From Cladopsammia gracilis (lineage: Eukaryota; Cnidaria; Anthozoa; Scleractinia; Dendrophylliidae): a stretch of DNA of 64,000 bases. The notes under the pieces are model-generated. The model saw only the letters and a program-made list of their open reading frames with translations, searched no databases and was not told where the DNA came from. The DNA is taken from NCBI GenBank assembly GCA_022457155.1, contig JAJGOT010000707.1:264911-328910 (forward strand), given 5' to 3'. Positions 1-64,000 of this stretch are shown in pieces. Both the position numbers and the translations under genes were made by a program. Position 1 is the first letter of the stretch; every line of letters begins with the position of its first letter.

Positions 1-546
1 TTAAGAAAACTGGATCTCTCTCTTTTGCAGTTATACCACTTAAATATGAAGACCATCCAATCGATATCATGATTGATGGGAAAATGAAGATTTTTTAACA
101 TGAAGGGATTGACAATCTCAGAAGACAATCGAAAAAGGTTTGAAGGCATGGAGGAAGGGTTCGACAATGCGCAAATGAAAAAAAAACGGCGCTTAAAAAG
201 CTTAATCCAAAGTTTGCAAACTTTCAAAGCAACGGTCTTTGTATTATCAAAACAGATGCAAGTGAATTTCCAAAGGTTTGTTCTAAACTTTATACGGATA
301 AAAAACGAAAAAAATAATTGCGTTTTCCACAAATTAGTTGGTGAAAGATCAAAAACGCAATTCGACCCCAACGACATCATTGGCGTCCCTTTTCAAGGAA
401 CCATTGTTATGAGACTCGGGGGTTTTTTAGGACATATCAAGTCCATTACATTTGTTGCTAAGGTCGTTTTGATAAAGGAAATTTTGAAACCTAAATCATT
501 TGTTGATGACTTAGATGATGTTGATGATGAGGTTGATATTGAATAA
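1..546 (+). pseudogene. Decayed ORF fragment with acidic C-terminal tail
   Basis: An open frame from 100 to 546 (148 codons) ends in an Asp/Glu-rich tail (DDLDDVDDEVDIE). Other frames look more protein-like at its 5' side: bases about 27-98 read LKYEDHPIDIMIDGKMK before a stop, and about 200-320 read better in another frame. This suggests at least two frameshifts in an older gene whose start lies outside the window. The family is not recognised. The acidic tail and size suggest a small nucleic-acid-binding protein of a virus-like element, but that is inference. The next fragment lies on the opposite strand and converges with it. Confidence 0.35.
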
Positions 547-701
547 ATTATTAAAGGAAAAACCTTTAATAATTTAAACTTCAAACAATAAACAAACTCT
601 ATAATTAAATTCTGATTTGTAAAGAATCCCGTTCATTCAATGAGATAGTCTGTATTTTTTGTTATTTTCCACCTGTGGTTGATCTAATTTTTTTTACAAT
701 T

Positions 702-1028
702 TCAACTGTAATGCGTGGATAAAATTTTGGTTTTTATTCCAAATTTCAGCAAAACATACTTTAATTTACACTTAATAGGAATGATTAAATCATCATCATC
801 ACCATTAAATTTTATATATATAGCCGGATAACTCATAAATCCACTTAGGAAAAAACTTGAATGATTTCCAATCATTTGATGATTATTCATAGCAATATCA
901 GTCTGCATTACTATATTTCCATTTTCAAAGACAAAAGGAGAATCATACACACTGCTATCAACATCAGGTTGAAAACCTTTGACTCCATATATTATTGATT
1001 GGGCTGGCTTGTTGACAAGCCTGCCCAA
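702..1028 (-). pseudogene. Fragment of unknown, possibly virus-like structural protein
   Basis: 108 codons on the minus strand. The frame contains IIYGVKGFQPDVDSSVYD and later a short acidic run (NGDDDD). The codon pattern looks protein-like rather than random and the frame has no internal stop, but no domain is identifiable. From memory it resembles C-terminal parts of uncharacterised proteins of cnidarian virus-like elements, the same group suspected at 20560-20816. No signal peptide or membrane segment is visible. The start is uncertain because the frame probably continues upstream beyond a frameshift. Confidence 0.3.
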
Positions 1029-2333
1029 TATATAAAATGAACGTGCGCTGTTTCGTAGTCACTTATTGACACGCCGGGGGGGGGGGGGGGGGGGTCCGCC
1101 ATATGAAAATGACGGGGTGTCCTTTTAGAATTTCGTTAGATGGACATTGTTGAAAAGAAGTTGTATCGTTAAGAGCTACTAATTGTAAATTTTATGTGGA
1201 AGTCTCCCCCCCCCGGATTTTGGAGATTTGGGAGCAGATAAGTTAATATGTGGTGTAGGAGAAGTAAATGGGGATGTGCGTAGGCTAATAAATTGATTAA
1301 AAGGTTGTTTGTGTAAAGGGTATTCGTTTATAGCAGTGTGGGAGGAAAGCGTGAAGGGTGAATTGTCTTGTGAGCGTTTAAAGAGGTTTTAAAAGACACT
1401 GACCTATTTCTAGTAGCTGGTATGATTAAAAAGGGTGAAACCCGTACGAAAAATTATAGCCTGACATAGCGAGAATCCGGCCTGAAGTGATTTTTACGGC
1501 CTGCATTGAACGAGACAAAGTACGCCTAAAACGAGCCATTCTTCTCGGTCTTGTCTCTGCGATAATCTAGCCTGCATAACAGGCGTTATTGGGGGCGCTC
1601 AAGCGGGTTTTGGGGCGCGAGCGCGTAGCGCGAGACACGAGCGCGAAGCGCGACAACAAAGAGGTCTCGATTCTGCAGAGAAGAGAGTTTCTACACTAGA
1701 TAGAGCAGCCTAAATTAGTGGAAAGCTTTCTGCTTTGTAATACATGCAGAATTTGGGAAAGTATTCCCTCAATTTTGTTGGATCATACTGATCATTTGCA
1801 ATCTGATATTTCAACGAATTATGCTGATGGGGCCGTTTCCAATAACCAAGGGTAGACATCTGCCGTTGGGATCTCTAGTCTGTTGGGAAAAAAGGACTTA
1901 TGGTTTATTTGATAACATAACGCCCCGAAGAGTGAGAAGAGAGAATTTGAGGTGAGCAATTACATTGTACATGGAACATTAATGAAACGTGATTTTCTTC
2001 TATCGTTCATTGTTCTTTCAGTTATAAGATTTGCTGCTAAAAGCATAATCAATTTTGAATGACACAGGCTGGAAAACTTCAATTTTAATTAAATGAGAAA
2101 TAGAACATGATCTTTATGTCAACAATCACTTTGACCGAGGTCATGTCAAGGATGCTTATAAGTATTTGTTTTACACATGAAAAAATGAAGAAGCATTTAT
2201 TCAGATAACTTGTAATGCATTTGTTAGAGATGTTATGGCTTACATGTTATAAGCTTATTAGTATTTTGTGAAAGAAGGGGTACGTGACTCAGACAAAGTT
2301 TGCTTTCAGCTCAACGGCTCTGTATGAGCGTGA
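1029..2333. other. Gene-free stretch with homopolymer and GCGC-rich repeat
   Basis: No credible gene. It holds a poly-G run near 1076-1094, a short poly-C run near 1207 and a GC-rich block at about 1570-1655 in which GCGCGAGCGCG-type strings repeat as imperfect palindromes. That block begins TAGCCTGC like the 8-bp-duplicating MITE at 11799, so it may be an old related copy. The rest is AT-rich unique sequence. Confidence 0.5.
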
Positions 2334-2735
2334 CCCGGGGGGGTACTCCCTTATATGACCTATACGTACGGGGACGTGCCGCTGGACAGGGTATGGTTTT
2401 TGGGATTTTTATCCTTAACAGGGTATATAATTTAACGCGAGTCTGTCCTAAACAGGGTATGGTTCCAGTTAACGTAGCGCTTGTGGTGACTTCCCTTGTC
2501 GTGATTAGCATATTCATGCGAAGGTGAAGTCGTTTTCGTTTCAGATCCGTCTACTATTTTTTAAAGCTCAGATTAATAACCACGTACGAACGAGTCGTGT
2601 CCTAGACAGGGTACTAAAATAGAGGGTGTTGTTCTACACAGGGTAGGTATTTTCGTTTCTTTTTTGTCCTAAACAGGGTCAGGGTCTCAGACCCTCAACG
2701 GCACCCCTATACCCAAATATTGGTGAAGTTCCCCC
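2334..2735 (+). repeat. Dispersed GGGGGGTACTCCC repeat, copy 1
   Basis: Starts with a G-run and TACTCCC, followed by a GTGCCGCTGGACAGGGTATGG core, then several degenerate CTAAACAGGGTA-type lines, and ends near a C-run at 2727. The same core recurs at 3176-3310 and, inverted, at 24640-25105. It looks like a non-coding interspersed repeat with internal minirepeats. No TIR or target duplication was found. Confidence 0.65.
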
Positions 2736-3175
2736 CCCCCCTCCCCCGCCGGGGAGCGTGATGTGGTTTGGATATCAAAAACCGGTGAAATCAGCGGTAA
2801 ACGTGATTTGAACGTTTTGCGGGTTTCAAATACAATAAATACAAGGCGATGTTACATTAGGGTGTGAAAAACTGATTCAAGAAATGTAAATTTTGACTTA
2901 AAATTCAACAAATTATGTGACGAGGCTGCACGGTGAAATCCGATCATCGGACTTCCAATCTATTAGCCCTCACGCGATAAGAAAACATTTCATGACTTGT
3001 GCCCAGAGGCAAAGAGAAAAGTATTTTTTTTTGTATTCTTCTTATATGACTAAGATGTTTGCATCGCCAGCTTGAAAAAAGATGCGTAAATAGGTTACAA
3101 ATGATCTGTATTATCCCAAATTAACTGCCGTGTACCCAAATTTTAACTTTATACTAATAAGCAGTAGCTAAAAAA
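2736..3175. other. AT-rich stretch, nothing recognised
   Basis: Between two copies of the dispersed repeat. No open frame with protein-like composition, no inverted repeat and no RNA gene recognised. Confidence 0.5.
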
Positions 3176-3310
3176 AACCGGGGGGGGTCTCCCATATATA
3201 TAAGTTATACGGGTATGTGCCGCTGGATGGGATCGGGGTTTTGACCTTCTAGGTCTGAGATGGGGTCTTAGTTTTGCCCACTAAGTCTGAGATGGGGTAT
3301 ACTTTTTCCG
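3176..3310 (+). repeat. Dispersed GGGGGGTACTCCC repeat, copy 2 (short)
   Basis: G-run, then CTCCCATATATATAAG, then GTGCCGCTGGATGGG and repeated TCTGAGATGGGGT lines. Same order of elements as copy 1 but shorter and diverged. Confidence 0.6.
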
Positions 3311-3823
3311 TTCAATTTTCGAATTAACTGTTTTGTCATTTTTCCCGGTACATTTTTCATCTGGAACCGTGCCTGTGGAAGTTTCACTCGATTGAATGAG
3401 CGTGTAGTATACATTTATTATTATGGGAATAAACTGTTACTGTGCCGTTTATCGACACGCGTTCATACAAGCCAAGCAGAACAAAAGGTCCTGAAGATGA
3501 CAACGCGAATTTCTTTTTGAGCAAAAATCCTGTTTTAGAGTCTATATTCTGAGGGATACTGATTACATATTGTAAAGTTTGGAGAGTATATAGGCTGCAA
3601 TTGGATAAATTAGAGAGCTGCTTACTTCCGAGTATTCGTCCAACGCGTATATACTTTTCTATTACTACCTGCGGCCGCATAAACAGCATTAATAAACGCA
3701 TCCTTTCAGTTGAGCCGCAATGGACAAATTATCATTTCTTTTCACCATCATTGAAACCTGCCTTTTTTGGCCATGGACCACTTTACCGCTTGGTTCTACA
3801 TGCTTCGTTTCTAACGGCTCAGT
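3311..3823. other. Gene-free stretch
   Basis: Short overlapping open frames on both strands are not protein-like. No repeat structure seen apart from AT-rich tracts. Confidence 0.45.
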
Positions 3824-3905
3824 AGCCTGCGTGGCAAGCGTTCGAAGGGGAAGGGGGAGAATTGAGGCGCGCGATAACACGAAGGGCGCGCGAGGAAGGG
3901 GGGAA
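3824..3905 (+). repeat. Half copy of the TAGCCTGCGTGGCAGGCG foldback MITE
   Basis: GTAGCCTGCGTGGCAAGCG, then TTCGAAGGGGAAGGGGG and AGGCGCGCG, match one arm of the foldback element at 11799-11935. The other arm is represented only by a degraded GCGCGAGGAAGGGGG tail, so this is a truncated copy. Confidence 0.6.
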
Positions 3906-3989
3906 GGGGTTTTGTGTGTCTTACCCTTGGTATGACTTGGAGTCTTATATCAATGCATTTGCCCCAAACAAAACAAAACAAAACAATCC

Positions 3990-4480
3990 TGGTCCATTTG
4001 GTGTAGATTCGTCTAAAACTATTTGTGCTTCTTATAGCCAAGGAAATAGTGTTTTTTGGTTCTAATGTGGGTAGTCAGTGTGTAGCGATGAGTTTAACAG
4101 CTATATTGTATAATTTTAGTCGCATGATAACATGTGCGTCAGATCTTGTTGAAATTACGAATTTTGGTAATGAGTTGTATACTTATCTTTCTAATTTAAC
4201 ACAAAAAGAATGCCTTATGTTAACTGAAGTTCCTAATGTTGTTTGTATGGGAGAGTTAACTTTCAATTTATTAGAGTTAGTTATTATGGAAATGTACATT
4301 ATTTTAATGACAGTATAATAGAAGAGAGTTGTTTACTTTTGTTTGAGGCTTTTGAATCGTTATTACGTGATAATTGTAAGTCATTTATTTTGACAATAAT
4401 AATTTATACAGTCGCTATTTTTGAGAAAAGACTGGCAAGGGATCAGGGATGGTGTATTCAAAGTGTTTGATTCACATAGT
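3990..4480 (+). pseudogene. Papain-like cysteine protease domain, 5' part, interrupted
   Basis: Three frame-shifted pieces read as one protein. GSQCVAMSL (about 4070-4095) is a plausible nucleophile-Cys motif. It is followed by a helical segment (4100-4230), a hydrophobic core with SFILTI (about 4380) and FDSH just before 4480, an Asp-x-His pair expected for papain-fold proteases and deubiquitinases of the herpesvirus-tegument (C76-like) or OTU type. At least three frame changes are needed, so it is dead. The frame stops at 4480 where the 16 kb element begins, and the end of the domain, with CGTCVL, resumes at 20441. Proteins like this occur in cnidarian mobile elements (from memory). The exact family is uncertain. 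Confidence 0.5.
4475..4480. repeat. 6-bp target-site duplication, left copy (catagt)
   Basis: catagt directly precedes the inverted-repeat terminus AGTAGTATAGGGCC. The same hexamer directly follows the right terminus at 20415-20420. Confidence 0.75.
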
Positions 4481-4517
4481 AGTAGTATAGGGCCAGCAAA
4501 GATAAGCCCCGTTACGG

Positions 4518-4549
4518 CCTAGGTGCCTAGGTGCCTAGGTGCCTAGGTG
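4518..4549 (+). repeat. Tandem CCTAGGTG, four copies near the left end
   Basis: Four perfect 8-bp units. The right arm has three units (20354-20377). CCTAGG is palindromic, so the array could be a subterminal binding-site array (inference). Confidence 0.75.
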
Positions 4550-4839
4550 ATGACGTAGTTTGGTATAGGTAACTTATTAATATGTATTATCAACTGCCTA
4601 TACCTTTTGTGTTAATAAATGACTAGGGATAGTGCCTAGGTAAATCATTGATATGTACATAATTACATTCCACAGCCTTCTTAAAACAATGGGAACAATA
4701 GACCGGCCCAAACTTGCCCGCTCTATTCACACCCTGATTGGATCTTAAGATTTGTATTGTCTGTTTGAATAAAAAGCACAGATTTTTCGAAAGCATTATC
4801 ATTTCTGAGTCAACTTGAGCAAAGCGTATTTTTTCCAAG

Positions 4840-5520
4840 ATGTTTCCATTCTTTCAAGTCAAATCGAGCTCTAAACCTCTTCTGATAGACGAAATGCAAA
4901 AACTCCAGCGCAAAGATATGAATTGTATTGGAATGCTATGCTCAGGAAGTTGTGTAGAGAAGGCTTGGAATGAACTGACATGTGATTTTCAAAGTCTCAC
5001 TCGGCTGTTAGACGAACCCAAGTTAAATTTAGAGTTTCTTGCTGAATGTTTCAAGGAAGTAAGAAACCACGCTCACTCTTTGAGTGCCAGTTTATACCGT
5101 CACTCCTTGGTTTTTTATAAGAATCCCTATGGTAGACGCGACTGGATGCTGATTGTAGCGATATGGATAACCCTTCAAGATCGTATTGCTCAGTTGGAGC
5201 TGCAGCTGTTTGTAAACAAGACAGGAAAAGCACACCTAGCTTTGTTATCGTTACAGATCGAAAACCTAGTAAAGTAACTCAAAGCGTTGTGATTACGAAA
5301 GAGCGCGGGATCACAAAAGGACTACTATCAGAAGCCAAAGAAAGATGACCCTGAAAATGGAACCAGTGAAAAGCAAGGACTAAATGTCTTGGAGTCAATT
5401 ACCAAACACCAAGTCAAACCGAAAAAGCGAAAGCTGTCAACATTGAATGTTAAGATTCCCAAGCGACCAAAACTTCACAGACAACACGCAGTTGTCGAAA
5501 ATCGAAGTGATGAACTGTAA
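4840..5520 (+). pseudogene. Left-arm copy of the basic unknown protein gene, two nonsense changes
   Basis: Collinear with the intact right-arm copy at 19380-20063. It lacks one codon near residue 15 and has an AAA-to-TAA change at 5275-5277. A TGG-to-TGA change follows a few codons later. The rest of the frame continues to a stop at 5518-5520. A polyadenylation-type AATAAA lies near 5587. It therefore encodes only the first 145 residues if expressed. The function is unknown; see the right-arm copy for domain content. Confidence 0.7.
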
Positions 5521-5615
5521 AACTTTGAGTCACTGAGAACTGATTTTGTAAAATTATTTCAAAATATGTTGTTCATTTCTAGTATCAATAAACCATTAAT
5601 ACGTAAATCTATTTT
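5448..5615 (+). repeat. 3' end of the basic-protein gene, first of two local copies
   Basis: AAGATTCCCAAGCGACCAAA through the stop codon and 3' flank reappears with a few differences at 6015-6180. The same local duplication is present in the right arm, so it predates the arms' separation. Confidence 0.75.
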
Positions 5616-6014
5616 ATATTTGTATGTGCTTTAAGTTTTGAGAACAGGACTTTCCGGTAGCTTCAAATCTCCAACTTTTAATTATGCGAACTTACACTGA
5701 ACTAAATTTGCATGGAAAATTAGCACCTCGGAAAATTAGCACCTCGGAAAAATAAACAAGGCAACCAATTACATGCGCGCGCTAAAACAATTAACCCAGA
5801 CTTTGTTAAGGTCAAACTATATTTATTGATAACAAACAACTTCATAATTATACAGGCAATTTAAACGCTTAGTTGGAAAGGAAAAAAAACAGAGTTGGTT
5901 TAGTCTTTTTCATCTGGAAGAGCTTGTTTGACAAACAATGATCGATTGAGTAAGATTTTTCGCTTATCGATTCGAGGCAATGAAATCCTTCTGTCTTTTT
6001 TGTTGGGTTCTTAA

Positions 6015-6180
6015 GATTCCCAAGCGACCAAAACTTTACAGACAACACGAAGTTATCGAAAATCGAAGTGATGAACTGTAAAACTTTGAGTCACTGTGAA
6101 CTGATTTGGTAAAATTATTTCAAAATATGTTGTACGATTCTAGTATCAATAAGCCGTTTATGCGTAAATCTATCAATATT
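6015..6180 (+). repeat. Second local copy of the gene's 3' end
   Basis: About 165 bp repeat of 5448-5615, comprising the last about 24 codons, stop codon and 3' flank. Not a gene on its own. Confidence 0.75.
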
Positions 6181-7670
6181 TGTGTGCCTGTCAATATTAT
6201 TTGTCCTTCCTTTACTACTTAGAAAACCTGATAAGAGGGTTTTACTAACATGAATCACGGTTGTGGGAAATTAAACCCACATCAAGCTTATAGCGACTTA
6301 AATTCTTACCCCTTTACTCCAAACTTATTCCAACACCCTCTATTTTGATCAGAAATCAATAAAGCGATCGAAGTTATTTTTAATTCAACCACCATGACAA
6401 TGTCGGCTTACTTGGATAAATTTCATCAGAAATTATTCATCTCTTTTTTCAGTAACTAACCTGCAAAGCAGCATCTCCTCCACACCATGTAAAGTGAAAG
6501 TTTGATTTCAACAGGATAAAACTGTTTACAAAATTAAAATTAAATTAAATTTATCGCTAATTTATCAAACAATTGAGGCCACAAGGGCCTCGGAAGACCA
6601 AACCCAATATATTTAGCGGGTGTGTTTACTGAGAACGCAGGCCTTACGGGGAGACGTGTTTTCTTTCTTTTTTCCCGCTGCCTCCTGAAAAGTTTTTATT
6701 TAATAACCCAAGAAGTAATTGAAAAGCGCGATGCTTGCAAAAAAAACCCCAAATTTATAGTAGATTTTCTTTTCAAATATGTTTATTAACCATACAAATC
6801 TGTTTGCAAAGTGACATTTATGTCTATTTCGAGGGCCTCGAGGGCCAAACGGGCCGCTTTTGAGGTGTGTTTTCCCTGGGATCGCGTGGGGGATCTCGCG
6901 TAAAGGTCGCATTTTGTTTAAACACTTTGATTTATTCCCTGTGAATGAATCGGATAAGGCTCTTAGATTATAACATTACTTCAAATTTCCGTTAAAAAAC
7001 CAATTCTCTTTTGAGCGCATTTTTTCTGTCATCACAATCCTTGAACCGCGGGTGACTTTTACTGGGAATATTGAAGAGGTCTTTGCCTTTCTCGATTCGG
7101 TAAGTTGTTTTCCATCTCAAACTTAGTTTTAAAGCTTTGTAGAACTAAGCTTCCTTCACTGTTCAACAAGTTTAAATTATGCGAATAGACTTGACCGAAA
7201 GGGTTTCAACCAAGCGTAATACCCACAGGGAGTTTAATTAATTTCACTGAACTTTAATTAATCTCGAATTGTCCTTTCCATTACAGTTTTCGATTACTGA
7301 GTTGCAAGAAATCGGGGGTGTGGAAAAGATTTCGCTTAGTAATGTAAGTAATTCCATCGTTGTGTTGATCAAAAATAAACAAAACTGTTTGCAAAACTAA
7401 ATTTATCGTTAATTAAACTCGAAACAACAGCCAAAAACGCCAAAAGCGCCAAAAAAACGCTACGTTTTAGCGGTGTGATTCGGGGGATCGCGCGTGAGAA
7501 GGAGTGTGGAGTTCGCGCGCATTGAACGTCTCGGGGTAATCTTTAGTCGTAGGAAGTTGCTTTGAGTATCTATACCGCATTAGTGTAAAAAACTTTAAAA
7601 CTCTATAATATAATAACTCGCGTAAAAATATACGAATGTGGGTTACGACGGTTATGATGCGCTGTGTGGA

Positions 7671-8155
7671 GGTTCACACAAGTTAATTTCTCTTTGCTGC
7701 TAATTCTGCTCCCTGATTTACGGATCGTGGATCTCAGAGACAACCCTTTTAAGTGTGAAAGAGCCTACGACAATCTTTCACTCAAAATTATTTCAGACTG
7801 TGTTACTACTACGAGAGCTGTTATGGCTACGAGCAGCTCCACTTCCAAACACAGATCGACTATCGCTACGTCCACACTCACCACCAAGCAGAGATCAACG
7901 ATCGCTACGAGCAGTCCCACTACCAAGAACAGATCGAGTCCACAGCCTAGAAACCATGAGAAGCACAGGAACTATTTAACTGTCTTACTTTTCAGTTTAA
8001 TTTCCATCCCACTGATAGTTATTTGTTTGCGCGTGATAATTAAACTATGGAATGTTAGGCGTAGAAAGCAGTTACAAAGATCATTTGAACTGATTCCTTT
8101 AAATTCAGAAGATAGTGACGAGAAAGATGTCATATTCGATGACACGGAACTCTGA
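7671..8155 (+). pseudogene. LRR membrane protein gene, left copy lacking its 5' end
   Basis: Matches the right-arm gene from the LRR onward: LPDLRIVDLRDNPF, a Ser/Thr/Lys-Arg stalk with three near-repeats, one hydrophobic helix and an acidic tail ending FDDTEL. Compared with the right arm, 458 bp (right-arm positions 16787-17244) are replaced by one base at 7670/7671. This removes the signal peptide and N-terminal cap, and no ATG start remains in frame. Confidence 0.7.
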
Positions 8156-8298
8156 ATGTACTGAACGTATTCTTACTACGTATACGGTTATGTTTTCCAA
8201 CCTCTTCACGTTAAATGGTAATTAATTATTGTTCTCGGTTTGATAATTTTGATTCGTTGGTCCACTTACATGGTTTAATTCACCCTTTGATTATATTT

Positions 8299-8448
<150 letters not shown>

Positions 8449-8451
8449 AGA

Positions 8452-8688
8452 TGAAAAGGCACATTTGTAACCTTTTTATGGCACTTTGGTAACCCATATG
8501 GCACTTTGGTAACTCTATGTGGCACATTGGTAACTCGCTGTGGCACATTGGTAACTCGCTGTGGCACATTGGTAACACAATATGGCACATTAGTAACCCA
8601 ATATGGCACATTGGTAACCAAATATGGCACATTGGTAACTAACGTGGCACATTGGTAACTAACGTGGCACATTGGTAACATTGCCACG
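8452..8688. repeat. 21-bp minisatellite TGGCACATTGGTAAC
   Basis: Ten or so units with constant TGGCACATTGGTAAC and a variable 6-bp remainder (TCGCTG, ACAATA, CCAATA and similar). The unit length is a multiple of three, so it produces a spurious repetitive frame on the minus strand. Isolated half-units (GTGCCAC next to TTAC) occur near 15290 and 15465 on the other side of the core. Confidence 0.9.
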
Positions 8689-9098
8689 TTATGATAAAGT
8701 TTGTAGTGTTTTAATTAAGTAGAAGTTCCGCTGGCATCTCGAGTGTTCTCCAAAATTCCCACATGCATAGTCAGAAGACTCGATGTATGCACAGCAGCTA
8801 AAAGCATGAACCAATTGTTTTACAACATAGCTAGGCCAGTGGAAATGAAGGGCGTAAACCGAACTGATAATGGCTATTCGCGCGATGGAAATAACACGTT
8901 AAGTTTGTTCATGCTATAAGAGTGCATAAGAAAAAGTGAACTTGAGCACTCTTGCGATGATGAATTTAATTTCGGCAAGAGAACATAAAGCTACTCTTGA
9001 TTTCGGGTATTTGCTAGGTATGTTATAAACAGTAGTTCACAGTACACCTGACCCTAAGACAACGCTGTATGCCTGTGGCTAGTTTGGCAATAGGTTTA
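8689..9098. other. Unique spacer in the element core
   Basis: AT-rich, no coding frame and no repeat recognised, ending at the TA that flanks the Tigger element. Confidence 0.5.
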
Positions 9099-9301
9099 CA
9101 GTGGAACCTCGATATAACGATGTTCCCGGTATAACGATCAACATTTGACAGCCCGGCAAATGTTACAGTAAATGCATGGAGAAAACTCCCGATATAACAA
9201 TATTCGATACAACGATATTCTCGATATAACGATCACAATCTGGCAGCCCAAAGATAAAATTTACCCTGATATAACGATAAAATCAATCATCAGCTGATGG
9301 A

Positions 9302-9661
9302 AAAATTGACGTTAAATTGTTGGAAATAAAGTCGAAATTTAAAATTTTTAAAAACCAGGTGCAAATATAATTTTAGTGTACAAATAAAATAGCCTGTTTT
9401 CGCTTTCAAATTTCCCGCGCGCCGCCATTTTGAATATTTGTGACGTGTTACGGTTGCTGCTATCGAATCGAAGTTCTTTTGTATGCAACAATAAGACAAC
9501 CGTAACACGTCGTAAATATTCAAAATGGTAGCGCGCGGGAAATTTGAAAGCGAAAATAGGCGATATTCATATCCATTTTTTTGTACACTAAAATTATATT
9601 TGCACTTACTTTTTAAAAATTTTTAATTTAGACTTTATTTCCAACAATTTAACGTCAATTT
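9302..9661. mobile_element. Foldback MITE inside the Tigger copy
   Basis: Near-perfect palindrome with arms of about 155 bp starting AAATTGACGTTAAATTG and a loop of about 40 bp near 9480. The related Tigger copy (around 13880-13905) runs across this position without it, giving an empty site. Confidence 0.75.
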
Positions 9662-9792
9662 GTTATAACAATGGAGGCTCCCTTTAACACTTGGAAATAT
9701 GTGACGTACTTTAATCATTGCATAAGGACTGTCATGTGTCTGTCAACAACTTGTTACGATAAGGAAGAGAGAATTTCTGCGCTCTCTTTCTT

Positions 9793-9866
9793 CGATGGAG
9801 GACGCTTTTTTGAGAGTCCAAAAAAATGAGCAAAGGCAATCAAAACTTGACGAATACTTTCAGTGA
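9793..9866 (+). pseudogene. C-terminal remnant of Tigger/jerky-like transposase
   Basis: A short frame reads SMEDAF then NEQRQSKLDEYFQ and a stop, like the KQ-x-x-x-DEYF tail that ends Tigger/jerky transposases. The second copy has the same tail on the minus strand at about 13700-13775. The DDE catalytic core is absent. Confidence 0.5.
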
Positions 9867-10606
9867 CAAATGGAACTTAGAAATGAACACTTATTTCAAA
9901 TGTTTAAGGTTTGTTATGCGTGCACACACCACAGTAAAAGGACCCTTAAAGTACACAGCATTACTAATCGAAGTTTATCAAAATTAATAGCCAAATGCGT
10001 GAACTCAAAGAAGAAACATTATACGGACAATGATCAAGTCGTTATTTCAAATGTTAAAGTTTTATAGTTTTACACTACACACAATACTGAAGTTTATCCT
10101 TGGAAAGATGGAAACCAAGTGTTGTACTGTACAAATCGTTTAGTAACAACGTGCAATAATAAATTACACAAAGAAATCAATGAAAAATAAATTATTAACA
10201 ATACCCCGATATAACGATATTTTTGGCTCTTTTCCCGAAAAAAAACACGTTATATCGGAAATAGCGTTCCTCTCAGATTCTAAAAATAGAATTGGCGCGC
10301 AGCATCATGGGATTGAAATGCGTACAAACATTCAAGAACTATGCAGGTAGCTACGAAAAAACAGGTGCTACGAAGCACTGTTCTTGGGTAAAACTCGACA
10401 ATTATCCACAACATGTACAGGAATCGCAAAAAGTGGTGTTTCCGAGGCAGCCATTTTGAAATATTTGTCCGCATTTCGATCCCACAATGCAATGCTGCCA
10501 AATATGACGTCATCTGGGCGGAACTCTATTCGTTATTACGATCTCCTGATATAACGATCTAATTCGTCGGTCCCTTGGCACATCGTTATATCGAGGTTCC
10601 ACTGTA

Positions 10607-11798
10607 TATGAATGGTCACATTATTTTGAATCACGTGATTCGCCACCAAAGTTTATACTTGTTGCCACTGACACTGAGTTTGTTTCAACCATGTTATATA
10701 AAAACCACATAAAACAAATAATGGAATACATGTCAATACAGTAGTTCCTAATTTAATAATGATTTTAAAATTTTAAATCTGCAATCTTAACAATTTTTAT
10801 GAAAGATTGTTTTATTGCAAAGGAAATTATTTTTAATAATCGGTCGAGTTACTTCAACAGGAACGATAAACTTTAATGAGATAAAGATATGAGCCTAATT
10901 CAGCACTTTGATTAAACGTAACTGAAGTCACGGGAAAGTTATAACAACAAAACATTAATGATTTTCAGAAACCAAAAATAAATTTGTAAGACTTAAAATA
11001 AGTGACTGGCATAAGGCATTGAAAACACAAAGCTAAAAAAGCGTTGAAGTACATGTATATTTAAAGTCCATTGATTTTCCTTGTTTGTAGAGCAGGTTGC
11101 TTTAGAAAATCAGTTATCACTCTTAAATTAGTTTTGAAAAATATTCTATGATCAATATCTATGATCAGCCACACCACAGCAACGATAAATAACTACGCAA
11201 TAAACAATTGAACCTTAAACACTTTGATTTAACGGTAAAGTCACGGGGATTAAGTCGGAACAAAAAAACAACCATTTTCAATTGTCTACAACTACTTCAA
11301 CTATATAAATTTCTACTCATTCATAGCTTAGAATAACTTAGAATAACTGACTCACATAAAGCTTTTAACACAACTGCCAGATTTTATTAAAATTTCAAGT
11401 CCCAGCGGAATTTTAAAACAATTGTACAAACTGAATAGCCTTTGATTCAGAGCATTTGGGTAGTTGTGTTAGATGAGGTCCTTGGGCAAATGGTCTATTT
11501 TTTCTAGTCGCACTTCCAGATACGAGAGATGGGTGTCTTGAGCTGTTTTGTTCTAATGCTTGCTTTTGACAATCCGTGCTATAAAGTGCCAATTCATGTA
11601 TGTACACTATGACTGTTATGCGCGCTTTATATAAGCTCGCTTTTGGACATGACATTATATTGAAATTAAAAGGCAGCATCATGAGGGCGAAACTTGAAAA
11701 CGTTGGGCCGACGTTTTCAAGTTTGATTCGGCAAATTCAAAAAGGCCGTCGAGAAGTGGACCTATTTGTTGAATCAAAAAATCCGTTTCGATAGCCGG
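10607..11798. other. Core of the 16 kb element, no gene seen
   Basis: AT-rich sequence with only short random frames. Two direct copies of CTTAGAATAA occur near 11330. Nothing else is identified before the 11799 MITE. Confidence 0.45.
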
Positions 11799-11935
11799 TA
11801 GCCTGCGTGGCAGGCGTTCGAAGGGGAAGGGAAATGGGAGAATTCAGGCGCGCGAGGATAGCCGCGCCCTTCGCGTTCTCGCGCGCCTGAATTCTCCCCT
11901 TTCCCTTCCCCTTCGAACGCCTGCCACGCAGGCTA
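11799..11935. mobile_element. 137-bp foldback MITE with 8-bp target duplication (hAT-like)
   Basis: Nearly perfect palindrome beginning TAGCCTGCGTGGCAGGCG with about 57-bp arms. The octamer atagccgg flanks it at 11791-11798 and 11936-11943. An 8-bp duplication is typical of hAT elements. A half copy lies at 3824, and a longer element with TAGCCTG ends and an 8-bp duplication lies at 61809. Confidence 0.85.
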
Positions 11936-11943
11936 ATAGCCGG

Positions 11944-12363
11944 AAGAAAGAAAAAATCACTTTTAACAGTGATATGTCCAAAATTCCGGTGCAAGAATAG
12001 CTAACAGTGCCGCGCGTGGAACCTCGTGATACTGCCCCTTTAAATTTACCGTAAAGGATCCATGAGAAAACCAAACAAGATTTAACACGATATACCACAG
12101 TGAAGATTTAATGGCAATTTTTTTGTCCGTGCACAACAGACAGGAAGAACCGAGGGCAGGCAATAATTTGGAAAGAAGCTCAAATGAAAGTCTTGGTAAA
12201 TTAAACAGATGACCTTTGCTATTTTACAACACATGGACACGCTTATTCGTGGCTGGCCTGCCATGTCTAATGTAACTGACTTTCAAACCAAAAAAAGATC
12301 CTTTCGCGGTTATCTTTATTCGAACTGCACATGTGAATAGAGGCGATTGATCTTTTCTTAATT
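11944..12363. other. Core spacer, nothing recognised
   Basis: No protein-like frame or inverted repeat seen. Confidence 0.45.
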
Positions 12364-12615
12364 AGGGACTGTGCAATAAGTAGCAGGATGGGGGGAGGGG
12401 TTGAGAAACGGGAGGGGTGGAGGCACAATGTAAAATCATATCCCAAGAGGGGGGGAGGGCAACACGCAAATTACTCTATGAAAAGGAAGGGGGTGATATC
12501 TAATTTTTATTGCCAGACTCACTGGTACTCACTAGTAACTCAACAATAAACCTACACCACTAATATTAAAATAAATACAATCACTTTTCTGGCACTGTAG
12601 CAATGTACAGAGCAT

Positions 12616-12644
12616 AATTTATTTATTTATTTATTTATTTATTA
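12616..12644. repeat. (ATTT)n microsatellite
   Basis: Seven tandem ATTT units. Confidence 0.9.
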
Positions 12645-13042
12645 TGGAAAATGTAACAAAGGGCACTGCTTAGTGCCAGAATCACATGAGTGTACATGTA
12701 CTTCATCTATATCCGATCATAGTTACATGAACTTTTCAGCCCAATTCTAATGTCAGTGTAATGAAAGACATGGTTAATAAAACTACATACGCTGCAGGTA
12801 TTGCCAGTAACTTGGCAAAATTATAAGAATGGTCACACAAAGCATTTGACGCAAAGCATTCCATGATACATATTTTTGTTGAGTATTGTTTATATTCAGC
12901 TGCTCGAATACAGCTCATGAATCTGAATTCTGTTCATTTAAAGAACTCCTGACATGACTCTGCAGCTTCTCCAATAAAGCAATTGAAGCTGAGAAAGTCT
13001 CTCAAGCAAGCTTTGTCAGTGAGCAACGTGAATATAGGAAGG

Positions 13043-13044
13043 GT

Positions 13045-13083
<39 letters not shown>
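13043..13083. repeat. (TTTC)n microsatellite
   Basis: About ten TTTC units. Confidence 0.9.
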
Positions 13084-13213
13084 GTCTGTTTTACTGGGCT
13101 ACAACTTTCCGTCTAATTTGGCCTTTCTTCCTTCTTCTTGTTTCTTCTAGACTTTGATGATTTTAATTTTAATCCAATGGAATAAATGGACTTGAATTTT
13201 TTTAAATGCTGTA

Positions 13214-13951
13214 CAGTGGAACCTCGATATAACCATGTGCCAAGGGACCGACGAATTAGATCGTTATATCAGGAGATCGTAATAACGAATTCCCGATATA
13301 ACGTGTTTTTTTTTCGGGAAAAGAGCCAAAAATATCGTTATATCGGGGTATTGTTAATAATTTATTTTTCATTGATTTCTTTGTGTAATTTATTATTGCA
13401 CGTTGTTACTAAACGATTTGTAAAGTACAACACTTGGTTTCCATCTTTCCAAGGATAAACTTCAGTATTGTGTGTAGTGCTAAAACTATAAAACTTTAAC
13501 ATTTGAAATAACGACTTGATCATTGCCCGTATGATGTTCCTTTTTGAGTTCAAGCATTTGACTATTAATTTTGATAAACTTCGATTAGTAATGCTGTGTA
13601 CTTTTAGGGTCCTTTTACTGTTGTGTGTGCACGCATAACAAACCTTAAACATTTGAAATAAGTGCTCATGGTGTTCATTTCTGAGTTCCATTTGTCACTG
13701 ACAGTATTCGTCAAGTTTTGATTGTCTTTGCTCTTTTTTTGGACTTTCAAAAAGAGCGTCCTCCATCGAAGAAAGAGAGCGCAGAAATTCTCTCTCCCTT
13801 ATCGTAACAAGTTGTTGACAGATACATTACAGTCCTTATGCAATGATTAAAGTATGTCACATATCTTCAATTGTTAAGCCTCCTTTTCCATCGCGCGATG
13901 ATTGATTTTATCGTTATATCAGGGTAAATTTTTCTTTGGGCTGCCAGATTG
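13214..13951 (-). mobile_element. Second Tigger-type copy, truncated
   Basis: CAGTGGAACCTCGATATAAC follows TA at 13212-13213. The sequence is the reverse complement of the right part of the 9099-10604 element, including the 3' non-coding part and the transposase tail. It then breaks off at about 13951 inside the left subterminal region. It lacks the 9302 foldback insertion. Confidence 0.75.
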
Positions 13952-14019
13952 TGGGTTTACGTCTTAATTGTTTTAGGTACGGGGGGTTGATAGTTTATTT
14001 TTCTTCAGCAGTGGGGGAG

Positions 14020-14580
14020 GGGGGCGAAGTCTAATTTTTAACTGTTTCTTTCCCGTTTCTCTCCCCCCCCCCCCCCTCTCCTGCTAATTATTGCACAGTC
14101 CCTTATGTAGATTTCGGCACTGTAAACGCCCATCAACTTTTTTTGTGACTTGTTTTGTAATGCTGCAAGGGGCGAGTTACGATAGGCAATGTCGCTATAA
14201 ATTTTGTTGAAGTAGTGTTGCCTGAAGTTTAATCAAGAACTACTTTTCAAAATGCATGGTTGCAATAGCGCTCAACAAGTAGTAGGGGGCGAAGTCTAAT
14301 TTTTAACAATTTATTCCCCGTTTCTCTCCCCGCGTCCTCCCCCCCACCTCCCCCACACCGCTAATTATTGCACAGTCCCTAATGTAGATTTAGAACTTAG
14401 ATGTTGGCACTGTAAACGCCCATCAACGTTTTTTGTGACGTACTTGTTTTGTAATACAGCATGGGCGAGTTACGATAGGCACTGTCGCTATAAATTTTGT
14501 TGAAGTGTTGCGTGAAGTTTAACCTAGGACTACTTAATTTTAAAATGCATGGTTGAATAGCTAGACAACTTGCAAGAAGT
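14020..14580. repeat. Tandem duplication, two units of about 265-290 bp
   Basis: GGGGGCGAAGTCTAATTTTT, C-rich run, TTATTGCACAGTCCCT and GGCACTGTAAACGCCCATCA appear twice in the same order and orientation. The unit includes the end of the 12364 element, so the duplication happened after that insertion. Confidence 0.8.
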
Positions 14581-15599
<1,019 letters not shown>

Positions 15600-15712
15600 T
15601 GAATGCTCCTTAAAAGTGGTTAAGAGGTTACAAAAGTGCCCTGTGCCGTGGTAAGCACTTTTTAAAAAGCTTTTTAAGTTCATTTCAGGTCCAAAATGTA
15701 GCTATTGCCTTG

Positions 15713-15762
<50 letters not shown>
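15713..15762. repeat. (AT)n microsatellite
   Basis: About 50 bp of perfect TA. Confidence 0.95.
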
Positions 15763-15767
<5 letters not shown>

Positions 15768-16045
15768 ACCACCCTCTCAATTACCACATCACTTTAAATA
15801 TAATACTGAACTTGCAAAAGGTAGTAGTTTTTTCTTTTGTTGGAGCAAAAAATATGGAATTCCATTTCATTTAACATCACATCTGTAAATTCTCTCTCCG
15901 CTTTTAAAACACAGATAAACAATCTCGCTGTCTTCTAATTAGTGTAATATAGTTACTGATCATTGTATAATAGGAATAGCAAACACGGTGTTTCTGTAAA
16001 GCAGTTAATCAGTTACTGATATGTAAACGCTGTGTATAAATAAAG

Positions 16046-16117
16046 TTTATTCATTCATTCATTCATTCATTCATTCATTCATTCATTCATTCATTCATTC
16101 ACTCATTCGTTCATTCA

Positions 16118-16158
<41 letters not shown>
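16046..16158. repeat. (ATTC)n followed by (CT)n
   Basis: About 19 ATTC units grade into about 18 CT units. This is the inner boundary of the right arm and mirrors the (AG)n tract at 8299. Confidence 0.9.
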
Positions 16159-16159
<1 letters not shown>

Positions 16160-16302
16160 AAAGATAATCAAAGGGTGAATTAAACCATGTAAGTGGACCA
16201 ACGAATCAAAATTATCAAACCGAGAACAATAATTAATTACCATTTAACGTGAAGAGGTTGGAAAACATAACCGTATACGTAGTAAGAATACGTTCAGTAC
16301 AT

Positions 16303-16980
16303 TCAGAGTTCCGTGTCATCGAATATGACATCTTTCTCGTCACTATCTTCTGAATTTAAAGGAATCAGTTCAAATGATCTTTGTAACTGCTTTCTACGCC
16401 TAACATTCCATAGTTTAATTATCACGCGCAAACAAATAACTATCAGTGGGATGGAAATTAAACTGAAAAGTAAGACAGTTAAATAGTTCCTGTGCTTCTC
16501 ATGGTTTCTAGGCTGTGGACTCGATCTGTTCTTGGTAGTGGGACTGCTCGTAGCGATCGTTGATCTCTGCTTGGTGGTGAGTGTGGACGTAGCGATAGTC
16601 GATCTGTGTTTGGAAGTGGAGCTGCTCGTAGCCATAACAGCTCTCGTAGTAGTAACACAGTCTGAAATAATTTTGAGTGAAAGATTGTCGTAGGCTCTTT
16701 CACACTTAAAAGGGTTGTCTCTGAGATCCACGATCCGTAAATCAGGGAGCAGAATTAGCAGCAAAGAGAAATTAACTTGTGTGAACTGATTATATCGAAG
16801 AGAGAGCTCCATAAAATCGTTGAGTGTTTCCTTTGGTTTCGGTAGCGTTTACAAACCAACTCTCGCACAATCGACCAACTGCGTTGATCGTACACAATAA
16901 CATCGCTCCTCAAAACACTTGAACGTCAAAATCGTTGGAAAGAAAGGAATAGCGAATATAAGAAGGACCAACATTTCCAT
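16303..16980 (-). pseudogene. Small LRR single-pass membrane protein, one in-frame stop
   Basis: Reading from ATG at 16980: signal peptide (residues 1-20, MEMLVLLIFAI), an LRR N-terminal cap with Cys at 22, 27, 29 and 38, then TAA at codon 44 (16851-16849). The same frame then continues without a break to 16303. Downstream come a single LRR segment with LRIVDLRDNPFKC (C93, C108 as C-cap), a Ser/Thr-rich basic stalk with three near-repeats (about 115-155), one membrane helix (about 166-188) and a cytoplasmic tail that is basic then acidic. Without the stop it would be about 225 residues, very short for an LRR receptor. Readthrough or an unrecognised intron could rescue it. It is probably captured from a host LRR gene (inference). 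Confidence 0.6.
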
Positions 16981-19379
16981 TTTGCAATCAAGTTGGATGG
17001 CATACACGTGGAACAAGAAATTCGAGAACGCGTGAAAACTATTTCAACGGAAATAAGTCATAGTAGAAATTCGAGCGTGTGAAAAAAAAAAAACTAGGAG
17101 ATTAAGTTCCTTACAGGAAACGAATGAAGCACACAAGACTGACACTCACATTTCGACATTTCCAATAAGATTGAAATTCGCGCGCTAATATACTTTATTT
17201 GCTTATAACTTATACCTTATTTGCTTTGAAACATATCTCGGTTTCTCCACACAGCGCATCATAACCGTCGTAACCCACATTCGTATATTTTTACGCGAGT
17301 TATTATATTATAGAGTTTTAAAGTTTTTTACACTAATGCGGTATAGATACTCAAAGCAACTTCCTACGACCAAAGATTACCCCGAGACGTTCAATGCGCG
17401 CGAACTCCACACTCCTTCTCACGCGCGATCCCCCGAATCACACCGCTAAAACGTAGCGTTTTTTTGGCGCTTTTGGCGTTTTTGGCTGTTGTTTCGAGTT
17501 TAATTAACGATAAATTTAGTTTTGCAAACAGTTTTGTTTATTTTTGATCAACACAACGATGGAATTACTTACATTACTAAGCGAAATCTTTTCCACACCC
17601 CCGATTTCTTGCAACTCAGTATTCGAAAACTGTAATGGAAAGGACAATTCGAGATTAATTAAAGTTCAGTGAAATTAATTAAACTCCCTGTGGGTATTAC
17701 GCTTGGTTGAAACCCTTTCGGTCAAGTCTATTCGCATAATTTAAACTTGTTGAACAGTGAAGGAAGCTTAGTTCTACGAAGCTTTAAAACTAAGTTTGAG
17801 ATGGAAAACAACTTACCGAATCGAGAAAGGCAAAGACCTCTTCAATATTCCCAGTAAAAGTCACCCGCGGTTCAAGGATTGTGATGACAGAAAAAATGCG
17901 CTCAAAAGAGAATTGGTTCTTTAACGGAAATTTGAAGTAATGTTATAATCTAAGAGCCTTATCCGATTCATTCACAGCGAATAAATCAAAGTGTTTAAAC
18001 AAAATGCGACCTTTACGCGAGATCCCCCACGCGATCCCAGGGAAAACACACCTCAAAAGCGGCCCGTTTGGCCCTCGAGGCCCTCGAAATAGACATAAAT
18101 GTCACTTTGCAAACAGATTTGTATGGTTAATAAACATATTTGAAAAGAAAATCTACTATAAATTTGGGTTTTTTTGCAAGCATCGCGCTTTTTAATTACC
18201 TCTTGGGTTATTAAATAAAAACTTTTCAGGAGGCAGCGGGAAAAAAGAAAGAAAACACGTCTCCCCGCAAGGCCTGCGTTCTCAGTAAACACACCCGCTA
18301 AATATATTGGGTTTGGTCTTCCGAGGCCCTTGTGGCCTCAATTGTTTGATAAATTAGCGATAAATTTAATTTAATTTTAATTTTGTAAACAGTTTTATCC
18401 TGTTGAAATCAAACTTTCACTTTACATGGTGTGGAGGAGATGCTGCTTTGCAGGTTAGTTACTTAAAAAAGAGATGAAAAATTTCTGATGAAATTTATCC
18501 AAGTAAGCCGACATTGTCATGGTGGTTGAATTAAAAATAACTTCGATCGCTTCATTGATTTCTGATCAAAATAGAGGGTGTTGGAATAAGTTTGGAGTAA
18601 AGGTGTAAGAATTTAAGTCGCTATAAGCTTGATGTGGGTTTAATTTCCCACAACCGTGATTCATGTTAGTAAAACCCTCTTATCAGGTTTTCTAAGTAGT
18701 AAAGGAAGGACAAATAATATTGACAGACACACAAATATTGATAGATTTACGCATAAACGGTTTATTGATACTAGAATCGTACAACATATTTTGAAATAAT
18801 TTTACCAAATCAGTTCACAGTGACTCAAAGTTTTACAGTTCATCGCTTCGATTTTCGATAACTTCGTGTTGTCTGTGAAGTTTTGGTTGCTTGGGAATCT
18901 TAAGAACCCAACAAAAAAGACAGAAGGATTTCATTGCCTCGAATCGATAAGCGAAAAATCTTACTCAATCGATCATTGTTTGTCAAACAAGCTCTTCCAG
19001 ATGAAAAAGACTAAACCAACTCTGTTTTTTTTTTCCTTTCCAACTAAGCGTTTAAATTGCCTGTATAATTATGAAGTTGTTTGTTATCAATAAATATAGT
19101 TTGACCTTAACAAAGTCTGGGTTAATTGTTTTAGCGCGCGCATGTAATTGGTTGCCTTGTTTATTTTTCCGAGGTGCTAATTTTCCATGCAAATTTAGTT
19201 CAGTGTAAGTTCGCATAATTAAAAGTTGGAAATTTGAAGCTACCGGAAAGTCCTGTTCTCAAAACTTAAAGCACATACAAATATAAAATAGATTTACGTA
19301 TTAATGGTTTATTGATACTAGAAATGAACAACATATTTTGAAATAATTTTACAAAATCAGTTCTCAGTGACTCAAAGTT

Positions 19380-20063
19380 TTACAGTTCATCACTTCGATT
19401 TTCGACAACTGCGTGTTGTCTGTGAAGTTTTTGTCGCTTGGGAATCTTAACTGTCAATGTTGACAGCTTTCGCTTTTTCGGTTTGACTTGGTGTTTGGTA
19501 ATTGACTCCAAGACATTTAGTCCTTGCTTTTTACTGGTTCCATTTTCAGGGTCATCTTTCTTTGGCTTCTGATAGTAGTCCTTTTGTGATCCCGCGCTCT
19601 TTCGTAACCACAACGCTTTGAGTTTCTTTACTAGGTTTTCGATCTGTAACGATAACAAAGCTAGGTGTGCTTTTCCTGTCTTGTTTACAAACAGCTGCAG
19701 CTCCAACTGAGCAATACGATCTTGAAGGGTTATCCATATCGCTACAATCAGCATCCAGTCGCGTCTACCATAGGGATTCTTATAAAAAACCAAGGAGTGA
19801 CGGTATAAACTGGCACTCAAAGAGTGAGCGTGGTTTCTTACTTCCTTGAAACATTCAGCAAGAAACTCTAAATTTAACTTGGGTTCGTCTAACAGCCGAG
19901 TGAGACTTTGAAAATCACATGTCAGTTCATTCCAAGCTTTCTCTACACAACTTCCTGAGCATAGCATTCCAATACAATTCATATCTTTGCGCTGGAGTTT
20001 TTGCATTTCGTCTATCGTCAGAAGAGGTTTAGAGCTCGATTTGACTTGAAAGAATGGAAACAT
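19380..20063 (-). CDS. Unknown 227-residue protein with basic C-terminus
   Basis: Complete frame of 227 codons starting MFPFFQVKSSSKPL, with context AAG-ATG. Residues 20-150 are predicted largely helical with hydrophobic heptads (for example IWITLQDRIAQLELQLF). A Lys/Arg-rich tail (about 155-220) contains KPKKRKL and KIPKRQK, which look like nuclear or nucleolar targeting signals. No catalytic motif, membrane segment or zinc motif is visible and the family is not recognised. The left-arm copy has two stops, so this copy is the better preserved and may be the only functional one. It points toward the element core and has an AATAAA-type signal beyond its 3' end near 19310. It is probably a passenger gene or an unknown element gene. 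Confidence 0.6.
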   Translation of the reverse strand: MFPFFQVKSSSKPLLTIDEMQKLQRKDMNCIGMLCSGSCVEKAWNELTCDFQSLTRLLDEPKLNLEFLAECFKEVRNHAHSLSASLYRHSLVFYKNPYGRRDWMLIVAIWITLQDRIAQLELQLFVNKTGKAHLALLSLQIENLVKKLKALWLRKSAGSQKDYYQKPKKDDPENGTSKKQGLNVLESITKHQVKPKKRKLSTLTVKIPKRQKLHRQHAVVENRSDEL

Positions 20064-20353
20064 CTTGGAAAAAATACGCTTTGCTCAAGTTGACTCAGAA
20101 ATGATAATGCTTTCGAAAAATCTGTGCTTTTTATTCAAACAGACAATACAAATCTTAAGATCCAATCAGGGTGTGAATAGAGCGGGCAAGTTTGGGCCGG
20201 TCTATTGTTCCTATTGTTTTAAGAAGGCTGTGGAAGGTAATTATGTACATATCAATGATTTACCTAGGCACTATCCCTAGTCATTTATTAACACAAAAGG
20301 TATAGGCAGTTGATAATACATATTAATAAGTTACCTATACCAAACTACGTCAT

Positions 20354-20377
20354 CACCTAGGCACCTAGGCACCTAGG
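20354..20377. repeat. Tandem CACCTAGG, three copies near the right end
   Basis: Complement of the CCTAGGTG array at 4518-4549, with one unit fewer. Confidence 0.75.
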
Positions 20378-20414
20378 CCGTAACGGGGCTTATCTTTGCT
20401 GGCCCTATACTACT

Positions 20415-20420
20415 CATAGT
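20415..20420. repeat. 6-bp target-site duplication, right copy (catagt)
   Basis: Directly follows the terminus CTATACTACT and equals 4475-4480. Confidence 0.75.
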
Positions 20421-20521
20421 AGAGATCAGAATGAATGAATGATCCTTGTGGGACGTGTGTATTGACTGAAGTTAGTTCTCTTGAAGAGTTCGAAGAGTTT
20501 AAAGTAAAAGGTCTGGAGTGA
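20421..20521 (+). pseudogene. Papain-like protease, 3' end after the 16 kb insertion
   Basis: Reads PCGTCVLTEVSSLEEFEEF from 20444 and ends at TGA 20519-20521. It continues the protease domain that stops at 4480, and the junction of host-gene sequence is exactly at the duplicated catagt. One small frame change near 20436 separates it from the codons next to the duplication. The C-terminal Cys-Gly-Thr-Cys turn is expected shortly after the Asp-x-His motif in this protein group (from memory). Confidence 0.5.
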
Positions 20522-20559
20522 AGATATCCTTAACAGCGCAATCATAGTACTCGCAGAGT

Positions 20560-20816
20560 TCTTGTTAAATTTGCATCTGCTTGATTTAGTGTTTCAGGGG
20601 TTCCATCACATTTTAAATCCAAATATATATACTCAGGTGGAGAACTGTGCCATTTATGCATGTGAATAATTGATCTTGTATAATTGGAAAATTGTTTCGT
20701 TGATTGTGTTGATTAATATTGAAACTAGTGCTCCGAACGTCAACACTCACATTATTCATCCTGACTGAAAAGAATTCGACGAAAATAGTATATTCACCTT
20801 CTGGAAATTTATACAT
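20560..20816 (-). pseudogene. Fragment of unknown, possibly virus-like structural protein
   Basis: On the minus strand, MYKFPEGEYTIFVEFFSVRM begins a protein-like frame. A shift near 20640 leads into PPEYIYLDLKCDGTPETL and then a stop near 20530. It converges on the protease gene. From memory it looks like the middle of the same protein type as 702-1028, but the two fragments do not overlap, so this is not provable here. Function unknown. Confidence 0.35.
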
Positions 20817-20847
20817 ATTAAAACCAAGTCTAGCAGAGTATAAATTA

Positions 20848-20880
20848 GAGGGTGTCCCAAAAGTTCGTTCCTCTACTTTA
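20848..20880 (+). mobile_element. Mariner-like element left end, first copy
   Basis: TA followed by GAGGGTGTCCCAAAAGTTCG. The same motif recurs in the same orientation at 22769, so the two are not a TIR pair. Confidence 0.6.
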
Positions 20881-21235
20881 CAGGCCTGTATTTTATTCCG
20901 TATTGACTAATGTTATAGTCTTTTAATGAAAACTTTAACAAAAACAATCTAGTTTAATGTCCCTATTCCTTACGGGGTTAAATGCAGCAAGCCTTTGTTT
21001 CATTTTCCCGCTAAAATATGAGATCATAAATCGCGCGCGCGAAAATTCCCCGTCATTTTACGGTATTTCACAGCCGCGAGCTGCACTGAATTAATTGACA
21101 GTGTTTTGCTTAGCGGTTTATAAAATTGAATCCTCTCAGAGAGCCAAAAAAAATCTCCTATTTACGAGCACAAGCATCTATACTTAGATCTTCTGGTCTT
21201 TTTTTTTTTCAACAGATCGACAATTTACTCGACGG

Positions 21236-21720
21236 AAAAAAGCGAACGTTGGGTAGTAAAATGGTCGTCAAGAGCCGAAGATTTTGAAAACAAGAAACGA
21301 AGTTGGAGACTTAAGATCTTAAGCGATAAGGCTAAAAAAGTCCTTGAGAAGGCAAAGTACAAACGAGGAAAATCAACAAGGCAGCTATCACAACAATTCT
21401 GTGTCGAAAATCTTCAAGTGAAACAACTGTGAAAAGAAAACTCTTCAGTTTGAACCGTAACATGACATTCGTTAGGGGCACCAGCTCACACAGCTAAGGC
21501 CACGCAAACGTGGTACGAAACAAATTTGCCCAATTTTATCGAGAAAGCAGAGTTGCCAGCCAATTCACCAGACATCAACCCAATTGAGAATCTCTGGAGT
21601 ATAATAGATGGATTCACATACAAAGATCCTATCCCGAAGACCATGAAGGAACCTGAAACAGCGGCTCAAACTAGCATGGGCAAAAGTCCCGTTTTCCACG
21701 CCACATGAATGGTCACACTC
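21236..21720 (+). pseudogene. Tc1/mariner-type transposase remnant
   Basis: The first part (21240-21420) reads as a basic helix-turn-helix-like N-terminus (KRGKSTRQLSQQF). After a stop and a deletion, 21475-21680 reads APAHTAKATQTWYETNL and PDINPIENLW, the conserved C-terminal part of IS630/Tc1/mariner DDE transposases. The central catalytic Asp residues are missing and there are several stops. It lies 390 bp inside the mariner-like end at 20848. Confidence 0.7.
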
Positions 21721-21789
21721 CATGCCGGAGAGGCTACGAAATGTGATAAAAATAATGGAGGCCACTCAGGCTACTGAAACTACGTATGA

Positions 21790-22510
21790 AAATAGTGTAC
21801 ATAACAGTTAAGATCTGCTGGTGTTTTTTAAATAGTTGTTTCAACTATGTAATAATAGTTGAAATGTCAGTTTGACAGATGGCATCAGCTGTTACTGATT
21901 GTAACTAATACAGTAAGTCAAAACAACTATTCATTTAAGGTTATTCTGACCTTTTTTCTTTAGTTAATATTTTCGCCTCTTAAAAATGGTCAAAATGACC
22001 ATTCTTATTAGTCACGACCAATCATATTGGTTATTTTAACTAGTCCATTTTTATGACTAATATAAATGGTAAAAATCTAATCTATCCAACTTTTCTGGAC
22101 TCAAACAGACCAGAGGGAAAGGCGTGAACGGGACTCAGGTCCCATGCGAGGTGCCATCCCTTCCAATCCCACAACCCGCAAGGTTGACCACACCACCGGG
22201 GTCTACGGCGCCTACACTTTTCGAATAGTGATGTGGGATCTTTAACGTCCCACAAGAACAAATCAGAGAGTGCTGTGAGACGGGGCCTACATTTTTTCGC
22301 CCTTATCCGAGAAGACTAGAATGTCATACCATTTGCAGAAGTCATTACAAGGCGGCACATTCTCCTCAGTTATAACCTTTTATAAAAGTTATTTAAACTG
22401 TTTTCTTTTGTTGACAATTTTGACTTTTAAGAATGGTTAAAATGACCATTATTTTTAGTTACGACTAATTGAAATAGTTATCTTAACTAGTCCATTTTTA
22501 CAGTGTTGAT
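21790..22510. repeat. Conserved dispersed repeat block between two AT-rich direct repeats
   Basis: Bases 22100-22340 contain GTGGGATCTTTAACGTCCCA and GAGACGGGGCCTAC followed by TTATCCGAGAAGACTAGAA, a string I recall as very widespread in marine invertebrate genomes. It is flanked by two similar AT-rich segments of about 110 bp (21953-22060 and 22390-22505, both ending in TTAACTAGTCCATTTTTA). It may be a non-autonomous element of unknown class. Confidence 0.5.
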
Positions 22511-23434
22511 AGACAACTTAATGTCAAGATAGGAAATGTGGTAGTCGAAGTAATGAAAACAGAAGACGACATTAAAAAAATATGTCAATGAATCACATAT
22601 CACTTCCACTTCCCACCCGAAGGATGAATTCAGATATTTGATGGAAGATGTCGATGAATCAAGCTCTGAGCATGATATTACAGTAACTGGAATCAATGAT
22701 TTTCCAAATTCACCGCATTTAATCAATAATAAAGGTTATTATTTAAAAAATACATAAATATATAAATACAGGGTGTCCCAAAAGTTCGTTCATCTGATTT
22801 ATATCAAAATAACTTTTGCTTTACAAGGTATATATGCATCAAAATACCATTATAAAAATTTCTAACAACCCTCCACTCAAGACAAAATAAAACAATTAGT
22901 GTTCTGTAAAAGCGCTTCGGATTCGACAACCGGAGTCACGTAAACACATGTTGATACTGCATTATATTAACTATAATTCTAGGTCAGGGCAAATTAACTA
23001 ATTCATCAAAGTTATATTAACCAGCGATTATTGATTGATTGATTGATTGATTGATTATTATTGATTGATTGTTACAGCGATTGATTCAAATTTATACGAT
23101 TTAGTCGAACTAATTCTTGATTCGGAGAATCGTGATAGTAATTTCTGTCGTGGTATTTTAACTGTTGTGATTGCTTGTATATACTGACTGTTTTATTTCA
23201 AGTCACACTTCCTTTGGGGTTAACAACGTTTTATCAAGGAATTACAGTAAACACCCGCATATTAGAACAAAAATAGCCCGGTCGTCAATCTTCCGACCTT
23301 TCACCTTAGTTTAGTTTCACCTTAGTTAAGCTTGTTCCTTTTCTCCGGCTCATTTCGATTTTTACCATAATTTGTACTTGCAAGAACCTGTTAATTTAAC
23401 AGTCCAAACCGAATTTTTGAACAAACTTGAAAAC
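22511..23434. other. Mostly unique AT-rich DNA with a second mariner-like end and (TTGA)n
   Basis: CAGGGTGTCCCAAAAGTTCG after TA at 22767-22768 is a second copy of the mariner-like end. No transposase follows it. (TTGA)n lies at about 23033-23068. No gene was recognised. Confidence 0.5.
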
Positions 23435-24390
23435 AGATTAAGTGAGAGCGAAATTTTATCCTGCGAAGGATAAAATTGCCCACGCAATGCGTGGACTTTC
23501 TTCAGGGAAAACCCCCGGTTCAGACGGATTACCTCAAGAATTTTACGCTAAATTATGGGATCTTTTAGGCCCTATTCTGTTCGAAATTATAAATTTAGTT
23601 TGGAAAATAATTCTCTCAGTGTTTCAATGCAAGGAAGCGTGACTAGATTACTTTACAAGAAAGATAATAAGAAAAACCTTAAAAATTGGTGGCCCCGCCA
23701 TTTCGCTACTCAATGTTCATTACAAAATTTGTTCAAAAGCTCTTACAAACAGACTTTCAAAAGTGTTACCCTCGATTATTTCAAGACGATCAAACTTGTT
23801 CCGTCCCAGGTAGGACGATTTTTGAGAATTTATTTCTCTTGCGTGACCCTCCAGATTATATACATATTACCAATCAAACTGGTATCTTGCTGAATATCTA
23901 CATTATACTGTCAAGCAAATATGAAAATTATAGTTAATGGTTTTTTGACTAAAGAAATTCCACTCGAGTGGGGGGTGAGGCAGGGAGATCCCCCGTCTCC
24001 ACTTTTGTACATTTTATGCGCAGACGTTTTGGCTACCAGTATAAGAAAGGATGATACTATTGACGGTTTTCTCCATCCAGAAGCCTGAGGAAAGCGTTTT
24101 AAAATTTGCCAATATGCGGATAACTCCACATGTTTTGTAAACGACATTTTTTCTTTAGACAAATTGTTTACCTTACTTCACAAATACCAGACAGGTACAG
24201 GGACTAAATTAAATGTGGCAAAGAGTACTTAAGCCATGAAGTTAGGAGCTTGGTGCTCACGTCCGGACACTCCTTATGGCCTGACGTGGGTGTCAAGAAT
24301 GCGAATCTTGGGTGTCTGGTTTAGCAATGGTACTGCAAATGTGGAACCAGATAACTGTTTACCACGCCTTTCCAAGCTAGATTAAAATTT
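23435..24390 (+). pseudogene. L1/Tx1-like LINE reverse transcriptase remnant
   Basis: Frame-shifted pieces show reverse transcriptase blocks in order: SSGKTPGSDGLPQEFY (about 23491), LLYKKDNKKNLKNW (about 23650), a block equivalent to SLLNVHYKI (about 23710), RQGDPPSPLLYILCADVLA (about 23977) and YADN in place of YADD (about 24113). Several frameshifts and stops make it inactive. No endonuclease or nucleic-acid-binding ORF is present, so it is 5'-truncated. The motif wording fits the L1/Tx1 group better than CR1, judged by eye. Confidence 0.8.
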
Positions 24391-24639
24391 GAACCTGTGG
24401 AAGGGTGTGGGGTGTTTTCACTCCAACCCTATCGGCACTACTCAATACTAGGTTTTTAGTTAATGTTAAGACTATTTTCTTTTACCTAATGGACTTCTGA
24501 TGACGACGAGAATGACATGCGAGCACGCTTTTTCATTAAGACCATACTTTATGGTATATGGGTTTTTCGAAATAAAGCAACTTTTTCACAATAGCACCGA
24601 GAACTCTCGGGCCACTGTAAGGGACATCAGAACACAGTT

Positions 24640-25105
24640 GCAAATTGACCGAGGGGGGGGGGGGGGGGGGGGGGGTACTTTGCAAATATTTGGGCGGGGG
24701 TGTGCTGCTGGGACTCTGAGACTCAACCTATACTAGACCATTTTAGCTGCATTATGCAACCATATTCTAGACTAAACACCGAAAAATCCTACCCTATCCT
24801 AGACCTTTTCTAGACTCGCTATTGCAGAAACTCATTCACTATCACAGTCTAAGATACCAGGGGTCAGTAAAAATGTCATACAGCACACCTTACCGATTAT
24901 TAAATGCCATTTGCCAGTAAACCTCGTCTAGACTAAATTCTTCATGCAACTGATCAGTTTCGCAGAAAATGATACCCTTTTCTGGACCAAAAATCTCTGA
25001 TTACTATACCCTATCCCAGACTAAACTGCCTGAAAACCATACCCTTCACAGCGGCACATACCTATATAGCTCATATATGGGAGTACCCCCCTCCCCCCCA
25101 CCGCG
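24640..25105 (-). repeat. Dispersed GGGGGGTACTCCC repeat, copy 3, inverted
   Basis: Reverse-strand match to the 2334 copy: GTGCCGCTG followed by AGGGTATGG, and repeated CTAGACTAAAC-type lines ending in a long G-run at 24652-24675. Confidence 0.65.
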
Positions 25106-26187
25106 AACAGAAATTTTCTGCTTTGTGGTGTCATCCGAATATTTGTGAAATACAACAGTCGAGGCTTGTGACTCTAATAATTTAGCTACTGGCAACTCAT
25201 CATTCATTACCAGAAATGACTAAAGTAATCATGTGCAAACCAGAAAGGACTTTCAAGTGGACCAAACGACCGGAAATGAACTTTATAAATAATCCCTTAT
25301 GGACTAGACTTTCAAGTGACTGTAAACTGGAACTGACCTTGTATTATTGTAACCGGAAATGACTAGCTTTAACTCAGAATACCTTGTAACCGGAAATGAC
25401 TAGCCTCTCAGGATAATATTGTAAACTTTAGGGATTTGTTATTGATAAATAAAACATTTTAAAAGAAAAAACACTGTTGTGTTTAGCGGAGAAAACGGTT
25501 TGAGAAAACGGTTTGCAAAATCGTTTTTTCCTGCTTTTTTTTTTCGCTGTTTGCTACTCAAGAGAGGTTTCACATTTCTCAAACAGTGAGCTTTTGTGGA
25601 ATTTGTGCAGTCTAAATGTTTCTGTGCAGACGGTCTTGTAATAAGCTTACTGTTTTTGAGAATTGCTAAAATTGAAAAATAGCCTGGTCATCCATCTTAA
25701 TTCTAATTTTTCTTGTGCTTCCGACCTTTCACCTAAGTTAAGCTTATCATCATCGTTTCTGTTCAGAAAGCTCCGCTGTTAGGCTAAGCCTATCTATATA
25801 TATTAGAAAGTTCTCTGATCATCATGATTTGTGTATTGTGTAAACGAGAATTCTAGTTTGCTTTTGTACTCGTATTTATGAAGATAACGTTACTTTAATT
25901 CAAATTGAGCTTTAAAACTCAGGTCAATAATTAATGAGACATAAGTATATAATAAATATATTATAGATTGTTTGTTTAAGATCCTCGCTAAAACAATTCT
26001 TTCAGATACGTCGTTTCCATTGAGTAGGAGGAAAATAAAGAAATGGGAATTTTGTTAACTGTGTTTCTATTTTAGAACTGAAGCAAACTCTCGCTACTAC
26101 TGTACAAACTGTGAGTAGACCAAATTTTATGGCATCACAAAAAAGAAAACCATTAGACCGCAAAAAAACGGTCCTTTTTACCCGAAC
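25106..26187. other. Gene-free stretch with scattered CCGGAAATGACT motifs
   Basis: ACCGGAAATGACT and close variants occur at least five times between 25210 and 25410. The remainder is AT-rich with no protein-like frame. Confidence 0.5.
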
Positions 26188-26191
26188 TTAA

Positions 26192-28289
26192 GAGCCAGTC
26201 CACGAATGAGTCAAGGATTTTTGGAAATGGCCAGAAACAACCCTACCTCAAACTTGGTGTGGTGAAAGGTGGTCATGAGCAAGTAATCAAATCGATATTA
26301 TTTTGTCTTTTAAATCTCTATGATCACGTGACAGGTAATTAAATTTTGACCTCCCAGGGAGTCGGTTTTGACCATTGAATTTTCTAAAATTAACCAACTT
26401 TGCAGGTCCCTGATCATAACAAAAGCAGCAGAATGTTTAAATGTGATAACATTTCTTTGCTAGCCAACCCTTCTCCTTTTAAAATAAAACAACATTATCC
26501 TCAGATTTTGCTTAACAGCTGAGAAATAGTTTTGAACAAGGAGGGTGGTTTGGTGGTGCTGAAAAATTACCAAAATTATCCAATTTCAGTTGATGTTTTC
26601 GGCCAAAGTGGTCAAAATTTTTTAACCTTTTTTATTCCCAAATATAGTCAGGGTATTGTATTTTAAAAATATCGAAAAACTTCTGCGGGCAAATCACTTT
26701 TAAGTTTTGTTTGAGATTGTCAAAAATTGACAATTTACTGAAATGGCCATATATGGGTCACATAAAATCAGCTTTGAAACTGGAAACTGAAATTATTACT
26801 GTATAAAAATACCATTAAGGTTAGGAAAGTACATTTATATGGCTAGAAACACTTTCCAGCTTTGAATTTTGCTGAAAATGGTTTTTAAAGAGCAGCGGGT
26901 ATCATTTTCCCATTCCTTCCCCGACGAATTATACGCGATTCTATTCTTATCAGAATGAAAAAGTTCAACTATTAGATTATAATCTTACACTCATTTTACC
27001 GGTTTCGTTTTTTTAATCCACAAGTGAAAGACAAGAAAACGACTAATTATTATCATGGACTGAAAACGGTGAAGGTAAACTGGTAGTAGACTAAAAAACT
27101 GCGTGACCATGGCGTGACGCCGACGCACGGGCTTTTGCTGAATATTTTCAGTTATCCACAGGAAATTTAAATCTAAAATTTTCTATTTGAAACGGGGAAA
27201 ACCAAACAATAATTTATGTTAGATATGTCTTTTAAATTGTCTAACTGCTTTTTTGCCCGATTCTTGTTAGATTGTCGAGTTTAACTCAAGATTAAGTTTC
27301 GTGAAACGACATCGTAATAAACAACACAGTTTTTCTCGCAAACAGCATAAATTAACTTTCAAACGTGATAACACTGTTTCATTCTGATTATTATTAGATT
27401 GTTGCAAGCTCGTGGCAAAATTTTAACTGGAAAGCATCTCTTTATAAGCAGATTGCCGGGAAAAAAGAACGAATCTTTACTTTGCCTTGATCTGTCGAAA
27501 ATAGAATAGTATATAAGCTTAAAAAAGATGATGAAATCAGACGTTTAATTTCGACAAAAGAATGAAGCCTGTGATTGTTTGTCAAGGACGTTCAGATTGC
27601 TAGAATCAAAATATATATGGGCAAAAAATAAATAAATAATAAATAATAATAATTATATTAATAATAATAATAATAATAATAAATAATATGCGCGTCAATG
27701 TTAGCGTGACTTATAATACTTCTCTACTTCCTTATTGCAAAAGCAGTGATCAACAATAATTCAGTACCAGTTAGCCCAGTCGAAAATTTCCGTAACATTT
27801 ATTTAACCCTCGGACGTACGGGAGGCGGGAGGGGGGGGGGGGGGGGGGGGGGGACGAGATATGACGTCATAAGTAACATGTGGTCAAGACATCTTTGAAC
27901 AAAAATTCGTATTTTTCACCTTTTTCCAGTGAAAAAACATATGAAATGCTACCAAACGCATTAAAATCTTTAATTGTATGTTATTTTGAATCTCTAGCCA
28001 ACAATATTTGCAATTTCCACGTTTTCCCGATAAATTTGAATTTTTAGTAAAATCCAAGATGGCGGCCGTCTTGGCGGCCATTTTGGATGACGTCGCGGAC
28101 CCCAGCAGCGTCACGACCCATAATATTTACCTTTTCTTGTAGAGCACATCGCGGGCTATCTATTAGATGTAAAATATTTCCGAAATATTGCAACATCGCA
28201 AAAACCCAAGGGGGAGGGGTGCAACAACCTCCCCCCCCCCCCCCTCCCCCTTGTACCACGGTGGGGGTATACGTTTGCGTGTACGTCCG
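26192..28289 (+). repeat. Left arm of the 8.1 kb element
   Basis: Non-coding apart from short random frames. Its inner end is a piggyBac-type MITE (27807-28289) and it contains (AAT)n at about 27626-27690. It matches the reverse complement of 32163-34268. Confidence 0.8.
27807..28289 (-). mobile_element. piggyBac-type MITE, copy 1 (left arm)
   Basis: CCCTCGGACGTAC follows TTAA (27803-27806). The other end stops at GTACGTCCG without AGGGTTAA, so the inner terminus is truncated exactly where arm symmetry ends. The interior has GGCCGCCATCTTGG-type and GACGTC sites shared with the other copies. Confidence 0.8.
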
Positions 28290-29187
28290 TTTTTAGTACA
28301 AACGACATCGTAATAAACAACACAGTTTTACTCGCAAACAGCATAAATTAACATTCCAACGTGATAACACCAACACTGTTTCAATCTGATAATTAGATTG
28401 TTGCTCGTTCATAAGAAGGTTGCCCGGAAGAAGGAACGAATCTGCTTTCCAAACTTATTTGTTACCAGTTTTATAACCAGTCATAATTTAAGATAAACTA
28501 GCATAACTTCAATTTTGCAAAATATTGAAACGCTGATCAAATATATTCTGAAAATGTTTGGCGGTTAAATAAACAAAACAAGCTTACCTCATCTGGATTA
28601 GCGAGCATCCTCTTCTTCGAGAAAATCGGGTAGATACCTTTGCAAATTCACAAGTCGAAAAAATAGTCAATGAGAAGTAAAGCATTTTGACATTGTTTTA
28701 CTGTACAGCAGGGCATGAACTTTGCCAATATGATAATGCAACGACTACGACTTCCACGTCCAACATCCCCTTTCAATGTTGAAATCTAACTCGGAATATT
28801 TCATTTAGAAGTGAAACATTTTGCTCTCATTGGAGAATTCTTGGATGAAAGTGAAGCTTCCAATTGTTTATAAAGCGTCGCCGCTTGTTGATTGCATGCA
28901 TATGCTTTATCCGCTGACCATTATTTGGTATCGAGGGCAATAAGGAATTAATGAAAATATTTGAAACCAATAACTTTATAGAGATTTACCGTTAGTAAGT
29001 CATCTTTCGACAAAAACTATGGCTTTAAGTTGTAGTTTTAACCAAATTATTCAGTCGGATTGCTGTGTTCAAGCATTCCTCAAAGTAAAGCAAATGTGCA
29101 AAAGGGACATTCAGGGTCACAAGAAGTTTATTCAACTAAGCCGCCCAAAAGTAATTTACAACAATGAAAATAATTTGACTTAAAGAA
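28290..29187. other. Core of the 8.1 kb element, direct copy of arm sequence
   Basis: 28297-28445 repeats 27303-27480 in direct orientation (AAACGACATCGTAATAAACA). The rest is unique AT-rich DNA with no recognised gene. Confidence 0.55.
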
Positions 29188-29440
29188 ATGTTTGACTTTG
29201 CACTGGAAGCTTTGAGTACATTCTTTGTGTGTGCGCGTCACCGGCATTTGTTGGGCATCGGCTGGAGGGGAAGAAGCAAGTACTGTCACGATCACGAGGG
29301 AAAGCCGCCCATCGGTGACCGAACAATCCACAAAGGACATTCTCGTCAAATCCATTTCATGTCTTCAAAGCTAGTTCCTGTTGGAGCAGATGTGTTACTT
29401 GCCCTTTTCGCGTGCAAGACAGGAAAAGGGGAACCTTTAA
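29188..29440 (+). pseudogene. Cys/His-rich protein fragment
   Basis: A protein-like frame reads CARHRHLLGIGWRGRSK then CHDHEGKPPIGDRTIHKG and later SSKLVPVGAD. The spacing of Cys and His suggests a zinc-binding module of a kind I recall in uncharacterised cnidarian proteins near transposons. A frame change near 29395 is likely because CKTGKG follows out of phase. It is cut by the TTAA-flanked element that begins at 29441. Confidence 0.35.
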
Positions 29441-31320
29441 GGTGGCTCGAAGTAGTTTTTTTTGGGTCACACTTCCCTTTTTGAATACGCTTATACATAA
29501 TCTTACTTTAGCTCAATAAATCTGAATTTCATACCAGATATTAGGCTTGAATAAAAGTTTTGGATGATGCTCTTTTTATGCTAATCAGCGTTTCCATAGC
29601 AGCGATAAACAAATATGGTGAAAAACAGTTTTTCCTAAATATCTTTCGATTTTGGGGCTACCCGTGACAAGCGAATAAATGCGCTATAATCTGCACATCG
29701 TTGCACACAAAATGGGAAAATTTCAAACAAATTAAACTGTTCGATTTTGAGTAAATTGCAAAAACATTTTTTAACATGTGTTTTTCATGTTTGAAATATA
29801 AGCGGTCAAAACATTTCATAGGTCTCACAAATTATCATTAAATTGCCACAGAAAGTTTCCTTGGATTTAAAATATTACTCCCTGCAAATAGCTCTGACTA
29901 ACTCCTCGGCAATAAAAAGATCGAGCTTTTCATTCAAATGCAGTTTTACTTGACGTTTTCACTCTTTAAAAGTTTCAAGCGCATTTGCATATAAATTCAA
30001 AACGAACAAATGAAGATGTTTGATATCTTCCCAGTATGTTTTTAAATATATAGGCAATAATATTTCCAAGCTTCAGTCCAATTGATTCAGAGGAACATCC
30101 CTTAAAAAACCGTTGAAGTTCGAGTACGAAAGCAGCGACCTCGGGATGAAAATCCAGTACAACGAGCGTGACATCGCATGTTTATTTCACATGAGCGCTC
30201 GGTGACAAATTCCTCTATGCACGCTTGCTCTGATTTGAGTGTTTCGATATGGTAATTATTCAAGTTTTTTTTTTTAATTTTTTCAAGGCCATTGCGCGAT
30301 GGAGACTTTTTTTATATCTTCCAAAAGTAATGGACCTTCATTGCAACTATAACATGTCTTCCGTCCTTCCATTAAAAGTTTTAGATTGATTTAGATTGAC
30401 ATAATTTTCATTCAGAAAATTTGACTTGAGCGAAGGATGGGAATATTTCTTCCGGCTTTTTCAGGTGGGTCACTTATAGGGGGCCGTCCAATCCACCGCT
30501 TTTCTCTTGCTTTTTTCAAAGCATCTCTTCGGTTGAATTTGGAATTTTGTCGACGAGGACGAACCATGATGTATTTGAAAACTAATGCGTATAATGAAAA
30601 CAATACTTGAATAATTACAATACGAAAACACCCACGTGCATAGAGGAATTTGTCACCGAGCGCTCGTGTGAAATAAACATGCGATGTCACACTCGTTGTA
30701 CTGGATTTTCATCCCGAGGTCGCTGCTTTCGTACTCGAACTTCAACGGTTCTTTTCGGGATGTTCCTCTGAATCAATTGGACTGAAGCTTGGAAATATTA
30801 TTGCCTGTATATTTAAAAACATACTGGGAAGATATCAAACATCTTCATTTGTTAATTTTGAATTTATATGCAAATGCAGGGAGTAATATTTTAAATCCAA
30901 GGAAACTTTCTGTGGCAATTTAATGATAATTTGTGAGACCTATGAAATGTTTTGACCGCTTATATTTCAAACATGAAAAACACATGTTAAAAAATGTTTT
31001 TGCAATTTACTCAAAATCGAACAGTTTAATTTGTTTGAAATTTTCCCATTTTGTGTGCAACGATGTGTAGATTATAGCGCATTTATTCGCTTGTCACGGG
31101 TAGCCCCAAAATCGAAAGATATTTAGGAAAAACGGTTTTTCACCATATTTGTTTACCGTTGCTATGGAAACGCTGATTAGCATAAAAAGAGCATCATCCA
31201 AAACTTTCATCCAAGCCTAATATCTGGTAGGAAATTCAGATTTATTGAGCTAAAGTAAGATTATGTATAAGCGTATTCAAAAAGGGAAGTGTGACCCAAA
31301 AAAAACTACTTCGAGCCACC
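29441..31320. mobile_element. TTAA-flanked inverted-repeat element with long TIRs
   Basis: GGTGGCTCGAAGTAGTTTTT after TTAA (29437-29440) and its complement before TTAA (31321-31324). Left arm about 29441-30225, right arm about 30631-31320; the right arm lacks about 90 bp. The single-copy centre (30226-30630) carries the start of a small basic ORF. It is a non-autonomous Kolobok- or piggyBac-like element. Confidence 0.75.
30412..30567 (-). CDS. Short basic ORF in the element centre
   Basis: From ATG 30567 it reads MVRPRRQNSKFNRRDALKKA and continues KKAREKRW, a Lys/Arg-rich N-terminus like the DNA-binding starts of cnidarian transposon proteins. It stops after 51 residues at 30412. An upstream in-phase ATG at 30690 would extend it to 92 residues into the arm. 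It is probably the 5' remnant of the element's own gene. Family unknown. Confidence 0.35.
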   Translation of the reverse strand: MVRPRRQNSKFNRRDALKKAREKRWIGRPPISDPPEKAGRNIPILRSSQIF

Positions 31321-31324
31321 TTAA

Positions 31325-32084
31325 AAGGCCGGTACACACTAGAGGACATGTTGCGGGGATATGAAGCAGGGCAATGTTGCAGCGACAGGTTTTCTCGTGT
31401 GACATCCCCGTTTTTGCGAAAAAGTTCTGTTGCGGGGACAAAATTGTGTCCCCGCAACATGTTGCATGAAATTCAGCTGGTTTGAATTCGTGTGTCATGA
31501 AGCGGGAACAAAATGACCCCCATTTCGATGTCGCATCGTGCGCACCACTCTTGCAAACTGTCCCCGCCACAAAATAGAAATGAACCAATAAAAACGCGCC
31601 ATTGATTATCCCATGAGCCTTCAGTAGCAGTTGCCCTCAGTGGCTTTTGTGATTTTATACCTCAATCTGCTTTGTGTGCAACAGCTTTTCCTTCTGTCCC
31701 TGTACAATGCGCCTATGCTGTGCACACGAAGAGGCCTGTTCCCGCTTTATGTTCCCGCAACATGTCCCCTAGTGTGTGTAGTAATGTAATGGGATAATCA
31801 ATGGCGCGTTTTTATTGGTTCAGTTCTATTTTCTAGCGGGAAGTCCGGGGACAGTTTGCAAGAGCAGTGCACACGATGCGACATCGAAATGGGGGTCATT
31901 TTGTCCCCGCTTCATGACGCACGGATTCAAACCAGCTGAATTTCATGCAACATGTTGCGGGGACAAAATTGTGTCCTCACAACAGAACGTTTTCGCAAAA
32001 CAGGGATGTCACACGAGGAAAACTGTCGCTGCAACATGTCCCCGCTTTATGTCCCCTCAACATGTCCCCTTATGTGTGCCGGCC
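31325..32084. mobile_element. 760-bp foldback element sharing a TTAA with its neighbour
   Basis: Ends AAGGCCGGTACACACTAG and the complement of GGCCGGCACACATAAG, with arms of about 285 bp rich in TGTCCCCGCAACATG motifs. TTAA lies at 31321-31324 and 32085-32088. The centre (31615-31785) is unique. No gene. Confidence 0.75.
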
Positions 32085-32162
32085 TTAATAGTAATTAGTG
32101 ATTTTTAGGGATCAGCGAGAATCCATTCTTCTGTCGCTGAAGCATAGGTTCAGTTGTTTTAA

Positions 32163-32624
32163 CCCTCGGACGTACACGCAAACGTATACCCCCACCGTGG
32201 TACAATGGGGGGGGGGGGGAGGTTGTTGCACCCCCCCTTGGGTTTTTGCGATGTTGCAATATTTCGGAAATATTTTACATCTAATAGATAGCCCGCGATG
32301 TGCTCTACAAGAAAAGGTAAATATTATGGGTTGTGACGCTGCTGGGGTCCGCGACGTCATCAAAAATGGCCGCCAAGACGGCCGCCATCTTGGATTTTAC
32401 TAAAAATTCAAATTTATCGGGAAAACGTGGAAATTGCAAATATTGTTGGCCAGAGATTCAAAATAACATACATTTAAACATTTTAATGCGTTTGGAAGCA
32501 TTTTATATGTTTTTTCACTGAAAAAAGGTGAAAAATACGAATTTTTGTTCAAAGATGTCTTGACCACATGTTACTTATGACGTCATATCTCGTCCCCCCC
32601 TCCCGCCCCCCGTACGTCCGAGGG
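32163..32624 (+). mobile_element. piggyBac-type MITE, copy 2 (complete)
   Basis: CCCTCGGACGTAC and its complement GTACGTCCGAGGG, flanked by TTAA at 32159-32162 and 32625-32628. 462 bp, no gene. It is the reference copy for the 27807, 53712 and 59484 copies. Confidence 0.85.
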
Positions 32625-34268
32625 TTAAATAAATGTTACGGAAATTTTCGAATGGGCTAACTGGTACTGGATTATTGTTGATCACTGCTTTTGCAATAAG
32701 GAAGTAGAGAAGTATTATAAGTCACGCTAACATTGACGCGCATATTATTTATTATTATTATTATTATTATTAATATAATTATTATTATTTATTATTTATT
32801 TATTTTTTGCCCATATATATTTTGATTCTAGCAATCTGAACGTCCTTGACAAACAATCACAGGCTTCATTCTTTTGTCGAAATTAAACGTCTGATTTCAT
32901 CATCTTTTTTAAGCTTATATACTATTCTATTTTCGACAGATCAAGGCAAAGTAAAGATTCGTTCTTTTTTCCCGGCAATCTGCTTATAAAGAGATGCTTT
33001 CCAGTTAAAATTTTGCCACGAGCTTGCAACAATCTAATAATCAGAATGAAACAGTGTTATCACGTTGGAATGTTAATTTATGCTGTTTGCAAGAAAAACT
33101 GTGTTGTTTATTACGATGTCGTTTCACGAAACTTAATCTTGAGTTAAACTCGACAATCTAACAAGAACCGGGCAACAAATAGCACTGAGTTAGACAATTT
33201 AAAAGACGTATTTAAAATAAAGTATTGTTTGGTTTTTCCCGTTTCAAATAGAAAATTTTAGATTTAAATTTCCTGTGGATAACTGAAAATATTAAGCAAA
33301 AGCCCGTGCGTCGGCGTCACGCCATGGTCACGCAGTTTCTTAGTCTATTTCTACCGGTTCACCTTCACCGTTTTCAGTCCAAGATAATAATTAGTCGTTT
33401 TAATTTCTTGTCTTTCACTTGTGGATTTATAAAAAAGCGAAATCGGTAAAATGAGTGTAAGATTATAATCTATATTGTTGAACATTTTCCTTCTCATAAG
33501 AATAGAATCGCTATAATTCGTCGGAGAAGGAATGGGAAAAGGATACCGGCTGCTCTTTAAAAACCAATTTCAGCAAAATTCAAAGCTGGAAATTACTTCT
33601 AGCCATATAAATGTACTTTTCTAACCTTAATGGTATTTTTATACAGTAATAATTTGAGTTTCCAGTTTCAAAGCTGATTTTATGTGATCCATTTGTCGGT
33701 GAGCAAATATGGTCATTTCAGTAAATTGTCAATTTTTGACAATCTCGAACAAAACCTTTAAATGATTTGCCCGCAGAAGTTTTTCAATATTATGAAAATA
33801 CAATACCCTGACTTTACTTAGGAATATAAAAGGTTAAAAAATTTTGACTACTTTGGCCGAAAACATCAACTGAAATTGGGTAATTTTGGTAATTTTTCAG
33901 CACCACCAAACCACCCTCGTTGTTCAAAACTATTTCTCAGCTGTTAAGCAAAATCTGAGGATAATGTTGTTTTCTTTTAAAAGAAGAAGGGTTGGCTAGC
34001 AAAGAAATGTTATCACATTTAAACATTCTGCTGCTTTTGTTATGATCAGGGACCTGCAAAGTTGGTTTATTTTAGAAAATTCAATGGTCAAAACCGGCTC
34101 CCTGGGGGGTCAAAATTTAATTAGCTGTCACGTGATCACATGAGATTTAAAAGACAAAATAATATCGATTTGATTACTTGCTCATGACTACCTGTCACCA
34201 CACCAAGTTTGAGGTAGGGTTGTTTCTGGCCATTTCCAAAAATCCTTGACTCATTCGTGGACTGGCTC
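32163..34268 (-). repeat. Right arm of the 8.1 kb element
   Basis: Reverse complement of 26192-28289. Non-coding, with (ATT)n near 32747-32800. Confidence 0.8.
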
Positions 34269-34272
34269 TTAA

Positions 34273-34375
34273 GTAGTCTTATCGTCCACTTTCGACCATT
34301 TTCACACCTTTGAACAATGGAAACAAAAGATCTATTGTTCTCGAGAACAATGGGCTATTGTTTAGAGAGCAATAG
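34273..34375. other. Short AT-rich segment with AACAATGG hairpins
   Basis: CTATTGTTCTCGAGAACAAT is a perfect palindrome at about 34332-34351. No other feature. Confidence 0.5.
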
Positions 34376-34640
34376 ATATTATTGTCTTAACCCTAGATCT
34401 ATTATCCTAACCATAAATCATTAACATATTAACCCTAAGGATTACAACTGCGCATGTCCTAATAACCCTAACCCTATTAGCATAATAACCCTAAGAATTA
34501 CAACTGCGCATGTCCTAATAACCCTAACCCTATTAGCATATTAACCCTGAGGATTACAACTGCGCATGTCCTAATAACCCTAACCCTATTACCATATTAA
34601 CCCTACAGATTGCCACTGCGCATGTCCTAATAACCCAAAT
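34376..34640. repeat. Tandem repeat, about 63-bp unit, with CCCTAA motifs
   Basis: Three to four units containing AACTGCGCATGTCCTAATAA and CCCTAACCCTATTA. The CCCTAA runs are too short and too spaced to be telomeric. Confidence 0.8.
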
Positions 34641-34649
34641 TCAAAATGT

Positions 34650-34825
34650 CGGATCTCATTGTTTATTCAAAATGGCGGAATTGAGTAAAATATTCAAAAT
34701 GGCGGATCTCGTTGTTTATTCAAAATGGCGGAATTGAGTAAAATATTCAAAATGGCGGATCTTATTCTTTATTCAAAATGGCGGAATTGAGTAAAATATT
34801 CAAAATGGAGGATCTCATGATTTAT
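34650..34825. repeat. Tandem repeat, about 54-bp unit (ATTCAAAATGGCGGA)
   Basis: Three to four units alternating ATTCAAAATGGCGGATCTC and ATTCAAAATGGCGGAATTGA. Confidence 0.85.
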
Positions 34826-34859
34826 TCAACAATGTCAGGGGGGCCCATCCAGTTCAAGG

Positions 34860-35425
34860 CGGGCCCCCGCCAGTGCAGAAAACAAACGACCAAAGTCGTG
34901 TTTTTTTGTATCTTAGCGGTGCAGGTGGCGGGAGTGCAAGGCCACAAGCCCTTATACACAAGAGTAATAGACAAAATAACAGCCAAGACAAACAAGACAA
35001 GGCTAGCAGATACAAGCAAAAGGATCCACCGCAAAAGACAGGGGGTAACCAATACGCCAAACTCCGCCGGGGGATCGAACCCCGCCCCAAGAAGAGCAAA
35101 CAAAACCCCAAGGAGAAACAAAAAAATCAAAAGCAAGCAAAAAGAAACCCAAAAAACGATACTCCGAAATACAAAATCGCAACGGCAAAAAATACTCAAA
35201 AATCCAAGAACAAATCAGAACCATCCAATAACCATCCCAAAGGCAGCAAAAACCAACCCGAAAACACAACGCCAAAACCAGCCATAACACAAAGTCCAAA
35301 ACAACCAACACAGCCAAACAGCGCAATAACCATATCCAAACAAACTACGAAATCATGGCCCGCGTCAGGTAAGCGTTGGAAACAAACGACCAAAGTCGTG
35401 TTTTGCTTTCATACTTTACTACATG
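34860..35425. repeat. T-poor A/C-rich tract between CAAACGACCAAAGTCGT repeats
   Basis: The motif AAACAAACGACCAAAGTCGT occurs at about 34879 and 35380. Between them about 400 bp are strongly depleted in T and rich in A and C on the plus strand. The resulting long frames on both strands are low-complexity and not considered coding. Confidence 0.65.
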
Positions 35426-35439
35426 TGGGACAACTTGAG

Positions 35440-35620
35440 TGCAGGACACTTCGGATTTTTCAACCAGTACGCATGCGCAGTAGGGGTTTTTGCTCTAAAT
35501 GATGGTTTTAAGTCAAGACACAAGTTCTCTGCCATGTGGGACAAGTGGGACACTTTGGTACGCATGCGCAGTAGGTGGGGACACTTTGGTACGCATGCGC
35601 AGTAGAGTTTTTTGTCCAAA
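35440..35620. repeat. Three copies of GTACGCATGCGCAGTAG
   Basis: At about 35468, 35558 and 35589, the last two inside GGGACACTTTG repeats. Palindromic GCATGC core. Confidence 0.75.
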
Positions 35621-35708
35621 TGGGTTTTATTGTATTAGTTATTGCTTTCTTACAATGTTGTGGCACCTAAAGGCACCTTTGTTTGTGTTGGTGTCTTGAG
35701 ACACCGTT

Positions 35709-35981
35709 TTATAAATTGCGCCAATCAAAGGGTTTATGGCCAAATCCTTGGCGCCAATCGAAGTCTTCATGGCCCTCCACTAATGATTTTCTCAACATTT
35801 GCGCATGGAATCGTTCTAACAAGCGATCGGGATCTGGTGAATTGGTTGTCATTTCGTTTAGTATCTTCTCAACCGCTCTTTCCCTCTCCTTGACACGTTC
35901 CTGCATTAGAATCTTCTCAAGTACTCTTTCCCTCTTCTTGGTACGTTCCCGCATCTTGACCTGTTCTTGAGACTTTTCCAT
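35709..35981 (-). CDS. Possible coiled-coil protein, partial
   Basis: 90 codons starting MEKSQEQVKMRERTKKRERV. Residues 5-45 contain two similar charged repeats (RERVLEKIL and RERAVEKIL) compatible with a coiled coil, followed by a less biased C-terminus ending near FDWRNL. No domain is recognised and no splice context is clear. It may be an exon or a chance frame. Confidence 0.3.
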   Translation of the reverse strand: MEKSQEQVKMRERTKKRERVLEKILMQERVKERERAVEKILNEMTTNSPDPDRLLERFHAQMLRKSLVEGHEDFDWRQGFGHKPFDWRNL

Positions 35982-36124
35982 TTGTAATTGATTGGTTGTT
36001 TGGTCTGGTCATCGTTGTCGATTACGGCGAATCCTGTTTGAAACCTCCAACGTCTCCATACACACTTCTTTCGATTTCTTGCGACCTTCCATTTCTTGTT
36101 GATTATGACATATTCTGAAAGTGT

Positions 36125-36535
36125 ATGTTCTGTGGCTTTTAAGGGTTCTGTTTCTATTGACTGCACCGAAACTTTGCCGCCGAATTGGATTAAATCTTAT
36201 TATCATATCGCAAGAGATTTTACCGCAGTATTCACCGAACCATTGCCACCGAATTGAATTAAATCGTATTTTATTTGTAATGATACCGCTCATTTATAGT
36301 TACCGCAGTGTATTCGAACGAAGTCAAGGTTGTGTATTTACTAGATGTAACGGTGACCTTTGCCATCGAATTGAATGAAATCTTATTTTATTTGTAATGG
36401 TACCGCTCACTTATAGTTACCGCAGTGTATTCGAACGAAATCAAGGTTGTGTATTTACTAGATGTAACGGTGACCTTTGCCATCGATTTGAATGAAATCT
36501 TATTATCATACCGCAAGAGATTTTACTGCAGTAAG
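36125..36535. repeat. Tandem repeat, about 117-bp unit
   Basis: TTACCGCAGTGTATTCGAAC recurs at about 36300 and 36417, with flanking GTAACGGTGACCTTTGCCAT also repeated. Partial units on both sides. Three to three and a half units. Confidence 0.8.
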
Positions 36536-37020
36536 TAGGTAGGAAATGAGAATTCCAGGCCAAAGCCCAAAAACCCAAAGCCCCCAGTCGAGTGAAATTG
36601 AGTCAAAACCCAAACAACTCCAACCTCCACTGCTAAAATCTAGCGCTTTTTTTTAAAAAAAAATGAATTATCGCTAAATTTAACAGTAACATTTTGTTCA
36701 AAAAATTTAATCAAATCAGCTATCGTTAAATTTTAGCAGTACCTAAAAAGTGTTACATCGATGCGATATCGATGCCCTAGAAATCTAAATAAATAACCAA
36801 AAAAGTGTTATTTATTATCCCGAATTTAACGATAACCAAACAGCTACTCTTTAACGCTAGCGCCTTGTCGCTAGCTTTAGCTTTATTCAATTTTGAACGC
36901 GTCACTTGGTTTCACTGAGTTAGTTCTAAGGTTCGCTTTCTGTGAGTTTGTCATTCGATTTTGAATTGCTGGGGGCTTTGGGTTTTTGGTCTTTAGCCTG
37001 GAATTCTCATTTCCTATCTA
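36536..37020. mobile_element. 485-bp MITE with about 48-bp TIRs
   Basis: TAGGTAGGAAATGAGAATTC on the left and its near-complement ending CTCATTTCCTATCTA on the right, with AAAGCCCAAAAACCCAAAGC also mirrored. No target duplication is clear. It lies 60 bp upstream of the polymerase ORF. Confidence 0.75.
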
Positions 37021-37080
37021 CTGTGGGAAGGGGAAGGATGAATGAAAAAATAAAAAAAATAATTTATTTTTCCATTTAAA

Positions 37081-37951
37081 ATGGAACATATGAAAGTAAA
37101 GGAACTACGACAAATTGCCAGAGAAAGAAATATTCCTGGTCGTAGTTATGCTAGAACAAAAGCTGATTTAATACCTTTGATAAATGCATCTTCTTCCAAT
37201 CCATCGGATGCACCAACTCCAGTTATATCAACTTCAATTCTTTCCCCAACTCCATATCAACCCCCACCAACACCACCACAGCCCAGTCTACTGAACACAA
37301 TTCAAAATACTTTTGTTTCCTGGTGGGAATGGCTTAAGAGGGTTCCTGAAAATATTGGAAGAAAAGCTTCAAATCTTGTAACTGATTTCCAAAGAGTTGC
37401 AGGACTATATCAACAACAATTTAAAGTAGAAGAAGGTCCTTCAGAAGGAAGACAAGGATTATCTCCAAGAGATTATTTCCAGCAAGTTTCTGGCCAAGTC
37501 CTTAATTTAATAAAGGCTAATAGAGGCACTAAAATTAAACTGATTCTATCTTGCAGAATGCGCAGAGCTAATTTACAAACTGGAGAAGTAATAGAAATAG
37601 ACGCTCCTTTCCATTCAGGGATAGAAATTAATTTAGAAGCATCGGATATAAATGTCATTTTCAATCAAATGATAGATTCCATTCTTGAAAATATAGCCAC
37701 ATTTCAAATGATGGGTTCAAATTGGCAATTTGATTATGTTAATCATCTGGAATTGCATTTAGTTGAATATAAACCCCTTTGTGGAAGCTCTTATATCCCC
37801 ATCCCTCAATCCCTTGCCAGCAAAAAGGCCCTCACTAATATGAGAAATTATGATCAGCAATGCTTTAAATGGGCAGTAACAAGGGCTCTTAATCCTTGTG
37901 AAGATCATCCTGAAAAAATTACAAAGCGATTAAAAGCCCAAGCAAATGAAT
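37081..37951 (+). pseudogene. Polinton/adintovirus-type DNA polymerase B, N-terminal part
   Basis: 290 codons from ATG 37081, preceded by an AT-rich leader. Residues 4-35 form a SAP-like DNA-binding motif (VKELRQIARER), then a Pro-rich linker (50-75) and a domain of about 190 residues that precedes the exonuclease in large Polinton-type polymerases. It ends in LNPCEDHPEKITKRL, and the ISL2EU element inserts after base 37951. Removing that element and one AT would keep the reading frame into 42392 onward, so this is one gene cut in two. The piece is intact up to the insertion. Confidence 0.75.
37950..37951. repeat. AT target duplication of the ISL2EU element, left
   Basis: AT precedes AGCTCTTATCGAGG. 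The second AT is at 42390-42391. Confidence 0.7.
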
Positions 37952-38087
37952 AGCTCTTATCGAGGTTGAGCACGCCACCCAAACGATCCAGCGGTCTTCG
38001 CTCTGAGCGCACATCAAAGCGAGGCTATAGGGTCAACTTCGCCGATCAAAATTGTTTACAGTTGTATGAGAAAGTGAGAGAAAACTT

Positions 38088-38276
38088 ATGCATTCTTCCA
38101 AAAATCTTCCAGAAGCGGCCTTTTTTTCCCCTGAGGAGAAAGTACAGTTACTTAGTGGTAAATGCCCACGGAATCTTACTAAAGAAAGACTAAAAGAATG
38201 GTTGTCATACCGCAAAGGGACGGCGAAAGATGGTAGTGCGCGGTCGGAAGCTTCGAAGGCTGAATTATCTCAAAGG
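38088..38276 (+). other. Probable upstream exon of the YqaJ gene
   Basis: Reads FFSPEEKVQLLSGKCPRNLT and SYRKGTAKDGSARSEAS up to CAAAG|GTATAAAG. It is followed by a T-rich stretch and TTTCCGCAAG at 38384. SAP-like wording (Leu-x-x-Trp-Leu, Lys-Ala-Glu-Leu) fits the N-terminus of this protein family. The one-base phase conflict may be a mutation or a wrong splice choice. Confidence 0.5.
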
Positions 38277-38440
38277 TATAAAGATTGCAATATTTTTTTT
38301 CTCACTTGTAATTAATGTCATTGCTAAACGGGGTTTAATTTCGAAGCATAAATTCTATATAAATTTGTCTTACTTTCCGCAAGGTCGTCAGTTATATCAA
38401 AAATGGTTGGGAGAATAATTTTACGGAGAAGTGGCAACCC

Positions 38441-39880
38441 TTGGCATCAAGTAAACCTGTGGACCAAACGAAGACCGTCAATTGTGATTTTCCTGGATCA
38501 GCACAGTGGGTTTCGCTGGTTGACGCAAAGGACGATGTTCCTACATTTAATATTCAAAATATTGTGTCATACTTTATTGAAAGAAAAGCTAAAGACAATG
38601 AATCAAACAAAGATTACAAGAACGTCAGCAGCAAAGCTTTCGGTTTGTTTCGACATGGTCACATCCAAAAACTGGAAATCGCTCGAGACGACGATGACAA
38701 AGTACATTTTCGATGTGATTGCTTACCTGAAATGAAGAAAAACTTGAAGTATAACTTAAAAATCTCATTGTGTAATAATGGTGAACATAAAGGTGAAATT
38801 ACATTTGCTAGCTGTCCTTGCCCAGCTGGTAAAGGTCCACGAGGCTCTTGTAAACACATAGCCGCTCTTTGTTATGCACTTGAAGAATTTGTGAGACTTA
38901 AGTGTACACGGGAATTTGAAACATGTACCTCAAGACTGCAAACTTGGAACCAGCCGAGAAAGAGGAAGCTTGACTCTCAGTCAGTTTATGAAATTGATTT
39001 CTCAAAAAAGATTTATAGAAGAGAAGAAAGGAACAATGCCAAGCCTTTGAAAGATCCAAGACGCCCATCTGAAAGGAACGATGATCCGAAAAAAGTCAAC
39101 AGAGAACTCCTTGATAATATCAAGAGAGTTAAACCAAATTGTGGTTTCTTTTTCCTACTGTCAGATGAAAAACTAGATCAAAAGAAAAATGAAATTATTT
39201 CTCCAATTAAAGAGCACCCTGTCTCACTCACTGAGATTTTTGACCGGGCAAAAAGAATAAAGAGAAATCTCATGGTCAGTGATCAAGAGAGACAGAACAT
39301 TGCACTTGCCACAAAAGCTCAAAGTAATTGTCAGGCATGGTTTGAACACAGACGTGTTCGGATTACAGCCTCTCAATGCAAGCGAGCTTTACAGAAGCCC
39401 TCTACTAGCCCAACAAAAGCAATGAGGGAAATCTTACACTATAACAATCAGTACCAAAGTAATAAAATGAAACAGGGACTGAAAGATGAAAAGACGATCA
39501 AATGGCTATATGAAAACAAACTGGAATGCAAAGTTAGTGAAACAGGTTTTATTATATGTCAGAGTCATTCTTTCCTTGGGGCCTCTCCAGACGGGGAGGT
39601 ACATGGGGGAGTAGTGGAGATAAAGCGAATCTTCACAGATGGCCTTTCTCTGAAGGAGGCAGTGTGTAAACGTGGTATATGTAGAGACACTAATCATGGG
39701 TTAGTGATCAACAAGAGTCATAAGTTCTTCTACGAAGTTCAGCAGCTAATGCTTTGCACTAAATCATCCTGGACTGATCTGGTACTCTCTGACACTGTTG
39801 ATTTCATTATTTTACATGTCAAGAAGAACAATAAATTCCTTTGTGACTGGAAAACTTTTATGACAATCACATCTCTTTAG
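38441..39880 (+). CDS. SWIM zinc finger / YqaJ-type nuclease of ISL2EU
   Basis: 479 codons from the first usable ATG. Residues about 117-150 form a SWIM zinc finger (CPCPAGKGPRGSCKH). Residues about 300-470 form a YqaJ/lambda-exonuclease-like nuclease with WFEHRRVRITASQ, the acidic GLKDEKTI, GASPDG and VEIKR (Glu-x-Lys) catalytic signatures. The natural product probably starts further upstream. In-frame codons run from about 38385 (SYIKNGWENNF), and an upstream exon at 38088-38276 (LSGKCPRNLTKERLKEWL) ends at a GT donor, with an acceptor-like CAAG at 38384. The simple splice is one base out of phase, so the 5' structure is unresolved. The presumed role is DNA end processing during transposition. 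Confidence 0.8.
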   Translation: MASSKPVDQTKTVNCDFPGSAQWVSLVDAKDDVPTFNIQNIVSYFIERKAKDNESNKDYKNVSSKAFGLFRHGHIQKLEIARDDDDKVHFRCDCLPEMKKNLKYNLKISLCNNGEHKGEITFASCPCPAGKGPRGSCKHIAALCYALEEFVRLKCTREFETCTSRLQTWNQPRKRKLDSQSVYEIDFSKKIYRREERNNAKPLKDPRRPSERNDDPKKVNRELLDNIKRVKPNCGFFFLLSDEKLDQKKNEIISPIKEHPVSLTEIFDRAKRIKRNLMVSDQERQNIALATKAQSNCQAWFEHRRVRITASQCKRALQKPSTSPTKAMREILHYNNQYQSNKMKQGLKDEKTIKWLYENKLECKVSETGFIICQSHSFLGASPDGEVHGGVVEIKRIFTDGLSLKEAVCKRGICRDTNHGLVINKSHKFFYEVQQLMLCTKSSWTDLVLSDTVDFIILHVKKNNKFLCDWKTFMTITSL

Positions 39881-40664
39881 AACTAGCATACCCAAGAGTT
39901 TGTGATGGACTTACAAGATTGAGTAAATTAATTCACTGAAATGACTGAAATCACAATTTTATATTTTTTATTTCTTCTTTAGACATCGGTGAATATACAT
40001 GTTTGGACCATCTCAGTTGTAAGCATGTGCTATATATCCCACTGATTAGAGAGTGAGAAGGGTTTGTTTTTTTTATTTTTCAAAGCAGTAGATGTTATAT
40101 AATGGCTGATGTAGAAAATAACAATATGTATAGGTTATCATACGGTTTTGAGTTCAATTTGGGATTAATTTGCAAAGCTCAAATTGCATAAGCCGCTTCG
40201 GCAAGTGCAATTTGAGCTTTTTGAAAAACTCACAAGTGCAAATTAATCCAAAATTGAAGGAGAAAATCGTATGATTACTTATTAATAATTTTACATGAAA
40301 ACATTTGCATCAATTTTTTTTGCAAAACATTTTTGCATCAATTTTTTTTATTTGTAATTTGCACTGGTGTTACACTTTTTGCACTGGTGTTACACTTGAA
40401 CCGCACTGCTCTTAGCCAATCAGAATTGAGTAATTTTTTCATGTTATTGTATATTATTAAAACAGGAACATTTGAGCTACAACACATGAACATTGAGTTA
40501 TGGGTTGAGAAAAAACCTCATATGTTGCACAGTTTTACCTTTTGTAAATTTTTTTATAAGAAATTAATGGAACATTCACTTGTAAATAACTTGACTATAC
40601 AGGCTGTTTTTCACTGTGTCATAGATAAAATGAAGGCAATTTGTAAGATATGTCATTGTTATTG
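39881..40664. other. Intergenic region between convergent ISL2EU genes
   Basis: AT-rich, no gene. Contains an imperfect hairpin at 40136-40275 with ATCATACGGTTTTGAGTTCA at one side and its near-complement at the other. It lies between the two 3' ends and may serve both genes' 3' processing (inference). Confidence 0.55.
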
Positions 40665-42233
40665 CTAACCATCTACTAGTGGTAGGTGGAAGTTTGATAA
40701 CATTGCACAGACAAAAAATATCATGTTAATAATACCATTCCTGCACAAAGTTATGGGAACAAAGTCTAAAATGTGGTAGTTTTTTATTCTTTCCATGGCT
40801 CTTTCAACATGGATTCTTAGAGATACAATCCTTCTTGTTTCCAGTAATTCACCTTCATTAAATTGGCCTGATTCATTCATGAATGGAGGAACATTTACTT
40901 TTACCCCTTTACATGCCAGCATCTCTTGAATGTTAAAACCTCTATCAGCCATGATAACATCACCATGTTGTAGTTTCTCTATTAGGCCTGACTTTTGGGT
41001 TAGTTCCTTGTCAGAAATGCTGCCACCATAGAGGGTTGAAACAAATGAAATTCCCCCTTTTGGTACAATACCAACCAAGGCTTTCAGGGTGTTGCTATTT
41101 TTGTATGAAGAAAATGTTACTTGTTGAGCCCCTGGGTTGTTTGGCTTTTCGATGTATATCTCAGTGGCATCGATTATTAGAGTAGTTGTTGAATACTTTT
41201 TGCGAAAGCATTCAGGCAGGTGTAGTTTAACAATCTCTCTGGAAGGAAATACATCAAGTTCTTTGAATCTGAAGAAAATAAACTTGATCCAGGTATTAAC
41301 AATTTGGGATACTACACTTTGACACACCCCAAATCTAGCTGATAAATCTTCTTCTAGTAAGCCAACTTTCAAACGACAAAGCACCAGGAAAAATTCATTC
41401 TCAACAGTCAAAGCCCTACTAGGCCTAGGTTTATATTTGTGCTTGATTTCTCTTAAATTTTCTGTGTTTTGGTAGTCCAAGTGAGCTGCTGTCTCCCTCC
41501 ACAGAAAGTCAAGAACCATTGAAAGCAATTCATAGTTCTCAAATCCAGTGTAAAATTTTAATAACTTATCATTATCCTTTACAGTTTCGATGCTGAAGGC
41601 TTTCTTCTCAATTAATAATTCCAGCTCCTTTCTTGCACTTCTTTCTTCTTCAAGTTGATTTTCCAGCTCTTGTATTTTTTTGTTCAATTCGCGCTCCTTA
41701 GTTTGCCATTTCTCAAGTAGACATGACATTTCGTCATCCTTTAACTTGAGTTGATATTCCCAGTTTTCATCCCCAGTTTGAATTAAACCTTCACTTTCTA
41801 GATGTTCAGTTTCTATTCCATCTGAACCAGATTTAAAATCAGTGTTTTCAATGTTGGTCAGTTCAGAGACTGAATACTGCTTCGATTTCTTTTTTTTCGT
41901 TTTCCTTGTGTTACACGTTGCTCTATCAGCTGGCTTTTTCCTCTTTGGTTTTTCGACAGTAAAAATAAACTTCGTCGGAACGGAATCTGGCTTCAAATGA
42001 ATTCTTCGTCTTCCCATTGGTTTTATGAAGCAATTGGCTTCAAAATGCTGACTACAGACATAAGAGTTTTTGTTCACTGGAGTGTTCTTTCGACGCAGTT
42101 TCACGAGCCATTGTGCCAGTAAATTCTTGTTTGAGAGCGGGAGCGAATGCCACGATAAGTCCTTGCATTTCGCTTTGGAACTTCGATTTTGACACCCAAA
42201 AGCTATGCAATGCTTAACCATGGATAAAGACAC
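40665..42233 (-). CDS. THAP domain / DDE_Tnp_4 transposase of ISL2EU
   Basis: 522 codons, uninterrupted. Residues about 6-90 form a THAP zinc finger (Cys-x4-Cys, a central WHSLP, Cys-x2-His, ending DSVPTKF). Residues about 155-210 form a coiled coil. Residues about 268-320 form a helix-turn-helix (VCQSVVSQIVNTW). Residues 345-515 form the DDE nuclease with IIDATE, MADRGF and HVERAMERIK giving Asp, Asp and Glu. This is the element's transposase and is predicted to be catalytically complete. An in-phase MVKHC five residues in is an alternative start. It should bind the TIRs through THAP. Confidence 0.9.
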   Translation of the reverse strand: MSLSMVKHCIAFGCQNRSSKAKCKDLSWHSLPLSNKNLLAQWLVKLRRKNTPVNKNSYVCSQHFEANCFIKPMGRRRIHLKPDSVPTKFIFTVEKPKRKKPADRATCNTRKTKKKKSKQYSVSELTNIENTDFKSGSDGIETEHLESEGLIQTGDENWEYQLKLKDDEMSCLLEKWQTKERELNKKIQELENQLEEERSARKELELLIEKKAFSIETVKDNDKLLKFYTGFENYELLSMVLDFLWRETAAHLDYQNTENLREIKHKYKPRPSRALTVENEFFLVLCRLKVGLLEEDLSARFGVCQSVVSQIVNTWIKFIFFRFKELDVFPSREIVKLHLPECFRKKYSTTTLIIDATEIYIEKPNNPGAQQVTFSSYKNSNTLKALVGIVPKGGISFVSTLYGGSISDKELTQKSGLIEKLQHGDVIMADRGFNIQEMLACKGVKVNVPPFMNESGQFNEGELLETRRIVSLRIHVERAMERIKNYHILDFVPITLCRNGIINMIFFVCAMLSNFHLPLVDG

Positions 42234-42389
42234 TCAAAAGTCGACAAAATATTTTGTAAACGTCAAACTACCTAATAGTTTTTCTCTCTGTTTCCTTGTA
42301 TTTACAGCGAGCTAAGACCCGATAGCCTCGTTTTGTCAAAAGTTCACCAAGAGACCACTGATTTTCCGTGCTCAACCTCGATAAGAGCT

Positions 42390-44506
42390 ATTAAATTGGA
42401 CTGGAATTGAATTTCCAACAACATTGAAGGAAATAGATCATTTTGAAAGATTAAATCCAAGCATTGCTGTTAATGTTCTCGGCTATGAAGCAGTGGTTCA
42501 TCCCTTGCGAATTTCAAAACATAAACGCAAACAACAGATAACCCTGCTTCTCATTGAAAAGGATGGGGTACAACATTATACTGTTGTTAACAGTTTAAGT
42601 CGTCTTCTATCTGTCCAAGTTAATCATCATCATGGGCGTAAATTCTTTTGTTTGTATTGCTTGAATCATTTTTATGATGAAGCAGCCCTAACCAAGCATG
42701 AAGAATTATGTAGTACCAATGAAGCGATAAAAATAGAAATGCGTAAAAAGGGAGAGATTCTGCAATTTAAACACCATAATAGATCCATAAGGGTTCCATT
42801 TGTAATTTATGCTGACTTTGAAGTAGCACTGAACCCATAAGTGATTGCTCCCCAGGAAATGGAATCAGCTTAACAAATCAATTTCAAAAGCATAAACCTT
42901 GTGACTTTTGTTTCAAAGTAATCCCATTTGGTTCCACATATTTGGATATACCCCCAGTACAGTGGATGATGATGTTTCACAAATATTTGTGGATAAGTTG
43001 ATTGATACAGTCCAGTTTATTCATAGAAATTTGACAATAGAAAGAAGATGATCTTTACTAAGGAAGATAAGAAAGAATATGAAGCAGCCACAGTTTGTTG
43101 GATTTGTAAGGAGGAATTCACAGAATATGGATCATCAAAAGTTAGGGATCATTGTCATTTCACAGGAAAATATAGGGGTGCAGCGCATAATATGTGTAAT
43201 CTTCAATTCAGGAAACCTAAGTTTACTCCTGTTGTTTTTCATAACCTTGCTGGTTATGATGCTCATCTCTTTGTGAAAAACCTTGGTAGAACACCTGGGG
43301 ATATTAAATGCATACCTAATAATGAAGAAAAATATATTTCATTTTCAAAGTTTATTATTGTTGGAGAATACACTAACAAAGATGGTAAAAAGGTAGACGT
43401 TTCTCATGAATTAAGATTCATAGATTCCATGAAATTTATGGCATCTTCCCTTGAGAATCTGGCAAATAATTTGAAAAAATCAGGCATTGACAAACTGAAA
43501 CAAATAAAGAAAGAATTTGGAGAAAAAAACTGAGCTTCTTTCAAGAAAGGGTGTCTATCCATATGATTATATGGATTCTCTTGAGAAATTCCATGAAACA
43601 CAATTACCTCCAAAAGAGGCCTTTTATTCCATAATTAATGAATCAGGGATTTCCAATGAAGATTATAAACATGCCCAAACTGTTTGGGATGAAATGCATA
43701 TAAACAATCTAGGAGAATATCATGATTTATATTTGACAACAGATGTGTTGCTCCTTGCAGATGTTTTTGAAGAATTCAGAAATGTTTGTATGGCAAATTA
43801 TCAGTTGGATCCAGCATGGTATTACACAGCACCAGGTCTATCCTTTGATGCTGGCCTTAAAAAGTCAGAAGCAGAGATATAATTATTGAATGATCCAGAT
43901 ATGCTCCTGTTTTTTGAGAAGGGAACTAGAGGTGGTATCTCAATGATATCAAATCGCCAAGGAAAAGCCAATAATCATTATATGGCAGGCAAATATGATC
44001 CAACTCAACCATCTAAATATATCTTATATCTGGATGCAAATTCTTTATATTCTGGGGCAATGACCCAAGCACTTCCAACTGGTAACTTTCGTTGGATGAA
44101 AAACTTTAAGAAATGGAAGAAAACTCCTTGCGTCCTTGAGGTTGATTAAGAATACCCTGAATCACTTTATGATTTACATAATGACTACCCCTTTGCCCCT
44201 GAAAGAATAATTTCAGATCATCATGTTGAAAAATTAATCCCTAATCTGCGAGATAAGAAACATTATATAATTTATCACAGAGCACTCAAATTAGCCCTGA
44301 AACATGGGTTGAAACTCACTCAAATTCACAGGGGCATATCATTTGATGAAACGCCTTGGTTAAAGCCATATATTGAACTCAATATAAAGCTAAGGCAAGC
44401 AGGGACAAATGACTTTGAAAAATATTTTTTCAAGCTTATGAATAATGCCATCTTTGGTAAAACAATGGAAAATATTCGCAAAAGAGTTGATATTAGACTA
44501 ATCATA
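42390..44506 (+). pseudogene. Polinton/adintovirus-type DNA polymerase B, exonuclease and palm part
   Basis: Motifs occur in the right order: Exo I in FVIYADFE (about 42800), a zinc/HNH-like insert CWICKEEF then DHCHFTGKYRGAAHNMCN (43095-43200), Exo II in HNLAGYDAHLF (43240), Exo III in YHDLYLTTDVLLLADVF (43720), polymerase motif A in LYLDANSLYSGAM (44028) and motif B in KLMNNAIFGKTMENI (44430). It is broken by frame changes near 42840, 42960, 43047 and 43520 and by in-frame TAA at 43880 and 44147. The element at 44507 splits motif B from motif C. Protein-primed family-B polymerases of this type replicate Polintons and adintoviruses. Confidence 0.85.
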
Positions 44507-44949
44507 ACAAGCCAGAGCCCCGATTTTAAGTACTAGACGACTTTCAAAGACACGTGCTTCGCATATTTGTGGTGGATTAAAATCCCGGCTTTGTCGGGAG
44601 CCCTTTGTTTAAAGTTCGCCAGGAAGCTCGCATTAAGGCATAAACGTGCATTGTAGCTGTCAGCAGTTGCGGTTTTTAATTACATTCTGTCATCATTGAC
44701 AAAATCCGATCCACGTTAAATTAAAAATAATTGTACAAATCTGGTACAAGTCGAATTTTACGGCACTTTAGTTCGATGAATCCAAAAACAAAACTATTTT
44801 ACGCTGAATTTTCTTTACTTTCACAAATCAAACTTCTATCAGTTCTGCAATAATAACTTAAAGTCCCATTTCTTTAAAACGTCTTTCAGTTCCGGGAGTT
44901 TTCCTGGACTTAGCGGTGATCTTTAAGCCGGGGTGTCTAATCGAACACT

Positions 44950-45065
44950 AATTTTGTGTGATTTCGATTATCGAACAAATCGAACCAATCGAACAAAATC
45001 GAGCGCAATTGAACAAAATCGAACTCATTCAAACGAAATCGAACGCAATGGAACCGAATCCGGTA
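44950..45065. repeat. AATCGAAC minirepeats
   Basis: About ten copies of AATCGAAC or a one-base variant spaced 10-13 bp apart. Confidence 0.75.
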
Positions 45066-45639
45066 GGATAGTCCTCGAGAACAATGGCGACTTAAACAGT
45101 GGAAGAAACTACTTCATGTAACGTTCGAAATAATGGCAAAAAAAAAATAAAAAAAAGATCTATACACATGTACAGGGATCTATACACTTCACTATACCAT
45201 GCAAACACTGCTAATAAAATTTCTTGCCGTTTAAAACCCCGAATAAATTGCTCAAAAATTTACGAAACCGCTCGGTCAACTTAAACGCCTAGCTAAGTTG
45301 GTGCGATCAGGAACGTTTTCAAAAAAGCTTCCATCCATTTTGCGAGTGTGACTTCTATGCACCACAGGGAAAACCCGTTTTGATGTCAAACAATTTTTTC
45401 GCAAAGTTTAACATCTAGTTTAGGAGAGATTGGTTTTCTTTTTCGTACTGTTTTTGAATTCTAAGGGATGTAGCTAGACCAGAAAGCATGAAATCGCGTT
45501 TTTTGTTGTCTCATACGTCCACCCAAGATCGCGAAAAAAAAATGCTACGGTCAATATACAAAAGTTTCCTACCGTACAAACAAAGTTGCATTTATATTAG
45601 TCTATTATCTTAAAAGGATCTCGACAACTCATCTCATTA

Positions 45640-46760
45640 ATTTATACAAATTTCCCTAGTCGACAATCAAAGTTACAGTTAATGTTATAATTTACTGCTG
45701 TCTCGAATGGATCTCATCACCTCAGAAGCTTGGGCGTGCCGCCTGTAAGCTTGCATGAGGGAGCGGAGACCCCTATGTTCAAATCATTGATTTATACAAA
45801 TTTCTCTAGTCGGCGAACAAAGTTACAGTTGATGTTATAATTTAATGCTGTCTCGAATGGATCTCATCACCTCAGAAGCTTGGGCGTGCCACCTGTAAGC
45901 TTACATGAGGGAGCGGAGACCCCTATGTTCAAATCATTGATTTATACAAATTTCTCTAGTCGGCGAACAAAGTTACAGTTGATGTTATAATTTAATGCTG
46001 TCTCGAATGGATCCCATCACCTCAGAAGCTTGGGCGTGCCGCCTGTTAGCTTACATGAGGGAGCGGAGACCCCTATGTTCAAATTTAGAATTTAAAAATT
46101 AGTTCCTACTTCTCTAGTCGGCAAACAAAGTTACAGTTAATGTTATAATTTACTGCTGTCTCGAATGGATCCCATCACCTCAGAAGCTTGGGCGTGCCGC
46201 CTGTAAGCCTACATGAGGGAGCGGAGATTCCTATGTTTAAATCATTGATTTATACAAGTTTCTCTAGTCGGCAAACAAAGTTACAGTTAATGTTATAATT
46301 TACTGCTGTCTCGAATGGATCTCATCTCCTCAGAAGATTGGGCGTGCGGCCTGTAAGCTTACATGAGGGAGCGGAGCCCCTATGTTCAAAACACTAATTT
46401 ATACAAATTTCCCTAGTCGGCAAACAAAGTTACAGTTAAGGTTAATTTAATGATGTCTCGAATGGATCTCATCACCTCACAGCTTGGGCGTGCCGCCTGT
46501 AAGCTTACATGAGGGAGCGGAGACCCCCTATGTTAAAAACACTAATTTATACAATTTTCCCTAGACGACAAACAGAGTTACAGGTAATGTTAATTTACTG
46601 TCTCAAATGGATCTCATCACGTTAGAAGCTTGAACGCGCCGCTTACGTAAGGTAGTAGAGATCTTAAAGACTAATTTGCGAAAGTGTTCCTAGTCTACAA
46701 ACTAAGTTACAATTATTGTATAAAGTCTGCTACCACGAGTAGGTTTGATCTCCTCAACAC
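45640..46760. repeat. 150-bp satellite, about 7.5 units
   Basis: Unit starts fall near 45661, 45811, 45961, 46119, 46269, 46418 and 46566, with a degenerate last unit near 46696. The conserved core is AACAAAGTTACAGTT, TCTCGAATGGATCTCATCAC and TGAGGGAGCGGAGA. Divergence increases toward the right end. Confidence 0.9.
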
Positions 46761-47797
46761 GCCAGAAGCTGAAGCACGCCGATTAAAAGCTAAATCAGTA
46801 TTTCATTTTGGGATTTCCGCTATTGTTTTATATCCATATATACGGAATGATTTGATCAGATTTTTTCGAATTTAAAGTAACTGAGTAAGGCTTAAGTCTA
46901 TCCAGTAATCAAACTAGAGCAGAATACTAATCTGCTTAAATGGCGTTATAAGCGTGATACATTTTGGCGGGAATTCCCAGATTTATGGCGGGCTTGTATT
47001 TGACTCTAAGGATCTGTCGTCTGTCGTATGTAACTTCAAATGATTCTTATAAAATCGAATACTAAGAACTTACAGAATTTCGCTTCATTTATTCGCGGAC
47101 TTGAAGCATCGATAAAATGAGTGTACGAATTGCTAAAAGCTTACAAGTATTCCGACCTAATGTTTAATTTTATCCGTCGTTCGCCCGCACGGCAGAATTA
47201 ATTGTGCCTGATCAGGTAAAATTCCCTACAGCAGAGGTTTCGCCTTAAATCTGCTTAAATTCCGACGGTCAAAAACAAAAAAATCATCTACATACCTTCC
47301 TTTGAAGCCTCAGTTCTATTTCTTAGTCGGTCACTTACCGCTACGGCCGCCGTTTTCCTCGTTTGGATTTTCAATTCTTTGCGAAACATCATACAAATAC
47401 ACTTGCACCGGATGGATCGACGCACAAGTGACCAATAAAAGCTAATCAAGTCGATAAGAGCCCAAGCATGGCGATAAAACGCAATAAACATCGAAAAATC
47501 CATTGCTAAACAGCGCGAAAGTTACGCAGCAAAATATTATTTCCCGTGGTTTCGTAATTTATGTCTAGTCTGCCGCAAAGAGATCAAATTTATTTTTGCT
47601 GAATATTAATTACAATACCTATTAATAGGTTTTTATAAGTCTGTTTTTCCCTCTGAAAACGACAGCTTTAGACAGATATGGTTTATTGGGTGCGAAAAGG
47701 AATGTGTGAAAACTAATTAAAATTTATTCGAACGCGTGGACCTCCAAGGCGAATGTGGACCCCTAATGCGTGCATTAAAATCGACCCTCTGGCTTGT

Positions 47798-48512
47798 GAT
47801 GAATGAAAGAAAAACTGCAGAAAAACTCATAGCTAAACCCACCTATCAACACCATACAGTTTTTGATGAAAATCTAATAGCTGTTCATATGAAGCGAAAG
47901 AAAATGTTTTTCAATAAACCAATTCTCTGTGGTATGTCAATACTTGAAATATCAAAGGATCTCATTTTTAAATTTCATTATGAATATATGAAACCAAAAT
48001 ATGGGAATAAAGCCAAGCTGTTATTTACAGATACTGATTCTTTATGCTATGAAATTGAAACGGAAGATGTATACAAAGATTTAATAATCGATGTTAAGGA
48101 TCGATTTGATACTTCAAATTATCCAAAGAATCATCCCTCAGGAATGCCAGTAATGAATAAAAAGGTTAATGGCTTTATGAAAGATGAAGCTGGAGGAAAG
48201 ATAATAGAAGAATTTGTTGGATTACGCCCTAAATTATACAGCTATAAATTATTTGAAACTGACGGCGGAGACAAAAAATGCAAAGGAGTGAAGAAACAAA
48301 CCATCAAAAAACATATATCCCATGAAGATTTTAAAGAATGCCTCTTTAATGGCCAAAGTCAAATGCGGCAAATGAATTTTATCAGAAGCCATCAACATGA
48401 AATATATTCAGAAACAGTTAATAAAACTGCTCTATCTGCGGATGATGATAAACGCTTCATATTGCCAGATAAAATTCATACCCTTGCTTGGGGGAATTGG
48501 AGGGTACCATAA
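47798..48512 (+). pseudogene. Polinton/adintovirus-type DNA polymerase B, C-terminal part
   Basis: The uninterrupted frame reads AEKLIAKPTY, MFFNKPILCGMSILE, then motif C in LLFTDTDSLCYEIE (about 48025) and the thumb region, ending LAWGNWRVP and a stop at 48510-48512. It is the natural C-terminus of the polymerase and carries the catalytic Asp pair. Upstream in-phase codons (47736-47797) belong to the insertion. Confidence 0.85.
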
Positions 48513-48544
48513 AAATATGAAATAAATAAATATTTGTAAATAAA

Positions 48545-49105
48545 ATGACCCCCAATATAATCAAGATTGAAGATGTTAATGTGAAAAAATTGAGTGTTGT
48601 GTATAAGAATAATAAGGGTACTTCAATGAGAGGCGAGGTTAAATATTCTGGCAAACGAGTTAATTTTATGATGGAGACTATGATTCGGATAGAGCCAGCA
48701 ACATTTGCAATGGAAGGGTTTGAGAATGATTCTTTTATCATCCTGTTAGAAGATTCAGATGAAACTGTTAAACTTCTTAATCCAATTAAGCATAAAATTA
48801 AGTAAGCGGCGATTGCTAAACAATCATTTATACCTAGAGGGGTAAAATTACGAAATTTATTTTCTGAATCTATGGATGGAGTAGATTATACAAAGATTGA
48901 TTTCAAAGATAATACTGTTTTCACAGTGGGTGGGAAAGATGATGATATTGTTAATTACCTTTTAAGTGATCTCACGACTAAGATTGTTTTTCAACCATAT
49001 ATTGGCGTAATCGCTAACTCATTATGTTTTGGTTTTGAAGCAGTATCTGTTGATTTACAAACAATTGATTCATCAGCTGAAAATAATTTTACAGATATAT
49101 GGTAA
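48545..49105 (+). pseudogene. Small unknown gene downstream of polymerase, one in-frame stop
   Basis: Starts MTPNIIKIEDVNVKKLSV 33 bp after the polymerase stop. The frame runs 187 codons with one TAA at 48803-48805 and resumes in phase. The first half has alternating beta-like residues (VVYKNNKGTSMRGEV). The second contains VDYTKIDFKDNTVFTV and ends with an acidic tail. No domain is recognised. Its position directly after the polymerase suggests a structural or accessory gene of the same element. Confidence 0.55.
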
Positions 49106-49261
49106 TGATATACTGTTATATCATTACTAAATTAATTACTTCCCAAACACCCATTTGATAATTAAATTATATTTTTAAAATTATTATTAATGTAATATCA
49201 TTGCCAGATTAATTAAATTACTTAAATAATGAATTATTAATTTTCTAAGGAAATATATACC

Positions 49262-49268
49262 CATTTGT
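49262..49268. repeat. 7-bp direct repeat catttgt, left
   Basis: Matches 50539-50545 on the other side of the 49269-50538 element. Confidence 0.6.
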
Positions 49269-49795
49269 CACAGGGAGCAGAGGAGCCAAATTTGACCTTT
49301 ACGCGTTCGATCTTCGATCTGTTGTTTACGAGTCTGTTTTTCGCCCCAGCGGGACCCCAAGCGTAATCGGAGCTTTCGTTGGGTAACCGCAGATTGCTGA
49401 CTGTGGGCGCCACAAAATCGTAACGCAGCAAGAAGAGAGACAAGGGAGGAAACAGATTTGAGCCTATTTTTTGATCCCCGATTACTCGCTTTTGATTCAA
49501 TAAAAAGTTCTGATTTTTGGCACGTAGCTTTATATGGAGAGTCTCTGGACAGCTTTTCAACAATTTCAATGCAGAGATCCATCAAACGCTCCTTTCGGTG
49601 ATCGCTCTTTATGGCGTTCAAAGTTGACTTTCGTAGGATGTGGACCGCAACATACTGGTGACGGAAATACGTCATACGAGAGGTGTGCGCATGACCGGAA
49701 GCCTTTGGCATGAGTTTATTTATAAACTGAACAATGTTAGCGTCTTTTCCACGAAAACATGCCATCTTTTCCGGAATATCTTCGATCAGTGCCAT
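49268..49795 (-). CDS. ORF within the foldback element, unknown
   Basis: 175 codons from ATG 49795, MALIEDIPEKMACFRGKDAN. The first about 110 residues look protein-like, while the last 60 are encoded by the terminal inverted repeat and are basic. No domain is recognised. It could be a remnant of the element's gene or a chance frame in a captured exon. Confidence 0.3.
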   Translation of the reverse strand: MALIEDIPEKMACFRGKDANIVQFINKLMPKASGHAHTSRMTYFRHQYVAVHILRKSTLNAIKSDHRKERLMDLCIEIVEKLSRDSPYKATCQKSELFIESKASNRGSKNRLKSVSSLVSLLAALRFCGAHSQQSAVTQRKLRLRLGSRWGEKQTRKQQIEDRTRKGQIWLLCSL

Positions 49796-50538
49796 TTTTG
49801 TCCGCTAGGTGAATATTGTGAATAATGTGAATATTGTAAAGGTCTGCGAAGGAAACAAGCAAGCTCGATAAAATGTAAGGACGTGGTGGATAGGCTAAGC
49901 TATAGATGAATTCAGGGCCACTTCTTTGCGTTGACAAAGCAAACTGGCCGAGTTTAAAAGCGATATCTTTTAAAATAGTGAAGATATAGTTCCGCAAAGT
50001 CGGCAAATTTCACAGACGTTTGTATCGCGTGGCCAAATTTCTTGCCTACAACGCGCGCGTCTGTGAAATGTGTCGACTTTGCGGAGCTATATCTCCACTA
50101 TTTTAAAAGATATCGCTTTTAAACTCGGCCACTTTGCTAATTTTGAGATGCTTTTTCCAGCAGTATCGATGGATTTTTGCTGTTAGGCCAATATAAAAAT
50201 TTGGAAAAACCGTCACAAGGTCTATTTTGAACGGTTGGCATAACTTCCGTTTTATTGACGGCATGTCACTTTCGAAGTTTTTACTTCCGTCACCAGTATG
50301 TTGCGGTCCACATCTAACGAGTCACGTGGTACTATGTTTCTTCCCTTGTCTCTTTTTCTTCTCGGCACTTCGTGCCTCGCTCGGAAAGCTTACGCTTTCC
50401 GGAAAGCGCCGATTACGCTTGGGGTCCCGCTGGGGGAAAAACTCGAAAACAACAGATCGAATAACGCAAGACAACGCGCGTTTTAAGCTCAAAAATCAAA
50501 CGCGTATTCGGTCAAATTTGGCTCCTCTGCTCCCTGTG
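49269..50538. mobile_element. 1.27 kb foldback element with CACAGGGAGCAGAGG ends
   Basis: CACAGGGAGCAGAGGAGCCA at the left is mirrored at the right, flanked by catttgt on both sides (7 bp; an 8-bp hAT-type duplication with one mutation is possible). Inner palindromes are centred near 50020 (AAAGCGATATCTTTTAAAAT mirrored) and around the CCGTCACCAGTATGTTGCGG motif. It contains one open frame. Confidence 0.75.
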
Positions 50539-50545
50539 CATTTGT

Positions 50546-50975
50546 TAGGGAATTAATAGTATATTAACTTACATTGGATAAAAATATAATTAAATTTATT
50601 TTAAAATTATTTTTTTATTTTATTTTATATTTTTAACAAATGTAAATCATTTCACTAGGAAATAAATCTAGTATATTACTTTACATTGGATAAAAATATA
50701 ATTAAATTTATTTTAAAATTATTTTTTTATATATATTTTTAACAAAGGTAAATCATTTCACTAGGAAATAAATCAAGTATATTACTTAACATTGGCTAAA
50801 AATATAATTAAATTTATTTTTAAAATTATTTTTTATTTTATTTTTCCCTAATGTAAATCATTTCACTAGGAAATAAATCTAATATTACTTTACATTGGAT
50901 AAAAATATAATTAAATTTATTTTTAAAATTATTTTCTTTATTTTATTTTATATTTTTTAACAAATGTAAATAAAA
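50546..50975. repeat. AT-rich tandem repeat, about 108-bp unit, four copies
   Basis: TTACATTGGATAAAAATATA recurs at about 50570, 50678, 50786 and 50888, and ATTTCACTAGGAAATAAATC precedes each inner unit. Confidence 0.85.
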
Positions 50976-51001
50976 TATTATTATTTTTGCCAGTATGTAA
51001 A

Positions 51002-51154
51002 ATGTGGGTTTTAGTTGATGAAAATGATTTAAGAGTAGGAGATAGGCATTCTTCTATAGCTTCATTGGCTAAAGAATTAGGATATACAAGGCAACATATA
51101 AATCAATCATTAAAAAATAAAAAGAATGTTTTTATCTTGGAACCAAATCAGTGA
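51002..51154 (+). CDS. Small helix-turn-helix protein (50 residues)
   Basis: ATG 51002 to TGA 51152-51154. Residues 17-38 read SSIASLAKELGYTRQHINQS, a convincing helix-turn-helix of the kind used to bind DNA. It is followed six bases later by a second gene with a related motif. The AT-rich coding style matches the polymerase block, so it probably belongs to the same Polinton-like element and may be a small regulator (inference). Confidence 0.55.
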   Translation: MWVLVDENDLRVGDRHSSIASLAKELGYTRQHINQSLKNKKNVFILEPNQ

Positions 51155-51159
51155 GAATT

Positions 51160-51399
51160 ATGAAACAATATAGGCCATATTTCGCTATAGTTGATGGCCC
51201 ATCATCAATTGAAACAATAAAATAATTTGAAACGATGATAGAAATGGCTAAATACATTGGAGTTACTCGCCAAGCTGTGTATGCGGCATTTAAAAGGTGG
51301 GATGAAGATGAAGGAAGATTTGTAAAGAAAGATGGAATGAAATATTATCTAAACCGTATAATACCTCATGGGACTGAATATACAGATCCCTGGGAATAA
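51160..51399 (+). pseudogene. Second small helix-turn-helix gene, one in-frame stop
   Basis: From ATG 51160 the frame runs 80 codons to TAA 51397-51399, with one TAA at 51223-51225. The second part reads MAKYIGVTRQAVYAAFKRWD, matching the TRQ-centred motif of the gene just upstream. The C-terminus is KKDGMKYYLNRI. A restart at ATG 51232 or 51241 could still give a short DNA-binding product. Confidence 0.5.
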
Positions 51400-51476
51400 A
51401 GGAGTAATGTCCAGGATTGCACGCAGCTACGAAAATTACTAAATTAACTAATTTTTGCTATGGTTGGGTGACAACT

Positions 51477-53165
51477 GCTAAAATTACGAAAACTACAAAA
51501 AATAGTAAAATTCGTCATCCCAGGAGAAAGGAGACGAGAAAGGAGGCAGAAGGTACCGACGGAAACTGCAAAAACTACGAAAACTGCGAAATTTACAAAA
51601 ACTGCGAAAAATAGTAAAATTCGTCATCCCAGGAGAAAGGGGACGAAAGAGGAGGCAGAAGGTACCAACGAAAACTGCGAAAACTACGAAAACTGCGAAA
51701 ATTACAAAAACTACGAAAAATAGTAAAATTCGTCATCCCAGGAAAAAAGAGACGAGAGAGGAGGCAGAAGGTACCAACGAAAACTGCGAAAACTACGAAT
51801 ACTGCGAAAACTGCGAAAAGTACGAAAACTACGAAAAATAGTAAAATTTGTCATCCAGGAAAAAGGAGACGAGAGAGGAGGCAGAAGGTACCGACGAAAA
51901 CTGCGAAAAATACGAATACTGCGAAAACTGCGAAAATTACGAAAACTACGAAAAATAGTAAAATTTTGTCATCCCAGGAAAAAGGAGACGAGAGAGGAGG
52001 CAGAAGGTACCGACGAAAACTGCGAAAAGTACGACTACTGCGAAAACTGCAAAAATTGCGAAAACTACGAAAAATAGTAATATTCGTCATCCCAGGATAA
52101 AGGGGACGAGAGAGGAGGCAGAAGGTACCAACGAAAACTGCGAAAAGTACGAAAACTGCGAAAATTACGAAAACTGCGAAAAATAGTAAAATTCGTCATC
52201 CCAGGAAAAAAGAGACGAGAGAGGAGGCAGAAGGTACCAACGAAAACTGTGAAAACTACGAATACTGCGAAAATTACGAAAACTGCGAAAAATAGTAAAA
52301 TTCGTCATCCCAGGAGAAAGGGGACGAGAGAGGAGGCAGAAGGTACCATCGAAAACTGCGAAAACTACAAAAACTGCGAAAATTACGAAAACTGCGAAAA
52401 ATAGTAAAATTCGCCATCCCAGGAGAAAGGGGACGAGAGAGGAGGCAGAAAGGCACCGACGAAAACTGCGAATACTGCGAAAACTACAAAAATTACGAAA
52501 ACTGCAAAAAATAGTAAAATTCATCTCCCCAGAAAAAGGAGAGGAGAGAGGAGGCAGAAAGGCACCGACGAAAACTGCGAAAACTACGAATACTGCGAAA
52601 ATTACGAAAACTGCGAAAAATAGTAAAATTCGTCTTCCCCAGAAAAAGGGACGAGTGACAAGGCAGAAAGGCTCCGACAAAAACTGTGAAAACTACGAAT
52701 ACTACAAAAATTACCAAAACTGTGAAAAATAGTAAAATTCGTCATCCCAGGAAAAAGGGGACGAGAGAGAAGGCAGAAAGGCACCGACGTAAACTACGAA
52801 AACTATGAATACTGCAAAAACTACAAAAATTACCAAAACTGCGAAAAATAGTAAAATTTGTCTTCCCCAGAAAAAGGGGACAAGCAGAAAGGCACCGACA
52901 AAAACTGCGAAAACTATGAATACTGCGAAAATTACGAAAACTGTGAAAAATTCGTCACCCCAGGAAAAAGGGGACAATAGAGAAGGCAGTAGGGCACCGA
53001 CTAAAACTGTGAAAAATAGTAATTCATCAAACCAGCTGTGAAAAATAGTAAAAATCATCATCCCCACTAAATGGGGATGAGGGACAAGGAAGAAGGGCAC
53101 CAACAAAAATTGGAAAATTAAGAAAACTGCAAAAAAAAAAAAATAATAAATTAATAAAATTTCTC
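51477..53165. repeat. 1.7 kb minisatellite, about 110-125-bp unit, about 15 copies
   Basis: Each unit has TAGTAAAATTCGTCATCCCA, GGAGGCAGAAGG, ACCGACGAAAACTGCG and then 3-6 copies of a 9-10-bp subrepeat (GAAAACTRC). The subrepeat number sets unit length. Long Phe/Arg/Ser-rich frames on the minus strand are a by-product. The right end decays into AT-rich sequence. Confidence 0.95.
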
Positions 53166-53711
53166 ATTCTCATAAAAAGGGGATTAGATCCCTTTTAGTT
53201 TGCTGCTGATATACAGCAATTGAAATTATTTTAAGTCAATAGGTGAGCATCATTTAAGTACTGTCTTATACCCTGCACACTTTTTAACTAGTTTATTAAT
53301 AATTATTACTTATAGTAAGCTTGTTATAATACAATAGCTTACTGTCAATGGTAAGTGTGAAAGCACAACTTACGAGCAACACAAAAACAAAATAAAGGCA
53401 ATATGCGTATACTTACAAATTCCTTGAAGCCAAGAAAAATGTTGTACCAATCCTCTCTCTAGTTTGATGTTTCACATTGTCAATATAATTGTAACTCCGC
53501 TTATTGCGAAACTGCAGTAATAATCACGGCTCATCAGTGAAGATGTAAATTATATTCACTTGTTGGAAAGACATTCGAATAAAATAACACTCTTGTGGAA
53601 GTTTTAGTAAAGTCCTTGTCTAAATTTGTCAACATTCGATCTGTTAATCAGTATGTTACATATGCCCCAATGATGCTGTGAAGCCAATTCAATGATCTGA
53701 ACGGTTACTGG
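53166..53711. other. AT-rich stretch, nothing recognised
   Basis: No protein-like frame and no repeat structure seen before the duplicated block A. Confidence 0.5.
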
Positions 53712-54225
53712 GTTTGCAATATTTTGGAAATATTATACATCTACTAGATAGCCCGCGATGTGCTCTACAAGATAAGGTAAATATTATGGGTTGTGGCACT
53801 GCTGGGGTCCGTGACGTCATCCAAAATGGCCGCCGAGACGGCCGCCATCTTGGATTTTACTAAAAATTCAAATTTTTCGGGAAAATCTGGAAATTGCAAA
53901 TATTGTTTGCTAGAGTTGCAAAATAACATACAATTAAACATTTTGATGCTTTTGGTAGCATTTTATATGTTTTTTGCTGTAAAAAGGAGAAAAAGACGCA
54001 TTTTTATTCAAAACTGGGTAGGCCTCATGTTACTTATGACGTCATATCTCGATACCATAGCAACCGGTAGTCTCCAAACTTTAGCCAAATGTGTCTCAAG
54101 GAGAAACCAACAGCTACTGAAAACAGCATGTGTTAATCTTAAATGGTCTTGAAAGTATCGGAGATAAACCTAAAGGGAAGGACTGGCAACCACCCATCCC
54201 CCCCCCCCCCCTTGTACGTCGAGGG
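53712..54225 (+). mobile_element. piggyBac-type MITE, copy 3, left end missing
   Basis: Begins inside the element at TTTGCAATATTTTGG and ends CGAGGG before TTAA (54226-54229). It shares extra internal sequence (TACCATAGCAACCGG, AGGAGAAACCAACAGC) with the 59484 copy that is absent from the two copies in the 8.1 kb element, so there are two subfamilies. Confidence 0.8.
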
Positions 54226-54339
54226 TTAATTGTCGAGCGCTTCTTACACGAGCCTCTGGCCTTGTGAGATTGGGTAACAACCCCCTACATTTATCGACTT
54301 TAAATAAATTATTACTATTACTAACTCTTTGTAAACAAT

Positions 54340-54523
54340 AGGCCATTTGCACGATGACGTCAAATGACTACAACTACCACAATCCTTCAGTTTTTTGGTT
54401 TGTAGTGCAAATTAGGGCCATTGTTATTTAAACCTCACTGGGATTACAAAATTTAAATAAGAAAAGAAAAACGAAATGAATTCTGGTAGTTGTAGTTAAA
54501 TGGCGCCATCGTGCAAATGGCTT
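54340..54523. mobile_element. 184-bp MITE with AT target duplication (ISL2EU-like)
   Basis: AGGCCATTTGCACGATG at the left and CATCGTGCAAATGGCTT at the right, flanked by AT (54338-54339 and 54524-54525). The paralogous block at 60186-60197 reads AAACAATTAAAC with one AT and no insert, which proves the insertion and its 2-bp duplication. Confidence 0.85.
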
Positions 54524-55349
54524 ATTAAACAGCGTTCTCGAATTTCAATAATATTATTCTGCTCTATGAAAGAGTAGAATAATAAGAAGCAAAAATTGAT
54601 TTACTAATAGTGCGGATTGTTTTGAAGGTGTTGGTCAAAAAATACATATATAATGAAACAAAATTTGTACTAAAAAGTATTTAACACCCATTTTGGATAT
54701 TTTTGGCGCGCAGGTTTAAGAGGAGCGATCCGAAGATTAAAGTGTTCAGCTTCAAAAGAAAGCATAAATAATAGATTAGCTGGATATTGCGTTGAAGTCG
54801 AACATTTATGGACATTGTCTGCAATACATGAATATAAACGATTAACGTTCTGAATATAGACTCAGAGAAAATGTTCCACTTTCGCCTTAGAATGCATTAA
54901 ATGGCTGATGTTTATCTAGAGAAAAATCTGACCTAAAATGAAAGATAAATATTAAAGAAACAGGTGCACAATTTCGCATTTTGTTGTCTGAATTCTGGGC
55001 ACTCATTGCGATAAATCGAATGACTTTTATCGTCCAAAAACTAAAAAAAGAAATGAGTACTTAGTTTATACCAACTATATCTTCCCCGATCACAACATAG
55101 CGCACAGGCTCCTCTTACTATCGCATTAAAAATATTTCAAACGGGTAGCTTTTAATGCGTCAGAGGCTATGAAATGGGTAGAACGCTTTTGTTGAAATTG
55201 TTATCTTGTTTGCCTGTTAATAAATTACAAAAACAAGCTTGTTCGCCGGTTCAGTAATAAATTTTAATGGTGAGTAGACATTTTTATTCCTCACGGTGAG
55301 GTTAATAAATTTGTCGTCCCTCGGGAGCTGAGCCGCGTGAATTCGGGCG

Positions 55350-55445
<96 letters not shown>

Positions 55446-55475
55446 TGATTTTCAAAAATATAGCTACTTGAGATA

Positions 55476-55531
<56 letters not shown>

Positions 55532-55630
55532 TTGTATTCCTATCAAAAACGTCACCTATTTGATGGGAATACAAAAGGTATATATATATATAGATATATA
55601 TTTCTCAAGTAGCTATGTTATATATATATA
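55350..55630. repeat. (AT)n tracts with nested hairpins
   Basis: (TA)n at 55351-55437, 55471-55527 and 55578-55600. CCTTTTGTATTCC and its complement GGGAATACAAAAGG are at 55526-55580, and TAGCTACTTGAGA and its complement near 55460 and 55605. The whole can fold as one large hairpin. Confidence 0.9.
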
Positions 55631-57714
55631 ATTGATGGTGTCCGGCAGTTGCCTGGCAACAAAAATCGCGACCGCTGACAATGGCGTGTTCATGTTTATT
55701 CATGGCGGCCGTGCCGGCGGCCGTTTAATTATACTCACATTCTGTGAAAAAATGTTTACCCTCGGTGAAACACAACCAATTTCTGATGCAAATGAAAAAG
55801 AACAGCAAAGACAACAACGCTGGATTCCACAAGTGGCTGGAAATCCTTGTCCGTGACAATTAACCACCGAAACTCCGCTGAACGCTGACTTGAAATTCAG
55901 CGCGATCGCGATCGAGCAACAAAGAGACAACGAGAGCATAGATTACAAAAACTTCGAACAGCCTTGACACACCGTTTGACTAGGTTCAAACGCCTTGACA
56001 AAATGCCGCCATTAGAATTCTGAAAGAAATCGAAAGGAGAGGCGACACCGACTGGAAGTGTTGGACAAAATGATTCTGTTTGTAGACGCAACGAGAGGCG
56101 GCAAGAATTACACGATCAGCTAAATACTCGTGACGAATATCTTTCATACCTGATACGGTAGGTAAAAGCAAACACTGATTACAGGAAAGGCTCAGAGAGA
56201 AGAAGAGCGATTAAGAAATGTAGCTCAAATCACAGGCTAAACTACTGAGAGGATAATCAAACATTGAAACATAATTCTCTTACTACACACTGTAGTTTGA
56301 TGTTTATTGATATTCTCACTAACGTCACTAAGGAACTTTTTAAATGATCAAAACTATAGATAAATGATCAAAACTACAGATCACACAGGTGGAAATTATT
56401 TCATAAATATCCAACATTTACATGATGTAGCATTGTTTGTGAATGAAACAGTGAGTTGTATACGTATACAGTATCTTGAGTTTACAGCATTCTTCATAAA
56501 ATAGTTCAATATGAAATAACATTCGAATGGTTTAGTAAGGAGAATTTCTGTTTACAATTTGGATAAAAACATTTTGTTAGGAAAAAAAAAACAATTTTCT
56601 GTTAGCAATAATGACCAGCTAATGTCAATGTGTAGCAACTGTATACATGTAGCTAAACACATGACACATCAACATTACTACTTCACATTTATTATTGGAA
56701 CGGTGATCAGTATCTTAAATCTCCTCACAATATCAGTATACAAGCCAGTACATAGATTATACAAATTGAGAACCTGATCACCTTCAACATAAGTTGTCTG
56801 TGGAAATTGAATACAAATTCACTGTAGTTATATGGCTATGTGAACTGCATTCACACCAGTAAGGAGAATGTACATCAACAAATTAATTTTGATTTCAAGA
56901 TTTTTAAAGGCGCTAACTGATCATGAAGGCCTAAATCCTGGTCTTAACCTACGAATTCTCCATCCAGGTCTCTATACATTGCTTATGGTATTTGCAGAGA
57001 ATCTGTTGCTTCATCTTGAATATTCATGTTTTGTAATCAATTTTGTAATTCCCATGACCTGTTTCCAAAATATAGTATTGTTACTGCTGAGAGAATTATC
57101 ATGCCATTTTCATCATTGAGTTGTTATTTTTTGGACAACATCACTTTTCAGCAGCAGTAACCTCCTGTGATCTCAACCATTCAAACGAATAGAGAATTGC
57201 GTTATCAATTGTTTGATTCCCAGTATATAGAACAAAAACTATAGTAGTATGTACTGGCGTACAGGAGATAGCACTCAAGTTTCAAAAGTGGAATTTAATT
57301 GAGACAATCAAAATAAACAGAACACCACTGCATATTGTCCTGGACCCATGTCCCACAACAGTACTTAATACATCCACTTTCAGACCAATTTTCCTTCTGA
57401 CAAAAATTAATGAAGATAGGTGGGTGGGGGGGGAGGCAGTCCAATGGCAGTTACAGCGACCCACAGCTCAAAACCCAACACTGACCAACACCAGCTCCCA
57501 TTTATTTTATTTTAGGAAGACAGGGCATAAAGTACAAGTTAAATTGAAGAGACTGAGAACGAAAATGTCTCAACTTTAAATGAGGTCATTGCCAGCAAGC
57601 AACCCAACCTCTCCATTTAAATCAGAAATTCCATCTCTTCCTCCCACATCGCTAAAATTTTGCAGTGCATCCTTCCCCGAGTTTCGCGAGGTTCTGCGAG
57701 ACACGTATTTCTAG
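55631..57714. other. 2.1 kb without recognisable gene
   Basis: Contains GGCGGCCGTGCCGGCGGCC near 55703 and a moderately protein-like stretch at 55780-56160 (EKEQQRQQRWIPQ, LNTRDEYLSYLI) broken by several stops. Duplicated ATGATCAAAACTAYAGAT occurs at about 56345 and 56365. Nothing is assignable. Confidence 0.4.
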
Positions 57715-58824
57715 TAAAAATTAGTTCTACGACAATATAACTGGTTTGATGTCATCGATCACGTGCCAGAGCGCAACGAGTATCAAATTCGTTTCACATG
57801 TCTATCTGGATGTTTCCAAAGCATACCGCTCTGAGGAAGCCAAAATGTACTCAGTCGAAGCATCGTGCGGCTGAAAAGTGCAAAATGACGGAGGTTGTTT
57901 TCGCCCGAACAAAACCAAATTTCACACCAAAATGTTTACTAAATTCCAGTCTTTCCAAAACCGATTATGGATATTGACATCGCGCCTGTTAAAATGAGTT
58001 AAAATGCTAAAAGCGACGACCGCGAGGTAGAACTCCATACAAGCCTTTATACGAAATTGCTCACTTCAAGGTTAAAATGACGGTACTTTTTTCAAAGTTA
58101 TTGAAATATTTTAACGTTTCAAGATATAATAATAACCATAGTACTGGAATCCGAGTGTGGATTTCAGAAAAGTAACCGTCAGAAATGCGCGAAATTGTGA
58201 TTTTTCTTCCAAAAAATGACCTTTTTGCTATGATTTAATGGTCAAATTGGGAGCCTGGTAGCGAGTGAAATAATGTATAGATAAATGTCACTCAATTTTT
58301 TGCCATGTGTCAGTTTTTACAAGCTGATTTACTTGAGCCCGCTCTACCCAATAGCAAAATTTAGAATATTGAACAGCCATCAATGCCATCTCTAGTGAAC
58401 GAGCCTTTTTAAATAATATTTAATATGTATTTTGCAGTTTTAACTCCAATTGCCGTGAAACAGTGAGTTTTGTTTCCCCTCGACCCTCAATGTTCCCCTC
58501 GGCAAACTCACCGTTTTCCTTGGGCCAGTCATTTAGTGCTTATTAATATTTTGGCGACATTTCTAAAGTTGGCAAACTCAGGTTGGCATGTGTGAAAGAC
58601 ACAACAGCATTTGGGGAACATGTTGGCAAACTGTCGGCGACAAATAGAAGTTGTCTTTATTCTCGCCAATGTTTCGTGTTGGTAAACTCGTGTTTGACGT
58701 GTGAACGATTGGCAAACGTGAGTTTGCTAACACGAGTTTGCAAACGTGAGTTTTCTAACACGAGTTTGCCAACACGAGTTTGCCAACACGAGTTTGCCAA
58801 CACAAGTTTGCCAACTTTAGTATA
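57715..58824 (+). repeat. Duplicated block B, copy 1
   Basis: Matches 61686-63999 in direct orientation at high similarity. It has an uninterrupted CCGCTCTGAGGAAGCC at 57827-57842, where copy 2 carries a 1.2 kb insertion. Non-coding. Confidence 0.85.
58722..58815. repeat. 15-bp minisatellite CACGAGTTTGCCAAC
   Basis: Six or so units with variants (AACGTGAGTTTGC). The same array ends block B copy 2 at 63885-63990. Confidence 0.9.
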
Positions 58825-59290
58825 AAGCATATGTTTTGCCTCATCTTGAATACTCTAGCCCTTTATTACTGGGAATTTCTAAAACACTAAACAATAGAAT
58901 TGAACCTGCTGATCATTATGCCATCAGAACACAATCGAATCTATGTAATACTACAGCTTACGAATCTTGTCTTGCCTTTGCCTCTATAGAATCGCTGGAG
59001 CAACGACTTAGTGAACAATCGCTAATTGTATTTTTTTAAAAGTTTTAGGATGCAAGGAGCTGCTTATATTTCAATTTTTTTACACTTAAGTTCACATCAT
59101 ATAACTTACGTAGCAGTGGTCTCAATGTTTTACAACCATCATATAACAGTCTTCACAAGCATAATTCATCTTTTACTTAATTTCTCATTTTTGGAACCAA
59201 CTACCGGCTGCCTCCAAATTGGCCACTACACTGACACAATTTCGATCACTAATTAAGGGCGCCAAATTTACCAGCTATCAGTGTAGCAAA
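58824..59290 (+). pseudogene. LINE reverse transcriptase 3' end
   Basis: VLPHLEYSSPLLLGISKTLN, later SLEQRLSEQSLIVFF, and after a frame change FWNQLPAASKLATTLTQF are typical of the C-terminal region of CR1/jockey-like LINE reverse transcriptases. It is 5'-truncated immediately after the minisatellite and has at least one frameshift. No RT catalytic block is present. Confidence 0.65.
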
Positions 59291-59483
59291 TGCCTCTAAG
59301 ATCTGGACTTCCTAAACTGCGCTAATTTTAGCTTTTTATTATCAACACACACAATACATTCAACACTCACTTTTTATAACTTTTTAATATAGCTATAGGT
59401 GTATTTTGTGTATAGTATCTTGAAGTACTAGTTAGATTAGTTATCTTTATTTGTTTTGTAACTTTAATTGTATTTTAACTTAA

Positions 59484-60077
59484 CCCTCGGACGTACACGC
59501 AAACTTATACCCCCACCGCTGTACAAGGGGGGTTGTTGCACCCCCCCCCCCCTACGTTTTTGCGATGTTGCAATATTTTGGAAATATTGTACATCTAATA
59601 GATAGCCCGCGATGTGCTCTACAAGATAAGGTAAATATTATGGGTTGTGGCACTGCTGGGGTCCGTGACGTCATCCAAAATGGCCGCCGAGACGGCCGCC
59701 ATCTTGGATTTTACTAAAAATTCAAATTTTTCGGGAAAATCTGGAAATTGCAAATATTGTTTGCTAGAGTTGCAAAATAACATACAATTAAACATTTTGA
59801 TGCTTTTGGTAGCATTTTATATGTTTTTTGGCTGTAAAAAGGAGAAAAAGACGCATTTTTATTCAAAACTGGGTAGGCCTCATGTTACTTATGACGTCAT
59901 ATCTCGATACCATAGCAACCGGTTGTCTCCAAACTTTAGCAAAATGTGTCTCAAGGAGAAACCAACAGCTACTGAAAACAGCATGTGTTAATCTTAAATG
60001 GTCTTGAAAGTATCGGAGATAAACCTAAAGGGAAGGACTGGCAACCACCCATCCCCCCCCCCCTTGTACGTCGAGGG
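59484..60077 (+). mobile_element. piggyBac-type MITE, copy 4 (complete, longer subfamily)
   Basis: CCCTCGGACGTAC at the left and GTACGTCGAGGG at the right, flanked by TTAA (59480-59483 and 60078-60081). 594 bp, about 130 bp longer than the 32163 copy. No gene. Confidence 0.85.
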
Positions 60078-60941
60078 TTAATTGTCGAGCGCTTCTTACA
60101 CGAGCCTCTGGCTTGTGAGATTGGGTAACCACCCCCTATGTTTATCGACTTTAAATAAATTATTACTATTACTAACTCTTTGTAAACAATTAAACAGCGT
60201 TCTCAAATTTCAATAATATTATTCCGCTCTTTGAAAGAGTAGAATAATAAGAAGCAAAAATTGATTTACTAATGGTACGGATTGTTTTGAAGGTGTTGGT
60301 CAAAAAATACATATATAATGAAACAAAATTTGTACTAAAAAAGTATTAAACACCCATTTTGGATATTTTTTTGCGCGCAGGTTTAAGAGGAGCGAACGGA
60401 AGATTAAAGTGTTCAGCTTCAAAAGAAAGCATAAATAATAGATTAACTGGATATTGCGTTGAAGTCGAACATTTATGGACATTGTCTGCAATACATGAAT
60501 ATAAACGATTAACGTTCTGAATATAGACTCAGAGAAAATGTTTCACTTTCGCCTTAGAATGCATCAAATGGCTGATGTTTATCTAGAGAAAAATTTAACC
60601 TAAAAATGAAAGATAAATTTTAAAGAAACAGGTGCACAATTTCGCATTTTGTTGTCTAAATTCTGGGCACATATTGCGATAAATCGAATGACTTTTATCG
60701 TCCAAAAACTAAAAATAGAAATGAGTACTTAGTTTATACCAACTATATCTTCCCCGATCACAACATAGCGCACAGGCTCCTCTTACTATCGCATTAAAAA
60801 TATTTCAAACGGGTAGCTTTTAATGCGTCAGAGGCTATGAAATGGGTAGAACGCTTTTGTTGAAATTGTTATCTTGTTTGCCTGTTAATAATTACAAAAC
60901 CAAGCTTGTTCGCCGGTTCAGTAATAAATTTTAATGGTTTA
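59568..60941 (+). repeat. Duplicated block A, copy 2
   Basis: Direct copy of 53712-55280 without the 184-bp MITE. Similarity ends at AATTTTAATGGT. Confidence 0.85.
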
Positions 60942-61685
60942 AAATGAAAGAAAATATAATTTTTTTTGGTCTTGTTTTCTGAGCAACACATCCTGTTTAA
61001 GCTGAATAGGTTAACATTATATAAACTTGCACGAACGAGAATAAGGTTGAATGTGTTGATTAATTATGCAAACCGACATGGTCTACTTCTAAAGCTAATT
61101 GGAATTGTTAGACTTAGCTGCTTTAAAACAGCTGAAAAATATTATTCATAGGTACTCACCAATACGTTAACTTCCTATTTAACTCGCTGAGGAAAATAAT
61201 TAGCCTTGAAAAGTTGTAAATGAAAATTTGGTGGTAAAACGTGACATTAAAAAACATCGGATATATGTTTGTTTTTTTATTGCGTCAAACTGCAGGTGGT
61301 AATGTTATCCTTTCGTAAGTTGAACTTGCAGATAATGTTTTTAAACAAACTAATCTGACATAACGCTTCCCCCCCAAAACAAAACAGTGCGAAATAGCAG
61401 AGTAAACAAAGAAATCTTCCCAGAATCCTTTGCACCTGAAAAATTTTCGATGCCAAATAAGGAGGAGGCTACATCATATGGTATTCTCGCCCATCATAAA
61501 ATACGTCTTATATCGAATTTAGCAAGATGACGTCATTAGACACTCCACTATGGCTAAAAATATATTTTCCCTGCAAGCCCTTGAAATGAGTCTTCTCATA
61601 AGAGAAAATAGCGAAAATGGGCACTAGAGTTTGTATCATCGATGGGCTAACATGCAAAGAAACTAGTGAGTTAGTAGACATTTTT
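60942..61685. other. Spacer between blocks, nothing recognised
   Basis: AT-rich, with short random frames only. Confidence 0.5.
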
Positions 61686-61808
61686 ATAAAAATTAGTTCT
61701 ACGACAACATAACTGGTTTGATGTCATCGATCACGTGCCAGAGCGCAACGAGTATCAAATTCGTTTCACATGTCTATCTGGTTGTTTGCAAAGCATACCG
61801 CTCTGAGG

Positions 61809-62997
61809 TAGCCTGTTCCAGGCTCTCAGTTAGTGGGGGCGAGCGAAAAATGTCGGAACGAGCGAAGAAAAAAAGAGGGAGAGGGGGTGGAGGAAGGGGC
61901 GGAAGGAGAGCCTGTAAGACTTTCTTTAACGGACCGCTTCTGGTATACCAGCTCCTGGTATACCCTCTGATTGGTCAATTTTGACAGATAGCGTCAACAC
62001 CCGCAAAACGCGTAATATGAATCACTCATGTCAATCAGCATTATGGTGAACATGGTTCACGCGCGCGATTTCGCGTAATCCGAGTTATGTGCTATTTTGA
62101 AAGAATGTCTCCTAGATTTCCTAGAAGTAAGGTCGCTGAGGAAGGAGCAAAAAACGTGTCTTGTAAACCTGGCTCGTGGAAAAGATGTGCGGTTCTGCCG
62201 TCCCGTTTTGGGAAGAGTTTAATATTTCAGCTCTTTCCGCGACTGACTGGAGATTCAAATATTTCAAACCGGATGTATTTTATTTTATTTATGACGCCAT
62301 ACTTCTGACAATGGAGATACTGCCTAGCTCCGAGAAACACATCAACTTAAACGCAGAATAAACTCTGAGGAGCTAAAAAAAAATTGCAAGATGCCACTAT
62401 TCCAATATTGACCGTGACTATCGCATAAGACTTGGATCTTAGACTCTTTTAGCCGTGATCAGAAGAAACACTATCGCGCAAGTTATGCTAACCGCAAAGG
62501 TGCCAACCGCAGACTTGCGCTCACATTAAATCACGGAATGAGAAATGAACTGATCCTAAGCAACGAATAATTCCTACTTAATCGGCTACAACTGATCTTG
62601 CAACTCTTTCAAAGTGAGCCAAAAAACTCCACTGTTATGCCAAGAGCTAGCAAAGAAACGACGCATACCTAAATAATTCTAAACGGCTCTGGAAAGCGTA
62701 AATTCCTCCTGTCAGAATCACAGCTAGAGATTTTTTCCTAAGATCAAAGAAACGACAACATTTAGCGATCTACTCGCTCGAGAAATCTGAGAATGATTTC
62801 GGTAAATTGACAGATGGACATCTTTACAGCAGAAATCCAATTATCCAACTAAGTGACAAAAGTGGGCGGAAGAGGCTCGGTAAAGAAAGTCTCACAGGCT
62901 CTCCTTCCTTCTCCCTCTCCCCAGTCCCCACTCGTTTTTTTCTTCGCTATCAACATTTTTCGCTCGCCTCCACTATCTGAGAGCCTGGCACAGGCTA
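61809..62997. mobile_element. 1.19 kb element with TAGCCTG ends and 8-bp duplication (hAT-like)
   Basis: TAGCCTGTTCCAGGCTCTCA at the left, complement of the right end TGAGAGCCTGGCACAGGCTA. CTCTGAGG is duplicated at 61801-61808 and 62998-63005, and single at the empty site 57829-57836. It is non-autonomous, with a helicase-like fragment inside. The TAGCCTG ends match the small MITE at 11799. Confidence 0.9.
62087..62308 (+). pseudogene. RecQ-helicase-like fragment captured in the element
   Basis: The frame contains AVLPSRFGKSLIFQLFPRL, close to the Walker A region of RecQ-type helicases (Leu-Pro-Thr-Gly-x-Gly-Lys-Ser), with Thr-Gly replaced by Ser-Arg. GKDV, expected just before it, lies in the neighbouring frame, so there is a frameshift. 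No other helicase motif follows. It is likely a captured exon. Confidence 0.4.
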
Positions 62998-63884
62998 CTC
63001 TGAGGAAGCCAAAATGTACTCAGTCGAAGCATCGTGCGGCTGAAAAGTGCAAAATGACGGAGGTTGTTTTCGCCCGAACAAAACCAAATTTCACACCAAA
63101 ATGTTTACTAAATTCCAGTCTTTCCAAAACCGATTGTGGATATTGACATCGCGCCTGTTAAAATGAGTTAAAATGCTAAAAGCGACGACCGCGAGGTAGA
63201 ACTCCATACAAGCCTTTATACGAAATTGCTCACTTCAAGGTTAAAATGACGGTACTTTTTTCAAAGTTATTGAAATATTTTAACGTTTCTAGATATAATA
63301 ATAACCATAGTACTGGAATCCGAGTGTGGATTTCAGAAAAGTAACCGTCAGAAATGCGCGAAATTGTGATTTTTCTTCCAAAAAATGACCTTTTTGCTAT
63401 GATTTAATGGTCAAATTGGGAGCCTGGCAGCGAGTGAAATAATTTATAGATAAATGTCACTCAATTTTTTGCCATGTGTCAGTTTGTGCAAGGCTGATTT
63501 ACTTGAGCCCGCTCTACCCAATAGCAAAATTTAGAATATTGAACAGCCATCAATGCCATCTCTAGTGAACGAGCCTTTTTAAATAATATTTAATATGTAT
63601 TTTGCAGTTTTAACTCCAATTGCCGTGAAACAGTGAGTTTTGTTTCCCCTCGACCCTCAATGTTCCCCTCGGCAAACTCACCGTTTTCCTTGGGCCAGAC
63701 ATTTAGTGCTTATTAATATTTTGGCGACATTTCTAAAGTTGGCAAACTCAGGTTGGCGCGTGTGTGAAAGACACACAACAATTTAGGGGAACATGTGTGG
63801 CAAACTGTCGGCGACAAATAGAAGTTGTCTTTATTCTCGCCAATGTTTCGTGTTGGTCAACCCGTGTTTGATGTGTGAACGATT

Positions 63885-63990
63885 GGCAAACGTGAGTTTG
63901 CCAACACGAGTTTGCAAACGTGAGTTTTCTAACACGAGTTTGCCAACACGAGTTTGCCAACACGAGTTTGCCAACACAAGTTTGCCAACT
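63885..63990. repeat. 15-bp minisatellite CACGAGTTTGCCAAC, second array
   Basis: Seven or so units, paralogous to 58722-58815 with one extra unit. Confidence 0.9.
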
Positions 63991-64000
63991 TTAGTATAAA

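Follow-up and report, generated by a model that had tools for sequence, protein, structure and literature searches.

Polintons (Mavericks) are marked by a 6-bp target duplication and by AG...CT termini with terminal inverted repeats. They are described as self-synthesising transposons (PMC6431247). Doubled genome ends are described for adeno-associated virus, whose snapback defective genomes carry one genome end head to head, either symmetric or with a loop, and replicate with the aid of a helper (PMC8235507). Galileo, a foldback-like transposon with long inverted arms, has been placed in the P-element superfamily (PMC3573991).

The element described here lies in a stretch of 64,000 nucleotides from the coral Cladopsammia gracilis (the window). 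It resembles Polintons in its 6-bp duplication, its AG...CT ends and the occurrence of the same ends on integrase-, ATPase- and polymerase-bearing elements of the same genome. In contrast to Polintons, no integrase, ATPase or polymerase genes were found in it (3 of the 17 listed frames were searched against Pfam), and its inverted repeats measure approximately 4 kb, whereas those of C381, C585 and C603 span a few hundred bp. Mutator-like gene carriers (Pack-MULEs) generate a target duplication of 9–11 bp, which differs from the 6 bp seen here. To our knowledge, the self-copying route of Polintons has been deduced mainly from gene content. No description of such palindromic Polinton derivatives was found in the titles and abstract beginnings of the open-access papers listed in a literature search; the wording "fold-back" was likewise not found in the open-access papers searched for it. 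The window family shares the head-to-head doubling of a single end with the viral snapback genomes, but the latter are described as packaged subgenomes of a rolling-hairpin virus (PMC8235507), whereas the window family consists of integrated, inherited and amplified copies, and its parent has a polymerase of the protein-primed type. Long inverted arms that vary strongly among copies are also described for Galileo (PMC3573991), from which the window family differs by its 6-bp duplication and by ends associated with a retroviral-type integrase.

The window element and its target

The element covers positions 4481–20414 and both of its termini read AGTAGTATAGGGCCAGCAAAGA, giving ends of the AGTAGT...ACTACT form, that is, the AG...CT type with terminal inverted repeats. 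It is flanked by the target duplication CATAGT (left copy 4475..4480, right copy 20415..20420). The left arm (4481..8446, forward strand) ends in an (AG)n tract (8299–8446). The right arm with its loop covers 15482..20414 on the reverse strand, the arm itself comprising 16123–20414 with the turn-back judged by eye. The arms are 98.2% identical over 3196 alignment columns (4481–7671 and 17245–20414) and 99.8% identical over 664 (7672–8335 and 16123–16786); approximately 458 bp (16787–17244) are present in the right arm and missing from the left. The loop (~15601–16122) is colinear with the relative C727 up to about position 5110 of the latter, and an inverted (GAAT)n(GA)n tract (15482–15607) lies beyond it. 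The arms are thus about 4 kb and the loop about 0.5 kb in size. The turn of the palindrome sits in a microsatellite, where no clear microhomology was seen.

The initial annotation had reported an element with identical inverted ends and a 6-bp duplication, which these data bear out, and also a protease gene split by it. The left portion of the interrupted target (4007..4480, forward strand) belongs to a broken, repeated Herpes_teg_N-like gene that resumes after 20420. When the pieces were concatenated with X at the breaks, the broken frame spanning the insertion point matched Herpes_teg_N (PF04843, which we take to be cysteine-protease-like) with an E-value of 2.4e-7; the left piece by itself gave 0.07. 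No frame of at least 50 amino acids crosses the joined target site. The joined flanks match at least 40 places in the genome (40 of 159 candidates scored), and at least 14 of the matches lack the insertion (94–97% identity over 238/240 bases), so the target is a multi-copy sequence. Uninterrupted copies of the target are thus present elsewhere in the genome. Identical ends, the CATAGT duplication, arms of 98–99.8% identity and uninterrupted target copies together identify a genuine mobile-element insertion.

Each arm carries a gene for a basic protein (gene 1) and a gene for an LRR-like membrane protein, as had been annotated, but neither LRR copy is intact and the basic-protein frame is open only on the right. 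The right copy of gene 1 (19383..20084, reverse strand) encodes 234 amino acids, and the left copy (4819..5517, forward strand) is broken by two stops along the aligned path. The right LRR gene (16306..16983, reverse strand) contains one internal stop; the left one (7667..8152, forward strand) retains residues 65–226 of 226, its first part being missing. The window copy is a decayed, older member of the palindrome family. None of its 17 listed frames exceeds 234 amino acids, and neither a retroviral-type integrase nor a family B2 DNA polymerase was found in this frame list.

The middle of the window element is a separate, unrelated dispersed element of about 7 kb (8447..15481, ends approximate, no strand assigned), which is nested at the centre of the palindrome, within the (AG)n tract. 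Both of its edges co-occur 6.75–7.5 kb apart in six other contigs. Opposed repeats (9234–10619 and 13193–13953) had suggested that the palindrome continues through the middle. This reading was rejected because the inner ends of these repeats resemble Tigger-type termini and because the middle is found as one block at other sites. Its edges contain an inverted match of 23 bp that scored 18.5 (≤17.0 in 2000 random pairs), but since a similar motif also occurs in the arms, the match alone does not support short inverted ends of the middle's own.

A family with Polinton ends

The terminal 14-mer was found with at most one mismatch at 243 + 223 places in the 878-Mb genome, compared with 60 + 45 for a reversed control, an excess that argues against chance. 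The ends of the window element define a large family in this genome. Exact 6-bp duplications flank 27 of the 30 complete copies examined (window copy included; exceptions C19, C1030 and C991), which confirms that other copies exist, and all 13 further gene-1 relatives (12 scored by script and C319 by eye). Neither gene 1 nor the LRR gene is present in most of the 30 fetched copies, although these have the same 6-bp duplications.

C585, whose terminal 14-mer is identical to that of the window element, encodes an integrase core with a chromodomain. The integrase has 42 full-length matches in the genome (94–100% identity), 38 of them free of stops. A packaging ATPase was indicated in C233 by a match to Pox_A32 above the cut-off and, in C284, there was a match to Adeno_IVa2 below it. 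Polymerase motifs were present in C1030 and C284, and PF03175 was matched on relatives; no capsid gene was recognised in the copies examined. Window positions 4481–4892 are 71% identical to C585 positions 1–465, and positions 19993–20219 are 80% identical to C585 positions 483–233. In addition, 18 of 29 residues agree between the start of gene 1 and that of the end gene of C585. The Polinton resemblance put forward in the annotation is thus corroborated by ends common to integrase-, ATPase- and polymerase-bearing elements, while the undescribed class apart from Polintons that it had also proposed is contradicted by these shared ends and by the shared start of gene 1. Judged from its sequence, the window element is a non-autonomous Polinton derivative rather than an autonomous Polinton, as no integrase frame was found in it and an integrase is encoded in C585 behind the same terminal 14-mer.

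In C1054, a terminus, gene 1, the LRR gene and a PolB gene follow each other on one strand. This is the one locus from which PolB adjoining both genes is known, and C727, C755 and C1054 all diverge from one another in the (AG)n tract that holds the join, so the arrangement may be a chimera. PolB was not found in the 1.4 kb sampled from C689 and C1438.

No database relative of gene 1 was present among 240 candidates; the LRR protein had one, with 29% identity. Neither of the two nor the C585 integrase had relatives in IMG/VR, and neither gene 1 nor the LRR protein was assigned to a Pfam family above the cut-off. No host source for either gene appeared among the matches listed, and a host gene was shown for none of the 28 LRR matches (of the surroundings of C809, C537 and C1438, 1.4 kb at C1438 was covered). 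The dN/dS values of gene 1 ranged from 0.38 to 0.78 (six pairs, four copies), at a divergence too small for selection to be argued from them.

Palindromic relatives and their centres

Eight relatives each carry two intact head-to-head copies of both genes. Six of them have one palindrome centre in common at different insertion sites; they are 97.6–99.6% identical to C727 and have six different duplications. The remaining two are re-folded versions of this shared centre. C727 and C1038 are re-folds of a single older centre, each from one side. Four centres have a short loop that is colinear with the parent and then turn at inverted microhomologies of 3–7 bp (C304 GATC, C319 CAG and C727 TGTTAA by script; C1038 AGAAAAT, judged by eye). 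The chance of such turns at these four centres is ~4e-10, assuming independent bases. At gene-bearing centres, loops of ~50–360 bp compare with arms of 1.6–7 kb; loops of 276–1036 bp were seen in other elements, and the size classes are therefore not sharply separated. Arm identity was 99.2–100% within and 97.4–98.5% between elements (three elements). At the fetched midpoint, no inverted repeat was found in 2 of the 13 gene-1 relatives (C768 at 395–404 kb, and C453) or in any of four tail-only elements. The two ends of C985, and likewise those of C284, are unlike each other.

Origin of the palindromes

The best explanation, which we consider probable, is a palindromic Polinton derivative formed by fold-back ("snap-back") copying and inserted in trans by a Polinton integrase. 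In this model, a linear intermediate of Polinton copying that has just one proper end, comprising the terminus, gene 1 and the LRR gene, would fold onto itself via a short inverted microhomology, and its 3' end would then be extended along its own strand up to the terminus. The next round would open the hairpin, giving a palindrome whose two functional ends are identical and which could be inserted with a 6-bp duplication by the integrase and afterwards multiply as a satellite. The window palindrome would later have been split at its centre by the unrelated 7-kb element. The observations behind this reading are the shared ends, the 6-bp duplications and the Polinton genes between those ends, together with one centre at different sites and loops that are colinear and turn at microhomologies. 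The closer similarity of arms within an element than between elements also favours it. What we deduce is the existence of a linear protein-primed intermediate, the way it is primed and the supply of integrase in trans; movement in trans is suggested by the ends and by the length of the duplication. Replication intermediates were not observed. The unlike ends of C985 and C284 count against a simple fold-back, which does not give such ends. The three complete copies that lack a duplication, the gene-1 relatives and tail-only elements in which no inverted repeat was found, and the mid-sized loops likewise weigh against this reading. The annotation's proposal that entire genes are mobilised as pairs is right as to the outcome, but the pairing is better accounted for by fold-back copying of a single end; nor did the matches listed include a host source of either gene.

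Abortive chromosomal gap repair, in which the two sides of a gap left by excision or breakage each copy the same transposon end and are then joined, would also yield long inverted repeats, but we regard it as unlikely. Microhomology junctions are expected from it as well, and mixed templates would accommodate the unlike ends of C985 and C284 and the mid-sized loops. However, two independently ended copies should leave kilobase spacers rather than the short loops observed beside such long arms, and the one-sided re-folding of a single older centre in C727 and C1038 speaks against it. It is more doubtful still that gene 1 and the LRR gene form a transposon system of their own that borrowed Polinton-like ends: all eight young palindromes carry the two genes intact, and the genes lie outside Pfam families at the cut-off, but neither protein resembles a recombinase or polymerase, most fetched copies have duplications identical in type without the two genes, and the Polinton integrase is abundant. 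Long near-perfect palindromes are difficult to assemble, and the annotation had named a head-to-head join of two haplotypes as the artefact that might mimic the structure. Such a join was rejected and seems scarcely credible given the exact duplication, the empty target copies, a centre shared by six loci whose flanks and duplications all differ, and the separate element occupying the centre of the window palindrome.

If fold-back copying is accepted, this palindrome family, with its before-and-after pairs, its colinear loops and its turns at microhomologies, would represent genomic traces of the process on a one-ended linear molecule and would show how accessory genes can be duplicated and disseminated. 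As a tentative extension, which we hold to be plausible but somewhat short of probable, Polintons may emit heritable satellites of the defective-interfering type, that is, integrating snap-back palindromes that keep two intact genes and multiply at the helper's expense. Their centres would then preserve, like fossils, the traces of linear and probably protein-primed Polinton copying in an animal germ line.

Ends, target site and family of the element

The element at 4481–20414 has identical outward-facing ends and is flanked by the target duplication CATAGT. Its arms are 98.2% identical to each other over 3196 columns and 99.8% over 664. The joined flanks matched 40 places in the genome when 40 of 159 candidates were scored, and 14 of these aligned at 94–97% identity across 238 of 240 bases; the target therefore also exists in uninterrupted form. 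The interrupted target is a broken, repeated gene, in which a match to Herpes_teg_N (PF04843) spans the insertion point. A fragment at 21466–21705 matches DDE_3, a Tc1-type transposase family, with a score under the curated cut-off. The window also contains a second long inverted repeat (26186–28289/32167–34274, arms of 2.1 kb, 94% identity), a 1-kb direct repeat with 98% identity (57829–58826/62998–64000), and overlapping direct self-matches resembling tandem arrays at 45634–46642 and 51470–53144.

The terminal 14-mer AGTAGTATAGGGCC was found at 466 genome places with at most one mismatch, compared with 105 for the reversed control. Convergent pairs were picked by eye from roughly 100 listed places; two fetched pairs were left out as incomplete (C991x, both ends in one orientation, and C1052x, a 36-kb pair of which the first 10 kb were fetched; C-numbers denote contigs or element copies of this genome). 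The 30 complete elements ranged from 0.19 to 24 kb in length, and their inverted repeats from 25 bp to 7 kb. An exact 6-bp duplication was present in 27, including the window element (one being plain GGGGGG), and absent from C19, C1030, and C991. Further copies were reached via the protein of gene 1, the basic-protein gene of the arms, and showed matching 6-bp duplications in 13 of 13 cases tested (12 by script, C319 by eye). A search with the 14-mer therefore overlooks some of the family, as several of these copies end in other variants. In a subset of nine of these gene-1 relatives, eight had one and the same variant at both ends and C985 had two variants. The family is real and young.

Within the window element, the stretch between two (AG)n tracts, 8447–15481, recurs elsewhere in the genome. 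Both edges were found together 6.75–7.5 kb apart in C327, C11, C460, C1053, C1376, and C1057; in C176, the distance between them was 13.7 kb. Among the matches listed, no match to gene 1 or to the LRR gene (the LRR-like membrane protein gene of the arms) lay near these recurrences. The stretch 8447–15481 is therefore a nested element, with putative ends. By coordinates, the window element measures about 8.9 kb without it.

Genes of the arms and their link to Polintons

Gene 1 is a frame of 234 aa whose tail is basic. Neither Pfam nor PHROG gave a match, and 240 candidates included no relative at E 0.001. The start of gene 1 agrees with the end gene of C585 at 18 of 29 residues. Many of its 154 genome matches form inverted pairs, among the matches listed, and the tail alone recurs in other elements. 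Tail-only frames also form inverted pairs approximately 7–11 kb apart, as at C643:929109–939837, C811:14254–24857, C1139:363816–370577, and C17:152265–159235. The LRR gene of C727 is a single frame; by eye, its start looks signal-like, and it includes a stretch resembling LRRs, a stalk rich in Ser/Thr, and a membrane span. Pfam gave just a weak TMEM154 match. Among its 28 genome matches, 16 intact copies form eight inverted pairs (C280, C428, C727, C1038, C985, C1103, C1400, and C357), with 100% rounded identity in two score classes, and each of these eight elements has two open gene-1 copies.

One more intact LRR copy, unpaired, is located in C1054. There, one arm comprises the terminus, a broken gene 1, and the intact LRR gene, is colinear with C727 until position 5277 of the latter, and continues into PolB (PF03175, E 2.1e-14, with motif B and DTDS in the frames that follow). 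In C755, the single arm is soon followed by an inverted terminus; in C689 and C1438, nothing matched in the 1.4 kb sampled. C727, C755, and C1054 diverge at an (AG)n tract, and the link of PolB to gene 1 and the LRR gene thus rests on one locus, C1054. PolB relatives are common in the genome (67 of 4343 candidates scored), and none lay near another gene-1 or LRR place among the matches listed. PolB frames of 1343 aa also form a head-to-tail array of four at C1395:24979–43502, spaced approximately 5.55 kb.

According to published work, Polintons encode an integrase and a protein-primed PolB (PMC6431247), and a Polinton-type polymerase performs strand displacement (PMC3511435). The family member C585, 15.5 kb long and flanked by an exact duplication, encodes an integrase core (E 5.8e-11) and a chromodomain (E 1.6e-12). 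Its integrase had 110 genome matches (108 of 5094 candidates scored), comprising 42 full-length matches at 94–100% identity, 38 of them stop-free, and a second set near 50%. At 4 of 35 loci among the matches listed, the gene-1 tail lies 8–10 kb from a second-set integrase in one relative orientation. A C284 frame with an Adeno_IVa2 match below the cut-off clusters with frames of C585, C233, C867, C381, C771, C919, and C19, of which the C233 member has a Pox_A32 match above the cut-off. No capsid gene was recognised in any copy. Polymerase motif B and YTDTDS are present in a C1030 frame, for which at least 19 of the best 120 of 7995 relatives carry PF03175; the second polymerase frame of C284 aligns with it through DTDS. 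C1030 may be composite because it has no duplication and an inverted repeat of just 44 bp. It also encodes a YqaJ-like recombinase domain and shares three unknown frames (392–637 aa) with C268 (fetched loci L026–L027 and L012, respectively).

Probable fold-back junctions and the spread of palindromes

C304 follows the long arm of C727 colinearly up to 4268 and returns at 4091 with the overlap GATC; C319 follows it up to 1898 and returns at 1624 with the overlap CAG. Relative to a centre common to several elements, C727 has a 112-bp loop and then turns back at the overlap TGTTAA, so that its arms are 99.9% identical across 7.0 kb; C1038 turns from the opposite side of this centre at AGAAAAT (by eye). 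The chance of overlaps as long as those of C304, C319, C727, and C1038 is about 4e-10 under independent bases; this estimate takes no account of base composition or of how the centres were chosen. The right arm of the window element is colinear with C727 until about 5110, where it runs into a (GAAT)n(GA)n tract that is inverted and resembles a tract of the arm itself. In three elements, arm identity within the element (99.2, 100, and 99.3%) exceeded that between elements (97.4–98.5%). A fold-back mechanism is strongly suggested by the junctions. Among defective AAV genomes, snapback forms make up a major class (PMC8235507).

Spacers were surveyed in 29 chainable elements; C284 could not be chained. 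The spacer was at most 4% of the element length in 9, 276–814 bp in 5 more, and 1036 bp in one, the rest being ordinary or mixed. In some small palindromic elements, the arms are repeat-rich. The midpoint held an inverted repeat in 11 of the 13 gene-1 relatives with a fetched midpoint (91% in C972, 85% in C1271), the exceptions being C453 and C768 at 395–404 kb, and was palindromic in none of the four tail-only pairs (C643, C811, C1139, and C17). The left third of C603 (24.4 kb; L019–L021) holds two opposed gene-1 copies and the rest unrelated sequence; it is a palindrome fused into a longer element. Among the centres listed, one is common to C618 and C1066b, another to C232 and C809b, and another to C768 and C838. 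A further centre, the one with which C727 and C1038 were compared above, is 97.6–99.6% identical to C727 and is common to the gene-bearing copies C1103, C357, C985, C280, C1400, and C428. These six elements carry six different duplications; the palindromes therefore move as palindromes.
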